A model generated the notes under the pieces. That model worked only from the letters and a program-made list of their open reading frames with translations, did no database searches and had not been told where the DNA came from. Source: Prochlorococcus marinus str. MIT 1013 (GTDB lineage Bacteria > Cyanobacteriota > Cyanobacteriia > PCC-6307 > Cyanobiaceae). Taken from it: a DNA stretch of 64,000 nucleotides. The translations under genes were made by a program, and so were the position numbers. The stretch covers positions 868,001 through 932,000 of the forward strand of contig NZ_CP114778.1 in NCBI RefSeq assembly GCF_027359395.1. Direction: 5' to 3'. Shown in pieces: positions 1 to 64,000 of the stretch; positions within the stretch are counted from its first letter, which is position 1; every line of letters starts with the position of its first letter.

Positions 1-1043
1 TTGCTAAATCTGGAATTGAAATAATCATATTTAAAGGAGAACTTGATCATACTGATAAAACAACAGATCATATTATTTCATTAGCGAGTGAAATAATAAC
101 ATTACCAGATTCCTTAGAAAAATCTTGTCAAAAAGTTCTAAATAGTTCAATTGATATTCTTCTATATCTTGATATTGGAATGTCAGTAAAAACATATTTC
201 ATGTCTTTATCAAGGCTAGCTCTAGTTCAAGTCCTTCATAGTGGACACCCACAAACTTCAGGTTCTCAAAATATGGATTACTACATAACCGCATCGCAAA
301 AAGAAAATGAGAATTCTGATAAGTTCTTTTCAGAAAGATTGATAAGAATGACTAGACTTCCAGTAAATTATAGTCTACCTACAATTTTAAATAGTACTAT
401 TAAAGCTTCAGATCTAGATATTTATGAGGATGATTTTATAATTGGACTTCCTCATACTTTATTTAAATACCACCCCGACTTTGATGATATTCTAGACAAA
501 GTACTTGAGGAAATTCCTCATTCACGTTTATTGTTTTTCGAAGGTGTTAGAGAATACAATACAAAGGAATTATTGTCCAGGTGGGAACAAAATAGTAAGT
601 ACATTTCAAGTAAATTAATAATTTGTCCACGTGTTAAATTTGATGATTATTTAACAATTTCAAAAAGATTTGATATCGTACTTGATACTATTTATTTTGG
701 GATGGGTAATACCTTTTTTCAGGCAATGGCATTGGGTATTCCAGTTGTTACTTTGTTACCTGATAAACCACAAGGTGGATGCGTTTCTGCAGGTTATAAG
801 CAGATGGGTATTTTAAATCCACCTATAGCAAAGTCAAAGAAAGAATATATTTCAATATGCAAAAAACTAGCATTTGATAATTCATACAGGAAAAATATTA
901 GTAATCAAATACTTTTAAAAGCAAAAGATAATTTATTTAATGATCAAACAGTTTATAGACAATATATAGACTTCTTTCAAAAGGCATTGAAAGCTGCATA
1001 TAAAAAAGAATTACTTCCAAAAAATTGGGAACCATTAGAATAA
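1..1043 (+). CDS. TPR/SPINDLY-type glycosyltransferase, C-terminal part (5' truncated by window)
   Basis: The reading frame is open from base 3, so the gene begins before the window; the first internal ATG at 180 is not the true start. The visible 346 residues match the C-terminal half of the protein at 14119-16263: both have an xIGMS..Y/F..SLxxLALVQVxxxGHxxTSG segment and a late (Y/F)FGxGNTFxxAMxxGIP segment. Those segments correspond to the nucleotide-sugar-binding half of GT41 (O-GlcNAc transferase/SPINDLY-like) enzymes. The role is probably glycosyl transfer to a protein or glycan in the cytoplasm; donor and acceptor cannot be read from the sequence. The N-terminal TPRs are inferred from the paralogue and are not visible here. 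It converges on rfbB, with only 6 bases between the two stop codons. Confidence 0.7.
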   Translation, partial: AKSGIEIIIFKGELDHTDKTTDHIISLASEIITLPDSLEKSCQKVLNSSIDILLYLDIGMSVKTYFMSLSRLALVQVLHSGHPQTSGSQNMDYYITASQKENENSDKFFSERLIRMTRLPVNYSLPTILNSTIKASDLDIYEDDFIIGLPHTLFKYHPDFDDILDKVLEEIPHSRLLFFEGVREYNTKELLSRWEQNSKYISSKLIICPRVKFDDYLTISKRFDIVLDTIYFGMGNTFFQAMALGIPVVTLLPDKPQGGCVSAGYKQMGILNPPIAKSKKEYISICKKLAFDNSYRKNISNQILLKAKDNLFNDQTVYRQYIDFFQKALKAAYKKELLPKNWEPLE

Positions 1044-1049
1044 AACAGA

Positions 1050-2108
1050 TTAAAGGTTTTTATTGGTGTTATCTTTCGAGAATTTATTACACCAATTTAC
1101 ATTTTTTAAATACCATTCAACAGTAAGTTCCATTGCATTTTCAAAATTATATTTAGGTTTCCATTTTAAATCTTCTGAAATTTTTTTATAGTTAATAGCA
1201 TATCTCCTATCGTGCCCTGGTCTATCTTTTATATAAGATTTAAACCGATTATGTGGTGCATTAAAAGTATTTTTTTTGTCAAGTAAATTACAAATTAATT
1301 CTACTATATCATTATTCGATTTTTGTACTCCAGCCCCAATACAATATGACTCTCCTACGCTACCTCGCAATATGACTCTTAATAAGGCATCTATATGATC
1401 TTCGACATATATCCAATCGCGTACATTTTTTCCATCACCGTAAATTGGAATCTTTTTATTATTTATAGCATTATTAATAATCACTGGAATAAGTTTTTCA
1501 GGAAATTGTCCAGGTCCAAAATTATTACTACAGTTTGTAATTAAGATAGGGATCCCATAAGTTTTATTCCAAGCTTTGACAAGATGATCACTTGCTGCCT
1601 TTGTAGCAGAGTATGGACTTCTTGGATCATACGAACTATTTTCAGAAAAAAAGCCTTCGGGTCCAAGTGATCCATAAACCTCATCTGTACTTACATGAAG
1701 AAGTTTAAAATTTTTCTTTCTAGGCAATGACAATGATTGCCAATGAGAACTTAATGCTTCTAATAAATTAAAAGTTCCAATTATATTACTTTCTAAAAAT
1801 ATTCTAGGACCTAGAATAGATCTATCTACATGACTTTCAGCTGCTAGATGAAAAACTATATCTGGATTACTAAAATCTATTGCATTTTTAGTATTATCTG
1901 AATTAGAAAGATCAATCTTTAATGTTTCTAATCTTTTAGAATCAAAATTCAAATTTAGAATATCTAAATCGCTTTCTTCGCCACATTTATCCAAATTAAA
2001 TACTTTTAAATTTGTTTCTTTAAGCAATCTTCTCAATAAAGTCTTTCCTATAAATCCTGATCCACCAGTTACAAGTATTCTTTTTACAGATTCAGGAAAT
2101 ATAATCAT
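1050..2108 (-). CDS. rfbB: dTDP-glucose 4,6-dehydratase
   Basis: Short-chain dehydrogenase that converts dTDP-glucose to dTDP-4-keto-6-deoxyglucose, the branch point for dTDP-deoxysugars. Residues 15-21 give the NAD-binding GGSGFIG. TDEVYG lies at 141-146 and the catalytic YSATK at 166-170, all standard for RfbB. The length of 352 residues is normal for the family. It lies 79 bases downstream of rfbA on the same strand, so the two probably form one operon. The rhamnose genes rfbC and rfbD are not next to it. The neighbouring aminotransferases suggest the product goes to an amino-deoxysugar instead; that last step is inference. Confidence 0.95.
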   Translation of the reverse strand: MIIFPESVKRILVTGGSGFIGKTLLRRLLKETNLKVFNLDKCGEESDLDILNLNFDSKRLETLKIDLSNSDNTKNAIDFSNPDIVFHLAAESHVDRSILGPRIFLESNIIGTFNLLEALSSHWQSLSLPRKKNFKLLHVSTDEVYGSLGPEGFFSENSSYDPRSPYSATKAASDHLVKAWNKTYGIPILITNCSNNFGPGQFPEKLIPVIINNAINNKKIPIYGDGKNVRDWIYVEDHIDALLRVILRGSVGESYCIGAGVQKSNNDIVELICNLLDKKNTFNAPHNRFKSYIKDRPGHDRRYAINYKKISEDLKWKPKYNFENAMELTVEWYLKNVNWCNKFSKDNTNKNL

Positions 2109-2187
2109 GTGATTTACAATATTATTAAAGGTTTTTAAAAGTTATTATTTACAAGAGAATGTAATAATTTATTAATGAAAGGTTCAT

Positions 2188-3078
2188 CTACTTTAGCCCT
2201 TTTAACAGCATTAAGAGATATTCACCATAACCACTATTCATCAAACTGAAAGCAAGGTTTTCTAAGCATTTGTCATCAATCCAGCCTTGCCTCCAAGCAG
2301 CCTCTTCTGGACAACCTACTTTCAAACCTTGTCGTTGTTCAAGAGTACGAATATAACCAGATGCATCCTGAAGAGAATTAAACGATCCGGTATCTAACCA
2401 AGCCATCCCCCTACCCATAATCTCTACATTTAATAGATTTTGATTTAAATAATGGTTGTTTAGAGATGTTATTTCTAGCTCTCCTCTTGGTGAAAATCTT
2501 AATTCTTTAATTCTTTCAAAAGCGGAGTTATCATAAAAATATAATCCAGTAATAGCATATTGACTTAAAGGATTATCTGGTTTCTCCTCAATATCTAAAA
2601 TATTCCCTTCCTTATCAAATTGAACAACACCATAATTACGGGGATCACTAACAGGGTAAGCAAAAATACTTCCTCCTTTTATCCTTTTATCTGCCGATCG
2701 AAGAAGATTAACTAAGTCATTACCGTGAAAAAGATTATCGCCTAATGCAATTGCAATATTACTGTTTTTAATAAATTTCTCTGCTACCAAAATCGCATGA
2801 GCAACACCTTCAGCCTTGTTCTGAATTGCATAACTAAAGTTAACTCCCCATTTATCACCATTTCCTAAAAGTGCTTTAAATAATTCAACAGAATTAGGAT
2901 TCGTAACAATAAGAATATCTCTTATTCCGCATAACATTAAAGTAGTAATTGGATAATAAATCATTGGCTTGTCATATACAGGTATCAACTGTTTGCTTAT
3001 TGCTGAGGTTATTGGTGCAAGCCTTGTGCCGTTACCCCCTGCAAGAATAATTCCTCTACGCGATGATAAATACTTCAT
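2188..3078 (-). CDS. rfbA: glucose-1-phosphate thymidylyltransferase
   Basis: Makes dTDP-glucose from glucose-1-phosphate and dTTP, the first step of the dTDP-sugar pathway. The nucleotidyltransferase signature GGNGTRL is at residues 14-20, followed by SKQLIPVYDKPMIYYP, which is diagnostic of RfbA. The length of 296 residues is typical and the ATG start sits directly before the Rossmann-like N-terminus. It is the first gene of the rfbA-rfbB pair. The 295 bases between it and the aminotransferase at 3374 hold no convincing gene and probably contain its promoter. Confidence 0.96.
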   Translation of the reverse strand: MKYLSSRRGIILAGGNGTRLAPITSAISKQLIPVYDKPMIYYPITTLMLCGIRDILIVTNPNSVELFKALLGNGDKWGVNFSYAIQNKAEGVAHAILVAEKFIKNSNIAIALGDNLFHGNDLVNLLRSADKRIKGGSIFAYPVSDPRNYGVVQFDKEGNILDIEEKPDNPLSQYAITGLYFYDNSAFERIKELRFSPRGELEITSLNNHYLNQNLLNVEIMGRGMAWLDTGSFNSLQDASGYIRTLEQRQGLKVGCPEEAAWRQGWIDDKCLENLAFSLMNSGYGEYLLMLLKGLK

Positions 3079-3373
3079 TTAAAACAGGATTGAAAGATAA
3101 AAAATTGCAAGTTTGTTTGATATTACTTGAATGTTGGTATTTTGAAATCATGAACCATAATAAGCTAAAACCGCAGATCAAGAAATAATACACTTTAATA
3201 AATAATTCATAAGACAAATATCTTTGACGTAAAGAAAAAAAAGAGAAGAGAGAAGAATCTGAAACACACTCATAGCCGGTTCCATGTAGCTTAAAATGAT
3301 TATTATTAGGAATAGATGTTTAACAATAAACTAATAAAAAATATAAATTAAATTAAAAATCTATAGTATTTTA

Positions 3374-4504
3374 TTAATTTATCTTTTCAAAGAAATCATT
3401 TATAATATCAGTGATGTATTTTACATCTTTACAAGCTATTTGCTGACCTATTGGTAAGCAAATAGTTGATTTAGATAATTCTATTGAGTTTGGGTAATCT
3501 ATAGGATTTTCATTATTGAATACTGAAAAATCATAATTAAAGTATGATCTCGCTAAAATATTATTTTTATTGAGCTTATCTTGTAATTTATCCCTAAACT
3601 CTTTGTAATTCGAATTAAGTATTAAAACAAAATATTGATAACTACTTTCAATTAGTCTGGAGCCAGGTTCAAATATTATATATTTATTTTTAGAATTTAA
3701 AAATTTTTTATAAAGATTAAATATCATTTTATTATGTTCTACAGAACTTTTGATTTTAGATAGACTTTTCAAGCATAAACCAGCTTGTAATTCTGACATC
3801 CTTCCATTTACTGTTTTAATAGGCATATCTGAATTCCCAATTGCTCCATAGCTTGAACGAATATGACTTAATTTTTCATAAAGACTTTTATTATTGGTTG
3901 TAATGCAGCCGCCTTCAAATCCTGTAATAAGCTTAGTTGCATGAAAAGAAAATACTTCTGCATTTCCATTTATAGCAATTTTTTGTTCCTTATATGAACA
4001 TGAAAATGCCTGAGATGAATCGTATATTAAATCAACATTATATTTATTTAATAAAAAACTAATTTCATCGATATTATTAACAGTTGACCATAAATTAGGT
4101 AATAAAACTGTAGAAATAGTCTTGTTATTTTTAAGTTTTTCTTCTAAAGACTCTAGGCATACGTTAGGAGAATACCGCAATGTATCACAATAAAAGAGAT
4201 TAGATCCAATAATACAAATAGCATTCATTGTCGCAGGGAATGAAAACCTTGGTGTAAGAATGCTTCCTTCTTTATGCAATGCTTCTAATGCAATTATTAA
4301 TCCAATAGTTCCATTCGTTACTGCTAATACATAATTTACATCTAAGTATATTGCTAACTCTCTCTCAAGTTTTTGTAAAAGTGGTCCATTATTAGTATAA
4401 TATTTTGTTTTTGATATTTGATCAATTACATCTTTAAAATCTTCAAAAGAGGGTACATAAAGCTGTCCAACATGTAATTTTTTTTCCAATCTATTATCTC
4501 CCAT
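3374..4504 (-). CDS. DegT/DnrJ/EryC1 family sugar aminotransferase
   Basis: PLP-dependent nucleotide-sugar aminotransferase. The frame opens with a TTG at 4528, but the ATG at 4504 is preferred because it leaves only an 11-base overlap with the upstream gene. Counting from 4528, the Schiff-base lysine is Lys199 in SFHATKLITGFEGG, and Asp170 in the DSSQAF segment should contact the PLP ring nitrogen. An N-terminal NNGPLLQKLERELA segment is typical of the family. Together with the gene at 4494 it forms a tandem pair of related but clearly different aminotransferases, next to rfbA/rfbB. The likely substrate is a dTDP-keto-deoxysugar; the carbon aminated (C3 or C4) cannot be decided. Confidence 0.88.
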   Translation of the reverse strand: MGDNRLEKKLHVGQLYVPSFEDFKDVIDQISKTKYYTNNGPLLQKLERELAIYLDVNYVLAVTNGTIGLIIALEALHKEGSILTPRFSFPATMNAICIIGSNLFYCDTLRYSPNVCLESLEEKLKNNKTISTVLLPNLWSTVNNIDEISFLLNKYNVDLIYDSSQAFSCSYKEQKIAINGNAEVFSFHATKLITGFEGGCITTNNKSLYEKLSHIRSSYGAIGNSDMPIKTVNGRMSELQAGLCLKSLSKIKSSVEHNKMIFNLYKKFLNSKNKYIIFEPGSRLIESSYQYFVLILNSNYKEFRDKLQDKLNKNNILARSYFNYDFSVFNNENPIDYPNSIELSKSTICLPIGQQIACKDVKYITDIINDFFEKIN

Positions 4505-5687
4505 TTTTTTTGAAATAAATATCGTCAATAATTTTATTAATTAGCTTCATTATTGGAGATACTTGATTTTTCTTTATTTGCCATCCTGAAGGAAGTAATA
4601 ATAAGTTTTTAGAGTATATATCAGTATTCTTAAGTTTAAGGCATTTAGTAGCAATTAAGCTCTTTCTTTTTGTGTGAAGTGGGGGAAAATAATACGTCCT
4701 AGAAAGTATATCTATAGAATTTAATATCCTTATAAGCTCATCCCTGCAGTCAATATATTTTGGATTCAGTTCAGCTAAAATAATTTTATAAGCAGGTCTG
4801 AATTTTTTATTATATCTTCTTATAAAAAGTTTTTCGCTAACAAATCTTTCTGAACTTAAATATTCTTGATATATCACATAATTATGTTTTATAAGTAAAT
4901 CAAGCTCATCCAATGATGCTAAAGCAAATGCTGCATGACCTTCATTTAATTTAGCATTCATAGAATATTTCTCTGTCAACTCTCCATCTGAATTAAAAGA
5001 AAATTTTTGAAACTTCCTAAATTGATCACATAATTTACTATCATTTGTTGTGATATAACCCCCTTCTAAGCCATTAATCAATTTACTTGCATGTAAAGAA
5101 AATATTTCACAATTACCAAATTCGCCAATTTTCCCATCAGGTAAAAATTCATTTACAGATTCAACGGAATCAAATACAACAGGGATTGATTTTGACAATG
5201 CAAATTGTGAAATTGCATAAGCATTAAGACAGTCAACTAATGGATGTACAGCAAGTATCAATGAGGTATTTTCGAGTTTATTCGGATCAATTGAATTGAT
5301 ATCTAATCCAAGATTAATAGGATCGATATCGCAATATAAAGGAGTAAAACCTGCCCAAAGGACTGCGTCAGCTAGTCTTCTATATGTTAAGGAAGGCATT
5401 AGAATATATTTTTTATTTGTTTGAGCTACATTTTTTATGGCAGCCACCAATGCCCAAAATCCACTGCAAAAAGTAATACAATATTTTGTATTATGAAACT
5501 TAAGGAGTTTTTCCTCAAGCTGTTCCACTAAAGGGCCTCTATTTGTAAATTGATTATGAAAGTAACTTTTTTTTATATAGTTTAAAACAGTTTCTGAATT
5601 AGGAGAATATAAAGAAGAAGTTGAAAGTATTTCACTTCCAATATATTTTTTTTTCTCTTTCAGATATATATGATTAATATCAACCAT
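4494..5687 (-). CDS. DegT/DnrJ/EryC1 family sugar aminotransferase
   Basis: Second PLP-dependent sugar aminotransferase of the tandem pair, 397 residues. Lys202 in SLHASKLINGLEGG is the expected PLP lysine and Asp173 the ring-nitrogen partner. The N-terminal TNRGPLVEQLEEKL matches its neighbour. Its ATG overlaps the stop codon of the methyltransferase upstream (TAATG arrangement, one shared base), and its 3' end overlaps the next gene, so translation of all three is probably coupled. Two different DegT enzymes beside rfbA/rfbB are expected where a sugar is aminated twice, or aminated, deaminated and aminated again. Which enzyme acts first is unknown. Confidence 0.88.
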   Translation of the reverse strand: MVDINHIYLKEKKKYIGSEILSTSSLYSPNSETVLNYIKKSYFHNQFTNRGPLVEQLEEKLLKFHNTKYCITFCSGFWALVAAIKNVAQTNKKYILMPSLTYRRLADAVLWAGFTPLYCDIDPINLGLDINSIDPNKLENTSLILAVHPLVDCLNAYAISQFALSKSIPVVFDSVESVNEFLPDGKIGEFGNCEIFSLHASKLINGLEGGYITTNDSKLCDQFRKFQKFSFNSDGELTEKYSMNAKLNEGHAAFALASLDELDLLIKHNYVIYQEYLSSERFVSEKLFIRRYNKKFRPAYKIILAELNPKYIDCRDELIRILNSIDILSRTYYFPPLHTKRKSLIATKCLKLKNTDIYSKNLLLLPSGWQIKKNQVSPIMKLINKIIDDIYFKKNGR

Positions 5688-6379
5688 TACTTAGAAAGCG
5701 TAAGATCAAATCTATAATATGATGAATAAAACTCCTTTGGCATGATAGTTGTAGATGTATTCCATCCAAGATGAGAACAAATTCTCTTCAATTCGGAAGG
5801 AGAATACCAAACTCCGATAGAAGATTTATGATTTTTTTTTGGAGGAATTATTGGATTAGTATATTTTGAGAAAAATTCTTTATGAAAATCAAGATTTGGT
5901 ATATTACCAATAAATACCTTAGAGTTTTCTTCTAAAAGATTATAGAGTTTTTTTAATATCATTTTAGCCTCTTCAAACTCAATATATGAAAATGATCCAT
6001 AGAATAATACCTTATTATAACATTCTTTAAGTTTAATAGTTTCTATAGTCTCAAGGGCGGAAGCCAAGACAAAAGATACACAACTGGAGGAAAAATACTT
6101 ATTGGCTATTTCGATCATGTATGGAGAGGGATCAAATCCTTTGATACTAGAAACATTAGTTTTTAATAAATTAGTAATAGCCCCATTTCCACAGCCAATA
6201 TCCAATAATTTATCTGATATTTCAAGTTCTAAACTTTCAATAATTTTAGTTGTTATTAAATTTATATCTCTTTCAGATACAGATTTACCATCTACTGTCC
6301 TTTTAACTTGCTTCCAAAATTCCTTTTCATCAAACTGACGAGCATATTGATCATGGTCAAAAAAAGTGTGCGAAGTCAT
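5687..6379 (-). CDS. class I SAM-dependent methyltransferase
   Basis: Small cytoplasmic methyltransferase of 230 residues. The SAM-binding motif I is LLDIGCGNGAITNLL near residues 58-72, followed by the acidic GFDPS of motif II. The frame ends in TAA sharing a base with the ATG of the downstream aminotransferase, so the genes are co-translated. In the amino-deoxysugar setting an N-methyltransferase (DesVI/TylM1 type) is a reasonable guess, since those enzymes have a similar length, but the C-terminal half is not diagnostic. An O- or C-methyltransferase is equally possible. Confidence 0.75.
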   Translation of the reverse strand: MTSHTFFDHDQYARQFDEKEFWKQVKRTVDGKSVSERDINLITTKIIESLELEISDKLLDIGCGNGAITNLLKTNVSSIKGFDPSPYMIEIANKYFSSSCVSFVLASALETIETIKLKECYNKVLFYGSFSYIEFEEAKMILKKLYNLLEENSKVFIGNIPNLDFHKEFFSKYTNPIIPPKKNHKSSIGVWYSPSELKRICSHLGWNTSTTIMPKEFYSSYYRFDLTLSK

Positions 6380-6391
6380 TTACATTATGAA

Positions 6392-7114
6392 TCAAGGTGA
6401 AATTAAATCAAAATCGTTATTTAAAAAACTAGACAACTCTGATTTGCTATTCCACATCATTAAATCTATTATAGAAAGTCCAGGAATAAATTCAGGTCTT
6501 TTTTGATTATAAACTCCCATCTTAGATTTTAAAAAACTCAATTTAATATTAGAATCTTTAAATTTTTTATTGTAGAATAGATCCTTTCCACCAATTGGAT
6601 TTATGTATTCTTTTGCACCAATTGACTCACAGATTCTTAGCGCCCAATCTCCAGGACCATTTATATTTAACAATTCCAATTCCATATCAGATAAGACTAA
6701 AATTTTTGTTTTTATTCCTAAATAATCAGCTGTATATCTAATAGACCTAGTTACAAATTTAGATAAATTATTTTCATTTGTAATAAATATATTATTTATT
6801 AATGAAATAACTTCTTTGTAAAATATTGATTGTTCATTATAGAAAGTTAATTTTCTTATGATACGGTTTTTCCAGTCAAGTTCCTGTTTAATTTTTATAT
6901 TATTAATTTTAGAAAATCCCTTTCTCGAATCTAAGGGTATTGTTATGTATTGCCATTCTTTTTTAAGTTCAGGATGCAATATTCTATTTCTATTGATCCA
7001 TCCCCTTTGAATGTACTGAACATTATCAAATACAATCCATAAATCTACATAATTAAGTAACTGAAAATACCCAATATAAGGGAAAAAGTAAGGTTGCATT
7101 AATCCTAACTTCAT
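6392..7114 (-). CDS. WbqC family protein
   Basis: The protein starting at the ATG at 7114 (MKLGLMQPYFFPYIGYFQLL) carries the characteristic WbqC-family N-terminus with QPYFFPY, followed by WIVFDNVQYIQRGWINRNRI. An in-frame ATG at 7147 would add 11 residues (MIVYNYLKNIY) that are not family-like, so 7114 is preferred. WbqC proteins recur in O-antigen and amino-sugar clusters and are thought to modify sugars, but a precise reaction is not established. It lies 12 bases upstream of the methyltransferase and is probably the first gene of the operon 7114 to 3374. Confidence 0.85.
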   Translation of the reverse strand: MKLGLMQPYFFPYIGYFQLLNYVDLWIVFDNVQYIQRGWINRNRILHPELKKEWQYITIPLDSRKGFSKINNIKIKQELDWKNRIIRKLTFYNEQSIFYKEVISLINNIFITNENNLSKFVTRSIRYTADYLGIKTKILVLSDMELELLNINGPGDWALRICESIGAKEYINPIGGKDLFYNKKFKDSNIKLSFLKSKMGVYNQKRPEFIPGLSIIDLMMWNSKSELSSFLNNDFDLISP

Positions 7115-7278
7115 ATAGATATTTTTCAAGTAGTTATAAACTATCATAAATTGTCGAAGGGAAAAGAAAAACTGCTCTTATCCGAGGAAATCAATATATC
7201 ATTTTTTGATAATAATTTCTCCAAATAAGTCGTATCAATTTTTTCAGTCAAAATAAATTTCTTTGAGGATATTAGGTA

Positions 7279-7390
7279 TTTAATTCATATATACTTCATC
7301 AAAAAACCAGGCAAATTCGGGAAGAATCAGAAGCATACCTTCAGAGCTATGTATAACTTCTGGATATTCAAAAATAAAAATGAGTGTATA
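7279..7390 (-). pseudogene. gene remnant, C-terminal fragment of unknown protein
   Basis: Immediately downstream of the stop codon of the gene at 7391 the minus strand stays open for about 36 codons, ending in TAA at 7279. It reads ...FEYPEVIHSSEGMLLILPEFAWFFDEVYMN (here in two parts: FEYPEVIHSSEGMLL, ILPEFAWFFDEVYMN). There is no start codon or ribosome-binding site, but the composition is protein-like. I see it as the 3' end of a gene lost by deletion at an island junction. The family is not recognised. Confidence 0.35.
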
Positions 7391-7750
7391 CTAGATTTTT
7401 CTCACTCGGTTGTCATACGACGAGTCGGCAGCCAAACCAGCTAGTGAAATTATTTGCCTCGTACAGGCAGCGACACCACTTGATTGGTTATTAATAAGTC
7501 CTTTCTGCATACCTTGTTCAAGATTTACAAGTAGTTTTGCCACCATTTGTGGCCGCTCAATATTGATCTCTTCAAAGTTTTGAACGATCAAATCCATCAC
7601 CTTCACTTTGATTCGCCTCGCTTGCCGCCTACTTAAGCCGTATTCTTCGTTCACTGGGGTCGTTACTACGGTGCACCTATGACCTTGAACAAGAAAGTCA
7701 GCAGCAAAGCCTGCTCTTAATTCCATCAATTGTTTATTAGCTTTTTTCAT
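7391..7750 (-). CDS. hypothetical protein with basic HTH-like segment
   Basis: A 119-residue cytoplasmic protein without a signal peptide. Residues about 36-50 contain YGLSRRQARRIKVKV, an Arg/Lys-rich stretch resembling a helix-turn-helix or basic nucleic-acid-binding helix. The rest is predicted mostly helical. Its start overlaps the end of the 80-residue ORF upstream by 14 bases, so the two are likely co-translated. A decayed relative of its C-terminus is present at 24661-24765, showing it belongs to a small family spread within the island. The function is unknown; a DNA-binding role is only a guess. Confidence 0.6.
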   Translation of the reverse strand: MKKANKQLMELRAGFAADFLVQGHRCTVVTTPVNEEYGLSRRQARRIKVKVMDLIVQNFEEINIERPQMVAKLLVNLEQGMQKGLINNQSSGVAACTRQIISLAGLAADSSYDNRVRKI

Positions 7751-7979
7751 ATCCCAGCTCGATGCAATGTAGATTCAATTCCATCTGGAGCATGTGCAAA
7801 CAAAGTCCCAACTCAGGAACCAAAGAAGGCATTAGATCCCGAGCTTGATTATTTTCTATTGTTGAAAAGGCGGAAGTCATTGATTCTGCGACAGTTAAAA
7901 AATCAGAATGAATGACTTTAGTCATTTGAGATTTTCTAGGCGTTGCTATTTGGCGTGAACTTATAAATTTATCAATCAT
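7737..7979 (-). CDS. small hypothetical protein
   Basis: An 80-residue ORF with an ATG at 7979, directly upstream of and overlapping the 119-residue gene by 14 bases. The C-terminal third (LGLCLHMLQMELNLHCIELGYEKS; LGLCLHMLQMEL and NLHCIELGYEKS) looks like an amphipathic helix. No family is recognised. The overlap and shared strand argue that it is a real gene in a two-gene operon. A competing plus-strand ORF at 7730-7915 is judged a shadow. Confidence 0.5.
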   Translation of the reverse strand: MIDKFISSRQIATPRKSQMTKVIHSDFLTVAESMTSAFSTIENNQARDLMPSLVPELGLCLHMLQMELNLHCIELGYEKS

Positions 7980-8260
7980 ATAAGAAACAAAAGCAATAAC
8001 GAAAGTAGCTTTAAACCATATTGATTTCTATTAAATCACACCTCTTAGCTAGGTCGATTTTCAAGATGTAGACCGCTTTTATTGGCTCTTTTTATGGGCT
8101 TAAGTATAAAGATATATCTATCTATATCAGCTTATTCAATATTGATTAGAAGGATTTCTATCTAGGGGTGTCTGGTATGCGCTCAATTATGCGCGCTTAC
8201 GTTAGGTAAGGTACTTATGAAGAGTTAGTTTTGAATCCATAACTAGAAAAATCAGGAATG
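7980..8260. other. intergenic region, no gene seen
   Basis: No convincing ORF on either strand. It should contain the promoter of the minus-strand pair starting at 7979. Near 8180-8205 there are two close ATGCGC repeats, in ATGCGCTCAATTATGCGCGC. The region ends at the tRNA-Ala fragment. Confidence 0.4.
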
Positions 8261-8312
8261 CTTGAGCTGCATGGCATGGAGTGGGTCAGCGGTTCAAATC
8301 CGCTTGGCTCCA
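8261..8312 (+). repeat. tRNA-Ala(GGC) 3'-end fragment, copy 1 (putative attachment site)
   Basis: The segment reproduces the 3' half of a tRNA-Ala(GGC): an anticodon-loop-like GCATGGCATG with GGC at 8273-8275, GGTCAGC, then a perfect T arm (AGCGG 8288-8292, loop TTCAAAT, CCGCT 8300-8304) and the acceptor strand TGGCTCC plus discriminator A at 8305-8312. The D arm and 5' acceptor strand are missing, so it is not a functional gene. A second, more decayed copy in the same orientation lies at 16687-16734. Similarity continues about 40 bases downstream in both (CAT..AGATTT, then GCAA.AGAT). Integrases commonly use tRNA 3' ends as attachment sites. Confidence 0.75.
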
Positions 8313-8490
8313 TCAAGATTTGAAGTATGGCAAGAGATAGAAATCGATCGAGGAATGCTTCAAAGAGTTCTAATGCCATATATGCCTAGGTCAGACAGAT
8401 TATTCAACTTAATTTGTTGAAACTTGAGTACAAGAAGAAAATAGAATGTATATATTAGTAGTTTTGAAAGATTTTATATCATAGATTTAT

Positions 8491-9468
8491 TTATATGATT
8501 TGATCTTTTATTGCCCAGTTCCATGATTTAGATAGACCTTCTTCTAATGTTACTTTTGGGTGATAGTTTATATTTCTTCTTGCTTTCTCAATTGATGGAA
8601 GTCTTCTTAAGGGTTCATCATCAGGGTAGTAATCTGGATATGAAGTTAATTCATAATTTAGATCTATTTTTATAGTTTTTATGAATAGTTTAACTAATTC
8701 AACCATTGATATTTCAGGATAGTCATTGCCAATATTATAGGTTTCTCCAAATCCACCATTCTCTAAAACTTTGATGATACCATCTATGGCATCCGTATAA
8801 TAACAAAATGTTCTTGTCTGTTTACCACTTCCATATATATTTAATTTTTGTTTGTTTAAAGCCGCTTTTATTAGATTAGGTATCATTCTATAATCTGTAT
8901 TTATAGACATACCTGGTCCATAAATATTGAAGGGCCGTATTATATTAGTTTTTATATCGTATTTAGTATTGTATACATAGCATAATGTTTCTCCTAGCCT
9001 TTTGCTTTCGTCATAGCAAGATCTGGACCCTTGACATGACACATAACCTTTATAATCCTCTCTTGTTGGTATGTTTTCAAGGGAAGGATTACCATAAATC
9101 TCTGAAGATGAAAAGAATAGGAATCGAGCATTCCATTCTTTGCATTTTTCAAGTAATCTCCTAGTAACAGTTGTGCCAATATCAATCGTTTCGAGGGGGA
9201 ATTTCTTATAATAAACAGGACTTGCAAGGCTTGCTAAATGAATAACAGTATCAATGTCTTCTACTTGATCGAAATCGAAGCTTATTAAATCAGCCTCGAT
9301 GAAAGTGTATTTAGTATTGATCTGATTTTTAATTGATCTTTTAGAAGTTATAAAGTTATCAATACCTATTATTTTTTCTATAAATCCAAATTGTTTTTCA
9401 TCAAGTAATTTAGATAAAATATGTTTACCTAAGAATCCACTGCATCCTGTGATTAGTATTTTTTTCAT
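8491..9468 (-). CDS. NAD-dependent epimerase/dehydratase, UDP-glucuronate decarboxylase-like
   Basis: Extended short-chain dehydrogenase of 325 residues acting on a nucleotide sugar. It has ILITGCSGFLGKH at the N-terminus, a conserved Ser/Ser/Glu segment (FFSSSEIYGNP) and a catalytic YDESKRLGETL near residue 153. YDE.KR..ETL is characteristic of UDP-xylose synthase (UXS) and its relatives, although the N-terminus and C-terminus are more divergent than in true UXS. It is the first gene after the tRNA-Ala fragment. A separate sugar epimerase of unknown substrate remains possible. Confidence 0.82.
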   Translation of the reverse strand: MKKILITGCSGFLGKHILSKLLDEKQFGFIEKIIGIDNFITSKRSIKNQINTKYTFIEADLISFDFDQVEDIDTVIHLASLASPVYYKKFPLETIDIGTTVTRRLLEKCKEWNARFLFFSSSEIYGNPSLENIPTREDYKGYVSCQGSRSCYDESKRLGETLCYVYNTKYDIKTNIIRPFNIYGPGMSINTDYRMIPNLIKAALNKQKLNIYGSGKQTRTFCYYTDAIDGIIKVLENGGFGETYNIGNDYPEISMVELVKLFIKTIKIDLNYELTSYPDYYPDDEPLRRLPSIEKARRNINYHPKVTLEEGLSKSWNWAIKDQII

Positions 9469-9701
9469 TTATCTATTCGCCACTAATCCTTATAGATTTA
9501 TTTGATAATAGTTGAGATCTAGATAAATTAGTATTTAAGAGGAGTTATCTGGTTATTTTGCAACACTTTCTTCATAATATAGATTGTGTTGTGCAAATGG
9601 TATCTATGTGCGTTGATATGAATGTCTTTTGATGGTGAGTGATATTCAATTATTTTTGAATGTGCGAAGATCTATTCAAAAGAGTTGATCTATACTTTAT
9701 G

Positions 9702-10688
9702 TCAATTTAAAAATTTCATATCATATAAATCCTGGGGTGAGCATTCTTTTAAAAGTCTACTGATTTCTACTCCCATCTCTATACTCCAGTGGTTATTTAT
9801 ACCCCTTCTTATTAAATTAGAAAATGATTCTAAAATACAATAAAGAGGTTCTTTTTTAGAATCTACTTTTATAGTTTGACCTCCTTTACTAGGGAAGTCT
9901 CGATGATCCCAGTTACTATGAAATGTTAATGTATTTGTTGATATATCATCAAATACTAGCATTCCCTTTGAGCCTAAAACTCCTATTTTTCTTGATCTAG
10001 GCATCATATTTCCTATCAATGTAGTTGATTCTATCTCATTATCAAAAACACAATTAATTTTCCATAAAGATTCATCCTCATTTCTTCTTATGTTTTCTTT
10101 GACTTTCTTGGAGAATATTTTTTTGGGAGAGTGTCCCATTAAAGATAATAAAACTGATAGATCATGAGCACCCCAATCCCATAGAACAGGTGTATCTTTC
10201 CGATAGGGGCCATAATTTCCTGTTTTTGTAATCAGAAATTTTATATCTCCAACAAGTTTTAATGACTCTTTCAAGGCAATAAATTTTAAATTAAATAGTT
10301 GTGTGAAGTCTGTCATTACAAGATTATTATTAGATTTAGAAAGATGATAAATTTTTTTAGCTTCGTCGTAATTAAGTGTCAAAGGCTTCTCAATAAGTAC
10401 TGGATAACCTTTCTTAATAAAACTTTCACTAATTCTAAAATGTGTTTTTGGAGGGGTGCATACAATAACTCCATCTAATTCAGGATAATCAATAAGGTCC
10501 CTCCAGTTTGGAAAGATTTTACAATCCTTCGGAATAAATTTTTTTGTATTTAGATTATTACTTGATACACAGATTAGCTTTAAACCTGGTATTTCCGATG
10601 TAGTTTTGACTATATTTCTACCCCAACGCCCGACACCAATTAATCCCAGATTAACCAAGCAATTATCTTTATTTATGTTGCCAATCAT
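9702..10688 (-). CDS. Gfo/Idh/MocA family oxidoreductase
   Basis: NAD(P)-dependent sugar oxidoreductase of 328 residues. The N-terminal Rossmann motif is LGLIGVGRWGRNIVK near residues 14-28. The family-defining EKPLTLNYDEA lies near residue 97, and DWGAHDLSVL supplies the expected catalytic His. Enzymes of this family in glycan clusters oxidise or reduce a keto sugar, often the 3-keto step before transamination. It lies 31 bases downstream of the C-methyltransferase gene on the same strand and is probably co-transcribed with it and the cupin gene. Confidence 0.88.
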   Translation of the reverse strand: MIGNINKDNCLVNLGLIGVGRWGRNIVKTTSEIPGLKLICVSSNNLNTKKFIPKDCKIFPNWRDLIDYPELDGVIVCTPPKTHFRISESFIKKGYPVLIEKPLTLNYDEAKKIYHLSKSNNNLVMTDFTQLFNLKFIALKESLKLVGDIKFLITKTGNYGPYRKDTPVLWDWGAHDLSVLLSLMGHSPKKIFSKKVKENIRRNEDESLWKINCVFDNEIESTTLIGNMMPRSRKIGVLGSKGMLVFDDISTNTLTFHSNWDHRDFPSKGGQTIKVDSKKEPLYCILESFSNLIRRGINNHWSIEMGVEISRLLKECSPQDLYDMKFLN

Positions 10689-10719
10689 GAATAAACCAAG
10701 AGAAAAATAAATTGTACTT

Positions 10720-11967
10720 TTAAATTATTTTTAATTCAGGTAAGGGAACAATAAATTTACCTCCAGAAGATTTAAAATCTATATTATTCTCTATGATTGA
10801 GGATGCAAAATTCCAAGCTAAAATAATAATATAATCTACTCTTTTTTCTTTAAGAAAATTTCTAGAGACTATAGGGATATGCATCCCTGGGGAATATAAA
10901 TTCTGTTTCCATTTGCTATCATCAATTATAAAGCTTATGGTATCTGGTCCAATGCCAAAATGATGCATTAAAGTTGTTGCTTTGGCTGGTGCTCCATAAC
11001 CCGCAATTGTTTTCCCTTGAGATTTTAAAGTATGAAGTAAGTTATTAAGATCTTTCCCTAAGGAATTTATTTTCCTATTAAAATCATAATAAATATCAAT
11101 TTTATCTAGGCCGAATTCTTTTTCTTTCTTTATGAAATCTAAAACTGAATTAGAGATATTAAAATTACCACCTATTAATTGAGTACAAACTCTTATTGAG
11201 CCTCCATGACTATTTACATGCTCCACATTGATAATTTCAAATCCATTACGTTTAAAAAATCTGTCGAATGAAATAATTGAATGGTAATCTAAATGTTCAT
11301 GATAGATAGTATCAAACAATTTGTCTTTTATAACGTCTAACAGATAAGAAACCTCAAAAATAAATATTCCCTTAGATTCTTTAATTAAATTTTTAACACC
11401 TGCTAAAAAGTCTGTAGGATTATCTATATGAGCAAAAACATTATTGGCAGTAACAACTGAAACTGAATGATATTTATCTAGAATTCTTTCAGATAAATCT
11501 TTACTAAAAAATTCAATTAATGTGGGTATTCCATTCGTTATTGCTTCAGTTGCAATTTTTTTTGCAGGTTCTATACCAATTACTTCATAGCCATCTTCTT
11601 TGAAGAATTTCAGAAGTGTCCCATCATTTGAACCAATATCAATTACTAACCCATGATCAAAGTAGTTTCCTTTTATAAATTGAAAATATTCTTGAAAATG
11701 TTTAACAAATACAGGAGATGTTCCTGAAACATAAAGATATTGTTTGTATAGATAATCTGGATTGATGACATCTAGTAATTGCAAATGATTGCAATTATTA
11801 CAAAAATAAACATTTAATGGATATAAAGTTTGTTTCTTCGAGATTTCAGATTTTTTTACAAAAGAATTTGCAGGGGGAGTTTCTCTAAGCTTTATAGCTA
11901 TTGAGAGATTTTTAGAATTACATTGTCTGCAATTAGATCTGAAATAATGATTGTTAATATTGAACAT
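10720..11967 (-). CDS. zinc-binding nucleotide-sugar C-methyltransferase (NovU/TylCIII-like)
   Basis: A 415-residue protein with the three-part layout of sugar C-methyltransferases: an N-terminal zinc knuckle (Cys13, Cys16, Cys56, Cys59), a central SAM-binding domain (VIDIGSNDGTLLKFF near 107-121) with the catalytic YHEHLDYHS segment, and a C-terminal Rossmann-like domain (IAGYGAPAKATTLMHHFGI, then FIIDDSKWKQNLYSPGMHIP). Family members methylate a carbon of a keto-deoxysugar nucleotide. It ends 2 bases after the cupin gene's stop region and is clearly in the same operon. A paralogue lies at 28330-29592. Confidence 0.88.
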   Translation of the reverse strand: MFNINNHYFRSNCRQCNSKNLSIAIKLRETPPANSFVKKSEISKKQTLYPLNVYFCNNCNHLQLLDVINPDYLYKQYLYVSGTSPVFVKHFQEYFQFIKGNYFDHGLVIDIGSNDGTLLKFFKEDGYEVIGIEPAKKIATEAITNGIPTLIEFFSKDLSERILDKYHSVSVVTANNVFAHIDNPTDFLAGVKNLIKESKGIFIFEVSYLLDVIKDKLFDTIYHEHLDYHSIISFDRFFKRNGFEIINVEHVNSHGGSIRVCTQLIGGNFNISNSVLDFIKKEKEFGLDKIDIYYDFNRKINSLGKDLNNLLHTLKSQGKTIAGYGAPAKATTLMHHFGIGPDTISFIIDDSKWKQNLYSPGMHIPIVSRNFLKEKRVDYIIILAWNFASSIIENNIDFKSSGGKFIVPLPELKII

Positions 11968-11969
11968 GT

Positions 11970-12398
11970 TTATGGATTAATTGGAGATATTCTGCAAACA
12001 TCTGCTTCATAAACTTCCTGAAGCCTAGAGTTTCTTCCCCAGGTTAGGAAATGAGTTTTTTCAGTAAATACCATTGCATGTTCAACCATAGGAGGGGTGA
12101 AGAACATCTGTCCTTCTTTAATATTGATCTCTTTGGTTAATTCATTTGTCCCATGAGTACGATAGTAATATTTAAGTTCTCCAGATAATACATAACAGTA
12201 ATGCCAATCTGTTTTGTGGTAATGATTAGCTCTAACAGATCCTGCTTTTGAAATGATTAAAACTGAGCTACGCATCTCAATGTCTACCAATGGCTGTATC
12301 AATCCACGTTCATCAATAAAAGGCATTGGTAGATCCACAATCACAGAAGATGGCAGGCTATTCTTTTCTTTCTCAGAAATGGGCCTTATATTTTTCAT
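11970..12398 (-). CDS. cupin-domain protein (WxcM/FdtA-like sugar isomerase relative)
   Basis: A 142-residue single-domain cupin. Metal-site-like motifs are visible: ANHYHKTDWHYCYVLSG (His, His) and FTPPMVEHAMVF. The opening DLPMPFIDERGLIQPLVDIE resembles sugar 3,4-ketoisomerases and dTDP-4-dehydrorhamnose 3,5-epimerase relatives. The likely role is isomerisation or binding of a keto-deoxysugar nucleotide. It is the first gene of the cupin / C-methyltransferase / oxidoreductase operon. Another cupin sits near the second C-methyltransferase at 27197, supporting a shared pathway logic. Confidence 0.72.
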   Translation of the reverse strand: MKNIRPISEKEKNSLPSSVIVDLPMPFIDERGLIQPLVDIEMRSSVLIISKAGSVRANHYHKTDWHYCYVLSGELKYYYRTHGTNELTKEINIKEGQMFFTPPMVEHAMVFTEKTHFLTWGRNSRLQEVYEADVCRISPINP

Positions 12399-12515
12399 TG
12401 GATTACAAAAAAATATTATTGTAACTGTTGAAATTTAGATTAAAGTATATTTAGAAATAAAAAAGGAATTGTTAGAAAAATAAAAATTCTAAATAACTAA
12501 TTCAAGCAAAGATAA

Positions 12516-14072
12516 TTAATCATTTTTTTCCTTGTACCAATTGTTATTAATATCTATCTCTAGATCTTCTAATCTAGGTATTCTTGCTTCAAGTGGTCCT
12601 TTTTCATCTCTTATCCCAAATTTAATATCTTCTTCAGTTTGATTAATTAATAATGTCATTAAATGATCATATGAATCCATAAATCTAACATCATCGTTAT
12701 TTATAAGGATTTTTTCTTTATTCTGTATGAAATTTGTGAGTATGGATTCAAGTGTATTTTCCTCATCTATTCTACCAATAATAAACTTTTTATTCCCAGG
12801 ACGATCAAGAAAACCAGCTTCTCTAAAAAGATAAATATCGCCAGCAATATCAATTGTCACACAAAGTTGTGGATAACCTGAAACTCTCATTTTATTTCCT
12901 TTTACTTTAGCTAAAGGTTTTCCTAATACTCCTTTTGATAATGATTCCATTGCATAACCAAAATCTACATAAAGATCGGGCAGTTCTTTTTCTCTGATAT
13001 TATTAAAATCCTTAAAAATGCTTAATAGCTTTTCTCTATGTGACTGATCAAGTAATTCATCTAAATTGTACTTCCTGTTATCAGAATTATAATTATCAGA
13101 TTCTTTGTTAATCTCAGTTACACTACCGAAATCCTCTCTAATTGTTAAGAAGTTAATTCCTTTTCCATTCTCGATTAATTTATTGATACTTTTTATATAA
13201 TCTAAAAGTTTAATAAGATTTTCAATATTTTCGGGAATTATAATATAATTCAAACCCAACTTTAATTCGGGGTTTATTATGTTTCTTTTTTTAATAAATT
13301 GAATAATATTATTTTTTACATTGCCGTACGCAGTTTTATTTCTCGTTATAAAATAGGTAGATTCTTGATCTACACCATATAAGGATATCCTTAATGAATC
13401 CAAGTCCCAAATACCGGGGTTTTCTTCTATGTAATTTTTAGTAAGCGAAAAACCATTAGAGATCATTGGGACTTTATGCCCTAGTGATTTTGCATGAGAA
13501 ATTATTTCTCCCAGTCTTAAATTAGTTAGAGGTTCTAATCCTCCACCAATTGATATTGTAGATTGTTTGGGTAAACCAGATATTATCTTCTTAAATCTTT
13601 TTATACCACTTTCTAGAACTTCATTTTTTTTATAAGATGCTTTTTGATTCCTACCACAAAAGCCACAATAAAACATACATGATAGGCCTGGAAATATTGC
13701 AATAGTCAAAGGGAATGCATATTTATAATTAATTACTTTCTGGACATAACCGCTTTTAGAGTAAGGTATTATTGTATTCCAATACTTCTTACCTAGGCCT
13801 AATTGAGTAATACTTTTTTGTAAAAGATTAGACCTTCTTATATAGGAATTTAATTCAATTAAATCTTCTTTATGTACGTTTATATCTTCTAATAATTCCT
13901 CTTGTGTGTACCATGGAATTTCTGATAAACGATGAATTATTTTGGAGGCTGCTAATATCCATTTCTCAGGGATTTTCTCGTCACGTAGTATCTCTATGAT
14001 CTCTAAAGGTAAATCTTTAGAATATGTCTTTAATAACCAATCTTGAATTTTGTTAACATTTTTATTTATCAT
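12516..14072 (-). CDS. radical SAM enzyme, possible sugar deaminase/dehydratase
   Basis: A 518-residue radical SAM protein. The iron-sulfur cluster cysteines are Cys132, Cys136 and Cys139 in SCMFYCGFCGRNQ, a CxxxCxxC motif. SIGGGLEPLTN and PMISNGFSL follow as the expected SAM-binding strands. An N-terminal helical domain of about 115 residues precedes the barrel. This overall layout, and the presence of rfbA/rfbB and two DegT aminotransferases in the island, recall DesII, the radical SAM dTDP-amino-sugar deaminase of desosamine synthesis. Assignment to DesII is inference from context; another radical SAM glycan enzyme is possible. Confidence 0.8.
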   Translation of the reverse strand: MINKNVNKIQDWLLKTYSKDLPLEIIEILRDEKIPEKWILAASKIIHRLSEIPWYTQEELLEDINVHKEDLIELNSYIRRSNLLQKSITQLGLGKKYWNTIIPYSKSGYVQKVINYKYAFPLTIAIFPGLSCMFYCGFCGRNQKASYKKNEVLESGIKRFKKIISGLPKQSTISIGGGLEPLTNLRLGEIISHAKSLGHKVPMISNGFSLTKNYIEENPGIWDLDSLRISLYGVDQESTYFITRNKTAYGNVKNNIIQFIKKRNIINPELKLGLNYIIIPENIENLIKLLDYIKSINKLIENGKGINFLTIREDFGSVTEINKESDNYNSDNRKYNLDELLDQSHREKLLSIFKDFNNIREKELPDLYVDFGYAMESLSKGVLGKPLAKVKGNKMRVSGYPQLCVTIDIAGDIYLFREAGFLDRPGNKKFIIGRIDEENTLESILTNFIQNKEKILINNDDVRFMDSYDHLMTLLINQTEEDIKFGIRDEKGPLEARIPRLEDLEIDINNNWYKEKND

Positions 14073-14118
14073 AAAACTATTTTAGCATTTAGTTAGTAAA
14101 GGCCTTATAAAAGATTGA

Positions 14119-16263
14119 TTAATCTTTTATGTGATGGTAAGAACTTTCTTTTCTCCCATTTTCTATAGCCTCATTGAAGAAATTGTAGTAATCCTTATAT
14201 ATTTCTGAATCATTAAATAAATACTTTTGAGCTTTTTCAATTAATTCCTTTTTAGTATTCTTTAGAAAAAAATCATTTTTAGAGTATAATTTACACCAAT
14301 TTATATAATCTTGAGGAGATTTTGCTATTGGTGGATTATCAACCTTCATTTGTGCATATCCTGCTGATGCTATTTTTGTTTTTTGATTGTGAGGGTAGGT
14401 AATGAATGGGATACCAAATACCATTGCTTCGTAAAAAGTATTGCCACTACCAAAATAGAATGGATCCAACATGATATGGAAGCTTCTTGTTGTATTCATA
14501 AAGTCATCAATTGACATTCTATCGAGAAAAATTGATCTTTCTATTAATAATTTATTTTTGTTCCTCCATCTATCTTGAAATACTTTTGTATTGTAATCAC
14601 ATTTATCTTTTAAGAGGATAAAATATGAATTATCTATGTTTATTAATATTGATTCTAAAATTTCATCGTAACTTGGATGTATTTTAAATAATGACTGAGT
14701 TAATCCTATTAGAAATTTATTTTTAGGATTAATTATATCTAGGTTTCTTAAATTGCTCTCATTTATTTTAGGAGCTGAGTAGTTAAATGGCAATCTTCTA
14801 AATCTTTTTAATTTCTCTGAATAACTTGAATCGGAGCTCGCAGGTTCTAATCCATATGTTATAAAATAATCTATGTTTTTTATGCCTGATGTATTTGCAT
14901 GACCCAAGCTTGTAACTTGTACTAAGGCTAACTTTGACATTGCAAGGATATAGCAATAACTAGACATTCCGATTTCTGGATAAAATAATAAATCAAGATT
15001 ATCTGAAAGTATTACTTTTGCTCCAACCTGCGGAGATTCAGGTAAATATATTATTTTTTTAAATAAGGTTTTAATCCTTTCTATTCCTGATGATTTATTT
15101 GTTTCTGGTGGTAAATAGACTGTAACATCAAGATCAGTTTTTAATAAGTCAATTAAAACATTAATGTATAATTTGCCAACGGTATGGTTGTCGTTTAAAA
15201 ATTGAGAGCAAATACCGATTTTCAGTGATTCTCTTTTATGAGATGACTTGAAATATTTGCTTAATGAGAATTTATCGTATTCCATACCTTTTACCATTAA
15301 AAGTGTATTGCTGAAATCCTCTAATATTTCCTTGTCATCTTTTCTGTTCTGATATGCTAAGTAAAATATACAGTTCGAATTGAACGTATATATTTTTCCT
15401 ATATGAAATTCTTTATTTATTTTTATTTTATTTATAGAATTTTTATATTGAATTCTCTCATTATCAATTTGTTCATTACTCTTCATTATCGGAGAAAAGC
15501 GTAAATTTGCATTAATAAAAAAATGAATATCATTAGGAGCTTTTTGCGATGCAATTGAATAATATTTATACGCTTCATTTTCTCTACCAAGTACTTCCAA
15601 TATGTTTCCCATGTTTGAATATGGTTCAATTAAATCAGATCTTAAATCTATGGCTTTCGATGTCGATAGTATTGCTTCTTCTGGCTTTCCAAGAGCTGTC
15701 AATATAATTCCAAGATTTGAATGAATTTCAGCATAATTTGGATTTATTTCAATTCCTTTTTTCATTAATATTTCAGCTTCTTTAAAATCTCCAAGCTTTT
15801 TCAATATTGTCCCTAGATTCAAATAAGCTTCCGAAAAATTAGGATTAATTTTAATAGCTTTTCGATAAGATATTTCTGCCTCTTTAAATTGGCCTAGTTC
15901 GCACAATACTATTCCTAGATTGTAATGAGCTAATGTGTAATCAGGTTTTAGTTTAATTGCTTTGCGTTGATATTTTACAGATTCTTCATATTGCCTAAGA
16001 TCTTTCAAAATATTTCCATAATTTGAAAATACTCTCGGATCATTACAATCTTGATCAAATAAGCATTGATAGTATTTTTTAGCTTTGGATAGATCCCCTT
16101 TTGAATGAAAATTAAATGCTTGATCTCTAATTTCTTCTTTACTTAGTTTGGGATAGCTATCACTAGATATAGATATATTTTCTTGATTATCTTCGATTGA
16201 TAGTGGAACTGGGAATACAGTTACTTGTTTGTTAAGAAAATTTTGTTTACCAGGTCCTTCCAT
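14119..16263 (-). CDS. TPR protein with C-terminal OGT/SPINDLY-like glycosyltransferase domain
   Basis: A 714-residue protein. Residues 1-50 form the TPR-family cassette (VTVFPVPLSIEDNQENIS, then KEEIRDQAFNFHSKGD). About five TPR units (34 residues each, such as RVFSNYGNILKDL and AHYNLGIVLCELGQ) follow to about residue 250. The C-terminal half (from about 345) reads GICSQFLNDNHTVGKLY... and later FYFGSGNTFYEAMVFGIPFI, as in GT41-type transferases, though more divergent than the enzyme at 19524. It resembles the truncated protein at 1-1043. A likely cytoplasmic glycosyltransferase; its donor could be a sugar made by the neighbouring genes. Confidence 0.8.
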   Translation of the reverse strand: MEGPGKQNFLNKQVTVFPVPLSIEDNQENISISSDSYPKLSKEEIRDQAFNFHSKGDLSKAKKYYQCLFDQDCNDPRVFSNYGNILKDLRQYEESVKYQRKAIKLKPDYTLAHYNLGIVLCELGQFKEAEISYRKAIKINPNFSEAYLNLGTILKKLGDFKEAEILMKKGIEINPNYAEIHSNLGIILTALGKPEEAILSTSKAIDLRSDLIEPYSNMGNILEVLGRENEAYKYYSIASQKAPNDIHFFINANLRFSPIMKSNEQIDNERIQYKNSINKIKINKEFHIGKIYTFNSNCIFYLAYQNRKDDKEILEDFSNTLLMVKGMEYDKFSLSKYFKSSHKRESLKIGICSQFLNDNHTVGKLYINVLIDLLKTDLDVTVYLPPETNKSSGIERIKTLFKKIIYLPESPQVGAKVILSDNLDLLFYPEIGMSSYCYILAMSKLALVQVTSLGHANTSGIKNIDYFITYGLEPASSDSSYSEKLKRFRRLPFNYSAPKINESNLRNLDIINPKNKFLIGLTQSLFKIHPSYDEILESILINIDNSYFILLKDKCDYNTKVFQDRWRNKNKLLIERSIFLDRMSIDDFMNTTRSFHIMLDPFYFGSGNTFYEAMVFGIPFITYPHNQKTKIASAGYAQMKVDNPPIAKSPQDYINWCKLYSKNDFFLKNTKKELIEKAQKYLFNDSEIYKDYYNFFNEAIENGRKESSYHHIKD

Positions 16264-16274
16264 CTTTTAGTATT

Positions 16275-16430
16275 TTAGCTGTCGCATTTAATTACTATAA
16301 ATCTACAGGTTAATTCTCCACTATTTAAATCTAATATTAATGCATTCAAAATATTCGAATCTCTTGGTATTGCACTAATCAATCTAGTACCTGGTGCTCC
16401 ACCACACCCATTAGATCCATCAGATTGCAT
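16275..16430 (-). CDS. possible small ORF or gene fragment
   Basis: A 51-residue frame from an ATG at 16430 to TAA at 16275, just upstream of the TPR gene at 16263 and on the same strand. The sequence (MQSDGSNGCGGAPGTRLI..., ending RFIVIKCDS) is protein-like. The frame stays open for another 11 codons before the ATG, so it may be a fragment of a longer lost gene. The family is not recognised. Confidence 0.3.
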   Translation of the reverse strand: MQSDGSNGCGGAPGTRLISAIPRDSNILNALILDLNSGELTCRFIVIKCDS

Positions 16431-16686
16431 TTTATATGAATTAAGATTACTTAGAGTGAACTACTCTTAGCATCCATTGCTTACTTTGCTGATTTAACAC
16501 TCACTTTTAATTTGTTGTATCGCTCCTATTGCAGCCGTCGCCTTTTGGAGTTTTCTTCTGTGAATCTATTTGATTGTTATTTGGAATAAACCCATCATGA
16601 CAAACGCTAAAAGCGCTCTAAATTCTGCTCTAACTTTTTTTCTAGTTCCTCCAAATGAAATAGCATAACTAGAATCTTAAATATTT

Positions 16687-16734
16687 ACTTGCATTGTATG
16701 CAGGGGATCAGCGATTCGAGTCCGCTTGGCTCCA
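16687..16734 (+). repeat. tRNA-Ala 3'-end fragment, copy 2 (putative attachment site)
   Basis: Second copy of the tRNA-Ala 3' end, same orientation as the one at 8261-8312. It has TTGCATTGTATGCAG (anticodon-stem-like, with TGT where GGC is expected), GGATCAGC, a T arm with one mismatched pair (AGCGA/CCGCT), and TGGCTCCA at 16727-16734. No 5' half is present. Downstream bases (CATTTAGATTTCTAAG...GCAATAGAT) resemble those after copy 1. The two copies bound an 8.4-kb module. Confidence 0.7.
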
Positions 16735-16865
16735 TTTAGATTTCTAAGTTATAGCAATAGATTTAGAAGTATTTAGGTTGGCGTAAATAATAAGATATTC
16801 CTTGGCATAGGAAGATATAACTATTTTTCGCTCAGTTATAACCTCATTTTTATCTTTGTAATCCT

Positions 16866-17039
16866 ATGGGGGGGGGGAAATGGTTACAACTATTAAGGAA
16901 GCAACTTAAATCTGAGTCTGGAAAGGCTGGGATTTGCACACAATGCTTTGAAATAAAAAGCAGTTCAATTCAGTTAAGTCTTCAATACGCGCATCTGAAG
17001 CTTGAGTATGCCTTACAAGTTATAATCCTAATAAAATAG
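16866..17039 (+). CDS. small ORF beginning in a ten-G tract (possible phase-variable gene)
   Basis: An ATG at 16866 whose G is the first of ten consecutive G bases (16868-16877) opens a frame encoding MGGGKWLQLLRKQLKSESGK and 37 further residues, ending in TAG at 17037-17039. The stop is 20 bases before the start of the TPR gene at 17060, so the two could form an operon. Residues such as SLQYAHLKLEYALQ look like a natural helix. Losing or gaining one G would put the frame out of register. No family is recognised. It could also be a decayed gene. Confidence 0.4.
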   Translation: MGGGKWLQLLRKQLKSESGKAGICTQCFEIKSSSIQLSLQYAHLKLEYALQVIILIK

Positions 17040-17059
17040 ATTCTTTAAATACAATAGAT

Positions 17060-18541
17060 GTGACTGAGGGGAAAAGGAATCAAAAGCAAGCAGGCTCTGA
17101 AGTGAAAACATTCTCAGTCCCATTTGCTTTAGGAGAAATTAAAGAGAAAAAAACTATTCCTACCAATAAAGTTACTAAATATTCTAAAGAAGAAATTATT
17201 AATCAAGCAATTAACTTTCACCTAAAAGGTAATATTCAAAAAGCTTTAAAATATTATCGTTATTGTCTTAACCAAGGGGTTCAAGACGCAAGAGTTTTTT
17301 CTAATTATGGGGCAATATTAAAAGATCTTGGCAATTTAAAGGAAGCTGAAGGAGCTTATCGAAACGCAATTAAAATTAAACCTAATTTCGCTGCGGCTTA
17401 TTCTAATTTAGGTATTGTTTTAAAAGATCTTGGCAATTTAAAGGAAGCTGAAGAATCTTATCGGCTCGCAATTAAACTTAAACCTGATTTCGCTGAGGCT
17501 TATTCGAATCTGGGCGACATATTAAATAATCTTGGTAAATTCAAAGAAGCAGAGTTATTACTAAATAAAGCAATTAAAATTAAACCTGATTTAGCTGAGG
17601 CTTATTCCAATTTAGGTATCGTTTTAGTAGAACTAGGCAAACTAGAAAAAGCAGCATTATCGATACGCAAAGCCATCGAACTGAATCCTGATTTTGCTAA
17701 TGCTCATTTATATTTGGGAGTTATTTTGAAAGATCTTAGCAATTTACAAGAAGCTGAAGCTTCCACGAGAAAAGCAATTGGACTCAATCCTGACTCCCCA
17801 GATGCTCATGCCAATCTTGGAAGTATCTTGAGAGATCTTGGCAATTTACAAAAAGCAGAATTATCTACTCGCAAAGCAATTGAACTCAATCCTGATTTTG
17901 CTAATGCTCATTTAAATCTTGGAGTCATTTTGAAAGATCTTGATAATTTAAAAGACGCTGAAACCTCCATGAAAAAAGCCATTAAACTTAATCCTGATTT
18001 CGCAAATGCTCATTTAAATCTAGGAACTATATTAAAAGAAATTGGCAAATTACAAGAAGCAGAAAAATCATATTGCAAAGCAATTGAACTCAATCCTGAT
18101 TCCCCAGATGCTCATGCCAATCTTGGAAGCATCTTGAGAGATCTTGGCAATTTACAAAAAGCAGAATTATCTACTCGCAAAGCAATTGAACTCAATCCTG
18201 ATTTTGCTAATGCTCATTTAAATCTTGGAGTCATTTTGAAAGATCTTGGTAATTTAAAACACGCTGAAACCTCCATCAGAAAAGCCATTAAACTTAATCC
18301 TGACTTAGCAAATGCTCATTTAAATCTAGGCACTATATTAAACGAAATTGGTCGTTTAGATGAAGCTATGCTGTGCTATGAGCAAGCAATTAATCTTGAT
18401 AACAAACTCGACTCCGCTCTCTCTGGAATAGGGAGTATACTTCTAAAAAATGGTAATCATTCAGATGGTATTCATAAATTAAGAGAAGCTAATGGTTCCA
18501 TCCGTTTTAATCCAAAAAAATCCTCCATAACTATTAATTAA
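17060..18541 (+). CDS. TPR repeat protein (TPR only)
   Basis: A 493-residue protein made almost wholly of TPR units. It opens with the family cassette (KTFSVPFALGEIKEKK near residues 17-32, then KEEIINQAINFHLKGN) and continues with about twelve 34-residue repeats of the AYSNLGIVLKDLGNLKEAE type. There is no catalytic domain. The start is GTG at 17060, overlapping an ATG at 17058 that is followed immediately by TGA. The same 20-base start region recurs at 24997-25016. A three-repeat block is duplicated almost perfectly inside the gene (see the repeat entry). The next gene starts on the base after its stop codon. Probably a scaffold that presents a partner protein to the neighbouring oxygenase or glycosyltransferases. 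Confidence 0.85.
   Translation: MTEGKRNQKQAGSEVKTFSVPFALGEIKEKKTIPTNKVTKYSKEEIINQAINFHLKGNIQKALKYYRYCLNQGVQDARVFSNYGAILKDLGNLKEAEGAYRNAIKIKPNFAAAYSNLGIVLKDLGNLKEAEESYRLAIKLKPDFAEAYSNLGDILNNLGKFKEAELLLNKAIKIKPDLAEAYSNLGIVLVELGKLEKAALSIRKAIELNPDFANAHLYLGVILKDLSNLQEAEASTRKAIGLNPDSPDAHANLGSILRDLGNLQKAELSTRKAIELNPDFANAHLNLGVILKDLDNLKDAETSMKKAIKLNPDFANAHLNLGTILKEIGKLQEAEKSYCKAIELNPDSPDAHANLGSILRDLGNLQKAELSTRKAIELNPDFANAHLNLGVILKDLGNLKHAETSIRKAIKLNPDLANAHLNLGTILNEIGRLDEAMLCYEQAINLDNKLDSALSGIGSILLKNGNHSDGIHKLREANGSIRFNPKKSSITIN
17797..18250 (+). repeat. intragenic duplication of a three-TPR block (306-base period)
   Basis: The DNA from about 17797 recurs nearly unchanged 306 bases later, at about 18103. 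For example GATGCTCATGCCAATCTTGG occurs at 17801 and at 18107, and the next 100 or so bases differ at very few positions. 306 bases is exactly three TPR units of 102 bases, so the frame is kept. This points to recent unequal recombination or slippage within the gene. Confidence 0.85.
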
Positions 18542-19138
18542 ATGAAGAAAATAACATTAGATTTAGGGAATAAAACTCCTAACTTTATTGGCTCCTGGTG
18601 TATAGAACCAATCTTAATTTGCGATGATCTTATCTCCTACTTTGAACTTAATATCGCCAAGCAAAAAAGTGGGTACAGTGGAAGTGGTTTAAATCCTGAG
18701 ATAAAAGATAGTGTTGATATTACTATGAATCCCAAAGATATCATTCTTCCAGGACATGAGGCATTTAAAAAATATTTTGATCAACTTTTTGAATGCTATA
18801 AAAACTATGTAGAGGAATGGACTTTCTTAAACAAGATATCTGAAAAATTGGAAATTGGTTCTTTTAATTTACAAAGATATAAACCTGGTCAACATTTTAA
18901 GGAAATACATACAGAAAGATCTTCTTTAGCTACTCTTCACCGTATTTTTGCTTTTATGACATATTTAAATGATGTAGAAGAAGGAGGTTCAACATATTTC
19001 AGTCATTATGATCTTGAAATACAACCACAAAGAGGATTAACTTTGATTTGGCCTGCTGAATGGACTCACGCACATAAAGGAAACATACTTAAAGAAGGGT
19101 CAAAATATATCATTACGGGTTGGATTAATATTTTCTAA
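18542..19138 (+). CDS. 2-oxoglutarate/Fe(II)-dependent oxygenase, prolyl-4-hydroxylase-like
   Basis: A 198-residue protein with the double-stranded beta-helix motifs of prolyl 4-hydroxylases. YKPGQHFKEIHTE gives His123 and Glu125 (Glu replaces the usual Asp). Further along come FMTYLNDVEEGGSTYF and WPAEWTHAHKG with His178, and Lys188 is the probable 2-oxoglutarate contact. The usual reaction is hydroxylation of a protein side chain, using O2 and 2-oxoglutarate. The ATG follows directly on the stop codon of the TPR gene (TAA then ATG), so translation is coupled. That suggests the TPR protein is its partner or substrate carrier. Confidence 0.85.
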   Translation: MKKITLDLGNKTPNFIGSWCIEPILICDDLISYFELNIAKQKSGYSGSGLNPEIKDSVDITMNPKDIILPGHEAFKKYFDQLFECYKNYVEEWTFLNKISEKLEIGSFNLQRYKPGQHFKEIHTERSSLATLHRIFAFMTYLNDVEEGGSTYFSHYDLEIQPQRGLTLIWPAEWTHAHKGNILKEGSKYIITGWINIF

Positions 19139-19523
19139 TCAGTTGTTATTAACAGCATTTGATATTTAATAAGTTGATAAAAAAGACACGAAATAAACTA
19201 CAAAACATAGAAATAAAATCATCATAATTAAGTAGCTATTAAAGTTAGTCTCATACGATTGAACCATTAATAATTCTAAATTCAAGGTCAGACATCATAA
19301 TTGAAAGAATAATCGATTTGATAATAAGTAATTTCTGCGTAAACTCTCGTGACACTAATAAGAGGAGATTACAAATTAAAAGTTTCTCAAAGACGATATT
19401 AACTTAGAAAGATCGTAGGAAATAATTAAAAGACATCGCTACTTTATGTCACTCAAAATAAAACAACAATAATTGCAGCATTAGTAGTAAAATTGCTGAA
19501 GTTAAAAAGATTGAAAAGTATAG
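19139..19523. other. intergenic region, nothing recognised
   Basis: About 385 AT-rich bases between the oxygenase and the TPR-OGT gene. No ORF with coding character, tRNA or strong hairpin was seen. It presumably holds the promoter for the gene at 19524. Confidence 0.4.
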
Positions 19524-21779
19524 ATGGAGCAATCTGATAAAAAAGATCAAGAAAAAAAGAAGATCACTGAAGCAAAAACATTCTCTGTTCCGTTTACTTT
19601 AGGAGAAAATAAAGAAAATATTAGTATTAATACTAATATTTCTTCTGAACCTTCTAAAGAAAAAATAATCAATCAAGCATTTAAGTTTCATTCACAAGGA
19701 AACATTTTAGAAGCAGAAAAATATTATCAACAATTCATCAATCAGGGTTTCACTGACCATAGAGTCTTTTCTAATTATGGAGTCATATTAAAAGACCTTG
19801 GCAAATTACAAGAAGCAGAATTATCATACCGCAAAGCAATTGAACTTAACCCTGATTTCTTTCAAGCTCATTCAAATCTAGGAAATATATTAAAAGATCT
19901 TGGTAAATTACAAGAAGCAGAATTATCATACCGCAAAGCAATTGAACTTAATCCTGATTGCGCAGATTCCCATTTAAGTCTGGGAAGCATATTGATTGAG
20001 CTTGGCAAATTACAAGAAGCAGAATTATCAACTCGCAAAGCAATTGAAATCAAGCCTGATTACCCAGAAGCGCATTACAATCTAGGAAATAGATTAAAAG
20101 ATCTTGGAAAATTACAAGAAGCAGAATTGTCACACCGCAAGGCAATTGAACTTAAACCTAATTACGCAGAAGCATATTTGAATTTGGGTCACATATTAAT
20201 AGATCTTGGTGATTTACAAGAAGCAGAATTATACACACGCAAAGCAATTAAACTTAAACCTGATTTCGCAGAAGCTTTTTACAATCTGGGAAACATTTTT
20301 AGAGTACTTGGAAAATTAGAAGAAGCAGAATTATCGACTCTTAAAGCGATTGAACTTAAACCTGATTTCGCAAAGGCTTATTCTAATCTGGGATGCATAT
20401 TGAAAGAGCTTGGGAATTTCGGTGATGCTATAAATCAACTCAAGCAAGCACTAAAATTGAACAATCAATTATCATTAGCTAAGGCTGCTTTAATTGCAAC
20501 TAAAGGCACTATATGCGATTGGGATGATGAAGAGACTCATAATATTTGGCTAAAATCACTTGGTATAAAAGGAACATCTATTTGCCCATGGGATCTATTC
20601 TCATTAGAAGATAATCCTTTAAAGCATTTAAAAAGATCTGAAAAATTTTATAAAGAAAAAATATTTACTCGACCAAGCAAACTTATTAAATCTTCCAAAA
20701 GAAATTTAATACATATAGGTTATTTCTCTGCTGATTTCCGGACTCATCCTGTAATGCAACTAATTGCTCGATTACTTGAGCTACATGATAAATCGAAGTT
20801 TAAAATATATTTATACTCGTTTGTGCCAAAAGAAGATGAATATACGGAAAGAGCAAGAAAGTCTGGATGCATATTTAGAGATATAAGTAAATTAAACAAT
20901 ATCGAATCGATAGCTTTAGCAAGGGATGATCAAATTGATATTGCTGTAGATCTAATGGGTTATACCAAACATAATAGATTTTCAATATTTTCTTCTAGAG
21001 TCGCCCCTATTCAAATAAACTATTTGGGATACCCTGCTTCAGTTGGATCTAATGTTATTGATTATATTCTCGCAGATAAGATTGTAATTCCAGATAATTA
21101 TGAGAAATTCTACTCAGAGAAGATACTAAGTATGCCCAATTGTTATCTATGCATTGATGATAAAATAGAAATAAGCAATAAACCTATTTCCCGAAAAGAT
21201 TTCAACCTGCCTGAGCAAGGATTTATATTTACCTGCTTTAATAATAATAACAAAATCACTCCAAAGGAGTTTGATATTTGGATGAGATTGCTGAAAAAAA
21301 TAAAAGGGAGTGTACTTTGGTTGCGCAAGCCAAATGAATTGGCAATTGAGAATTTATATATTGAAGCAGAAAAAAGAAATGTAGATCCAAAACGATTAAT
21401 ATTCGCAAATAGAGTTCCATTTGATTTGCATTTAGCAAGGCATTCTCTTGGAGACCTTGGACTTGATACTTTTAACTTTAATGGTCATAAAACGACTTGT
21501 GATGCATTATATGCAGGATTACCTACCTTAACTAAATTAGGAGAAAACTTTGTTGCAAGAGTTTCATCCAGTCTATTAACTTCAATAGGCATGCCAGAAC
21601 TAATTACATATGATGAAAATCAATATGAAGAAACAGCACTAAGACTAGCAAGTAGTCATAATGAAATTTTTAAATTAAAATATAAACTTGAAAAACTGAA
21701 AAACAAATCATCACTTTTTAATTCAAAATTATACACTAAAGATCTTGAAAAGATTTATCTTAATTTAGTTGAAAAATGA
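19524..21779 (+). CDS. TPR-O-GlcNAc transferase-like protein (GT41, SPINDLY family)
   Basis: A 751-residue protein. The family cassette comes first (AKTFSVPFTLGENKENIS near residues 18-35), then about seven to eight TPRs to residue 310. A linker with the GTICDWDD segment leads to a well-conserved GT41 catalytic region: HIGYFSADFRTHPVMQLIAR near 392, APIQINYLGYPASVG near 496, FNNNNKITPKEFDIWMRLL, and LDTFNFNGHKTTCDALYAGLP near 650. These match O-GlcNAc transferase and SPINDLY, which glycosylate protein Ser/Thr residues using UDP-GlcNAc or GDP-fucose. The GDP-sugar genes directly downstream make a GDP-deoxysugar donor conceivable. Starts with ATG at 19524. Confidence 0.9.
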   Translation: MEQSDKKDQEKKKITEAKTFSVPFTLGENKENISINTNISSEPSKEKIINQAFKFHSQGNILEAEKYYQQFINQGFTDHRVFSNYGVILKDLGKLQEAELSYRKAIELNPDFFQAHSNLGNILKDLGKLQEAELSYRKAIELNPDCADSHLSLGSILIELGKLQEAELSTRKAIEIKPDYPEAHYNLGNRLKDLGKLQEAELSHRKAIELKPNYAEAYLNLGHILIDLGDLQEAELYTRKAIKLKPDFAEAFYNLGNIFRVLGKLEEAELSTLKAIELKPDFAKAYSNLGCILKELGNFGDAINQLKQALKLNNQLSLAKAALIATKGTICDWDDEETHNIWLKSLGIKGTSICPWDLFSLEDNPLKHLKRSEKFYKEKIFTRPSKLIKSSKRNLIHIGYFSADFRTHPVMQLIARLLELHDKSKFKIYLYSFVPKEDEYTERARKSGCIFRDISKLNNIESIALARDDQIDIAVDLMGYTKHNRFSIFSSRVAPIQINYLGYPASVGSNVIDYILADKIVIPDNYEKFYSEKILSMPNCYLCIDDKIEISNKPISRKDFNLPEQGFIFTCFNNNNKITPKEFDIWMRLLKKIKGSVLWLRKPNELAIENLYIEAEKRNVDPKRLIFANRVPFDLHLARHSLGDLGLDTFNFNGHKTTCDALYAGLPTLTKLGENFVARVSSSLLTSIGMPELITYDENQYEETALRLASSHNEIFKLKYKLEKLKNKSSLFNSKLYTKDLEKIYLNLVEK

Positions 21780-21830
21780 CTTTAACCTGCGCTATTAGTA
21801 ATGTAAAGTAATTAAGTTGATATTTGCTTA

Positions 21831-22322
21831 ATGATTACTGAAAAATTATCTGAAGAGATCTGGAGAACCTGTGTAGATTCCATTCCAATATTTGGTATTG
21901 ATATGATTATATTTTCTCAAAAATATGGGGTATTAATGGGTCGCAGAATTAACAATCCAGCAAAAGGTAAACTTTTTGTACCAGGTGGAAGAGTTTATAA
22001 AAACGAACGAATTATAGATGCTTTTAATAGAATATTAATAAGTGAAACAGGTTTGATTTTTTCTTTTAATAAAACCACTTCATTGGGTTTATACGAACAC
22101 TTTTATAACGTTACATCTTGGTCAACTTCAGAATGCAGTACGCATTACATTATAGAAGCAAGATTAATAGAAATCGAACCAGAAAATATTAAACAAAAAA
22201 TAAATTTAAATGAGCAGCATTCAAATTTCGAATGGATTTCTCTAGAAGATATTCAATCAAATACTATTCATTCCTATTCAAAGATGTATTTAAATAAAAT
22301 TAAAGATCTAAAAGCTAAATGA
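21831..22322 (+). CDS. gmm: Nudix hydrolase, GDP-mannose mannosyl hydrolase-like
   Basis: A 163-residue Nudix protein. NNPAKGKLFVPGGRVYKNE near residues 43-61 followed by ERIIDAFNRILISETGL is the modified Nudix box typical of Gmm/NudD, which hydrolyses GDP-mannose (or GDP-glucose) to GDP and the free sugar. The length is normal for the family. It lies 51 bases after the TPR-OGT gene and converges on the ColD-like gene. Gmm genes commonly accompany GDP-fucose and GDP-colitose pathways in O-antigen clusters, consistent with the two genes that follow. Confidence 0.85.
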   Translation: MITEKLSEEIWRTCVDSIPIFGIDMIIFSQKYGVLMGRRINNPAKGKLFVPGGRVYKNERIIDAFNRILISETGLIFSFNKTTSLGLYEHFYNVTSWSTSECSTHYIIEARLIEIEPENIKQKINLNEQHSNFEWISLEDIQSNTIHSYSKMYLNKIKDLKAK

Positions 22323-22359
22323 ACAATTTATTTAGAAAAAATCCAATTCAATATAAATG

Positions 22360-23532
22360 TCATGTGAAATTGTAGGGTTCTGCAACTTTTTGAAACTCAG
22401 TACATATTCTATGAACATCGCTTATATCTATATCTGCATTAACAGGAAGATAAATTCCGTATAGATGAACTTGATCAGCATATTTTAGAGAAGTACTTCT
22501 TCCACTATATTCCTTCCAAAATGGTTGTTGACCAATACTCCCAGCGATAAGAGGTCTACTTTCAATATTTTTATTCTTTAAATGAATCCAAACTTCTTCA
22601 GGATTCTTGACTAAAGTAGCATAGGCAAAACTTGAAATAAAATCGTTAGAAGATTCTTGACACCAAAAATTTGAAAGTTCTTCCCTATATTTATTAAATA
22701 GAATTGAACGCTTTGAACAATATTCATCTAAAATGCTCATTTGCATCAAGCCCAAAAAAGCATTCAATTCAGTAGACCTTAAATTATATCCAGGAAAATA
22801 AAATGTATATAAATCTCTAAAATCTGAGGTGTTGTATTTTGATCTTAAATTCTTTTGAAATTCCAAATCAAGGTTTCTTCCCCAACCATGAGCCCTTAAT
22901 GACTTGCTTACTTGATTAAACTCATGATCATTACTACAAAGACATCCCCCCTCAATGGTAGAAATATGATGTCCATAAAAGAATGAAAATGTTGAAGCAA
23001 GACCAAATGATCCTAGGGATTTTCCAGAAACGGTAGAACCTAATGATTGGCAATTATCCTCTAAGAGACGTATATCAAATTCTTCGCAAATATCTAGGAT
23101 TTTCTCAATAGATGAATTATGACCAAGAACATGGACTAAAATCAAACTTCCAATGTCTTCTTCCTTTATTAACTTATATAAATTATCAATATTAACACCT
23201 AAATTAATAGGATCTGTATCCAATAGATACGGTTGATAACCTAATTGAATAAATGGTGATACTGTGGTTGACCAAGATAAGGCTGGTATACCAATTTTTT
23301 TATTCCTTAAATCTTTAAAAAATAGATTTGTAGTTGCCATTAATAAATTGGCAGAAGAGCCACTGTTAATAAAAGTTGAATCATTTACCTCGATATATTG
23401 TGCAAATAAAGATTCAAATTCAACTACTTTTTCTCCTTGAGTCAGTCTTGGATAAGTCTTAATCCATTCAGATAATCTATCAAGATGTTCTTTAGGTATT
23501 GTTTCTGAAGCTAAGCCTATTTGTTTATACAT
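22360..23532 (-). CDS. colD: GDP-4-keto-6-deoxymannose 3-dehydratase (ColD-like)
   Basis: A PLP/PMP-dependent DegT-family enzyme of 390 residues in which the normal Schiff-base lysine is replaced by histidine: TFSFFYGHHISTIEGG has His188-His189. His at position 188 is the hallmark of ColD, which removes the 3-hydroxyl of GDP-4-keto-6-deoxymannose on the way to colitose, in place of transamination. The DTDPINLGVNID and LLEDNCQSLGS segments are also as in the family. It lies 30 bases downstream of the ColC/Fcl-like gene on the same strand. The upstream steps (manC, gmd) are not in this window. Confidence 0.85.
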   Translation of the reverse strand: MYKQIGLASETIPKEHLDRLSEWIKTYPRLTQGEKVVEFESLFAQYIEVNDSTFINSGSSANLLMATTNLFFKDLRNKKIGIPALSWSTTVSPFIQLGYQPYLLDTDPINLGVNIDNLYKLIKEEDIGSLILVHVLGHNSSIEKILDICEEFDIRLLEDNCQSLGSTVSGKSLGSFGLASTFSFFYGHHISTIEGGCLCSNDHEFNQVSKSLRAHGWGRNLDLEFQKNLRSKYNTSDFRDLYTFYFPGYNLRSTELNAFLGLMQMSILDEYCSKRSILFNKYREELSNFWCQESSNDFISSFAYATLVKNPEEVWIHLKNKNIESRPLIAGSIGQQPFWKEYSGRSTSLKYADQVHLYGIYLPVNADIDISDVHRICTEFQKVAEPYNFT

Positions 23533-23562
23533 TTTGTAAAAATTAAAAATCTTTGATGAATA

Positions 23563-24483
23563 TCATCTATGGCACTCTAAATAATGAGAATAAGTCTTAT
23601 TAATCCCTAATTCTAAATCATACCTTGGGAACCAACCCAAATCATTTATTTTCTTCACATCTAACAACTTTTGCTTCATTCCTGTAGGTTTACTAAGATT
23701 AAATGTAAAAGATCCTTCAAACCCTAAAATCTTAGAGATTTTTTTATAGTAGTCAAAAATCGAATAATCTTCTCCTCTACCAATATTAATTACATTAGGC
23801 AATTCCTTTATCCTAGGTAAAGAGAACCAAACTGCATCAGCAAAGTCTTTCGCATACATAAATTCTCTTCTAACAGTACCATCTCCCCAAATTTCAATTT
23901 GTTTTATATTATTAAGTTTAGCTGTATGTAGCTTTACTATTATTGAAGCAATTAAATGAGAACGTTTAGGATTATAGTTATCATATTTACCATACAAATT
24001 ACAAGGCATTAAAGTAATATAATTTCTCGATTTATCTTCGAATCTTAAGTAATCACATAATCTTTGTGCCGCTATCTTAGCGATTGCATAACCTTCATTT
24101 GTAGGCTCCAATAATCCATTTAATAAATATTCTTCTTTTAATGGATTAGGTCCATTCTTAGGATACATACAAGAACTTCCCAAATTAATAATATTTTTCA
24201 CTCCCATAATTGCTGCTTCAGATATTAAATTACAACCTATTTCAAGATTCTCAATTAGAAATTTTGAGGGGTTTGCGATATTTGCATGAATTCCACCAAC
24301 TAATCCAGCGGCATGAATAATATATTCTGGCCTATTAGCCTTCAAATAACTTCTTATTTGTTCTCTATTGGTTAAATCTAATTCTTTACGAGAAGGAGTT
24401 AAAACAGAATAATTGCAGGCATCATGATGCTCCTTTATATTACGTCCAACCATCCCAGTTCCTCCTGTTAGAAGAACACGCAT
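23563..24483 (-). CDS. GDP-L-colitose/GDP-L-fucose synthase-like epimerase-reductase
   Basis: A 306-residue NADPH-dependent short-chain dehydrogenase of the GDP-fucose synthase type. It shows MRVLLTGGTGMVGRN, IIHAAGLVGGIHANI, NLGSSCMYPKNGPNPLKEEYLL, then the catalytic YAIAKIAAQRLCDY, and MPCNLYGKYDNY. GDP-fucose synthase (Fcl/WcaG) and colitose synthase (ColC) are close relatives, and sequence alone does not separate them. Its position 30 bases upstream of a ColD-like dehydratase favours ColC, the epimerase/reductase that finishes GDP-L-colitose. Fcl is the alternative. Confidence 0.88.
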   Translation of the reverse strand: MRVLLTGGTGMVGRNIKEHHDACNYSVLTPSRKELDLTNREQIRSYLKANRPEYIIHAAGLVGGIHANIANPSKFLIENLEIGCNLISEAAIMGVKNIINLGSSCMYPKNGPNPLKEEYLLNGLLEPTNEGYAIAKIAAQRLCDYLRFEDKSRNYITLMPCNLYGKYDNYNPKRSHLIASIIVKLHTAKLNNIKQIEIWGDGTVRREFMYAKDFADAVWFSLPRIKELPNVINIGRGEDYSIFDYYKKISKILGFEGSFTFNLSKPTGMKQKLLDVKKINDLGWFPRYDLELGINKTYSHYLECHR

Positions 24484-24660
24484 AATAATTTTGCGAAATT
24501 AAATAAAGACTTTCTGAAAAAATCTACTTTAGGAAGTCCTTTTGATAGTAAAACATAGCATCAAGAGATATATTTTTTTTTCTTGGTCATCATTTCATTA
24601 AATTAATTCTTTATGAGCCAGCAGAGAGAATTGGGGTTTGAATTAATTCCATGACGATTA

Positions 24661-24765
24661 CTAGATTTTCCTCGCTCGATTGTTATGTGAGGAATTAGCC
24701 GCTAATCCAAACATTAACTTTGGTTGCTTTGCATAGGCAGAAACGCAACTACTATAATTCTCTAC
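24661..24765 (-). pseudogene. decayed paralogue of the gene at 7391 (C-terminal fragment)
   Basis: Read on the minus strand, this stretch ends in SSHNNRARKI followed by TAG. Over its last 30 codons it aligns without gaps to the C-terminus of the 119-residue protein at 7391 (16 of 30 residues identical, including the ends LAA.SS..NR.RKI). In-frame stops lie just upstream, so the remainder is lost. A second short coding-like stretch on the plus strand (24816-24893, containing ARVFILKEAGLI) is also present but unassigned. The region 24484-25000 is thus a graveyard between the colitose genes and the next TPR gene. Confidence 0.6.
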
Positions 24766-25000
24766 CTAAAGTTAACAAAGTTCCCGATACGATTCCACAA
24801 GGCAAATAGGTTTCTGCCGAAGGGAAAGCCGCTAGGGAATCAGCAAGAGTCTTTATTCTTAAGGAGGCTGGACTAATTACTCCCCCTAACTGAGCAATTA
24901 ACTCATGCTTATTTGCAGCGGGTCAATTTCTTTTGAAAGTTAAAAAACTAATTGGGGTATGTAATATATATAAACTAATAAACTTATAAAAAAAACAGAT

Positions 25001-26923
25001 GTGACTGAGGGGAAAAAATATCAAAAGCAAGAACGATCTGAAGGGAAAACATTCCCAGTTCCATTCGCTTTACAAGAAATCAAAGAGAGTATTTCTACTT
25101 CTCTCAAAAACCCCAAGAAATCGACTAAAGAGCAAATAATTAATCAAGCATTTAAATTTCATTCTCAAGGAAAAGTCAGAGAAGCAGCAGAATATTATCA
25201 ATACTGTATAAAGCAAGGTTTTGCTGATACCAATGTTTTATCGAATTATGGAATGATATTGAAAGATATTGGTAAATTTAAACAAGCCGAGATTTTATTT
25301 AGAAAAGCAATTGAACTTAATCCTAATTCTGCTGAGGCGCATTCAAATCTGGGAAATGTTTTGATAGATCTTGACCAATTAAAAGAAGCAGAATTATCGA
25401 CGCGCAAAGCTATTAAAATCAAGCCTGATTTTTCAGAAGCTTTCTCTAATCTAGGAAATATATTAAGCAGAATTGGTAAACTAAAAGAGGCCGAAATAGC
25501 AGCTTACAAATCTATTGAGATTAATCCTAATTCATCTCAGAACCATTTCAATCTTGGAGTAATATTAAAAGATCTAGGTAAACTAAAAGAAGCAGAATTA
25601 TCAACTCGGAAATCTATAGAAATAAATCCAATTTCCTCTCAAGCTTATTTAAATCTAGGGATAATATTAAAAGATCTAGGTAAACTAAAAGAAGCAGAAT
25701 TATATACTCGTAAAGCTATAGAAATAAATCCAAGTTCCTCTCAAGCTTATTTAAATCTAGGGATAATATTATTCGGTTTTACAAATATAGAAAAATTAAA
25801 AGAAGCAGAATTATATACTCGGAAATCTATAAAAATTAATCCTAATATATCACAAGCATATTTGAACCTTGGAAATATATTAAAAGCATCAGGAAAGCTT
25901 GATGAGGCTGAAAAATCTATTAGAAAGGCCATTCAACTTACACCTAACAATCATCATGCTTATTTCAACCTAGCATTACTAAAGCTACTGCAAGAAGACT
26001 ATTCTACTGGCCTTGAATACTATGAATTTAGATTCACAAAGAAACCAGCTGTATATCTATATGGGAAACCAATAATCAAGAGAAGTGAAACGAATGAATT
26101 CAAACAAGGAAGAAAGCTATTAGTTATTAGTGAGCAGGCAGCAGGTGACATAATCTTCTATATGCGTTATTTATTGGCTTTAAAGGAACAAAAGTTAGAA
26201 GTTTCATTTTGTGCCCCCGAAAAATTACATAGCTTGATTAAGGATTCAGGAATTGATTCAAATCCTATTTCTCCTGAGGAATGTAGTTTAATTAATGAAG
26301 GAGAATGGATTCCTTTGCAATCTCTACTAAGATATTTCTGCGTTAATCCTTATAATCCAGTTATCAATTATGTATATATTAAATCTAAAGAATCACTTAA
26401 ATTAAAATGGCATAATATTCTATCTAAAGAGAAAAAACCAATCATTGGTATTAATTGGCAAGGTAGCAAAGAACTTGAGCAAAGTTCATACCCTGGACGT
26501 TCAATACCTTTAGAAAAATTCTCAATAATTCTTGAAAAAAATGATATTAGTTTCGTCTCTTTCCAAAAAGGGTTTGGCTCTGAGCAAAAAGAAAACTGTC
26601 TTTTCAAAGATAATTTTGTTAAATGTCAGGACAAGATTGATGAGATATGGGACTATTCAGAGACTGCTGCAATAATAGATAATTGCGATTTAATAATCAC
26701 CATAGATTGTAGTATTGCCCCATTAGCGGCTGGAATGGGTAAAGAGGTTTGGCTAATGCTCAAAAAAATACCTTTTTGGACATGGGGTCTAGCGGGTGAA
26801 AGAACATTCTGGTACCCAACTATGAGGTTATTTCGACAGAAAGGGTTCTCAAATTGGGATGAGGTAATGGAAAGAATATCTATAGAATTAAATAAATTCA
26901 TTAAAAATAAAAATGAATTATAA
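25001..26923 (+). CDS. TPR protein with heptosyltransferase (GT9)-like C-terminal domain
   Basis: A 640-residue protein. The N-terminal cassette (GKTFPVPFALQEIKESIS, then KEQIINQAFKFHSQGK) and about eight TPRs reach residue 310, as in its paralogues. The C-terminus differs from the OGT-like ones: LLVISEQAAGDIIFYMRYL, KPIIGINWQGSKELEQSSYPGRS and IDNCDLIITIDCSIAPLAAGMGKEVW are the pattern of ADP-heptose transferase-like (GT9-fold) domains often joined to TPRs. The start is GTG at 25001, overlapping ATG-TGA exactly as at 17060. The probable activity is glycosyl transfer; donor and acceptor are unknown. Confidence 0.83.
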   Translation: MTEGKKYQKQERSEGKTFPVPFALQEIKESISTSLKNPKKSTKEQIINQAFKFHSQGKVREAAEYYQYCIKQGFADTNVLSNYGMILKDIGKFKQAEILFRKAIELNPNSAEAHSNLGNVLIDLDQLKEAELSTRKAIKIKPDFSEAFSNLGNILSRIGKLKEAEIAAYKSIEINPNSSQNHFNLGVILKDLGKLKEAELSTRKSIEINPISSQAYLNLGIILKDLGKLKEAELYTRKAIEINPSSSQAYLNLGIILFGFTNIEKLKEAELYTRKSIKINPNISQAYLNLGNILKASGKLDEAEKSIRKAIQLTPNNHHAYFNLALLKLLQEDYSTGLEYYEFRFTKKPAVYLYGKPIIKRSETNEFKQGRKLLVISEQAAGDIIFYMRYLLALKEQKLEVSFCAPEKLHSLIKDSGIDSNPISPEECSLINEGEWIPLQSLLRYFCVNPYNPVINYVYIKSKESLKLKWHNILSKEKKPIIGINWQGSKELEQSSYPGRSIPLEKFSIILEKNDISFVSFQKGFGSEQKENCLFKDNFVKCQDKIDEIWDYSETAAIIDNCDLIITIDCSIAPLAAGMGKEVWLMLKKIPFWTWGLAGERTFWYPTMRLFRQKGFSNWDEVMERISIELNKFIKNKNEL

Positions 26924-27196
26924 CCAAGTCAATCGAAATTTAACTATCTCATCAGTTTCTACAGAACAAATAATATATAAAATTACTATATTAAAAATCA
27001 AATAAACAAGAAATCAAATATCAAAAGATTTTGAAGATTAATAATGAGCTGAGTCAAATTCTTTCATAGAATTAAATAAAATTATTTAAAATCATCTCAC
27101 AATATGAATTAGTATTATCCGAGTAACAAATCAATTTGAACTTATAATATGAATCAATTTAATTGATTAAAAAGAAATCTTTGATAAAATTCAGAA

Positions 27197-27607
27197 ATGG
27201 AACAGTTCTCATCCGTAAAACGTAGTAAGGTCGAAATATTAAGACCTCAATGCAACCTAGACACAGTTAGAGATGGGCGAGGAGGAATCTTTACATGGAT
27301 TCCAGATGAGCCACTTGTAGAATTTAATATGCTTTACTTTCAACCAGGTAAAACAAGAGGATTTCATTACCATCCGCATTTCATTGAATATTCATTAGTA
27401 GTATCAGGTTCAGGAGTACTCGTAACACGCGAAGAACCTGAGGACAAAGAAAGTGAGAGCTTCATACATTTAAGTAAAGGTATCTGCATTCGTACTGAAA
27501 CAAATGTATTTCATACAGTTTATGCTATTACGGAGATGACAATAATCGCAATGTTAACCAAGCGTTGGGACCATTCTGATCCACCTATTGTTAGAATTGA
27601 TGACTAA
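27197..27607 (+). CDS. cupin-domain protein, sugar-modifying type
   Basis: A 136-residue cupin. GKTRGFHYHPHFIEYSLVVSG carries the His-rich metal site, and ETNVFHTVYAITEMTI the second His-containing strand. It begins a plus-strand operon with the short-chain reductase (15 bases later) and the C-methyltransferase. The same combination of cupin and C-methyltransferase occurs at 10720-12398 on the other strand. The likely role is handling a keto-deoxysugar nucleotide (isomerase/epimerase or binding protein). Starts with ATG at 27197. Confidence 0.7.
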   Translation: MEQFSSVKRSKVEILRPQCNLDTVRDGRGGIFTWIPDEPLVEFNMLYFQPGKTRGFHYHPHFIEYSLVVSGSGVLVTREEPEDKESESFIHLSKGICIRTETNVFHTVYAITEMTIIAMLTKRWDHSDPPIVRIDD

Positions 27608-27621
27608 TAGAGGAAAATAAA

Positions 27622-28317
27622 TTGAAATCAGTAGGCTTAATAGGCGCAAATGGCTTTGTAGGTAGATCAATCAGGAAATACATATTAAATAATAAAGAGA
27701 TTTCTACAACTTGTATAACCAGAGAAAACTATGAAGAAGCAAAACAAAAAAAAGAATATGATGTATTAATTAATGCTGCAATGCCATCGAAAAGATTTTG
27801 GGCAAGTCAAAATCCTCATTTAGACTTTCATGAGACAGTCAAAAAAACATTTGATATAGTAAACGATTGGAAAAGCTCAAAAATTATACAAATTAGCTCT
27901 ATATCTGCTCGTTCTCAATTAAATACAACATACGGTAGGCATAAAGCTGCTGCAGAAAAAATTGTCAGCAATGAAAATAATCTAATTCTTCGTTTAGGAC
28001 CTATGTATGGAGAAAGATTGTCTAAAGGTGTTTTAATTGACCTCTTGACAAACAATCGTATCTATATATCTAAGGAAAGTTTATATTGTTTTGCACCCGT
28101 TGAATGGGTGGGTGAATGGATAGCTACTAATATGCATTTATGTGGGATACAAGATTTAGGTGGTAATAACGCGATTAGTGTTGGTGAAGTTGCAAGATTA
28201 ATCAACTCAAAGTCAATATTTGAAGGTCCAATAGATAATCAAGTACTTTCAAAAGAAATAAAATCTGGGCCTGAGTCTAATAATGTAATTAATTATATTT
28301 TGTCTAAAAATAACTAA
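27622..28317 (+). CDS. short NAD-dependent epimerase/dehydratase (SDR)
   Basis: A 231-residue SDR shorter than typical sugar epimerases. VGLIGANGFVGRSIRKY forms the NAD-binding turn, with IIQISSISARS and the catalytic TYGRHKAAAEKIV (Tyr and Lys) near residues 102-112. The start is a TTG at 27622 with a good AGAGGA ribosome-binding site a few bases upstream; no ATG fits. It lies between the cupin and the C-methyltransferase and is probably the 4-ketoreductase that finishes the sugar. That role is inference from order. Confidence 0.78.
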   Translation: MKSVGLIGANGFVGRSIRKYILNNKEISTTCITRENYEEAKQKKEYDVLINAAMPSKRFWASQNPHLDFHETVKKTFDIVNDWKSSKIIQISSISARSQLNTTYGRHKAAAEKIVSNENNLILRLGPMYGERLSKGVLIDLLTNNRIYISKESLYCFAPVEWVGEWIATNMHLCGIQDLGGNNAISVGEVARLINSKSIFEGPIDNQVLSKEIKSGPESNNVINYILSKNN

Positions 28318-28329
28318 TCAGGGTTAATC

Positions 28330-29592
28330 ATGAAAATCACAAAAATAACTTCCTGTCGCTTATGCAATTGCAAGGATCTAATACCTGTTTTTGATTTTGG
28401 ATTACAAGCACTTTCGACTCGATTCCCAGCTAAAAATGAAGCAGATGCTGAAATAATTCCTCTTAATCTAGTGCAGTGTCGCAATCCTAAATGCAACTTA
28501 ACTCAGCTTACTCATGACTATGACTTTAATGATTTATATAGAAGGGGTTATGGATATAGATCTGGTATAAATAGAACAATGTGTGATCATCTTAGTACGA
28601 TAGTCAGACAAATACAACAAATAGTAGAGATTAAAGAAGGTGAGACAGTTTTAGATATCGCAAGTAATGATGGTACTTTATTAAAAAGTTATAAAAGTAA
28701 CTTTAAAATTAATCTAATAGGAATAGATCCTACTATTACACAATATAGATCATATTATCCTATTGAAAATACTTACTTATCAACTGAATTCTTTTCAAAG
28801 CATATTTTTAATTCTATTAGTCCAACTAAAAAAGCAAAAGTAATTTCTTCAATAGCTGTTTTTTATGATGTACCTAACCCAACCAGCTTCGCTAAAGATA
28901 TTGCTTCCATATTAGATGATAATGGCATTTGGATTATGGAACAATCATATCTACCACTTTTGATTAAAGACTTATCCTTCGATAGTATTTGCCATGAACA
29001 TTTAGCTTATTATGGACTAAAGCAAATAAAACTAGTAGCAAGTCTTGCAAACCTCAGAGTATTTAATGTCGAAACAAATAATATGAATGGTGGCTCTTTA
29101 AGAGTTTTTATATGTCACGCAAATTCCAATTATCCAACAAACAAACAAAATCTTGATCAAATTGAAAATATAGAATCAAAAGCCCAAATAGATAATCATG
29201 AAACTTTTATAAACTTTAAAGATAAAATAGTTTCAATAAGAGATGAATTAATGAACTTTTTGCAACAAGAAAAAAATAAAGGTAAGAAAATTCATATCTA
29301 TGGAGCTTCCACCAAAGGGAATGTTCTTTTACAATTTTTTGGAATCAACAATGAACTAATAGATGCAGCAGCAGAAAGGAATGAATGGAAATATGGACAT
29401 AGAACTCCTGGTACGAATATACCAATAATATCTGAGGAAGAGTCAAGAGCACTAAAACCAGATTATTATCTGGTTTTGCCTTGGCACTTTAAAAATGAAT
29501 TTATTGCACGTGAAAAAGATTATATTAACAATGGAGGTAGGCTAATATTTCCTTTGCCTAAAGTAGAAATATACCCTGCCATAAAAAAATAG
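28330..29592 (+). CDS. zinc-binding nucleotide-sugar C-methyltransferase (paralogue)
   Basis: A 420-residue protein with the layout of the gene at 10720: zinc cysteines Cys9, Cys12, Cys50 and Cys55, SAM motif VLDIASNDGTLLKSY, catalytic ICHEHLAYYG, C-terminal KIHIYGASTKGNVLLQFFGI and HRTPGTNIPIIS. It begins 12 bases after the SDR stop, with ATG at 28330, and ends a three-gene sugar operon. The sequence is clearly diverged from the copy at 10720, so the two likely act on different sugars or came by separate transfers. Confidence 0.88.
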   Translation: MKITKITSCRLCNCKDLIPVFDFGLQALSTRFPAKNEADAEIIPLNLVQCRNPKCNLTQLTHDYDFNDLYRRGYGYRSGINRTMCDHLSTIVRQIQQIVEIKEGETVLDIASNDGTLLKSYKSNFKINLIGIDPTITQYRSYYPIENTYLSTEFFSKHIFNSISPTKKAKVISSIAVFYDVPNPTSFAKDIASILDDNGIWIMEQSYLPLLIKDLSFDSICHEHLAYYGLKQIKLVASLANLRVFNVETNNMNGGSLRVFICHANSNYPTNKQNLDQIENIESKAQIDNHETFINFKDKIVSIRDELMNFLQQEKNKGKKIHIYGASTKGNVLLQFFGINNELIDAAAERNEWKYGHRTPGTNIPIISEEESRALKPDYYLVLPWHFKNEFIAREKDYINNGGRLIFPLPKVEIYPAIKK

Positions 29593-29785
29593 ACAGTAGA
29601 TAATTTATTTAGAAATTTATTGTTTAGAGCTTACTCTTTTATAGATATTAATTAGTTAATTTCTCATATATGTTGAAAAATAAAAAATGATCTTATCTTA
29701 AAGAAATAATATCTATCATTAGAATACCTGCTATCTTTTTTATAAATAATCATACTAAATGTAGAGTTAGATACATTAGATTTTT

Positions 29786-30148
29786 ATGGAAACTTTCCTT
29801 CTAATCAATTGTATTCTCAAGGATTACTACTTCCTAAATCAATCAAAATATACAGATTTGATCGAAGGAGATTCCCAGGGAATGGGATAATCATTATTTA
29901 AACAATATGGAAGTTTCGATTTTGTATGGCTTGACTGCGGAGAAAAAACAGAGTATTCGAACTTTTTTAAAGAATATTGGAAATATTGCTCCAACTATAT
30001 TTTCTTTCACTACACATATTTAAATGGGTTACCTAATATTAAACACAAGATTATTCAAGATAACCTAAGCAAAGAACAATTTTCATTTAATTTTGTGGAA
30101 CCACATAAAAAATGGCAAGGAAGTATAACAATGGTAAAGAAACAATAA
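29786..30148 (+). pseudogene. broken small methyltransferase-like gene with in-frame stop
   Basis: An ATG at 29786 opens a frame METFLLINCILKDYYFLNQS...DLIEGDSQGMG that is interrupted by TAA at 29888-29890. The same frame then continues for 85 codons (SLFKQYGSFDFVWLDCGEK...KKWQGSITMVKKQ) to TAA at 30146. The LIEGDS and DFVWLDCG segments resemble SAM or O-methyltransferase core strands. One nonsense change therefore breaks an otherwise continuous ORF of 120 codons, which is short for a methyltransferase, so the N-terminus may also be missing. Confidence 0.55.
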
Positions 30149-31049
30149 TAAACAAATACTTAGGGAATTGGTGAATAATTAGCAAAGATTTATTTCATGT
30201 AGTTATGAAAATATAACTATGGAATCCTAGCTAAAAATAAGAGCCGATTTAATTCTTCTTTTTCTTATCTAATAAAAGGTAATTATTATCTATCTCAGCA
30301 CAAAAACTAATCGAAGCAGCTTCTGAGAAGAATTCTCGAATCTTCCAATTAAATTCAAAAGAGGGTTTAGTTTTTTTTGAGTTCAAGGGAGTCTTTATAA
30401 AAAAAATATAAGTTTTATAGTTGTTTAGAATTTAATAGATTTTTCTAAAGGTGTCTTAAAATTTTTTTCCATCACAAAAATTCACCAAGAAAATCGGACC
30501 ATACTGTGAAAAAAAATGGATAAATCCATCGATTTCTTACGTAAAAAGTTCTCTTTCGAGAGATCGTTGTACATTATGATACTTTTCCACATTTTCATCG
30601 TTTCCTCATATTACAAATGGTTTTGTCTGCGATTTTAAAAACTAACATTTTAATGTATCAAGAGATACTGAATCCTTGAAAACGACTGCAGTATCAGAGA
30701 TTTACCAGCTCATTTTTTTTTTGTAATTAATCCACTTATTCAATTGACATGATCTCTGTTGAGATTTTTTTAAAATTATGATTTTTGTGGAAAAGTGGAA
30801 AACTCCCTATTTAGCACCTTCTAAAGTCAATTATTTTTATTGCTATTAAAAAAAAATCATCCTTTTCAAATATATCTTTGAAATTTAAAAGAAAAGATAA
30901 TTAAACGCAAGAAATCCACTCGGAGCTAGTTAATCTAGTCTTTGTATATCAAACCAGTCTTCTCGCTTTTTTCTCTTAAATAAATAGTTCTAATTAATTT
31001 TTAATTTAAAAGCGTCAATTTTTTATGTTGAAAATAAATTCTAATATCT
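30149..31049. other. 900-base non-coding region with DnaA-box-like motifs
   Basis: AT-rich boundary between the island and the core genes, without a convincing ORF. It contains TTTTCCACA at 30583-30591, its reverse complement TGTGGAAAA at 30786-30794 and a one-mismatch copy (AGTGGAAAA) at 30794-30802. These match the cyanobacterial DnaA-box form TTTTCCACA. There are also long A and T runs (ten T at 30713-30722). No tRNA was seen. Confidence 0.4.
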
Positions 31050-31093
31050 GTCAGCAAAATAAATTAATTAGTTAATTAATTTATTTTGCTGAC
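31050..31093. promoter_or_regulatory. 44-nt near-perfect palindrome upstream of small ORF
   Basis: The left arm begins GTCAGCAAAATAAATTAATT at 31050 and pairs without mismatch over 21 bases with the right arm ending TTGCTGAC at 31093, leaving only GT at the centre. It lies 20 bases before the ATG at 31114. It could be an operator for a dimeric regulator, a cruciform, or the terminator hairpin of an upstream transcript. No U tract follows on the plus strand. Confidence 0.6.
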
Positions 31094-31113
31094 TTTCACA
31101 TCACTAAAAGAGA

Positions 31114-31365
31114 ATGCAGGGTCATAGTGTTTTCATGCCTAATCCGTTCACCATTGATTGGAATAAAAATTGGACCTTTCAAATAGTTCACATGGAAGGT
31201 GGTATTTATTTAGAAGCAAAAGGAATGGGGGTTCTTATAAGAAAACCTTTCTTGGCAACTGAAAGCCCATTTACTGCCGCTGACAATTTAGTTTATAGCG
31301 AAGATAAAATTAGAAAATCTTTGTTCAAATCTTGGAAGTCAAAAAAAATTAGTAATTTTAATTAA
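31114..31365 (+). CDS. small hypothetical protein
   Basis: An 83-residue ORF with ATG at 31114, preceded by the purine-rich AAAAGAGA. It has no signal peptide or membrane segment and is moderately basic at the C-terminus (KSLFKSWKSKKISNFN). It converges on lexA with 14 bases between the stop codons. The aromatic N-terminal part (FTIDWNKNWTFQIVHMEGG) looks like a folded small domain. The family is not recognised; the palindrome upstream suggests specific control. Confidence 0.55.
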   Translation: MQGHSVFMPNPFTIDWNKNWTFQIVHMEGGIYLEAKGMGVLIRKPFLATESPFTAADNLVYSEDKIRKSLFKSWKSKKISNFN

Positions 31366-31379
31366 TTGTGAAAACAGAA

Positions 31380-31988
31380 TTAAGTTTTCCTCCATACAGC
31401 TGCTAACTTTCCTTGAACATGAACTTGTTCAGCATCAATTTCTATAGGTTCATAAGCTGTATTAGCGGCTTCTAAACGAACTAAGCCACCATCTCGAAAA
31501 AAATGCTTCAATGTAGTACCAAGGCCAGGAACCATTGCACTCACAATAGTTCCGTTTCTCAACCGAGAAGGATCATTAACAGGTTCCATTAAGACCATAT
31601 CTCCGTCAGCGATAAAAGAATCAATCATTGAATCTCCATTTACCATTAAAGCAAAAAGTCCTTTTAGTTGAAGAACTGAATGTAAGTCCAGAGTTTCTTG
31701 TACATCATCAAAAGTTTCAACGAGTCCACCGGCGGCAATTGCCCCTAAAACAGGAACACCAGAAATACTCTCCTCTATCAACTGAAGCGTTCTTGCTTGG
31801 CCTTCTTGCCATTTTATCCACCCTTTTTGTTGTAAATGTCTCAAACGGCTTTGTATCGGTGCTGGAGACCTCAGGCCCATTGCCTGCATCATCTGCCTGA
31901 TTGAAGGACTGTGATGATGATCTCCTATAAATTCCACAAGCCAATCATAAAGTTCTTGCTGGGCCGTAGTTAGAGCTTCATCAGGCAT
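31380..31988 (-). CDS. lexA: LexA repressor
   Basis: SOS-response repressor of 202 residues. An N-terminal winged helix-turn-helix (SPSIRQMMQAMGLRSPAPIQSRL near 27-49) is followed by the Ala86-Gly87 self-cleavage site in LGAIAAGGLV and by the catalytic dyad Ser120 (VNGDSM) and Lys161 (TTLKHF). The frame can be extended to a TTG at 32051, but that would run through the two LexA-like boxes at 32001-32030, so the ATG at 31988 is chosen. It is preceded by argF on the same strand and is probably autoregulated. Confidence 0.93.
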   Translation of the reverse strand: MPDEALTTAQQELYDWLVEFIGDHHHSPSIRQMMQAMGLRSPAPIQSRLRHLQQKGWIKWQEGQARTLQLIEESISGVPVLGAIAAGGLVETFDDVQETLDLHSVLQLKGLFALMVNGDSMIDSFIADGDMVLMEPVNDPSRLRNGTIVSAMVPGLGTTLKHFFRDGGLVRLEAANTAYEPIEIDAEQVHVQGKLAAVWRKT

Positions 31989-32000
31989 TCGATTAGTTTG

Positions 32001-32030
32001 AGTACATATGTCCTTCAATACATATGTACC
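32001..32030 (-). promoter_or_regulatory. two LexA-box-like operators
   Basis: Two sites sharing ACATATGT lie just before the chosen lexA start. On the plus strand AGTACATATGTCCT is at 32001-32014. On the minus strand GGTACATATGTATT is at 32017-32030. Each fits the cyanobacterial consensus RGTACNNNDGTWCB with one mismatch. Their spacing is 16 bases. Autoregulation of lexA is the obvious reading. Confidence 0.65.
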
Positions 32031-32053
32031 TAAAAATCCTCTTGCATGCAACC

Positions 32054-33010
32054 CTAGAGTCCTCCCAGCTGAACAGCAAGCAAGGCTTGCTGAACGTGAA
32101 GACGATTCTCCGCTTGATCAAAAACATGGCTACTTGGACTCTCTAAAACCTCTTCTGTGATTTCTTCTCCTCTATGAGCAGGCAAGCAATGCAAAACAAT
32201 TAGATCATCATCAGCGAGATCTATTAAATTTCGATTAACTTTATACTTTTCAAAAATCTTTTTCCTCTTTAAATATTCTTCCTCTTGACCCATTGAAGCC
32301 CAAACATCTGTGTAAATCACTTGAGCTTCTTTGACTGATTTTGAAGGATCATTGCAAATAGATATTTTCGAACCAAATTCCGAGAGTGATTTAGCCTTAT
32401 TTACAATACGTTGGTCTGCTTCAAAACCATTTGGAGAGCAAATTGTCACATTAACTCCCAACATCGCACCACAGATCATCAATGAATTTGCAACATTATT
32501 TCCATCCCCAATGTAAGAAAGATTTATCCCTTTAAGCGCTCCAAACTTCTCCTGAATCGTCAGATAATCAGCCAGTGCCTGACAAGGATGCTCAAGGTCA
32601 GTTAGAGCATTAATCACAGGAATAGTGGCCCATTCTGCATATTCTTCTAATTCTTGCTGAGCAAAAGTCCGAATTGCAAGGACATCACAGTATCGGCTCA
32701 AAACTCTTGCTGTATCTTTGATTGGTTCGCCTCTTCCAAGTTGAGTAACCTGAGGGTTCAAATCGACTGTCTGACCTCCAAGCCTTGCCATCGCTACTTG
32801 AAAACTTACTCTTGTCCTTGTAGAAGCTTTTTTAAAAATCAAACCAAGGACTCGATTCCCAAGGTCTATCCTTCTATTTCCTATTTTTAGCTGTTTTGCT
32901 AATTCAAATAAAGAAAGTATCTGATTATTTTTCAAATCAGATGAAGAAAGAAAATTGTTTTTACTAAAAGAATTTAATTCTGAAGCTAAGCCGAGAGATG
33001 CTGAAGCCAT
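32054..33010 (-). CDS. argF: ornithine carbamoyltransferase
   Basis: Joins carbamoyl phosphate and ornithine to make citrulline in arginine synthesis. Residues 63-67 hold the carbamoyl-phosphate motif STRTR. HPCQALADYLTIQE and the C-terminal VLHCLPAHRGEE (ornithine site, with Cys) are intact. The length of 318 residues is normal. It lies between ftsH and lexA on the same strand. A 12-bp hairpin occupies the short gap to ftsH. Confidence 0.97.
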   Translation of the reverse strand: MASASLGLASELNSFSKNNFLSSSDLKNNQILSLFELAKQLKIGNRRIDLGNRVLGLIFKKASTRTRVSFQVAMARLGGQTVDLNPQVTQLGRGEPIKDTARVLSRYCDVLAIRTFAQQELEEYAEWATIPVINALTDLEHPCQALADYLTIQEKFGALKGINLSYIGDGNNVANSLMICGAMLGVNVTICSPNGFEADQRIVNKAKSLSEFGSKISICNDPSKSVKEAQVIYTDVWASMGQEEEYLKRKKIFEKYKVNRNLIDLADDDLIVLHCLPAHRGEEITEEVLESPSSHVFDQAENRLHVQQALLAVQLGGL

Positions 33011-33023
33011 AAATAAGCCTCAA

Positions 33024-33050
33024 ATATCCTTTATCGGAGATAAAGGATAT
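33024..33050 (-). promoter_or_regulatory. inverted repeat between ftsH and argF
   Basis: ATATCCTTTATC (33024-33035) and GATAAAGGATAT (33039-33050) form a perfect 12-bp stem with the loop GGA. It starts 14 bases before the argF ATG and follows the ftsH stop by about 15 bases. It could be a weak ftsH terminator or an operator for argF. No U run follows it. Confidence 0.5.
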
Positions 33051-33064
33051 AAAAGTCAAGTCTT

Positions 33065-34939
33065 TTAATTTAAAACCTTTTCGGGCATGACACTTTTTGA
33101 GAGCATTTCTTTAAGCTCATCTCCCTCTATAACCTCTTTTTCAAGGATCTTTTGAGAAATATCTTCTAATAAAGAAAGATTATTCTTAAGAATGTTTAAG
33201 GCATTTTCGTGAGCATGATCTACCAAACTTCTGACTTCTTTATCGATAGCTTGTGCTGTTGCATCGCTTAGTTCTCTTCTTGGGTTGTTATTACCGCCAA
33301 GGAATTGACCTCCTCCTTGCTTATCGTAGGCCAAAGGTCCAAGAATATCACTCATACCATAAGTTCCTACCATTTGTTCTGCTAAATCAGTTGCTCTTTG
33401 AAGATCATTTGAAGCTCCAGTAGTGATTTTCCCAAAAATTATTTCCTCTGCGGATCTACCACCAAGGAGAGTGGCTATTTGACCTTGTAAATCCTCTTTT
33501 GAATTTAGAAATCTTTCTTCAGTGGGCAATTGGAGTGTATATCCCAAGGCACTCATTCCTCTTGGAACGATAGATATTTTTGCTACTTTGCTACCTCCAG
33601 GCATTAAGTGACCAACTATTGCATGGCCAACTTCATGATAAGCAACGATCTTTTTCTCATCGTCTTGCAAAACTCTACTTTTTTTCTCTAAACCAGCAAC
33701 TACTCTTTCAATTGCTTCATTTAAATCTTTTTGTTCTACTGATGTTCTTTTGCCTCTGGCAGCTAAAAGGGCTGCTTCGTTGACCATATTGGCAAGGTCA
33801 GCACCTGCAAATCCACTAGTTGCTTGAGCAATACGATCTAAATCAATTTCGTTAGAGAGTTTAACTTTCTTTGTGTAAATTTCTAAGATAGTTTTTCTTC
33901 CAGATAAATCAGGTCTATCGACAAGAACTTGTCTATCAAATCTACCTGGACGTAATAAAGCAGCGTCCAAGACTTCAGGTTGGTTTGTAGCTGCGAGCAC
34001 AATAACTGGCTTATCTGTTGAAGCAAAACCATCCATCTCTGTAAGAAGTTGATTTAAAGTTTGCTCTCTTTCGTCATTACCACCAACGACACCCATTGAA
34101 CCTGATCTGCTTTTACCAATAGCGTCTAATTCATCAATAAAAATTATGCATGGTGCCTTTTTCTTTGCCTGTTCAAATAAATCTCTTACTCTCGCTGCAC
34201 CTGCGCCAACAAATAATTCAACGAATTCAGAACCAGAAATAATAAAGAAAGGAACTTCTGCTTCACCTGCAACGGCTTTTGATAAAAGAGTTTTACCAGT
34301 TCCAGGAGGACCAACCAATAGAACACCTTTAGGAATTCTTGCACCAATGTCTGTATATCTTTGAGGCTTTTTAAGGAAATCTACAATCTCAGTCAATTCA
34401 TCTTTAGCCTCATCAACTCCAGCCACATCGTCAAAAGTAACCTTTGATTCATCATCTGGAACATATACTTTCGCTTTACTTTTTGTGAAGCTAAGAGCTC
34501 CCTGGGCTCCTCCTCCACCCATGCTTCGGCGTGCAAAAAATTGTAAGACAAGAATAAAAATTAGAGGTGGTACTACCCAGCTAAGAATCGTCGTGAAAAT
34601 GTTTGGCTTTTTAGGAGGCGCTGCAGCAAATTCGACTCCTTTTTTCTCAAGCCTCTGAGGTAACTCCATATCAAAAATTGGAGTTGTGGCAAGGACTGAA
34701 GGTGCGCCTTCTTCTGCTGTAGAAAGTTCGTATCTAATTTGATCTTGAGTTATGTATGCTCGTTTAACTTCTCCATCATCAACTTGATTTATAAATAGAG
34801 AATAAGGAACTCTAGGAACTTGTGTATTTGAACTCGGGAAAAAACTACTAAAAAGCAGAAGGGCTCCAAAACCTATGAGAATTAAATTAATTATTCCAAA
34901 ACGTCTATTTGGTTGATTTTCATCCTGTCGTATTGGCAT
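33065..34939 (-). CDS. ftsH: ATP-dependent zinc metalloprotease FtsH
   Basis: Membrane-anchored AAA protease, 624 residues. Two membrane helices bracket the lumenal/periplasmic domain (about 15-33 and 113-135). Walker A GPPGTGKT is at 210-217, Walker B FIDEL at 267-271, the second region of homology near 330, and the zinc site HEVGH at 435-439. All key residues are intact. Cyanobacteria carry several FtsH proteins involved in photosystem II repair, protein quality control and iron stress; which this one is cannot be told. ATG at 34939. Confidence 0.96.
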
Positions 34940-35042
34940 AGCAAAAACTTATTTGTTCCTAAGTTAGTAAACTATCCTGCCAAATCGACTTGTTGAACTG
35001 GAGGGAGATCCGAACGAATATCAAATTTTAAAAATTAATGCC

Positions 35043-36161
35043 CTAAAGAAGTAAACTCCAACAAAGATCTTTCCCTTTTTGTTCTAAAAAAGAATGTTGC
35101 AATTTGTAGGTAGAACTTATTGATTCAAATCCAAAACTGTTCAGAGGGCTCATTGCAGACTTGCCTCCTAAGAGTTTTGGTGCAACAAAAACCACTAATT
35201 CCTGAACACACTCAGCTTCAATTGCACTTGTAGCTAAAAGAGGACCACATTCCCAGAGGATTTTATTGCAACCTTTTTTCGAAAGCGAAGTTAGCAATTC
35301 AGATGGGTCATTCGAATTTAATCTCAATTTCTCTGGACCATCTGGTAAATCAGAAAAAAAAGCTTCATCCCCTTCTGGCCCATATGCAATTATTGTTTTG
35401 GCAATTTTTGTATCCCAAAGTTTTGCTGATTTAGGCAAATCCAATGACCTTGAGAAAATCACCCTCAAAGGTTCAAAATTTGATTTTCCCCTTGAAGTTA
35501 AAAGAGGATCATCGGCCCGAACTGTTCCTCCTCCAACTATTACTGCATCACACTTTGATCTAATTTGATGAACTTTTTCCCTCGCAGGTTCATTTGTAAT
35601 CCACTTACTACAGCCATTAGGTAAACCTATTCTTCCATCAAGGCTCATTGCCCATTTCAGAATTCCCCATGGACGACCATTAAGAACTCGAAAAATAAAA
35701 TCACGATTAATCTCTTCACATTCCTGCTTTAAAACCCCTTCTATCACTTCTAATCCAGCATCTTTTAATCTTGAAATTCCATTCCCTGAAACTCTTGGAT
35801 CCGGATCAACCATTCCAATAACAACTCTCTTCAAACCTGCTTTTATTATTGCTTCTGTACAAGGTGGTGTTAAGCCTTGATGACAGCATGGTTCTAGGGT
35901 TACAACTATTGTTCCTTCAATTGACTTATCCCCAGCTTGATTAAGTGCTTCTACTTCTGCATGAGCATTTCCTGCCCCAGAATGAAACCCTTCACCAGCA
36001 AGTCTCCCACTTTTGTCAAGCAAAATTGCTCCTACAAGTGGATTAGGGCTTGTTCTACCTTCTGCCAATAGTGCTAATTGGATTGAACGTCTCATCCATA
36101 GCACCCATTTTTTCTGATCCACAGGTAAATCAATCATTTTTATTGGACCAATGTTCTCCAT
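35043..36161 (-). CDS. ribD: bifunctional riboflavin deaminase-reductase
   Basis: Two early steps of riboflavin synthesis in one protein of 372 residues. The N-terminal deaminase has the zinc site NAHAEVEAL and EPCCHQGLTPPCTEAI. The C-terminal reductase shows RPWGILKWAMSLDGRIG and IVGGGTVRADDP. Its start overlaps the end of the DUF3122 gene by 22 bases, so the two are probably co-translated. An internal Met at residue 9 is an alternative start. All expected residues are present. Confidence 0.95.
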   Translation of the reverse strand: MENIGPIKMIDLPVDQKKWVLWMRRSIQLALLAEGRTSPNPLVGAILLDKSGRLAGEGFHSGAGNAHAEVEALNQAGDKSIEGTIVVTLEPCCHQGLTPPCTEAIIKAGLKRVVIGMVDPDPRVSGNGISRLKDAGLEVIEGVLKQECEEINRDFIFRVLNGRPWGILKWAMSLDGRIGLPNGCSKWITNEPAREKVHQIRSKCDAVIVGGGTVRADDPLLTSRGKSNFEPLRVIFSRSLDLPKSAKLWDTKIAKTIIAYGPEGDEAFFSDLPDGPEKLRLNSNDPSELLTSLSKKGCNKILWECGPLLATSAIEAECVQELVVFVAPKLLGGKSAMSPLNSFGFESISSTYKLQHSFLEQKGKDLCWSLLL

Positions 36162-36650
36162 TCACTTACTAAATAAGGAGGGATTGGTAAATCATTTATT
36201 AATCCTGGCAAGCTCAGTCTTAGAGGTCTGTTTTTATCCAAATCAGCAATCAAAGGGCCTATATCAAATTCTGCAGCAGAATCATTCAAAGTTTCAAATT
36301 CAACTTTGCTTTTCCTTGTTATGTCTTTGAGCTCCCAATTCTTTCTTCCTGAATTTACAAGTAAATCAGTAGGATGATCAAACCTTAAGGACCCTGGAAA
36401 ACCGACAATTCTTAAAGTTAAATTCTTTGTGACTGTAGAACTTGGATATACGATGACTTGCCAAGTTTGGTAATCCAAGTCTCTCAAGCTTTCTAAACTT
36501 CTTTTAATCTCTCTTTGCTGATTAGGAATGTTGTCATTAGAATCTGCATAAGTGCTTATTGCGATTGTAAAAAAAAAAACAACAACAAATCAAAAAATAA
36601 GAAAGTATTTGAAGAAAAACCTTAGGAAAACTTTCCATCACTAATTTCAT
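36140..36650 (-). pseudogene. DUF3122 secreted protein gene, frameshifted at an A11 run
   Basis: The frame ending at 36140 encodes a DUF3122 domain (LDYQTWQVIVYPSS... to SEWRTLVQ) but has no ATG; the nearest start in frame is a TTG at 36487. Upstream, an ATG at 36650 opens a signal-peptide-like frame (MKLVMESFPKVFLQILSYFL then ICCC). It would read through into the domain if one base were removed from the run of eleven A at 36569-36579 (T on the coding strand). Corrected, the product has 169 residues with a normal signal peptide. The shift may be real, a sequencing slip, or tolerated by slippage. Downstream, it overlaps ribD by 22 bases. Confidence 0.65.
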
Positions 36651-36909
36651 ATTGTTCTGAGTCAAGTAGCGCATCTAATGCAATTGCTGAGCGAACGAGT
36701 GACTGATACTTCTTAATGATACGTTGATTGCGTTGAATTATTTTCGAAGAATCATATTTTTCTGAATGATTAGTAGGATTTTGAAAGACCTCAACGCCTT
36801 CGTCCATTAATTCTAAATCTTTTTGTTGCTTTATAAGAGCTATCAAAATTTCATGTAGTCGGGATCTTCTGGTTAAGTGTTCCTCAGCTTTATTTTTTTT
36901 AAGATTCAC
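36622..36909 (-). CDS. conserved hypothetical protein
   Basis: A 95-residue charged, helical cytoplasmic protein (KKNKAEEHLTRRSRLHEILI at the N-terminus, IIQRNQRIIKKYQSLVRSAI in the middle). No catalytic motif. It overlaps the signal-peptide start of the DUF3122 gene by 29 bases, so the minus-strand chain 36909, 36650, 36161 (hypothetical, DUF3122, ribD) is likely one operon. It is divergent from cbiET, with a shared promoter region of 98 bases. Confidence 0.6.
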   Translation of the reverse strand: MNLKKNKAEEHLTRRSRLHEILIALIKQQKDLELMDEGVEVFQNPTNHSEKYDSSKIIQRNQRIIKKYQSLVRSAIALDALLDSEQYEISDGKFS

Positions 36910-37007
36910 AAAACTTTCAAGCTAACTATTGAAGTTTTAGTTGATTTTCATAGAAAAAATAGTAAAGCTATAAAAAAGACATTTTTCTACGTCCATTTAT
37001 TTAAACT

Positions 37008-38294
37008 ATGTCTAGTGAGTCAAAGGAGATACATGTAATAGGAATTGATACTTCAAATGTTGAAAGTTTTTTTGAAGCTAAAAAAATCCCAATTTTCAAA
37101 GCTGAAAGAATCACTGGACCAAAAAGAATTTTAGATTCATTCAAAACTTGGTTAAAAGATAAAAATATAAAAAATCATAATTTTGAGTTCATTGCAACTG
37201 ACAAACTAAATGAGTTTATAGATCTATTAAAAAAAGAAGAGAAAAAAACAATTGTGTTTTCAGGTGGTGATCCTCTTTGGTTCGGAATTGGTAGATTATT
37301 AATTCAAAATTTTCCTTTATCAAAACTTTCTTTTGAGCCAGCAGCTACATCTTTTCAACTGGCTTTTTCCCGACTTGGAAAGCCTTGGCAAAATACGCAA
37401 TGGATCAGTCTTCATGGTAGAGACCCGCTTCCATTTGAAAAGACAATTAAAAAGCTGCCCTCTTCACTTGTAGTTTTAACTGACTCAAAGAGATCTGGTG
37501 CTAAAGAGGTTTATCAATTACTTGATTCATTAGAGCTTCAGAAAAAATATGAATTTTGGACTTTCGAAAGACTTGGGTACCTAAATGAAAGAATTACAAA
37601 AATCACTTCTATTGATGATTTTCCACTTGATCTTGATCCATTGCATCTTGTAATTCTTTTTGAAAGAGAAGAGCCACCAGTAAAATCAGAAGAATTGCCC
37701 TTATTTGGAATTAATGATTCAGTTTTTCTTCAAAATCCAGACTGCCCCGGATTAATTACAAAAAAAGAGGTTAGAGTTCAAATCCTTGCTGAGCTTAACC
37801 TCCCAAAACAAGGAGTAATCTGGGACATAGGTAGTGGGGTTGGAAGTATAGGACTGGAAACATTAAGGATATCTCCAAACCTAAAATTAGTATCCATTGA
37901 GAAGAGGGTTGGAAGTAAGAATATTATTAAAGAAAATGCTAGAAGGCTTGGCGTTAATCCATCTTTAATAATTGAAGATGAAGCATTAAATATATTTAAA
38001 GAAAATAAAATTCCTTATAATCTCTTACATCCAGATAGAGTTATTATAGGAGGAGGAGGATCAAGCTTGGATTTAATTATTGAAGAGGTATTAAAAAAAA
38101 TAAATAATTTATGTGTTTTAATCATACCTTTAATATCATTAAGATCTTTATCAAAATTAGAGTCTATTTTAAAGCCAAAAGTTCAGAAGTTATCTATTAG
38201 TCAACATCAATCATATAGAGGTGTAAGTATTGGAGAAGATATAAGATTATCTCCTTTAAATCCTGTTTTTATTTTGAAAGGTGAAATTCAATAA
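37008..38294 (+). CDS. cobL: bifunctional precorrin-6Y methylase/decarboxylase (CbiE-CbiT fusion, CobL-like)
   Basis: Corrin-ring methylation at C5 and C15 with decarboxylation, in cobalamin (pseudocobalamin in cyanobacteria) synthesis. Residues 1-210 are the CbiE half (EIHVIGIDTSNVE, KTIVFSGGDPLWFGIG). The CbiT half begins near 235 with DCPGLITKKEVRVQILAELN, and its SAM motif is IWDIGSGVGSIGLE. The length of 428 residues matches fused CobL proteins. It converges on nadK, with 4 bases between the stops. Confidence 0.93.
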   Translation: MSSESKEIHVIGIDTSNVESFFEAKKIPIFKAERITGPKRILDSFKTWLKDKNIKNHNFEFIATDKLNEFIDLLKKEEKKTIVFSGGDPLWFGIGRLLIQNFPLSKLSFEPAATSFQLAFSRLGKPWQNTQWISLHGRDPLPFEKTIKKLPSSLVVLTDSKRSGAKEVYQLLDSLELQKKYEFWTFERLGYLNERITKITSIDDFPLDLDPLHLVILFEREEPPVKSEELPLFGINDSVFLQNPDCPGLITKKEVRVQILAELNLPKQGVIWDIGSGVGSIGLETLRISPNLKLVSIEKRVGSKNIIKENARRLGVNPSLIIEDEALNIFKENKIPYNLLHPDRVIIGGGGSSLDLIIEEVLKKINNLCVLIIPLISLRSLSKLESILKPKVQKLSISQHQSYRGVSIGEDIRLSPLNPVFILKGEIQ

Positions 38295-38298
38295 TTTT

Positions 38299-39207
38299 TT
38301 ATGTTTTATCAGGTTTCGCAACATGGGGTAGTCCCCAGCCTAATTTATTTCTTAGAACTTGAAAGAACTCATGATCTGAAAGTCTAATGAACTTAACTGG
38401 ATGATCACTTTTTCTAATTAAAACTCTATCCTCTGGCCATACATAACAGCCAGCACTACCATCTACTACCATCATTAATCTTTCAGGTGTGGCAGGGAAA
38501 ATTGTTACTGGCTCTTCATTACTGAATACAAGAGCTCTTGAGGCCAATGAATGAGGAGATACAGGGGTAAGCTGCAAAACAGGACAATCTGGAGTAATTA
38601 CTGGTCCACCAGCACTTAAAGAGTAAGCAGTTGAGCCAGTAGGAGTAGAGAGAATTACACCATCTGCAGAAATATCGACGGGCGCATGCCGTCCAACAGA
38701 AATTTCAAAATGACACATACTTGTCATAGGTTCTCTATGTAATGCCATTTCATTAAGGCAAAGAGCTTCCCACCTACATTGATCACCTCTCATAACACTT
38801 ACTACTAGGCTTGTTCTCTCCTCAATATTCCATTTCCTTGAAACTAAATGTTTAAAAATTTTATCTATATCCGAGAGATACGCCTCAGCCAAAAAACCTA
38901 AATGTCCTGTATTTACAGTGAGAATGGGTATACCCAATGGTGCAGTTTGTCTAGCCGCAGACAAGACAGTCCCATCCCCTCCTAATACAACGGCAAACAA
39001 AATTGAAGAATCAAAGCCATCTGGAATGCATGAGTTGTATCCCTGTGAACTCATATATTGATCAGGATTAGTAAAGCCTAATAAACCGCCTGCGCTACTA
39101 ACTCTGACAACATCAAAACCAGAATCTTCTAGTTTCTTTTGAAAAGTTTTTGCTGTCTTAACAGCAAGCTCTTTCCCGTCATTAACGATCAGTCCTACTC
39201 GGGGCAC
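38299..39207 (-). CDS. nadK: NAD kinase
   Basis: Phosphorylates NAD to NADP, using ATP. The signature GGDGT is at residues 76-80, followed by [11 protein letters not shown], the NE/ALHREP region ([10 protein letters not shown]) and [21 protein letters not shown]. At 302 residues the length is normal. Picocyanobacteria carry two NAD kinase genes and this is one of them. ATG at 39207. Confidence 0.95.
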
Positions 39208-39302
39208 CGATCATACTTCACAAACTATCGTTCAATATTAGCAATTAAATGTCAATAATATTTATTTAATACAATTAAAAGTTAATTCAAAAATATCTAA
39301 CT

Positions 39303-40310
39303 TTAAAATTGTTCTAAAAACCTGAGATCACTTGTATAGAACTTTCTAATATCGTCTATTCCATGACGAACCATGCAAAATCTTTCCACCCCAAGTCCAG
39401 CCGCGAATCCACTATATTTTTCTGGATCAATCCCTAATTCCTCTAGGACTGCGGGATCTACCATCCCGCAACCCATAACTTCTAACCATTTACCTCTCCA
39501 TTGAACATCAACTTCTGCTGATGGCTCCGTAAATGGGAAATAACTAGCTCTGAATCGAATAGGAAGATCTCCAAAAAACGCTTTTAAAAAAGCCATTACT
39601 GTTCCTCTTAAATGACTAAAGTCAAGCTTTTCATCTATTGCTAAGACCTCAATCTGATGGAATACCGGCGAATGAGTAGCATCAACTGCATCTCTTCGAT
39701 AAACCCGACCAGGAGAAACAATTCTTACAGGAGGTTTTTTGCTTTCAAGGCAACGAATCTGAACAGGCGAAGTATGCGTTCTTAAAAGATATTCACCTCC
39801 CAAATAAAAAGTATCTTGCATATCTCTTGCAGGATGGTCAGGTGGAATATTTAGTGCCTCGAAATTGTAGTAATCATTTTCTATCTCAGGTCCTTCAGAA
39901 ACTTGGTACCCAAGGCCTAAAAAAAGATCAATTATTTGCTCAGTAGTTGTTATCAAGGGGTGCCGATGTCCTTGATAAATACCAGTTGAAGGCGCTGTAA
40001 CATCTATAGTTTCTTTTATTAGTAACTGATTTAAAGCCTGAGTTTTTAAAATTTCAAGCTTTTCCTTTATTAATTCTTGCAATTGAGTTTTTAAAACGTT
40101 CGCTCTTTGACCAATTTCAGGTCTTTCCTCACTAGAAAGATTTTTCATCCCTCCCAAAAGAAGTGAGAGTTTTCCTTTCTTTCCAAGGAAAGCCAACCTT
40201 AACTTCTCTATTGATTCAGAATTTTCAGCAGCAGCAATATCTTTTGCCGCCTCGCTTTCTAGAATCTTAAGCTCATTAATGAGCTGTTTTAGGGATAATG
40301 TTGAACTCAA
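39303..40310 (-). CDS. pheS: phenylalanyl-tRNA synthetase alpha subunit
   Basis: Charges tRNA-Phe as the alpha subunit of the alpha2-beta2 enzyme. An N-terminal coiled coil (residues 1-90) precedes the class II catalytic core. [19 protein letters not shown] opens motif 1, [12 protein letters not shown] and [20 protein letters not shown] give motif 2, and [18 protein letters not shown] gives motif 3. The length of 335 residues is normal. pheT is not adjacent. Divergent from surE. Confidence 0.97.
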
Positions 40311-40378
40311 TGAATTCCAGTCTCGAGTACTAGTTTAATCGGCAACCAGTCCCAGTTCTAAAAACCAATAGATAAAAA

Positions 40379-41167
40379 ATGAAACCATTGAGAATTTTAA
40401 TTAGTAATGATGATGGAGTTTTTGCAGAAGGGATAAGAACACTTGCCATATCTGCAGCGAGCAGAGGACATAAAATTACTGTCGTTTGTCCAGATCAAGA
40501 AAGATCAGCAACCGGGCATGGATTAACTTTACATTCCCCTATACGTGCTGAAAAAGCAAACGAATTATTTGGAGAAGGTATTCAAGCCTGGGGATGTAGT
40601 GGCACCCCTGCTGATTGCGTAAAACTCGCACTTAATGAACTTCTTGATCAAAAACCAGATTTAATCCTTTCGGGAATTAATCATGGACCTAATCTTGGGA
40701 CAGATATTTTTTGCTCAGGGACTGTTGCTGCTGCACTTGAGGGGACTTTGGATGGAATCCCATCTATTGCAGTAAGCATTGCAAGTTTTCAATGGAAAAG
40801 TTTTAGTTTTGCTGGGAAACTAGCCTTAGATATTGCAGAGAAAGCAATTCAACAAAGTTGGCCAAAGAACTTACTATTAAATTTAAATATTCCCCCTTGT
40901 GAAGAAAAAGAAATGGGGGCTTTAGTATGGACAAGACTTTCAATCAGACAATACGAGGAGCAATTCATTCGTAGGGTCGATCCAAGAGGGAACACCTATT
41001 TTTGGATGGCTGGGGAGGCAGTAAAAGATCTTCAATCGGCTGGAGAAGGACCTAAAGAATGGCCAAGTGATGTTTCTCAAATTGCTTTATGCTCCCCCTC
41101 CTTAACACCAATTCAACCTGATCTTTTTTGGAGAGGAAATTTGGATAATTTGCCAAAATTAATATAA
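40379..41167 (+). CDS. surE: 5'/3'-nucleotidase SurE
   Basis: Metal-dependent phosphatase for nucleoside 5' and 3' monophosphates. The N-terminal ISNDDGV holds the metal ligands Asp11 and Asp12. [14 protein letters not shown] and [25 protein letters not shown] carry the other ligands. 262 residues. Convergent with the DUF3611 gene, with 3 bases between the stops; its start lies 68 bases from the pheS start on the other strand. Confidence 0.95.
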
Positions 41168-41170
41168 CAA

Positions 41171-41734
41171 TTAGTTTTTCCTGAAAATCCTTTGCAATAA
41201 CCATAAAGAAAAAATCAGACCAATCAAATGGGCAAATAAAACTTGGGTATTACTCAAGACAGAAAGCATTTCTAAAGAAGTAATTGGATAGTTTTCCATT
41301 GCTCTCATACCTGTACCAATTGAAATTCCAGGGGCTTGCATTGAAGCCTGCACGAACAAAGCTCCTGCTAAAGATTGGTAACCGACAGAAGAAAAAACCA
41401 ATCCGACTAAATCGACAATCAAGCCTCTCTTTAGCAATCGACTAGTTTCACCTCTGCTTGGGCGCGCCTCGCTGCCTAAAGCCCTTCCAGTCTTTACTAT
41501 CAACCATCCTTGCCAAAGGCTAAATAGCAACAGAATGAATGCCAATGTCGTGAGAGACAAACCTGGTCCTAATCCCAATGCTCTCTCCGAATTTCTAGCT
41601 AAACTACTTCCAACATTGTTGAACAACAAAACACCCACTACCACTACACCTAAAATTGTTTGAATCCAAAACCGAAGCCAACCAATTCTTCTCATACCTA
41701 GAGAAAGCAATTGAAAGTCGCGTTGATCTGCCAT
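41171..41734 (-). CDS. DUF3611 family membrane protein
   Basis: Cyanobacterial/plastid integral membrane protein of about 187 residues with four hydrophobic spans (about 18-40, 57-80, 110-130 and 160-180). Conserved-looking segments include MRRIGWLRFWIQTILGVV and GLIVDLVGLVFSSVGYQSLAGALFVQA. The frame opens with a GTG at 41776 inside the ribF start region. The ATG at 41734 (MADQRDFQLLSLGMRR) is the natural start. Function unknown; the family occurs in thylakoid-bearing organisms. Confidence 0.8.
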   Translation of the reverse strand: MADQRDFQLLSLGMRRIGWLRFWIQTILGVVVVGVLLFNNVGSSLARNSERALGLGPGLSLTTLAFILLLFSLWQGWLIVKTGRALGSEARPSRGETSRLLKRGLIVDLVGLVFSSVGYQSLAGALFVQASMQAPGISIGTGMRAMENYPITSLEMLSVLSNTQVLFAHLIGLIFSLWLLQRIFRKN

Positions 41735-41761
41735 CACGATGAATAAGGCGATAAACCAAAC

Positions 41762-42733
41762 TTGCCATCTAAGCACAAAAATTGCACGTTTATCTTGATT
41801 CCTCTCTGTGCTCCTGAAAACGCAAAACTACCTACAGCACTGGCTTTAGGTAGTTTCGATGGTCTTCACTTAGGTCATAAAAAAGTAATAAAAGCCATCT
41901 TAAAAGAGCCAGTTGGCGTTCCAACAGTTGTCAGTTTCTGGCCTCATCCTCGTGAGGTTCTATTTGGAGAATCAAGATTAAGATTAGATTTACCTAATGA
42001 AAAAACATTTCTGCTCGAGCCACTAGGAATAGAACAATTAGTTTTGGTTCCTTTCAATAAAACTCTTGCCTCTAAAAGTGCTGAGAGATTTGTAGATGAA
42101 ATTCTAGTAAAAACCCTTCATGCTAAACACATAGCAGTTGGAGAAAATTTTAGGTTTGGACACAATAGAGAAGGTGACATTTCTACTTTAAAAAAGATAG
42201 GTGCATCTCTAGGAATAAAAATTTCTATTATTCCTATCCTTGAAGACGAGCATGGTCGACTTAGTAGTAGCAGAGTACGAAAAGCACTCAACGATGGTGA
42301 TTTAAAACAAGCAAAATATCTATTGAAGCGTCCGTATACTTTTAGAGGGACAGTTGAGAAAGGGAGAGGTTTAGGCAAAAAAATTGGATGGCCAACAGCA
42401 AATTTAAAAATAGACGGGCGAAAATTTCTTCCATCTTTGGGGGTTTATGCGGCCTGGGCTTCGATAGCAAACAAAAAAGAACGTTTCTCAGCAGTTATGA
42501 ATATGGGCCCTCAGCCTACAATTGATCCAAACTCATTATCAGCAGTAGAAGTTCACCTTCTTGAGAAAAAAATCAACCTATTAGGACAAGAATTAATTAT
42601 TGAACCTGTGCAAAGAATTAGACTTCAAAAAAAGTTTGAGAGCATTGAAGCACTGAGCCAGCAAATAAGTTTAGATGCAATACAGTCAAAAGAGATATTG
42701 GAAACAATCACTAAATCTACTAAATCTAAGTAA
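41762..42733 (+). CDS. ribF: bifunctional riboflavin kinase/FAD synthetase
   Basis: Makes FMN and then FAD. The N-terminal adenylyltransferase starts at ALALGSFDGLHLGHKKVI and includes FRFGHNREGD and SSSRVRKAL. The C-terminal kinase domain starts with RPYTFRGTVEKGRGLGKKIGWPTANL. No ATG precedes the core: the choices are TTG at 41762 or TTG at 41795 (giving LIPLCAPENA). The start is therefore uncertain by 11 residues. It is divergent from the DUF3611 gene. Confidence 0.93.
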   Translation: MPSKHKNCTFILIPLCAPENAKLPTALALGSFDGLHLGHKKVIKAILKEPVGVPTVVSFWPHPREVLFGESRLRLDLPNEKTFLLEPLGIEQLVLVPFNKTLASKSAERFVDEILVKTLHAKHIAVGENFRFGHNREGDISTLKKIGASLGIKISIIPILEDEHGRLSSSRVRKALNDGDLKQAKYLLKRPYTFRGTVEKGRGLGKKIGWPTANLKIDGRKFLPSLGVYAAWASIANKKERFSAVMNMGPQPTIDPNSLSAVEVHLLEKKINLLGQELIIEPVQRIRLQKKFESIEALSQQISLDAIQSKEILETITKSTKSK

Positions 42734-42860
42734 TTGAGGGATAAGCATTAGATAATCCCCATACAACAAATAAACCTATGCCTCCCAACAAAAAAACGCC
42801 CCAAATAAGAACGGTCATATTGCTCTCAGAATCATTTTCCACAATAAAATTTAAATACAT
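42726..42860 (-). CDS. small single-span membrane protein
   Basis: A 44-residue ORF on the minus strand with ATG at 42860 (GTG at 42842 and ATG at 42818 are in-frame alternatives). After a polar N-terminus (VENDSESN) comes one membrane helix, TVLIWGVFLLGGIGLFVVWG, then LSNAYPSIT. It overlaps the end of ribF by 8 bases, tail to tail. Its strong membrane helix, with flanking Trp and Gly spacing, resembles small thylakoid subunits, but it is not one of the named Psb/Pet peptides I can identify. Confidence 0.55.
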   Translation of the reverse strand: MYLNFIVENDSESNMTVLIWGVFLLGGIGLFVVWGLSNAYPSIT

Positions 42861-42880
42861 ATCATCTAATAAAGGATGAC

Positions 42881-43927
42881 ATGAAATCAATGTCTGTCAC
42901 CCCTCCATCTGATAATCGTATTGCTCAATTAATTGACGCGAACCTTGATCGCGCTAGGGAAGGGCTTCGAGTCATGGAAGATTGGTGCAGGTTTGGTCTA
43001 AAGAGAAGTGATTTTTCTATTCAAATCAAAGATTGGAGGCAACAACTAGGGGGACATCATCACATTATTTATCGAAAAGCGAGGCTCACATCAAACGACC
43101 CAGCTATGGGAATTTCACATCCGTTACAAAAAGTCAGATCAACTCCAGAGGCTGTATTTATTGCGAACTCATCTAGAGTTCAAGAAGCCTTAAGAGTAAT
43201 AGAAGAATTTACTCGAATAACAGATCCAAAGCTCTGTGAAGTGGCCACCAAGATTAGATACGAAACTTATGAGATCGAGATAAAAGTGCTTAGTACTACT
43301 GAGGGTATACAAAAAAGAGAAACCTTAAAAGATTGTTCCATATATTTAATCACCACAAAAAAGAGAAATCTCGAAGAAATTGTTCATCAGTCCCTCAAAG
43401 CTGGTGTAAAAATAGTTCAATACAGAGAGAAATTTTTAAATGATAATGAAAAAATTTCTCAAGCTAAATGCCTAGCCTCTCTTTGTAAAAAATACAATTC
43501 ACTTTTTATTGTCAATGACCGTATCGATATTGCTCTGGCTGTTGAAGCCGATGGGATTCATCTAGGGCAAGAAGATATGCCAACAAAAATAGCGAGAGAA
43601 CTACTAGGACCTGAAAAGATCATTGGCCGAAGCACACACTGCATTGAAGACATAAAAAATGCCGAAAAGGAAGGCTGTGATTATATTGGTATAGGGCCAA
43701 TTTTCCCATCTGAAACAAAGAAGAAACTAAGCCCTCTTGGTATTGACTACCTTACAAAGGGGTTAAGTGAAACTTTCCTACCCGCATTTGCTATTGGTGG
43801 AATCAATAGCTCAAATATCAAAAAATTAAACCAGATTAATAATCTACGAATAGCCGTGTCTAATGCAGTCATTAACGCAAGTGACCCCTTTTCAAAAACC
43901 GAAGAGCTTCTCAAATTTCTAACATGA
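42881..43927 (+). CDS. thiE: thiamine-phosphate synthase (cyanobacterial type, with N-terminal extension)
   Basis: Joins the pyrimidine and thiazole halves of thiamine. The C-terminal 205 residues are a standard ThiE barrel: VKIVQYREK, FIVNDRIDIALAVEADGIHLGQEDMP (here VNDRIDIALAVEADG, HLGQEDMP), GRSTHCIEDIKNAEKEG and IGIGPIFPSETKK. An extra N-terminal domain of about 140 residues (IDANLDRAREGLRVMEDWCR) is typical of cyanobacterial ThiE. Its stop overlaps thiS by four bases (ATGA), so the genes are co-translated. Confidence 0.94.
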   Translation: MKSMSVTPPSDNRIAQLIDANLDRAREGLRVMEDWCRFGLKRSDFSIQIKDWRQQLGGHHHIIYRKARLTSNDPAMGISHPLQKVRSTPEAVFIANSSRVQEALRVIEEFTRITDPKLCEVATKIRYETYEIEIKVLSTTEGIQKRETLKDCSIYLITTKKRNLEEIVHQSLKAGVKIVQYREKFLNDNEKISQAKCLASLCKKYNSLFIVNDRIDIALAVEADGIHLGQEDMPTKIARELLGPEKIIGRSTHCIEDIKNAEKEGCDYIGIGPIFPSETKKKLSPLGIDYLTKGLSETFLPAFAIGGINSSNIKKLNQINNLRIAVSNAVINASDPFSKTEELLKFLT

Positions 43928-44142
43928 AATTAAAAATTAACGGCGAAATTAAAACCATTAAAAACTCTAATAAAGATTTTCTCCTGGAAGCTTTACTTGA
44001 ACATTTAGGTTACAAACCTCAATTAGTTGTGGTTGAGTTAAATGGTGCAATTATCAATCCAAAAGATTGGATAATTACAAAAATAAATAATGGCGATTGC
44101 TTAGAGGTTGTGACAATTGTTGGTGGAGGTTCCTACAGTTAG
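43924..44142 (+). CDS. thiS: sulfur carrier protein ThiS
   Basis: Ubiquitin-like sulfur carrier for the thiazole ring of thiamine, 72 residues. The family C-terminus EVVTIVGGG is present, but the protein continues with SYS after the glycines, so the activated Gly-Gly end would need trimming or the tail is natural in this lineage. It overlaps thiE by four bases and belongs to the same operon. Confidence 0.9.
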   Translation: MKLKINGEIKTIKNSNKDFLLEALLEHLGYKPQLVVVELNGAIINPKDWIITKINNGDCLEVVTIVGGGSYS

Positions 44143-44160
44143 TAAATCCTGAATATATAA

Positions 44161-45126
44161 GTGTTCAAATCTATTCGCTTTAGTTGGATTAAAAGAAAAC
44201 AGATTTTTTCTTTTCTGGTTGTTTCAACAATCATCTTTTTTTCTTTATTTACCAATCCCAACACTGCAGCAGCAGCTAGTGGAGGAAGAATAGGTGGAGG
44301 AAGTTTTCAGGCACCTTCTGCGCCACGAAGACAAAATTACGGAGGCTATGGAGGCAATAACTTTCGAGGTTATGGAAGTGGGTATAGAGGAGGTGGTATA
44401 GGTTTTCCTTTCTTATTGCCAATATTTGGCTTTGGTGGAGGTGGGATTTTTGGTTTTTTAATACTTATGTCAATTGTTGGTGTAATTGTTAATTCATTTA
44501 AAAGCTCTTCAAATATTTCCAACGCAAGCAATAACTCAATAGTTTCTCAATCAACGAACCCATCCAAGGTTTCGTTAATTCAGTTTCAAATTGGCTTACT
44601 GGCAAGTGCAAAAGAAATTCAAGTGAACCTAAGGGAGCTTGCTTCCTCTTCAAACACCTCAACGTCATCTGGCCTTCAAAGAGTTCTTCAAGACACAACA
44701 CTGTCCTTGCTTAGGAAGCCTGAATTATGGGTCTATTCCAATATAGAAACAGGTTCTGTTCCATATGCCTCAGCAGAATCAACATTTAATCGGATATCAA
44801 TAACTGAAAGAAGCAAACTAAAAGCAGAGCTCACATCAAACTATTCTGGTCAAATATCTAGCTCAACAAATAAGCAATCCAATCCTGGGGATTCTGATTC
44901 AACAAATGAATACATCGCAATAACCATTCTCGTAGCAACAAAAAAAGATTTAAGTCTTCAAAACTCCGCAAACACCGAAGTCATCACAGAAGCTTTGAGA
45001 ATCTTAGGGTCAATATCATCTAATGACTTAATTGCCTTAGAAGTTATCTGGCAACCTGACGGAGAAGGAGAGACACTGAGAGAAGAAGAACTAATAATTC
45101 AATACCCAAATCTTAAACATTTATAA
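44161..45126 (+). CDS. DUF1517 family membrane protein
   Basis: A 321-residue protein starting with GTG at 44161. Residues 15-38 are a signal peptide or membrane helix ending AAAA, then comes a Gly/Arg-rich linker (GGRIGGGSFQAPSAPRRQNYGG) and a second hydrophobic segment (FGGGGIFGFLILMSIVGVIV). The C-terminal domain (about 130-321) is DUF1517, a cyanobacterial/plastid family of unknown function. It follows thiS by 18 bases and may be read through from it. Confidence 0.82.
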   Translation: MFKSIRFSWIKRKQIFSFLVVSTIIFFSLFTNPNTAAAASGGRIGGGSFQAPSAPRRQNYGGYGGNNFRGYGSGYRGGGIGFPFLLPIFGFGGGGIFGFLILMSIVGVIVNSFKSSSNISNASNNSIVSQSTNPSKVSLIQFQIGLLASAKEIQVNLRELASSSNTSTSSGLQRVLQDTTLSLLRKPELWVYSNIETGSVPYASAESTFNRISITERSKLKAELTSNYSGQISSSTNKQSNPGDSDSTNEYIAITILVATKKDLSLQNSANTEVITEALRILGSISSNDLIALEVIWQPDGEGETLREEELIIQYPNLKHL

Positions 45127-45180
45127 AGTCAGTGTCCAAAATAACCAAAAAACGGATTTCTTTATATTTTTTTCATCTTA

Positions 45181-45212
45181 TTTACGTAAACAACAGTCAA
45201 TTTTTACGTAAA
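45181..45212 (+). promoter_or_regulatory. paired TTTACGTAAA palindromes
   Basis: TTTACGTAAA occurs at 45181-45190 and again at 45203-45212, 22 bases apart, and the bases after each copy (CAACAGT, TAGCAGT) also agree. Two 10-base palindromes two helical turns apart suggest an operator for a dimeric regulator. The next gene on this strand is the small ORF at 45253. Confidence 0.5.
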
Positions 45213-45252
45213 TAGCAGTTAGGATTCGCTCACATATTTATTAATTACGGAA

Positions 45253-45420
45253 GTGTCGGCTTCTTCGCAACCAGAACCTCGCTCAATGAAATGGGAAAGC
45301 TCGGGAGAGTTAGCTCAAAGAGATTTATCAGAATTAGTCACTCGTCTTCTAGATGTTGAATCGAGCAACAATAGTGATGAGCTAACAAGACTTAGTAGCA
45401 AATATGACGGAGGATCTTAA
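45253..45420 (+). CDS. small hypothetical protein
   Basis: A 55-residue ORF from GTG at 45253 to TAA at 45418 (MSASSQPEPRSMKWESSGEL, then AQRDLSELVTRLLDVESSNN, then SDELTRLSSKYDGGS). It is soluble, acidic and helical in the middle. An ATG at 45286 in the same frame is an alternative start. It lies just downstream of the paired palindromes. Length, frame and composition look like a real small gene; the family is unknown. Confidence 0.5.
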   Translation: MSASSQPEPRSMKWESSGELAQRDLSELVTRLLDVESSNNSDELTRLSSKYDGGS

Positions 45421-45476
45421 GACTACAAATAACCCCTTGCGCTCCTCAAGTTATTAGTTCAACTTAGGGGAAATAA

Positions 45477-45644
45477 GTGAGTTTAATGAGAAGAAAGACT
45501 ATTCAATGGATAAATACTCCTGTTATTTCTGAAGCAATATTCCGTTATGAGAAAGGTCTACTTCCTAACTCAATGAAACTATGGTTAGAGCAGGTTCTAG
45601 AAATAAAATCAGAAAAATCTATACAAAAATCCTCTACAAAATAA
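45477..45644 (+). CDS. small hypothetical protein
   Basis: A 55-residue ORF from GTG at 45477, with an AGGGG ribosome-binding site about seven bases upstream; ATG at 45486 is the alternative. It reads MRRKTIQWINTPVISEAIFR from the ATG and ends KSEKSIQKSSTK. The protein is basic, with an amphipathic middle (LPNSMKLWLEQVLEIK). It converges on larB. No family is recognised. Confidence 0.5.
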   Translation: MSLMRRKTIQWINTPVISEAIFRYEKGLLPNSMKLWLEQVLEIKSEKSIQKSSTK

Positions 45645-45652
45645 AATCAAAA

Positions 45653-46300
45653 TTAAGTTGATAAAATTCTCATAGCTGCCATCGCGGCTCCATAACCATT
45701 ATCAATATTCACTACTGTTAATCCCGGCGCACAACTTGCAAGCATTCCCTCCAAAGCAGTTTTACCTCCACCACTCATCCCATATCCAACTGAGACAGGA
45801 AGTCCAATAATTGGCTGAGGTATTAACCCAGCCAGAACCGTAGGTAAAGCTCCCTCCATTCCTGCACATGCAATAACTACTTTTGCTAATTTTATTTCTT
45901 CAAGCCTGTCTAGCAACCTGTGAAGTCCTGCTACGCCAACATCAATCAACAATTTAGTTTTTATTCCATGCAAGTTCAAAGCTATTTCTGCTTCTGATGC
46001 CACTCCAACATCACTGGTTCCTCCAGTCAAAATAATTACTTCTTCCTCAGAAGAAGAACATTCCTTAAATTCCCCCAAAGTTAGGCAACCAGATATTTCA
46101 TGAAATTCTGCAGAAGGAAATTCAACTAAAAGTTTTTGACCCTTTTCTTTAGTTAGTCTTGTCACTAAAGCAGTTTCACACTCACGTTGAAATTTTTTCA
46201 ATATTTCAGATATTTGTTCAATTGTTTTATGCTCCCCCCATATCGCCTCAACTACTCCGAGTCGGGTTCGCCTCTGAAAATCAATAATTGATTCATTCAT
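45653..46300 (-). CDS. larB: LarB-like pyridinium carboxylase (nickel-pincer cofactor synthesis)
   Basis: A 215-residue protein of the AIR-carboxylase-like LarB family. In Lactobacillus, LarB carboxylates and hydrolyses nicotinic acid adenine dinucleotide, the first step of the nickel-pincer cofactor. Visible motifs are VIILTGGTSDVGVASEAE, KVVIACAGMEGALPTVLAG and GLPVSVGYGMSGGGKTALEGMLASCAPG (split: GLPVSVGYGMSGGG, KTALEGMLASCAPG). larC and larE are not next to it. Many cyanobacteria carry this gene, so the true product here is not certain. Confidence 0.88.
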   Translation of the reverse strand: MNESIIDFQRRTRLGVVEAIWGEHKTIEQISEILKKFQRECETALVTRLTKEKGQKLLVEFPSAEFHEISGCLTLGEFKECSSSEEEVIILTGGTSDVGVASEAEIALNLHGIKTKLLIDVGVAGLHRLLDRLEEIKLAKVVIACAGMEGALPTVLAGLIPQPIIGLPVSVGYGMSGGGKTALEGMLASCAPGLTVVNIDNGYGAAMAAMRILST

Positions 46301-46303
46301 TAT

Positions 46304-46759
46304 TTACTCTGGATTTAATTCCCCCTCAAAGATCAATGGAAAAGGATTTCCACTTCGTTCACCTGTTTCCTTTCTGGCAATCTTTTCAAAGTCATGCTGG
46401 ACAAGATTTATTTCTGTCTGCGAGATGCTTTTCCAAACGGCTCTTGACTCCCATCCAATTAATAAGGTTGCTTCCTCTTCTTTAGGATCCCAAAAAAGTT
46501 GGCGTCCTAAAAAACCATCTTGTTTTAACAACCATGGCTCCCAACTTCCTTCTTCAGCTTTTAACCAAGCATTTTTAAATTTTTTCGGAACATCAAGCTT
46601 TAGGTGCTCGACAATAGATTCCTTTGGAAAATTCACTTTCAATAAAGATTCAGCTTGAATATTTTCCACGTTTCCAAAAATAGTTGAAATAAAAATCACA
46701 CTTAATAAAAGGAAACTAAATATTTTTTCGATAAAATATTTAGTTCTAAGAGTTTTCAT
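46304..46759 (-). CDS. TIGR03792-like secreted protein
   Basis: A 151-residue protein with an N-terminal signal peptide (basic [12 protein letters not shown], hydrophobic [13 protein letters not shown], cut near IQAES). The rest ([54 protein letters not shown]) is a dimeric-ferredoxin-like fold matching a cyanobacterial family seen as TIGR03792. Function unknown. It overlaps the trmD-ispF gene by 14 bases and is followed by larB, so the three are likely one transcript. Confidence 0.72.
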
Positions 46760-47972
46760 TCCTTTTCATTAAAACAACTGCATGACAACATATACCCTCT
46801 TCTCTTCCCTCCGCACCTAATTTCTCATTTGTAGTTGCTTTAACTCCTACATCATCAATGTTCACTCCTATTTTCTTAGATATCTTCTCCTTCATTAAGT
46901 CGATATAAGGTTTTAATTTTGGCCTTTCAGCAACAATAACTGAATCAATATTTTGAATCTGCCAACCTTGCTTCTCAATTAATTCCATGACGTGTCCAAG
47001 CAGAATTAAACTGTCTGCATTTTTCCACTTAGGGTCATCTGGAGGAAAATACTTTCCAATATCGCCCAATGATAACGCACCTAATATTGCGTCCATAATT
47101 GCATGAGTAAGAACATCTGCATCACTATGCCCATCAAGGCCTAAACCCTCTGGATGGTTTAAGGTGACTCCTCCAAGAATTAAAGGTCGTCCAGAAACCA
47201 ATCGGTGCATGTCATAACCGTTGCCTATTCGTAAGTTCACTTCAGTTTTCAATAATGAACTTCTTTTAATAGATGATAATTGGTCGAGCTTCCAAAGTTC
47301 GAACAAATCGGGTCTACGTGACTGCGTCCTGAGTTCTCTTTGCTTCTGCCTCCATTCTCTAATTAATTTATGGTTACCACTTAAAAGGACATCAGGAACT
47401 TTCACACCTCTAAATTCTGCGGGTCGGGTGTATTGGGGATGTTCTAAAAGAAACTCATTATGACTTTCTTCTTCTAATGATTCGGCACTGCCTAAAGTTC
47501 CCGGTAATAGACGTACAACTCCATTAATAAGAGTTATCGCAGGAATTTCTCCACCCGTAAGAACAAAGTCTCCAATTGAAATTTCTTCATCAGCTAAAGA
47601 CCGAATCCTTTCATCAAATCCCTCATAGCTTCCACATATCAATATGAGTTGATCTTCTTTTGACCATCTAGAAAAATCAGATTGAGATATTTTTCTACCT
47701 TGTGGAGTCATCAAAAGTATTCTTTTTTTATTGAGCTTTGGAATTTGATCAAAAACCGAAAAATAGGGTTCTGGCTTTAAGACCATTCCTGCTCCTCCGC
47801 CATATGGCTCATCATCAACTTTTCGATAATTATCTATCGCGTGGTTACGAGGATTATGTATGTGAATTGATGCAATCTTCTCTTCAAATGCTTTTTTTAT
47901 TAGTCCATGATTAAAAAAATTTTTAAAAGCTTCTGGGAAAAGGCTTACGACATCGAATCTTAATTTACTCAT
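46746..47972 (-). CDS. trmD: TrmD-IspF fusion: tRNA m1G37 methyltransferase + MECDP synthase
   Basis: One 408-residue frame holding two enzymes. Residues 1-230 are TrmD ([45 protein letters not shown]), which makes m1G37 in tRNA. From Val245, residues 246-405 are IspF ([31 protein letters not shown]), which makes MECDP in the MEP isoprenoid pathway. No stop separates the parts, but Val245 is a GTG at 47238-47240, the usual IspF start position, so internal initiation could also yield free IspF. The two activities are unrelated. Confidence 0.9.
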
Positions 47973-47977
47973 ATAAA

Positions 47978-48919
47978 TTAGCTACCTTCATAACCAAACT
48001 CATTAAGCCGAGAAGATTTACTTCTCCAGTCAGGAACAACTTTAACAAACAGTTCTAGATAGACATTTCCATTAATTAAAGTTTGAATTTGCATTCTTGA
48101 TTCCTGGCCAATTTTCTTCAACATGCTTCCCCCTTTACCTATTAAAATTCCTTTCTGACTTTTTTTCTCAACACAAATAGTTGCAAGAATTCCAGTTCTT
48201 GATTTCTGTTCAGATTTTTTTTTCGAGGTTATGTCTTCAATTTTATCAATAGAGACTGCAACACTATGAGGTACTTCTTCGCGTGTATTTATTAAAACTT
48301 GTTCTCTTATAAATTCAGCTATCAAAAACTTCTCAGGATGGTCACAATTCATATCACTTGGATATAGCTGAGGTCCAAAAGGTAGTGTTTCTTCTATTTC
48401 ACTAATTAATTCATTACATCCCTGACCTGTAAGAGCGCTACAACAAAAGACTGGCCAATTAGTACCATCTAAAAATTCTAAATATTCTTTCTTTCTTTCT
48501 TTAGATTGACTCAACGCTAAAAGATCCCATTTATTCAAGGCAACAATGACAGGGATTTTTAAATTCCTGATCAAATTCAAAATAAATGCGTCCCCCCTCC
48601 CTGGAGAATGGCTGGCTTCAAAAATAACTAAGACTGCATCGACATCTCCAATAGATCTCTTTGCACTCTGAACAAGTCTTTCACCTAATAAATGATGTGG
48701 TTTATGAATACCAGGAGTATCTACAAAAATAATCTGAGACTTTTCATTCGTGAGTATTACTTTCAATCGATTTCTAGTGGTTTGAGCAATTGGAGATGTA
48801 ATTGCTATTTTCTCACCTATAAATTTGTTTATGAAAGTTGATTTGCCTACATTGGGTCTACCTATTAATGCAATAAATCCTGATTTAAAATCGTCATGAT
48901 TTAAATCTCCCAAAGACAT
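47978..48919 (-). CDS. era: GTPase Era
   Basis: Ribosome-assembly GTPase that binds 16S rRNA. G1 [11 protein letters not shown]3 [14 protein letters not shown] and G4 NKWD are all in place. The C-terminal KH domain includes [18 protein letters not shown]. The length of 313 residues is normal. The stop is 5 bases before the trmD-ispF start on the same strand, so the two are co-transcribed. Confidence 0.96.
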
Positions 48920-48969
48920 TTCTTTCTCTACGATTATCTATAGCCTTACTATAAAAGTGCAATAAAACC

Positions 48970-49482
48970 ATGAATGATCAGAAACCAACTTTTAAAGAAG
49001 CAATGGAAGCAACAATGATTTGGTGCAAAAGTTGGGAAAATGATGAAATAAGTGACGAAGTTATTTCTGATCGAATTGGAGAGCTTATTAAGACAGTAGA
49101 GGGTGCAAGAGGATTTTTTGTTGTAAGTCTCTCAATAGATTGCCCTTTAATGGATAGATTTCCGGATGCTTTGATTTTCCAATTAAGAAGTTCTGGAGAT
49201 ATTATTGTTGATTTAACCGTAAAAAATCTTGCAATGAGTTCAGCAATGGTTGTAACACATCATGAAAATAATGATTCACAGGAAATCCAGTCAGAGCGAA
49301 TAAAAATTCGATGTATTGAGTTACTTAAGCTATTAGATTCAACTCAGGTGAAAAAACGTTTAGATGTTTTGCTTGAAGCAACAAAAGGAAATGGAACTGA
49401 CTTGAAGTTTATTAATAAATGGGGTTATAACGATAAACAAATCAATGCTATATCAGAAAGTATCTATGAAGTTGCGACATAA
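48970..49482 (+). CDS. conserved hypothetical protein
   Basis: A 170-residue soluble protein divergent from era. It starts MNDQKPTFKEAMEATMIWCK. The middle has RGFFVVSLSIDCPLMDRFPDALIF and the end KGNGTDLKFINKWGYNDKQINAISESIYEV. It looks like a cyanobacterial conserved protein; no domain is recognised. Its last 20 bases lie within the left arm of the large palindrome at 49463-49526. Confidence 0.65.
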   Translation: MNDQKPTFKEAMEATMIWCKSWENDEISDEVISDRIGELIKTVEGARGFFVVSLSIDCPLMDRFPDALIFQLRSSGDIIVDLTVKNLAMSSAMVVTHHENNDSQEIQSERIKIRCIELLKLLDSTQVKKRLDVLLEATKGNGTDLKFINKWGYNDKQINAISESIYEVAT

Positions 49483-49526
49483 AAAAAGAGCCTTGCGGCT
49501 CTTTTTTTATGTCGCAACTTCATAGA
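49463..49526. terminator. bidirectional terminator inside a 64-nt perfect palindrome
   Basis: The core is AAAAAAAGAGCC-TTGC-GGCTCTTTTTTT, a classic GC-capped hairpin with U runs on both strands, serving two convergent genes. The pairing extends much further: bases 49463-49492 and 49497-49526 form 30 perfect pairs with a four-base loop. The outer part copies the last codons of the gene at 48970 (TATGAAGTTGCGACATAA) in inverted form up to 2 bases before the stop of the next gene. Confidence 0.9.
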
Positions 49527-49527
49527 A

Positions 49528-50265
49528 TTAATCTCTTCTTCCACCACCTTGAAGAGCAATGATTAGACGAAGAACAAAAACAAATAAGTTTATGTAAGTT
49601 AGGTACATACCTAATGCTCCAGCCAAGTACTGCTCGTCGTTATATCTTCTTGGCATTGTGTAGAAATCTACAAAAGACATTGCAACAAAAAGTACAGTTC
49701 CAAAACCGGCAATCATCAATTCAAAGCCACTGCCTCCAAACATTCCTGGAGCAAATAGACCTCCAACAAATTGGAAAACCATAGCGATAATCAAACCAAG
49801 CAATCCAAGACCAACTGCACCTTGCAAAGCTTGGCCAACGTTATCACTCATTTTTCTGCCAACTGAAGAAGCAATTACGAAAGTAATTCCAGTCGCAAAT
49901 ACTGCAGTTCCTATCGCGCCCATTCCTGCAACTTGAATTGCTAAGCCAACAATCCCACTGAGAGTGAAACCAGTAAGCAAGCTAAATCCAGTCAAGAGAG
50001 GAAGAGCTTTGGAGTTATTTGCATTATTGGCAGCGCTACTTGCCATAAAAAATAAAACTATTTCTGCAATAAATGCGACTATAAATAGAGGGCCGAATAA
50101 AGGATTGTTAGTTGCTTGTAAAGAAAGTCCACCTAAAACACCTAATCCAGTTAATGCCATTCCTCCGCCTACATAAGGCAAGGCTTTGTTAACTACATTT
50201 GGGCCAATAAGTGCACTAGATTGTGCTTCACGAATAGCTTGTTGAAAATTGCTGTTTGCTGGCAT
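49528..50265 (-). CDS. Bax inhibitor-1/YccA family membrane protein
   Basis: A 245-residue polytopic protein with six to seven membrane helices (for example ALTGLGVLGGLSLQATNNPL, IAEIVLFFMASSAANNAN, FSLLTGFTLSGIVGLAIQVA, VLFVAMSFVDFYTMPRRYND and the last helix LFVFVLRLIIAL). The final ...DFYTMPRRY...YLAGALGMYLTYINLFVF follows the BI-1 family pattern. The family includes pH-dependent Ca2+ leak channels and YccA, which interacts with FtsH; the role here is unproven. Confidence 0.88.
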   Translation of the reverse strand: MPANSNFQQAIREAQSSALIGPNVVNKALPYVGGGMALTGLGVLGGLSLQATNNPLFGPLFIVAFIAEIVLFFMASSAANNANNSKALPLLTGFSLLTGFTLSGIVGLAIQVAGMGAIGTAVFATGITFVIASSVGRKMSDNVGQALQGAVGLGLLGLIIAMVFQFVGGLFAPGMFGGSGFELMIAGFGTVLFVAMSFVDFYTMPRRYNDEQYLAGALGMYLTYINLFVFVLRLIIALQGGGRRD

Positions 50266-50340
50266 AACGCACCAGATAATTATTAATACCTATTTTGGCA
50301 CAAAAAAAATAAGTCTCCATGAATGTGAATGCGGATCACC

Positions 50341-51318
50341 CTATCGTCTTTTTTTATCTAGTTCTGCATAAGCATCAACAACGCTTTGAACAAGTGGATG
50401 TCTTACTACATCTGCTGAAGTAAGTCTGCAAACTGAAATTCCATCAACCTTTTCGAGTAAGTCTGCTGCTTCTATAAGTCCGCTCATTTGTCCATATGGC
50501 AAGTCAACCTGGGTTACATCGCCAGTTACTACCATCCTTGACCTCTCACCTAATCTGGTAAGAACCATCCTCATTTGTGCTGGTGTCGTATTTTGAGCCT
50601 CATCAAGTATGACAAAAGATTCTTCTAAAGTCCTACCTCGCATGTAAGCCAAAGGCGCAACTTCAATTACGTTTTTTTCTATAAGTAAATTAGTTTTTTC
50701 TTGTCCAAGTAAAGAATGAAGTGAATCATATAAAGGTCTTAAATAAGGATCAACCTTTTGCTGTAAGTCCCCAGGTAAAAACCCCAATCTTTCGCCAGCT
50801 TCAACTGCAGGTCTTGTCAAAATAATTTTCTCAATTTTTCTCTCAGTAAGCATTCGAACCGCTAATACAGTTGCTAAAAATGTTTTACCTGTTCCTGCTG
50901 GGCCTAAAGCAAAAGTAAGATCACTTTTTTCCATAGCTTCTACATAAAATTTTTGTCTAATTGTTCTTGGTCTTAAAAGATTTCCTCTTTGACTTCTGGC
51001 TAAAACTTTATTTGTTGATTTGGCATGATCATTTTTTTTACCATTATCCAATGCTTTAGCCGCGGCATGTAAATCAACGGCCGAAACAATTTGTCCTGCT
51101 TCCCAAATTGGCCTAACTAATTCAACAATTGCAGCAGCTCTCTCTAATTGATAAGAAGTTCCTTTTATTTCGAGTTGCAATCCCCTTAACGCAAAAGTAG
51201 CACCTGTAAGGATTTCTAATCTATGAAGTGTTGACTGACCAGTTCCTGACAAAGCAGTAGCAGCATTGGAATCAGGCAGATCTATACAAAAGCGACCTTG
51301 GGTGGCTGCTTCAGACAT
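50341..51318 (-). CDS. phoH: PhoH-like ATPase
   Basis: A 325-residue P-loop ATPase. An N-terminal PhoH-associated domain of about 110 residues (LEIKGTSYQLERAAAIVELV) is followed by KFYVEAMEKSDLTFALGPAGTGKTFLA with Walker A, LTRPAVEAGERLGFLPGDLQQKVDPYL and FVILDEAQNTTPAQMRMVLTRLG (Walker B, ILDEAQ). It is related to helicase-type ATPases and often linked to RNA metabolism and, in some bacteria, phosphate starvation. It lies 43 bases downstream of rpsP. Confidence 0.92.
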   Translation of the reverse strand: MSEAATQGRFCIDLPDSNAATALSGTGQSTLHRLEILTGATFALRGLQLEIKGTSYQLERAAAIVELVRPIWEAGQIVSAVDLHAAAKALDNGKKNDHAKSTNKVLARSQRGNLLRPRTIRQKFYVEAMEKSDLTFALGPAGTGKTFLATVLAVRMLTERKIEKIILTRPAVEAGERLGFLPGDLQQKVDPYLRPLYDSLHSLLGQEKTNLLIEKNVIEVAPLAYMRGRTLEESFVILDEAQNTTPAQMRMVLTRLGERSRMVVTGDVTQVDLPYGQMSGLIEAADLLEKVDGISVCRLTSADVVRHPLVQSVVDAYAELDKKRR

Positions 51319-51361
51319 AAATATAAATATTCATGAAATTATTGATACTCATCAAAAATTC

Positions 51362-51694
51362 TTATTCAGAAGTTTTCGATGCCGCTGCATCTTTTTTCTT
51401 TGCTGATCTTTCTTTTTCTTGTTTTTGCTTACCTAAAACTTCAGCTGGTCGAACTTTCTTTTCAAGGATTCCTCCTTTTTCTAATAAAGTTCTTACTGCA
51501 TCAGTAGGCTGAGCACCTTGTCCTAGTCGAGTTCTTAAAGCCTCTGTATCTAACCTAGTTTCTTTGGTTCTTGGATTGTAAAAGCCTAGCTCTTGTAGAG
51601 GGCGACCATCTCGCCTTGAAGTGCTATTACAGGCAACTAGACGAAAACTGGATTCACGCTTTTTACCAAACCGCTTAAGGCGGAGCTTGATCAT
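51362..51694 (-). CDS. rpsP: 30S ribosomal protein S16
   Basis: Structural protein of the small ribosomal subunit, 110 residues. It begins [20 protein letters not shown], the family signature, followed by [17 protein letters not shown] lysine/alanine-rich tail ([18 protein letters not shown]) is longer than in many bacteria but common in cyanobacteria. Lies between ffh and phoH on the same strand. Confidence 0.97.
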
Positions 51695-51781
51695 CTTCGA
51701 TTTATTTGTAAGTGGATTGAACTCAAAAGTTCTTCAATCTAATAATACTCCACAGATGATTAATTTAGCCTTTTGATATCT

Positions 51782-53245
51782 CTAAAGATCACCAAAACCT
51801 TTCTTTTTCTTAACTGGTCTCTGTCTTCGGGGTGCAGAACCAGGTCCTCCTTTTCCTTTTCTTGACTGATATGGATTAGGACCTGATGAAGACATTCCAG
51901 GAAGTCCTCCCATTCCAGGTAGTCCTCCCTCCATACCAGGAAGTCCTCCTCCAGTAGACATCTGCTTCATCAAGCCTCGCATCCTCTGGAAATCCGCGAG
52001 AACCTTGTCAACGTCTGCTGGCTGATGTCCACTGCCACTAGCAACTCTCCGACGTCTTGATGGTTGTGCTGCCAATAATTCAGGCTTATTCCTTTCTTCT
52101 ACTGACATTGAACCAATCATTGCTTCGATTTTTTTAAGTTGATCTTCTCCACTTTTGATCATTCCATCATCAATTTTATTCATGCCAGGAATCATTTTTA
52201 GCAGCCCCCCTAACGAGCCCATTCGCTTTATCATTCTCATCTGTTTTACGAAATCCGAAAAATCAAAAGTTGCTTCTTGAAGCTTCTTTTGCATGATTTC
52301 TGCATCAGCAATTTCAACTTCTTTCTGCGCTTTTTCAACAAGAGTTAAGACATCACCCATCCCTAAGATTCTGCTAGCCATCCTCTCGGGATAGAAAGGT
52401 TGCAATGCCTCAACCTTTTCTCCAGTCCCTATAAATTTAATTGGTTTACCACTGATTTTTCTTATGGAAAGAGCAGCTCCACCTCTTGAATCTCCATCTA
52501 ACTTTGTGAGAACAGCGCCTGTTATTCCTACTTTTTCATGAAAACTTCTTGTAATATCTGCGGCCTCTTGGCCAATCATTGAATCAACTACTAACAAAAC
52601 CTCATCAGGTTGAACAGCCTCTTTAATACGAACCATCTCGCCCATCATTTGTGTATCAATTTGAAGTCGACCAGCAGTATCCACAAGAACAGTGTCAAAT
52701 CCTTCGTCTTTAGCTTTTTCCAAGCCTTTTCTGGCAATCTCTTCTGGCTTTAAGTCGGAACTTAAATTAAAAACCTCCACATCAATTTGATTCCCCAGCG
52801 TTACTAATTGATCAATAGCTGCTGGTCTGTATGTATCAGCCGCAACCAGTAATGGTTTCTGATTTTTTTCTTTAAGAAGCAATCCAAGTTTTGCTGTTGC
52901 TGTAGTCTTCCCTGCCCCCTGAAGTCCAGCCATCAAAATCACAGTTGGTTTTTCTTTTGAATTTGCCAAGGGGTCATTCTCTCCACCCATGACATTTACA
53001 AGTTGCTCGTGGACTACTTGAATAAATTTCTGCCCGGGGTTTATACCTCTGACGACTTCTGTACCAACAGCCTTTACTCTTACTTCTTCGATAAATTCCT
53101 TTACTACTGACAAACTAACATCTGCTTCTAAAAGAGCTCGTCTGACCTGCTTAAGTGCTTCATCAACATTTTCCTCTGAAATTTTTGCTTCACCTTTAAA
53201 TGCCTTTACAGCATCTTCAAATTGATTAGTCAGTTCATCAAACAT
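51782..53245 (-). CDS. ffh: signal recognition particle protein Ffh (SRP54)
   Basis: GTPase of the signal recognition particle for membrane-protein targeting, 487 residues. The N domain has EENVDEALKQVRRALLEADV. The G domain shows GLQGAGKTTATAKLG, the DTAGR motif (VLVDTAGRLQ) and TKLDGDSRGGAALS. The M domain is methionine-rich (MRMIKRMGSLGGLLKMIPGM, then GLMKQMSTGG). The C-terminus is glycine/proline-rich and basic. Its partner 4.5S RNA was not seen in the window. Confidence 0.97.
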   Translation of the reverse strand: MFDELTNQFEDAVKAFKGEAKISEENVDEALKQVRRALLEADVSLSVVKEFIEEVRVKAVGTEVVRGINPGQKFIQVVHEQLVNVMGGENDPLANSKEKPTVILMAGLQGAGKTTATAKLGLLLKEKNQKPLLVAADTYRPAAIDQLVTLGNQIDVEVFNLSSDLKPEEIARKGLEKAKDEGFDTVLVDTAGRLQIDTQMMGEMVRIKEAVQPDEVLLVVDSMIGQEAADITRSFHEKVGITGAVLTKLDGDSRGGAALSIRKISGKPIKFIGTGEKVEALQPFYPERMASRILGMGDVLTLVEKAQKEVEIADAEIMQKKLQEATFDFSDFVKQMRMIKRMGSLGGLLKMIPGMNKIDDGMIKSGEDQLKKIEAMIGSMSVEERNKPELLAAQPSRRRRVASGSGHQPADVDKVLADFQRMRGLMKQMSTGGGLPGMEGGLPGMGGLPGMSSSGPNPYQSRKGKGGPGSAPRRQRPVKKKKGFGDL

Positions 53246-53281
53246 TTTCTTTGAGTTACAGAAAAAATTTTAAATTATTTT

Positions 53282-55336
53282 TTAATTTCCACTAATATAA
53301 TCAACGACTAGCCAATTATTTTTATTCTTACCTATTATATATTTTACTTTCAAAGAAGGAATAACAGTTTCTGATAAAACCTCACCAGAAGAACTAATGC
53401 TTTTATCTTGATAATTTAATTCTACATCTGCTGCTATTCTTTTATCTGACCTTTGAACAATTTTGATTGAAGTTATATTTGTATCAATAATCTGTCTTTG
53501 ACCTAATAATTTATCTCTCTTTCTTTGTTCAAGAACTCTATTAAAAAGGGAAGGTCTTGCAACAGAACTAAGAAATTGACTTTCTAAACCATTCAATATA
53601 TCTGCTTTACCTTTCAACCAAGATTCAATAAGAAATTGAATTTCTTGATCAGATGGTATTAATGAAATAAGAGGGATTGATTTATTTAAGTTTGATCTTT
53701 CTTTGTTATTAGATATTTGACTTAAATTATTATCATTAGTTTTGATTTCATCTGTTTTAACAACTTCAGAGCTTGCAATATTAGTGAGATTTTTATTTTC
53801 ATATGGTTTTCGCTGTGTAAGTATTCCGATACTAGTTCCAATAATAAATAGACCAGTAAAAGCTAAAGCACTTGTATAAATTGGCCGATTAACTATAAAA
53901 AATTTAAAATTTGAATTTTTTATAAATTCCAATGCTGAGGAATATTTTGAAATTATGTTTTTGACTAAATCATATTTCAAGAAAGCTTCTTTACTTCGTA
54001 ATCGTGATTTGAATGACTTTTCTTTCAGAATTTCATCTAAAGCCCCTCCTGGCATTGGCAAATCTGCTTTTTCCCCGAGATTTTTAGATAAATTATTCTC
54101 AAGTTGTTGCTCAGGAGTCAATGACGATAGAAACGAAAATCCTGCCTTTGCGATACCTAATGCTCCCTTTTTCTCAAGCTGGTCTACGTACTCTTGTACT
54201 TCTTTATTGGCAAACCAATCATCAAGATTGACATTTTGCATTTCTACATCCTTAAAACCAACTAAAACATCTTTTTTTAACCAATTTCGGCAATAGTCAC
54301 AAAGAGCCGCCAAAGTTTCACCAGGATAGTTATCTAACCAATCTTTTAATTTCTCATCTGAGCTACTTCTAAAACGAGCTTCTGCCTGTTTTACATCCCC
54401 TAATAAAAGGTCTAGGCATCCAATTAATGGCATAGGGTCAAAACCATTAATGTTGATATTTCGAAGATATTTACGAGCCTCTTGTAAAAGTTCCGGATTC
54501 CTATAAGAAAATCCAGACGCAACTAAAGCGAAAGCGGCAAGAAAGCCTGCATCTTCAGAACCTCTTCTATACCAATTCAAGTATAGTTTTGACTGTTCTT
54601 TTGCAGTTAAAAATTTTCTAATTTGAAGAAAAAATAGCTCAAAGTCAGTTTGATTTAATCCTCCTATCTTTTCTGAATTTCTTTTTCCTTCAAGTCCGCC
54701 CCTTTTATTAACAAAATCTTCCAGCAAACTCAGGCCATCAAAATGAGACTTTTCATCTTCTTTATTTCTACTTAATAAATCAAGAATTCTGTATGGAAGT
54801 AATGCCTCTAAATCAGATTCAAGGGTCTTTCTTTCTTCAACAAGCTTTCCCATTCTTTGTAGTAACTGTATACCTTCCTGAAGCAACTCAGCCCCTGAGG
54901 CGTATCTTCTAAAAGCCTGTTCATCAATTGAGGCATCTCTACAAGATAAAGCTGCTATTAACGTCAAATCAGACTCTCTACCACTTCCAAGTGCAGGGGC
55001 TTGTGGAGGTTGTAATGCTTTTTTTGCAAGCTTAAAAGCTTGGAAAGAAGCTTTTGATTCCCAAAGAAGAAGTAAACCAGCAACTTCTCGATTTGAAGAC
55101 AAATCAAGACCTGAAGAACCCTCAATAAGGGCGAGTTCGTAAGATTGACGTTCTTTAGGATTGGATAGAAGATCGGCAGAAAGTCGTAATAGCTCAGATC
55201 TCTGAGCTAAAAGTTCATATGTAAAGCCTTGTTTGGGAGGACGATCTAGTCTTAGCTGAAAAGCCCTGAGGACTTCCTCAGCATTTGAAGAAGGGCTAAC
55301 CCCCAATAAGCGAAAATGATCAATAGGTAATTCCAA
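53282..55336 (-). CDS. ftn2: cell division protein Ftn2/ZipN (ARC6-like)
   Basis: A 684-residue cyanobacterial division protein, the homologue of plant ARC6, which anchors FtsZ at the membrane. The N-terminus is a J-domain-like region (IDHFRLLGVSPSSNAEEVLRAF, then SADLLSNPKERQSYELAL). A helical region of about 400 residues follows. One membrane helix lies near residues 475-500 (YTSALAFTGLFIIGTSIGIL) and the C-terminal IMS/DUF4101 domain begins near 560 (EIQFLIESWLKGKADILNG). It is 36 bases upstream of ffh and divergent from pdhA. Confidence 0.9.
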   Translation of the reverse strand: MELPIDHFRLLGVSPSSNAEEVLRAFQLRLDRPPKQGFTYELLAQRSELLRLSADLLSNPKERQSYELALIEGSSGLDLSSNREVAGLLLLWESKASFQAFKLAKKALQPPQAPALGSGRESDLTLIAALSCRDASIDEQAFRRYASGAELLQEGIQLLQRMGKLVEERKTLESDLEALLPYRILDLLSRNKEDEKSHFDGLSLLEDFVNKRGGLEGKRNSEKIGGLNQTDFELFFLQIRKFLTAKEQSKLYLNWYRRGSEDAGFLAAFALVASGFSYRNPELLQEARKYLRNININGFDPMPLIGCLDLLLGDVKQAEARFRSSSDEKLKDWLDNYPGETLAALCDYCRNWLKKDVLVGFKDVEMQNVNLDDWFANKEVQEYVDQLEKKGALGIAKAGFSFLSSLTPEQQLENNLSKNLGEKADLPMPGGALDEILKEKSFKSRLRSKEAFLKYDLVKNIISKYSSALEFIKNSNFKFFIVNRPIYTSALAFTGLFIIGTSIGILTQRKPYENKNLTNIASSEVVKTDEIKTNDNNLSQISNNKERSNLNKSIPLISLIPSDQEIQFLIESWLKGKADILNGLESQFLSSVARPSLFNRVLEQRKRDKLLGQRQIIDTNITSIKIVQRSDKRIAADVELNYQDKSISSSGEVLSETVIPSLKVKYIIGKNKNNWLVVDYISGN

Positions 55337-55431
55337 TCGCTACTAGGTAATTACAAAAAAGCTCTAGGCATCGTAAGGCGTTTTAACCATTTTGCATCCA
55401 TTGACCCTTAAAGTCTAAATAGGATTGATAA

Positions 55432-56526
55432 GTGAATATGACCGAAGTCATGTCTCCCAACCCAGACAAAACCAGCCAAGACCCTTGTCCTAGCAGGGAA
55501 CACGCGGACAGACTAAGCAATCTTTCTGATACAAAACCAGCTAAAATCAATAGAGACATTGCTTTAAATCTTTTCAAAGACATGACTTTGGGAAGACGTT
55601 TTGAAGACAAATGTGCTGAAATGTATTACAGAGGAAAGATGTTTGGTTTTGTCCATCTTTACAACGGACAGGAGGCGATAAGCACAGGTGTCATTGGTGC
55701 AATGCAACGTAAACATGACTGGTTTTGTAGTACTTACAGAGATCATGTCCATGCTTTGAGTGCTGGAGTTCCTGCTAAAGAGGTAATGAGCGAGCTATTT
55801 GGGAAAGAAACAGGCTGCAGTAAGGGCAGAGGTGGATCTATGCATCTTTTTTCAAAAGAACATCATCTTCTTGGAGGTTATGCATTTATTGGTGAAGGAA
55901 TTCCAGTTGCACTTGGGGCCGCTTTCACTAGCAAATACAGAAGGGAGGCTCTCAAAGAGAATAGTGATTCAGTAACTGCAGCTTTTTTTGGAGATGGAAC
56001 TTGCAATATTGGTCAGTTTTATGAATGTTTAAATATGGCCCAATTATGGAAATTACCGATCATATTTGTAGTCGAAAATAATAAATGGGCAATTGGAATG
56101 GCCCATGACAGAGCAACTAGTGAGACTGAGATATGGAGAAAAGCCTCTGCATTTGGTATGCCAGGAGAAGAGATTGATGGAATGGACGTATTAGCCGTAA
56201 GGGGGGCCGCTCAAAGAGCCCTAGAGAGAGCAAGAGCTGGGGAAGGTCCCACTTTAATAGAATGCTTAACTTATCGATTCAGAGGGCATTCTTTGGCTGA
56301 TCCGGATGAACTTAGATCTGAGAAAGAAAAAGAATTCTGGGCTAAAAGAGATCCAATAAAAAAGCTAAAAAATGATCTAACTACTGCTGGATTAGTTACT
56401 GATGAAGAATTAAAAAATATTGAGAAAGAAATTGATCTAGAAGTTAATGATGCTGTTGAATTTGCTCTAAACGCACCAGAGCCTGACCCTAGTGAATTAA
56501 CTAAATATATCTGGGCAGAGAACTAA
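55432..56526 (+). CDS. pdhA: pyruvate dehydrogenase E1 alpha subunit
   Basis: Thiamine-diphosphate enzyme of the pyruvate dehydrogenase complex making acetyl-CoA. The cofactor-binding [20 protein letters not shown] and [11 protein letters not shown], the active-site [14 protein letters not shown] and [15 protein letters not shown] are all present. 364 residues. The start is GTG at 55432 with an AGGA site seven bases upstream; an ATG at 55438 is in frame. pdhB is not adjacent, as is usual in cyanobacteria. Confidence 0.95.
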
Positions 56527-56540
56527 ATATTAATAAATTT

Positions 56541-57482
56541 TCAAATTCCACTTGGAAGTTTTCTAGTAAGGTTTCTCAATTTCCTTAGAGCTTTGAGCTC
56601 AACTTGTCTAACCCTCTCACGTGAAACTTGTAAAAGTCTTCCTATCTCAGCGAGAGTATGTCTTTCATTACCCTCTAATCCAAATCTAAGTCTAATCACA
56701 TGTTGTTCTTGTTCACTTAAATGACTTAGCCACCTTCCCAATTGCTCTTGATGGATTTTTTGTTCAACTTTATCCAGTGGTTCTTCCCCTGAGCCATCTG
56801 CTATTAGATCGCCTAAAAAGCTTCGGCCTTCATCGCCATTGACTGGAGCATCGAGACTGCTTGTAGTAAGGGCTTGCCTCAAAATAGAATCAAGTTCTTC
56901 TAACTCAATTTCCATTGCCTCAGCTATTTCTATACGACTAGGCATTGCGCCTAGCTTATGAGCCAAATCCAAGCTGACTTTTCTAATGGTTGCTAATCTC
57001 TCACTTAAATGAACAGGAAGTCGGATTGTTCTTGACTGGCAAGCAATAGCCCTAGTCATGCTTTGCCTTATCCACCAAAAAGCATACGTAGAAAACTTAT
57101 AGCCACGAGTAGGGTCGAATTTTTCAACCGCCCTTTCTAATCCAAGAGAACCTTCCTGCACTAAATCTAGAAGTTCTAGACCTTTTCCTTGGTATTTTTT
57201 TGCAACACTTACTACTAGCCGAAGATTGGCTTTCATCATTCTCTCCTTTGCCCTCCTTCCAATTCGAATCAATCTTCTCTGATGAGTATTAAATTCTTTG
57301 CTCTGGTCTTTGATTTGCCCATCTTCAGTGAGATTCATCATGGTTTGAACCTGATTACCAAGTTCAATTTCTTCAGCAGGCGTTAGGAGAGGAACCCTTC
57401 CAATAGAGGAAAGGTACCAACTAATTGGATCACTGCTGCGTCGTTTTTGTGATTCAGCAGGCTTGGGTGCAGTTGAAACCAT
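56541..57482 (-). CDS. group 2 RNA polymerase sigma factor (SigA/RpoD-like)
   Basis: A non-essential-type sigma-70 factor of about 313 residues. It has region 1.2 (DPISWYLSSIGRVPLLTPAEE), region 2 (MMKANLRLVVSVAKKYQGKG, LLDLVQEGSLGLERAVEKFD, GYKFSTYAFWWIRQSMTRAI), region 3, and region 4 with the HTH (HTLAEIGRLLQVSRERVRQVE). No large region 1.1 is present, so it is one of the cyanobacterial group 2 factors. The frame can be extended to a TTG at 57536; the ATG at 57482 (MVSTAPKPAES) is preferred. Confidence 0.9.
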   Translation of the reverse strand: MVSTAPKPAESQKRRSSDPISWYLSSIGRVPLLTPAEEIELGNQVQTMMNLTEDGQIKDQSKEFNTHQRRLIRIGRRAKERMMKANLRLVVSVAKKYQGKGLELLDLVQEGSLGLERAVEKFDPTRGYKFSTYAFWWIRQSMTRAIACQSRTIRLPVHLSERLATIRKVSLDLAHKLGAMPSRIEIAEAMEIELEELDSILRQALTTSSLDAPVNGDEGRSFLGDLIADGSGEEPLDKVEQKIHQEQLGRWLSHLSEQEQHVIRLRFGLEGNERHTLAEIGRLLQVSRERVRQVELKALRKLRNLTRKLPSGI

Positions 57483-57640
57483 TGTTTCTTGACCCCTTAC
57501 TTCAAAGTGGTAAGACTTTCCTACAGAAATCGTCAAATAAGCCTGGGTTTCAAGAAGGCTTCAGATTCTGTTGACGATTAGTTAACAAATGACACCAAAT
57601 CGACCATTTCGAGCGCTATAAATGTTTGTTTCAAAACATT

Positions 57641-59188
57641 TCAAGAGCTATCTTTTTTTATTAATTCTCCAAGAAAAGTGCAAATAGCACTTGCGGTGCC
57701 CCCTCTTGAGCAAGATGCACCAGCATATGCATGCATCAATGCAGATGCAGCGAGCAAATTAGTATCCAATCGCTTACCACTTGTCAGCCCAATAGCTCCC
57801 ATCCCAGAAACGAAACCAGCCAAAATATCGCCGAGGCCAGTTCTTGCAACACTTGAATTCACTTGTCCTATTTGCCAGATTTTGCCTTCTGGATCAGAAA
57901 TAACACTATGAGCACATTTCAATAAGACCGAAGAGCTGCAAAGTTTTGCAGCCTCAATTCCAGCCTTCAATGGATTCGAGCAATCAATAAAAGGAAATAG
58001 CCTCTTAAATTCATCCAAATGAGGAGTAATCCAGGTAGGGCCATTTCTATCATTTAGCCATTCCCAACCTTTCGAAGTTATCGACAGACGATTTATTGCA
58101 TCAGCATCAAGAATAAGTAGGCCTTTGAAATCCTTTAATTCAGTTCCAAAACAATCTTTTTCTGCTGATATCCCTAATCCTGGTCCAAGCAAAATCGAGT
58201 CGAACCTATTCAGATCAACTTCAAGCAAAACATTAGAAAAACCTGAAGAGCCGTCCTGAAAAGTATTTAGATCTCCAAGCAATAAGACTTCAGGGTGAGT
58301 ACACCAAAGAGCAGATGAAACTGAACTAGGTAAAAAAGCGCTTACACTACCTGCTCCACTTGCTAAAGCTCCATTCAAAGCAAGAGATGCTGCTCCTCTG
58401 TATTTCTCACTTCCTGCAATCACCAGCACTCTTCCTCTCTGGTATTTACTTTTACTTTTACTTGGCTTAGGCCAAACGAAAGTAGATAAATCTGAAAATG
58501 AAATCCTCAGAGGCTGGGTTTCAGGAAGATCAGCCAAAATCTTATCTGGAATCCCAATATCTACCCTCTCTAAATCACCGACAAAATCAATAGCTGAATC
58601 TTGAATCAACCCAGTCTTAAATAAGCCTAAAGTTAGTGTGGAACTAGCTTTACATGATGTATTTGATACTGTACTTCCATTGTCTGAGTCTAATCCCGCG
58701 GGAACATCAATACTAATTAATTTATCAGGACTTGATTTCATCTTCGAATTCAATAAGTGCACTATTTCATCAGAAATAATTCTTGATTGACCTAATCCAA
58801 ATAATGCCTCAATCCATAATGAATCAGAATTCGAATCAGGTTTTTGCTCCAAGTTTTGAATACCTATTCGAATTGCATAATCGAAATGTTTTTGTGTTAA
58901 TTCTTTTTTCAATGGAAATGGACACCAAATAGATATATCAACGCCTGCCATATAAAGTTCTCTTGCAACAACAAGTCCATCGCCTCCGTTGTGCCCTGGC
59001 CCTACTAAAACGATTGCACCATTTTCAATCAATCCTTGTCTGTCTAATATCCATGTAGAGATACCAATCCCTACTTTTTCCATAAGAGCTTCAACAGGCA
59101 TACCAATAGAAAACATTTCTTTTTCTATGTTTTGCATCTGCTCCGAGGAAACCATCAAATGTTCCGAATCAGATTGAGGCCAATTCAA
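57641..59188 (-). CDS. nnr: bifunctional NAD(P)H-hydrate epimerase/dehydratase
   Basis: Repairs damaged NAD(P)H hydrates. The epimerase half (NnrE) has VSSEQMQNIEKEMFSIGMPVEALMEKVG, VLVGPGHNGGDGLVVAREL and ISIDVPAGLDSDNG. The dehydratase half (NnrD) has GRVLVIAGSEKYRGAASLALNGAL, TWITPHLDEFKRLFP and the catalytic ARTGLGDILAGFVSGMGA. The frame extends to 59329 over the mnmA start, which is unlikely. The TTG at 59188 (giving NWPQSDSEHL) or the ATG at 59155 (MVSSEQMQ) are the likely starts. About 516 residues. Confidence 0.93.
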   Translation of the reverse strand: MNWPQSDSEHLMVSSEQMQNIEKEMFSIGMPVEALMEKVGIGISTWILDRQGLIENGAIVLVGPGHNGGDGLVVARELYMAGVDISIWCPFPLKKELTQKHFDYAIRIGIQNLEQKPDSNSDSLWIEALFGLGQSRIISDEIVHLLNSKMKSSPDKLISIDVPAGLDSDNGSTVSNTSCKASSTLTLGLFKTGLIQDSAIDFVGDLERVDIGIPDKILADLPETQPLRISFSDLSTFVWPKPSKSKSKYQRGRVLVIAGSEKYRGAASLALNGALASGAGSVSAFLPSSVSSALWCTHPEVLLLGDLNTFQDGSSGFSNVLLEVDLNRFDSILLGPGLGISAEKDCFGTELKDFKGLLILDADAINRLSITSKGWEWLNDRNGPTWITPHLDEFKRLFPFIDCSNPLKAGIEAAKLCSSSVLLKCAHSVISDPEGKIWQIGQVNSSVARTGLGDILAGFVSGMGAIGLTSGKRLDTNLLAASALMHAYAGASCSRGGTASAICTFLGELIKKDSS

Positions 59189-59232
59189 AATAAAAAAGCA
59201 ACCAAACCCACTATGAATAGAAGCTACTATCA

Positions 59233-60447
59233 ATGCCCATGAATGTGGAAAAAAGAGAAACAAAAAAAATTTTAAATCATTTGACTTCAGAAGAAACAGT
59301 CGCGAAAACATTAAAAAGACTGCAAGCATTTTCTGGAAATCATTCGGTTGTAGTGGGCCTTTCCGGAGGCGTAGATAGCTCCTTAACAGCTGCTCTCCTC
59401 TGTGAAGCTGGTTGGAATGTAGTGGGATTAACTTTGTGGCTAATGAAAGGGAAAGGGTCTTGCTGCTCAGATGGATTAATTGATGCAGCAGGGATATGTG
59501 ATCAACTTGGAATTAAGCATCACATAGTCGATTCAAAAGAAATTTTCCAACAAGAAATCATCAATAATGTCGTGAAAGGATATGAAGAAGGAATTACTCC
59601 TTTACCCTGCTCTCGCTGCAATAAATCAGTCAAATTTTCAGAAATGCTTAAATGGGTTAAAGAAAATAAAAATATCGAAAAGATCGCTACAGGGCATTAC
59701 GCAAGGATTAGATATTCAAATGAATCTTTCGATAGAAATGATCTTCCGAGTGATGGAATTAAAAGACATAAGCTTTTAAGAGGTAAAGATCTCAACAAAG
59801 ATCAAAGCTATTTTTTATATGATCTCCCACAAGAAATCTTAGGAAAAACAATTTTTCCTCTTGGAGAATTGACTAAAGAGATAACACGAATCGAAGCTTT
59901 TAAATATTCATTAAAAACTGCAGAAAAGCCAGAAAGTCAAGACCTTTGTCTTGCTGAACATTACGGATCAATGAATGCTTTTATTGATAAGTATCTACCC
60001 CAAAAGAAAGGAGAGGTTGTCCTTAAAAACGGCCAAATCATAGGCTCCCATAATGGAATTCAGCATTTCACGATAGGACAAAGAAAGGGATTAGGTATTG
60101 CTTGGGAAGTACCTTTGCATGTTGTTGAAATTGATGCCTCTTTAAACAGAGTAATTGTTGCCCCAAGAGAAGATTCTGGGAAGTCAGAATGTATTGTAAA
60201 AGATATAAATTGGGTATCAATTGAAGCACCTCAAGAGCCAATTGAAGTTGAGGTCCAAATTAGATATAGAAGTAAAGCAGTTAAAGCAAAGTTAATACCA
60301 ATCATTGATATTACTAAAGAAAATTATTGTTATAAATGTAATCTTCATTTTAAAGAAGATCAATTTTCAATCACTCCTGGACAAGCAGCAGTATTTTATA
60401 AGGGTGATTATGTATTAGGTGGAGGAGTTATTTCGAAAGAATATTAA
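59233..60447 (+). CDS. mnmA: tRNA-specific 2-thiouridylase MnmA
   Basis: Thiolates U34 of Lys/Glu/Gln tRNAs. The PP-loop [20 protein letters not shown] and the catalytic cysteines Cys126 ([14 protein letters not shown]) and Cys223 ([11 protein letters not shown]) are visible, with TGHYARI and [15 protein letters not shown]. 404 residues. Two ATGs (59233 and 59239) are possible. Divergent from nnr, convergent with lnt (2 bases between stops). Confidence 0.95.
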
Positions 60448-60449
60448 TA

Positions 60450-61922
60450 TTAACCATACTTACGTGATCGCAAAACACCTATTAAACTTATAAATAAAAC
60501 TAAAATCAAAGGCAAGTCAGAAATAAATGTATATAATGTTTTCTTTCCATTTAATTCAAGATCAACGAGTTGAACAAGTTCTTTATTTGGTTTAAGGAGG
60601 GTATCAATTTTTCCATTACTTTTAATCAAAGATGTTGGTCCGGTATTGGAGACAGCTATTAAATTTTTTGATGTTTCAATACTCCTTAATTGAGCAATAG
60701 ATAAAAATTGTCTTTGCAAAGAAATAGGATAGGGATCTAAATTTGCAATTACTAAAATCCATTTAGCCCCTTGATTTACTGCTTTAGCTATAGCTTTCCC
60801 ATTACTCAATTCATAACAAATAGCACCTGCAAAAGATGGCCCATCCCAATCAAGAAGTCTTGATGGATTCCCACTTTCAATTCCACCTACTGCAGAAAGG
60901 CCATTTTTCAAAAAGTTTGGCAATGCAGGAATCCATTCCCCCAAAGGGACTAATCTAGATTTATCCAATACTTCCGAAAAAGACTCTTCACCTTGATTAA
61001 AAACTAATAGTGAACTTCGTAGAGAACCATTTATTTCCCTAAAACCTCCAGAGAGGAATTTAACAGGAAAATCTCGAATCTTTGATCTATCCAGAGGCAA
61101 CGTTCCCTCTGGAGCAATTAAAAAAGATGCATTCATTTCAACAGCATCAGTTAATGCTCTATCTACTTTTGAAGGCAAAGCATTTATTTTTTCCTGACTA
61201 AATTTTTGTCTTATTGGAATATTTGTTTGCCACATCGCAACCTGTTCTGCCGAATCAGTTGGAGAGTCCAACAACAAGATAAATCCAATTAAATGAGCTA
61301 ACGAAAAATAAATAAAGCCACGAAGAATCAATTTCTTGATTTTTTTTCTAGCTTGAAAAGCAATTGAAAGTTGCCAAATCCACCATCCAGCTAAAAGATG
61401 GATAGAGGCCAAGCCGCCCGAACCTATCCATCTTGCTAATCCAGCCAAAAATCTATCTTGTGGTAATAAACTTGGCCCTACACCCATCCAAAACAAAGGG
61501 CCTCTAGATAGGATTTCTTCAGTTAGGCCCCATATTGTTGATAATAAGACGGCATAAACAAACTTATTTTCTAATTTAGAAAACTGAAGTCTTTCAGGAG
61601 CCAAAAAACCACCCAAAGCTGACCAACTAAAAACCAGAGTCCCTCCAAAAGCTCCACAAAAAAGCCATATAAAAATGGTAATGGGCAAGCTTAAATTTGA
61701 GTTTATCCCTACCCAACTGAGTGGATGCAAAGATAGCAACCACTTATGACTCCATAAAATAGCCATCGCACCCCAACAAAAGCCCCCCCATGGATTCTTA
61801 CTAGCAGGCCAAAGTAAAGATATTCCCAAAAGCATGGATAAATAATTGCCTTCACTAAGGGAGATTCCTGCTAGAGCTCCACCAGCAAAAGCTTTAATAA
61901 AAAGAGAATAGATATTATTCAT
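60450..61922 (-). CDS. lnt: apolipoprotein N-acyltransferase
   Basis: Adds the third acyl chain to lipoproteins at the inner membrane, 490 residues. Six or so N-terminal membrane helices are followed by a nitrilase-type domain with the Glu-Lys-Cys triad in MNASFLIAPEGTLPL (Glu), SRLVPLGEWIP (Lys) and FAGAICYELSNGKA (Cys). A last membrane helix (FISDLPLILVLFISLIGVL) ends the protein. Divergent from the FKBP gene. Confidence 0.9.
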   Translation of the reverse strand: MNNIYSLFIKAFAGGALAGISLSEGNYLSMLLGISLLWPASKNPWGGFCWGAMAILWSHKWLLSLHPLSWVGINSNLSLPITIFIWLFCGAFGGTLVFSWSALGGFLAPERLQFSKLENKFVYAVLLSTIWGLTEEILSRGPLFWMGVGPSLLPQDRFLAGLARWIGSGGLASIHLLAGWWIWQLSIAFQARKKIKKLILRGFIYFSLAHLIGFILLLDSPTDSAEQVAMWQTNIPIRQKFSQEKINALPSKVDRALTDAVEMNASFLIAPEGTLPLDRSKIRDFPVKFLSGGFREINGSLRSSLLVFNQGEESFSEVLDKSRLVPLGEWIPALPNFLKNGLSAVGGIESGNPSRLLDWDGPSFAGAICYELSNGKAIAKAVNQGAKWILVIANLDPYPISLQRQFLSIAQLRSIETSKNLIAVSNTGPTSLIKSNGKIDTLLKPNKELVQLVDLELNGKKTLYTFISDLPLILVLFISLIGVLRSRKYG

Positions 61923-62040
61923 AAACTTAATTTAATAAAATATACACCTACAAAATTCATACTCTCTGGTTAGTTATCTTTTAAATAGATGTAATTTGGG
62001 TATTAATCTGCAAGAATATTTCATACTACTTAATATTGCT

Positions 62041-62640
62041 GTGAGAGAAATCTTAATTAGCTTTTCTGTTTGCCTTAGCTGCTTGATGATTGCAGTGATC
62101 AGCCAAATCATCTCACCAACTCCAACGAATGCCTTACAAATTGACCAACCAATCCAAGCGGATGTAAGGCAATCCACAAAAACCAGCGAGTCTGTAACTA
62201 ATCCATTTGAATTAGACCCAGAAGACCCAAATCCATCATTTTTTACTATGGCTTCAGATAAAACCAGTTCAAGCAACGCTCCTCTCGGAGGAGCGGAGAT
62301 AGGAGCATCTCAAGTAACTTCAAGTGGACTAAAAATTACTGAATTAGTTTTAGGTGATGGTCAAGAAGCCACTCCAGGAACAAGTGTCTCAGTAAATTAC
62401 AAGGGTACTCTTGATGATGGGAAAGAATTTGACAGTAGTTATGGAAGAGGTCCTTTTGAATTTTCTTTAGGTGCAGGGATGGTGATAAAAGGTTGGGATG
62501 AGGGAGTCGCAGGAATGAAAGTTGGAGGTAAAAGAAAATTAGTCATCCCACCAGAATTGGGGTATGGCAGCAGAGGAATAGGTCCAATCCCCCCTAATTC
62601 AGTTTTAACTTTTGAAGTGGAATTATTGGGTGTTAAGTGA
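62041..62640 (+). CDS. FKBP-type peptidyl-prolyl isomerase, exported
   Basis: A 199-residue protein. With GTG at 62041 it begins [20 protein letters not shown], a clean signal peptide or membrane anchor. A TTG at 61996 would add 15 residues. After a linker, the FKBP domain (about residues 92-199) is complete: [31 protein letters not shown] (split: [37 protein letters not shown]), [20 protein letters not shown] and [10 protein letters not shown]. It catalyses proline isomerisation, probably in the periplasm or thylakoid lumen. Confidence 0.9.
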
Positions 62641-62676
62641 ATTTCTTAAATTATTCAGAAAGCTCTAGAAAAAGTT

Positions 62677-62700
62677 ATGGCGTTTGTTGACAAACGCCAT
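62677..62700. promoter_or_regulatory. hairpin upstream of sodN
   Basis: ATGGCGTTTG (62677-62686), loop TTGA, CAAACGCCAT (62691-62700): a perfect ten-bp inverted repeat between the FKBP gene and sodN, ending 15 bases before the sodN ATG. No U run follows on the plus strand, so it may be an operator or mRNA element and not a terminator. Confidence 0.55.
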
Positions 62701-62714
62701 TAATGTAAAAAAAA

Positions 62715-63206
62715 ATGTTCACAAATTATTTTCAGATGTTGAGCGAAACACTTACATCAATCTTTAACAAGCTTCCAGCAAAATCTGTTCACGCTCACTG
62801 TGACGGACCTTGCGGTGTATATGACCCTGCTTCTGCAAGAGTTGCCGCAGAGGCAGTTTTGTCTATGACAAAAAAACTTATTGCTCTAGCGCCAGCTGGT
62901 AACGATCAAGCTTCCATTTCAGCCTATAACAACACTTTTTCTCGCTTCGTTGCGATTAAAGAAGAAGAATCACAAAAGACCAAAAAAGAACTGCTAATCC
63001 TCTGGACTGATTACTTCAAGCCTGAACACTTAGCTACATATCCAGATCTTCATGACCCTTTTTGGAAAGCAGCAAAGCTTTGTAGTGCATGCAAGGTAAA
63101 TATCGATCAAACCAAAGCAGAAGAATTATTAGCAGCTGTGCAAAAAATTCACTCTATGTTTTGGTCTTCAAAAGGTAGAAGTGATAGCTGGGTTACCGCA
63201 AGCTGA
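62715..63206 (+). CDS. sodN: nickel superoxide dismutase
   Basis: Nickel-dependent superoxide dismutase, the only SOD type in many Prochlorococcus. The nickel hook HCDGPCGVYDP starts at His28 (His28, Cys29, Cys33). The 27 residues before it form the propeptide that the SodX peptidase removes to free the N-terminal His. An ATG at 62736 (MLSETLTSIF) gives a 20-residue propeptide closer to usual and is an alternative start. 163 residues. Its end overlaps sodX by 26 bases. Confidence 0.96.
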   Translation: MFTNYFQMLSETLTSIFNKLPAKSVHAHCDGPCGVYDPASARVAAEAVLSMTKKLIALAPAGNDQASISAYNNTFSRFVAIKEEESQKTKKELLILWTDYFKPEHLATYPDLHDPFWKAAKLCSACKVNIDQTKAEELLAAVQKIHSMFWSSKGRSDSWVTAS

Positions 63207-63558
63207 TCAAAGTCTTTTCCAGAAGCCAGACTTATTTACTTTATTTACTTTAATAATCGGTTACCGACAACATTTACGTGTTGTCGGTACTTCAATGGAA
63301 AAAACTCTTAAAGAGGGAGATTTAGTAACATATAAAAAGTTAAACCCAAAAAATATTGACTTAGAGATTGGCGATATCGTCGTTGCCTATCATCCAAAAA
63401 CAAAAAACAAGTTAATAATTAAAAGAATTCATAGGATTTATCAAAACAAATTTGATTTAAGGGGAGACAACTCCTTAGCAAGCACTGACAGTAGAGAGTT
63501 GGGTTTAATTGAATTAGATTTAATCATTGGAAAAGTAGACAAAATCTTCTCTAATTAG
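63181..63558 (+). CDS. sodX: nickel SOD maturation peptidase (S26-like)
   Basis: A 125-residue signal-peptidase-like protein that trims the SodN propeptide. VVGTSMEKTLKEGD carries the nucleophile Ser38, and LIIKRIHRI the general base Lys81, followed by LRGDNSLASTDSRELG. There is one N-terminal hydrophobic patch. The start is GTG at 63181 within the end of sodN, so the two are translationally coupled. Confidence 0.92.
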   Translation: MIAGLPQADQSLFQKPDLFTLFTLIIGYRQHLRVVGTSMEKTLKEGDLVTYKKLNPKNIDLEIGDIVVAYHPKTKNKLIIKRIHRIYQNKFDLRGDNSLASTDSRELGLIELDLIIGKVDKIFSN

Positions 63559-63591
63559 ATTTAAGAGATTGGTAGCGATCTTTTCCTTAAT

Positions 63592-64000
63592 TTATAACTT
63601 ACCAATTAACTTTTTAACTCCACATAAAATATCTTCCTGTGACATAAGAGATTCACCAACCAAAACAGCATCAGCCCCATAACTCTTTACTAAATTCAAA
63701 TCCTCACGAGTAAATAAACCTGACTCGCTTACCAAAGTGATAGTATTTTCCTTGATTTGGTTAGCATAATTCTTGGCCAACTTCTTTGTAACTTCAAGAT
63801 CAGTTTTAAAACTCTTTAAATTTCTATTATTAATGCCTATTAATTTAAATATATTAATGTTTAGTACTCTTTCAAGTTCTTCTGAGTTATGAACCTCTAC
63901 TAGTATTGTCAATCCCAAATGTTCTGCAACCTTAGATAAGTATTTTAAATCAGAATCAGTCAGTATTGCGGCTATCAAAAGTGCAGCATCAGCGCCAGCA
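63592..64000 (-). CDS. trpC: indole-3-glycerol phosphate synthase, C-terminal part (5' beyond window)
   Basis: The frame is open to the right edge, so the 5' part lies outside the window. The visible 135 residues start [20 protein letters not shown] and continue with the (beta/alpha)8 barrel strands: [45 protein letters not shown] and [13 protein letters not shown]. This is tryptophan synthesis, forming the indole ring of indole-3-glycerol phosphate. The TTG at 63978 is an internal Leu, not the start. Confidence 0.95.

Follow-up and report, generated by a model that had tools for sequence, protein, structure and literature searches.

Our analyses of a 64,000-nucleotide stretch of the genome of Prochlorococcus marinus str. 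MIT 1013 (hereafter the window) have identified four genes, and the 3' part of a fifth, that are members of one family of TPR genes. A member of this family consists of a head of about 40 residues, followed by 2-13 TPRs and a C-terminal part, of which there are at least 14 types. The relevant features, in window coordinates, are as follows.

1..1043, + strand: 3' part of a member gene (G000:C1:866575-869043, 822 aa), with 8 TPRs and a GT41-like C-terminus
14119..16263, - strand (start at 16263): member gene 14119, 714 aa, with head, 5 TPRs and a divergent GT41-like domain
16138..16263, - strand: head of gene 14119, MEGPGKQNFLNKQVTVFPVPLSIEDNQENISI...
17060..18541, + strand: member gene 17060, 493 aa, with head, 11 TPRs and a conserved 43-aa tail
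17060..17185, + strand: head of gene 17060, KTFSVPFALGEIKE..., residues 1-37 predicted disordered
18291..19849, + strand: exchange tract between gene 17060 (885060 in genome numbering) and 1022174, 1559 bp, 98.1% identical to G000:C1:1022424-1020866
18542..19138, + strand: 2OG-Fe(II) oxygenase gene, prolyl-4-hydroxylase-like, directly 3' of the TPR-only member with no gap
19524..21779, + strand: member gene 19524, 751 aa, with head, 7 TPRs and a canonical GT41/O-GlcNAc-transferase domain
19524..19655, + strand: head of gene 19524, KTFSVPFTLGENKENISI...
25001..26923, + strand: member gene 25001, 640 aa, with disordered head, 8 TPRs and a C-terminal domain weakly like GT9
25001..25126, + strand: head of gene 25001, KTFPVPFALQEIKESIS..., residues 1-39 predicted disordered

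The N-terminal cassette that an earlier note on this DNA had recognized in the four genes is borne out by our results: the alignment of their first ~84 residues has 22 invariant columns, and a profile made from their N-termini finds 46 matches in the genome, with E values down to 6.7e-45, far beyond chance. The truncated gene at 1-1043 was rightly suspected of belonging to the same group, as its full gene has a canonical head, located left of the window. These genes are thus real members, but the four listed in the note make up only about a tenth of the family, which comprises 39 ORFs (loci were taken as stretches, with ORFs of at least 150 aa within them) that occupy about 68 kb, or 3.3% of the 2.05-Mb genome, and most of which sit in four arrays. 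The cassette itself is shorter than proposed. The portion KE.I..QA..FH..G...SNYG is covered by helices 43-55 and 59-71 in an AlphaFold model and constitutes the first TPR; hence, what is specific to the family is the head of ~40 residues upstream of it, which usually carries the motif [VI]KT[FY]xVPFxLxE. Structure prediction of this segment, which the note had suggested, gives pLDDT values below 50 for residues 1-37 of gene 17060 and 1-39 of gene 25001, so that the head is predicted to be disordered, and on the same grounds a folded cap or a part of the TPR groove was rejected.

Among the sampled genomes, the head is almost restricted to one GTDB genus, three genomes of which lack it, and no match was found in any sampled genome outside the taxonomic family. 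No head was found on the non-TPR proteins of the source genome, where every credible match is to a TPR member or a head fragment. The motif is therefore not a general property of unrelated TPR proteins. Nor are these genes ordinary single-copy orthologues, since equivalent chromosomal slots in relatives carry different sets of members. An origin of the family in phages was rejected, as head matches are lacking in phage records and viral contigs, and its arrays are unlikely to be mobile islands at tRNA genes, as only scattered tRNAs are found near members.

By sequence, gene 19524 is a clear GT41/O-GlcNAc transferase member. It matches PF13844 (Glyco_transf_41) with an E value of 1.3e-72 (245 bits; cut-off 25), its alignment to fly and human OGT spans the whole catalytic region, and its UDP-sugar-binding NGHxT..D region (NGHTTSMD, compared with NGHKTTCD in fly OGT) stands within the same TPR-glycosyltransferase layout. 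More divergent GT41-like domains are found in gene 14119 and the gene at 1-1043. The former scores 28 bits against PF13844 (cut-off 25), making it GT41-like only, and is weakly similar to the HMW1C-type protein N-glucosyltransferases (NCBIfam NF049992), scoring 37 bits against a curated cut-off of 1000; E values of divergent GT41-like domains against NF049992 are 1.4e-9 and 5.7e-17, and their relatives in PDB include 8p0q and 3q3e. Gene 17060 has no catalytic domain by Pfam, only TPRs and its 43-residue tail, and the gene that adjoins it matches PF13640 (44.2 bits; cut-off 27) and resembles the solved prolyl hydroxylases 3itq and 5hv0 (E 2.7e-8). The same pairing of a TPR-only member with an oxygenase recurs at 1021577/1022174, at 1193122/1192138 and in genome G004. 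The differing C-termini claimed in the earlier note thus hold for these genes, and the heptosyltransferase-like assignment of gene 25001 is plausible but not proven. Its C-terminal domain, modelled as alternating helix and strand, has no Pfam match, Glyco_transf_9 included, and a sequence search against PDB gave nothing useful; a paralogue (1019272) reaches 16.1 bits against Glyco_transf_9, below the cut-off of 22 (E 0.007). A fold search with the whole length of gene 25001 matched SPY and OGT, but TPRs dominate such matches and the absence of GT9 among them is therefore uninformative.

Across the family, the C-terminal types comprise GT41/OGT, GT41-like and GT9-like domains, sulfotransferase, 2OG oxygenases, methyltransferases, CDP-glycerol transferase, radical SAM and others, and some members have no C-terminal domain and are adjoined by an oxygenase gene instead. 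The C-terminal Pfam matches (viz. Sulfotransfer_3, 2OG-FeII_Oxy_5, Methyltransf_25, TylF, FkbM, CDP-glycerol transferase and radical SAM/SPASM, with weak matches to GT9 and 2OG-FeII_Oxy_3, among others) are all to modifying enzymes, with no toxin-like domain among them. The C-termini of 839973, 844073, 1189380, 1196519 and 1473930, and an SGNH-like type, could not be placed in a family with confidence.

Our results directly support what the earlier note had surmised, namely that C-termini are exchanged through recombination within TPR DNA. In pairs of paralogues, DNA identity is 98-100% in one part and 65-80% in the other, with the switch lying in TPR DNA. The C-anchored tract at 18291..19849 runs from the TPRs of gene 17060 through the oxygenase gene and the intergenic DNA into the first TPRs of gene 19524. 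Other exchanges are anchored at either end of the gene:

851807/863588: C-anchored, 1916 bp, 99.9% identical, starting in the TPRs
830847/866575: C-anchored, 1816 bp, 99.7% identical, starting in the TPRs
1179543/1187431: C-anchored, 1021 bp, 99.8% identical, starting in the TPRs
836589/839973: N-anchored with different C-termini, 649 bp, 99.8% identical
G005 1379997/1377360: N-anchored with different C-termini, 1008 bp, 100% identical

The second of these involves the gene that enters the window at 1-1043, where the tract begins at codon 216, inside TPR DNA, and the C-terminus is 99.2% identical to that of member 830847_833039. The G005 tract listed begins 47 bp upstream and extends to TPR codon 321, and some other tracts in G005 begin ~25 codons past the last TPR rather than inside the TPRs. 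In agreement with such exchange, a comparison of head with C-terminal class over 170 proteins gave the same class 10% of the time, which is the random value, and the class is shared by 8-13% of protein pairs in every bin of head identity from 35% to 80%. The linkage is not zero, since the head tree requires 108 changes of C-terminal class, fewer than in every shuffle (122.7 +/- 3.1; minimum 114). Changes of array on the same tree number 17, compared with 33.5 +/- 2.0 when shuffled. The head is thus almost independent of the C-terminus, but follows the chromosomal array.

These observations are explained, somewhat more probably than otherwise, by a family of cytosolic modifying enzymes that is modular and peculiar to one Prochlorococcus clade, and whose 3' modules are swapped between paralogues via TPR DNA. 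A promoter-proximal 5' module, consisting of the gene's own upstream region and the disordered TFxVPFxL head, would remain tied to its array on the chromosome. The TPR array would serve both as an adaptor for substrate binding and as a region of homology for recombination, its 102-bp repeats being about 70-80% identical in DNA. The 3' module would consist of the last TPRs, the catalytic domain, the downstream spacer and sometimes an oxygenase gene and the head of the next gene. The most likely role, we infer, is one in which a reshuffled set of enzymes, guided by their TPRs, modifies cell-surface (glyco)proteins or glycans, the head docking onto a shared partner; reshuffling may be favoured as a means of varying the surface chemistry met by phages or grazers. 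As varied enzymes share one front end and recent exchanges are visible, the cell appears to keep reshuffling its decoration toolkit. The window array is set among what appear, from our reading of their sequences, to be nucleotide-sugar and surface-glycan-type genes; clear surroundings of this kind are peculiar to this array.

The head could alternatively be functionless, carried along with promoter and start codon and kept alike by recombination or gene conversion of 5' ends, which we regard as possible but doubtful. Upstream DNA is indeed homologous within arrays, and recent copies of the 5' module exist (e.g. G004 790248-790619 and 786223-786594; 372 bp, 99.7%). Between arrays, however, most upstream regions are unlike, and the flanking tail falls from a mean identity of 0.34 within arrays to 0.25 between them, whereas the head motif is equally conserved (0.60 and 0.59), which favours selection acting on the motif. 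The pN/pS ratio is likewise lower in the motif (0.57) than in the tail (0.85), although a value of 0.57 indicates only moderate constraint. A docking motif for a common partner is thus a plausible function of the head, and a conserved linear motif in a tail predicted to be disordered would fit the docking or sorting signal proposed in the earlier note. It is unlikely, as a stronger form of this proposal, that all members dock via TFxVPF to one scaffold or export-coupled complex, giving strain-specific decoration of the same surface molecule; if true, this TFxVPF-docked platform would be a bacterial combinatorial post-translational modification system.

The suggestion that the family is largely a neutral by-product of repeat-rich genes that duplicate and recombine easily, most copies having little function, draws on the degenerate head fragments with stops (G000 730274-730450 and 1182716-1182832) and on the number of head matches, which varies between species from none or one to 46. 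It is rendered improbable by the fact that nearly all members are open reading frames, by the retention of the conserved NGH.T..D region in the OGT domain, by the large arrays in several species and by the share of a streamlined genome that the family occupies. A role in low-light photosynthesis, e.g. photosystem II assembly or stability, has been suggested for the TPR proteins of low-light strains, in which TPR Pfams show the strongest over-representation (PMC11357015). For the present family it is very improbable: that work counts TPR Pfams only, here the TPRs form fusions with glycosyl-, sulfo- and methyltransferases and with oxygenases, and the genus includes the three genomes without the head. 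The same genes are probably counted there at the level of TPR Pfams, with no family, head, C-terminal variety or recombination described in the part available, and the published excess is probably in part due to one modular family. A description of the family was not found in the openly accessible literature, subscription journals being outside our search.

Several known systems share some of these features. O-GlcNAc transferase, SPINDLY and the bacterial XcOGT have, like gene 19524, a TPR array followed by a GT41 domain, but here the same head and TPRs are followed by many interchangeable C-termini, of which GT41 is only one. The divergent GT41-like domains have the HMW1C-like soluble protein N-glucosyltransferases among their nearest named relatives; however, the scores are far under the curated cut-off, and here a TPR array and the Prochlorococcus head precede the domain. 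The prochlorosins, likewise a large family within a small genome of Prochlorococcus, also combine a conserved leader with a hypervariable C-terminal part, but there it is the substrate peptide that varies and one enzyme modifies them all, whereas in the present family it is the enzyme that varies. Cellulosomal enzymes link many unrelated catalytic domains to one small shared module, dockerin, which is folded and whose partner is known; the head is predicted to be disordered and its partner is putative. Polymorphic toxins have a constant N-terminus and swapped C-terminal enzyme modules, with recombination in the shared part, but enzymes of biosynthesis or modification form the C-termini described here, and the lists of ORFs neighbouring members show no evident immunity-gene pattern.

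Although genome streamlining is classically illustrated by Prochlorococcus, species in this clade devote several percent of their genome to one combinatorial enzyme family. As a natural experiment, the family allows domain shuffling to be followed in a free-living bacterium, its crossovers being resolved almost to the base. It is also a testable candidate for the means by which an abundant marine cyanobacterium alters its surface chemistry. Matches of members to the NCBIfam models for PilW, MamA and Tgl are attributed to generic TPR similarity. A tRNA-Ser gene adjoins the right edge of the third array.

Our analyses have identified a family of TPR proteins with a common N-terminal head of ~40 residues and a variable C-terminus. 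The four window genes first noticed (14119, 17060, 19524, and 25001) have ~84 N-terminal residues in common, bearing out the shared opening described in the earlier note, and a profile of this segment gives 46 matches in the genome, a single contig of 2,046,712 bases in which the window occupies 868001–932000. Among open reading frames of at least 150 codons within the analysed genome stretches, 39 match the profile, with a combined length of ~68 kb (3.3% of the genome). Four arrays hold most of these members (~821–895, ~1019–1034, ~1179–1208, and ~1474–1490 kb) and the remainder are scattered. The truncated frame at window positions 1–1043, rightly guessed to belong, is part of the full member 866575–869043. 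Stop-containing head remnants, which look like dead members, are present at G000:C1:730274–730450 and 1182716–1182832 (G000:C1 being this contig). At the third array's left border is a lysine/alanine-rich protein of 72-bp tandem repeats (G000:C1:1178167–1179192, L046), whose orthologues (64–65% identical) occupy the matching position in the relatives G002 and G004; a tRNA-Ser gene (G000:C1:1208097–1208187, L048) is close to the right border. In the second array, a small protein weakly matching FG-GAP (G000:C1:1026300–1026932, L044), possibly of surface type, is encoded between members.

Polar and rich in lysine, the head is a tail carrying the motif [VI]KT[FY]xVPFxLxE..xEN[IL], whose conservation in 202 sequences is T 86%, F 88%, V 88%, P 92%, F 84%, L 91%, and N 82%. 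AlphaFold models the head at pLDDT <50, with residue 43 opening the first TPR helix; by this prediction only the head part of the N-terminal pattern originally described is a family segment, the remainder being simply the first TPR. Members contain 3–11 TPRs in this genome and 2–13 in relatives. In two members (G000:C1:1027056–1028756 and L109:5860–7758) the motif is tandemly duplicated at the N-terminus, both copies being well preserved.

Most C-termini are enzymes for attaching or altering groups on proteins or glycans. Ten members of this genome end in a GT41-related domain (three canonical, seven divergent), nine in a GT9-like domain (two subtypes), four in a sulfotransferase, and one in a SAM methyltransferase; there are also 2OG oxygenases of several kinds and single types with no confident family assignment, and three members are TPR-only, ending in a conserved 43-residue tail. 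In related single cells there are, in addition, TylF and FkbM methyltransferases, a CDP-glycerol transferase, a radical SAM/SPASM type, and a type judged SGNH-like solely by its motifs. In the canonical GT41 C-terminus the UDP-binding region conserved in OGT is retained. The divergent GT41 domains come closest to HMW1C-type protein N-glucosyltransferases and OGT/SPY, far under the curated HMW1C cut-off, and what had been called a heptosyltransferase-like domain in 25001 amounts to a weak GT9 likeness. An oxygenase gene begins 0–6 bases after each TPR-only member with the 43-residue tail, and such pairs look as if a fusion had been split. The pairs of a TPR-only gene with a prolyl-hydroxylase-like oxygenase are:

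window 17060–19138, TPR-only and oxygenase pair
G000:C1:1021577–1022986, TPR-only and oxygenase pair
G000:C1:1192138–1193721, TPR-only and oxygenase pair
G000:C1:1182956–1185411, TPR-only and oxygenase pair, the TPR protein lacking the head

We classified 170 proteins, drawn from this genome, relatives, and single cells; a pair of them falls in the same C-terminal class with a probability of 0.08–0.13 in every head-identity bin from 35% to 80%, against 0.10 expected at random from the class frequencies. On a head tree, array membership changes 17 times vs. 33.5 ± 2.0 when shuffled, whereas C-terminal class changes 108 times vs. 122.7 ± 3.1, a weak signal; hence heads are tied to places and C-termini move. 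The upstream DNA is also largely array-specific, so that the promoter together with the head makes up a single 5′ module.

The exchanges proposed within TPR DNA are visible in C-terminus-anchored alignments, where four pairs in this genome are near-identical in their 3′ DNA and fall to 65–80% identity within about one repeat inside the TPRs:

851807/863588, 3′-identical pair
830847/866575, 3′-identical pair
1179543/1187431, 3′-identical pair
885060 (window 17060)/1022174, 3′-identical pair

The tract of the last pair (window 18291–19849) crosses the oxygenase gene into the next member and stops within its first TPRs, which puts both crossovers in TPR DNA. The opposite arrangement is seen in 836589/839973, which are 99.8% identical over 649 bp from the gene start into the TPRs and then continue as an oxygenase vs. 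an unassigned domain. Two neighbours in the relative G005 are likewise 100% identical over 1008 bp, a stretch that begins 47 bp upstream and extends to TPR codon 321, beyond which one has an unassigned domain and the other a sulfotransferase. Not all boundaries fall in TPRs, since some GT9-like tracts of G005 start ~25 codons after the last TPR.

A passively carried motif would diverge between arrays as its flanking tail does. Mean identity within vs. between arrays is 0.60 vs. 0.59 for the motif and 0.34 vs. 0.25 for the tail, which favours selection on the motif. Its pN/pS is 0.57, as against 0.85 in the tail and 0.38 in the first TPR; these values are rough, being raw proportions among recombining sequences.

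The N-terminal profile matches 39 of 41 genomes of the genus (1–46 matches apiece), low counts being in part TPR-only matches: G003, G029, and G030 yield no head to a head-only profile. Across 400 genomes of the GTDB family, full-length matches occur almost exclusively in that genus, and elsewhere usually the TPR part alone is matched; true heads outside the genus number one to two, in single genomes of three other genera. Among 386 genomes sampled across the phylum, none outside this family gave a match. All 79 related loci from named genomes are from Prochlorococcus single cells or MAGs. The arrays of relatives occupy the same places, with the same flanking core genes and different members: behind one such gene, presumably guaA, there are 6 members here, >10 in the matching regions of G004 and G005, and 2 in the G006 stretch.

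The TPRs of OGT select protein substrates, and the simplest reading by this analogy is that the family would consist of adaptor-plus-enzyme proteins. The window array is located among nucleotide-sugar and glycan genes, which suggests a target at the cell surface; other arrays are without such a setting. That members have a motif in common within a disordered tail may reflect docking to one shared partner, and the benefit of reshuffling may be a variable surface chemistry. TPR-OGT fusions are known, and families in toxins and cellulosomes join a constant module to varying enzyme domains. A modifying-enzyme family of such build was not found described in the open literature; the sole related statement is of an enrichment of TPR Pfams in low-light strains, which is attributed there to photosystem II (PMC11357015).

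Four members have an alternative head, viz. M(K/S)GFG or MKGLG with a lysine-rich stretch after it. Such heads elsewhere in the family are often on a single-copy gene of ~780 codons, and include that of a sulfotransferase-type TPR protein with a 62% identical C-terminal part; this type may be the older form and possibly the ancestor of the family. M(K/S/R)GFG plus lysine-rich heads are seen on TPR proteins across picocyanobacteria, an example in this genome being G000:C1:789891–792233.
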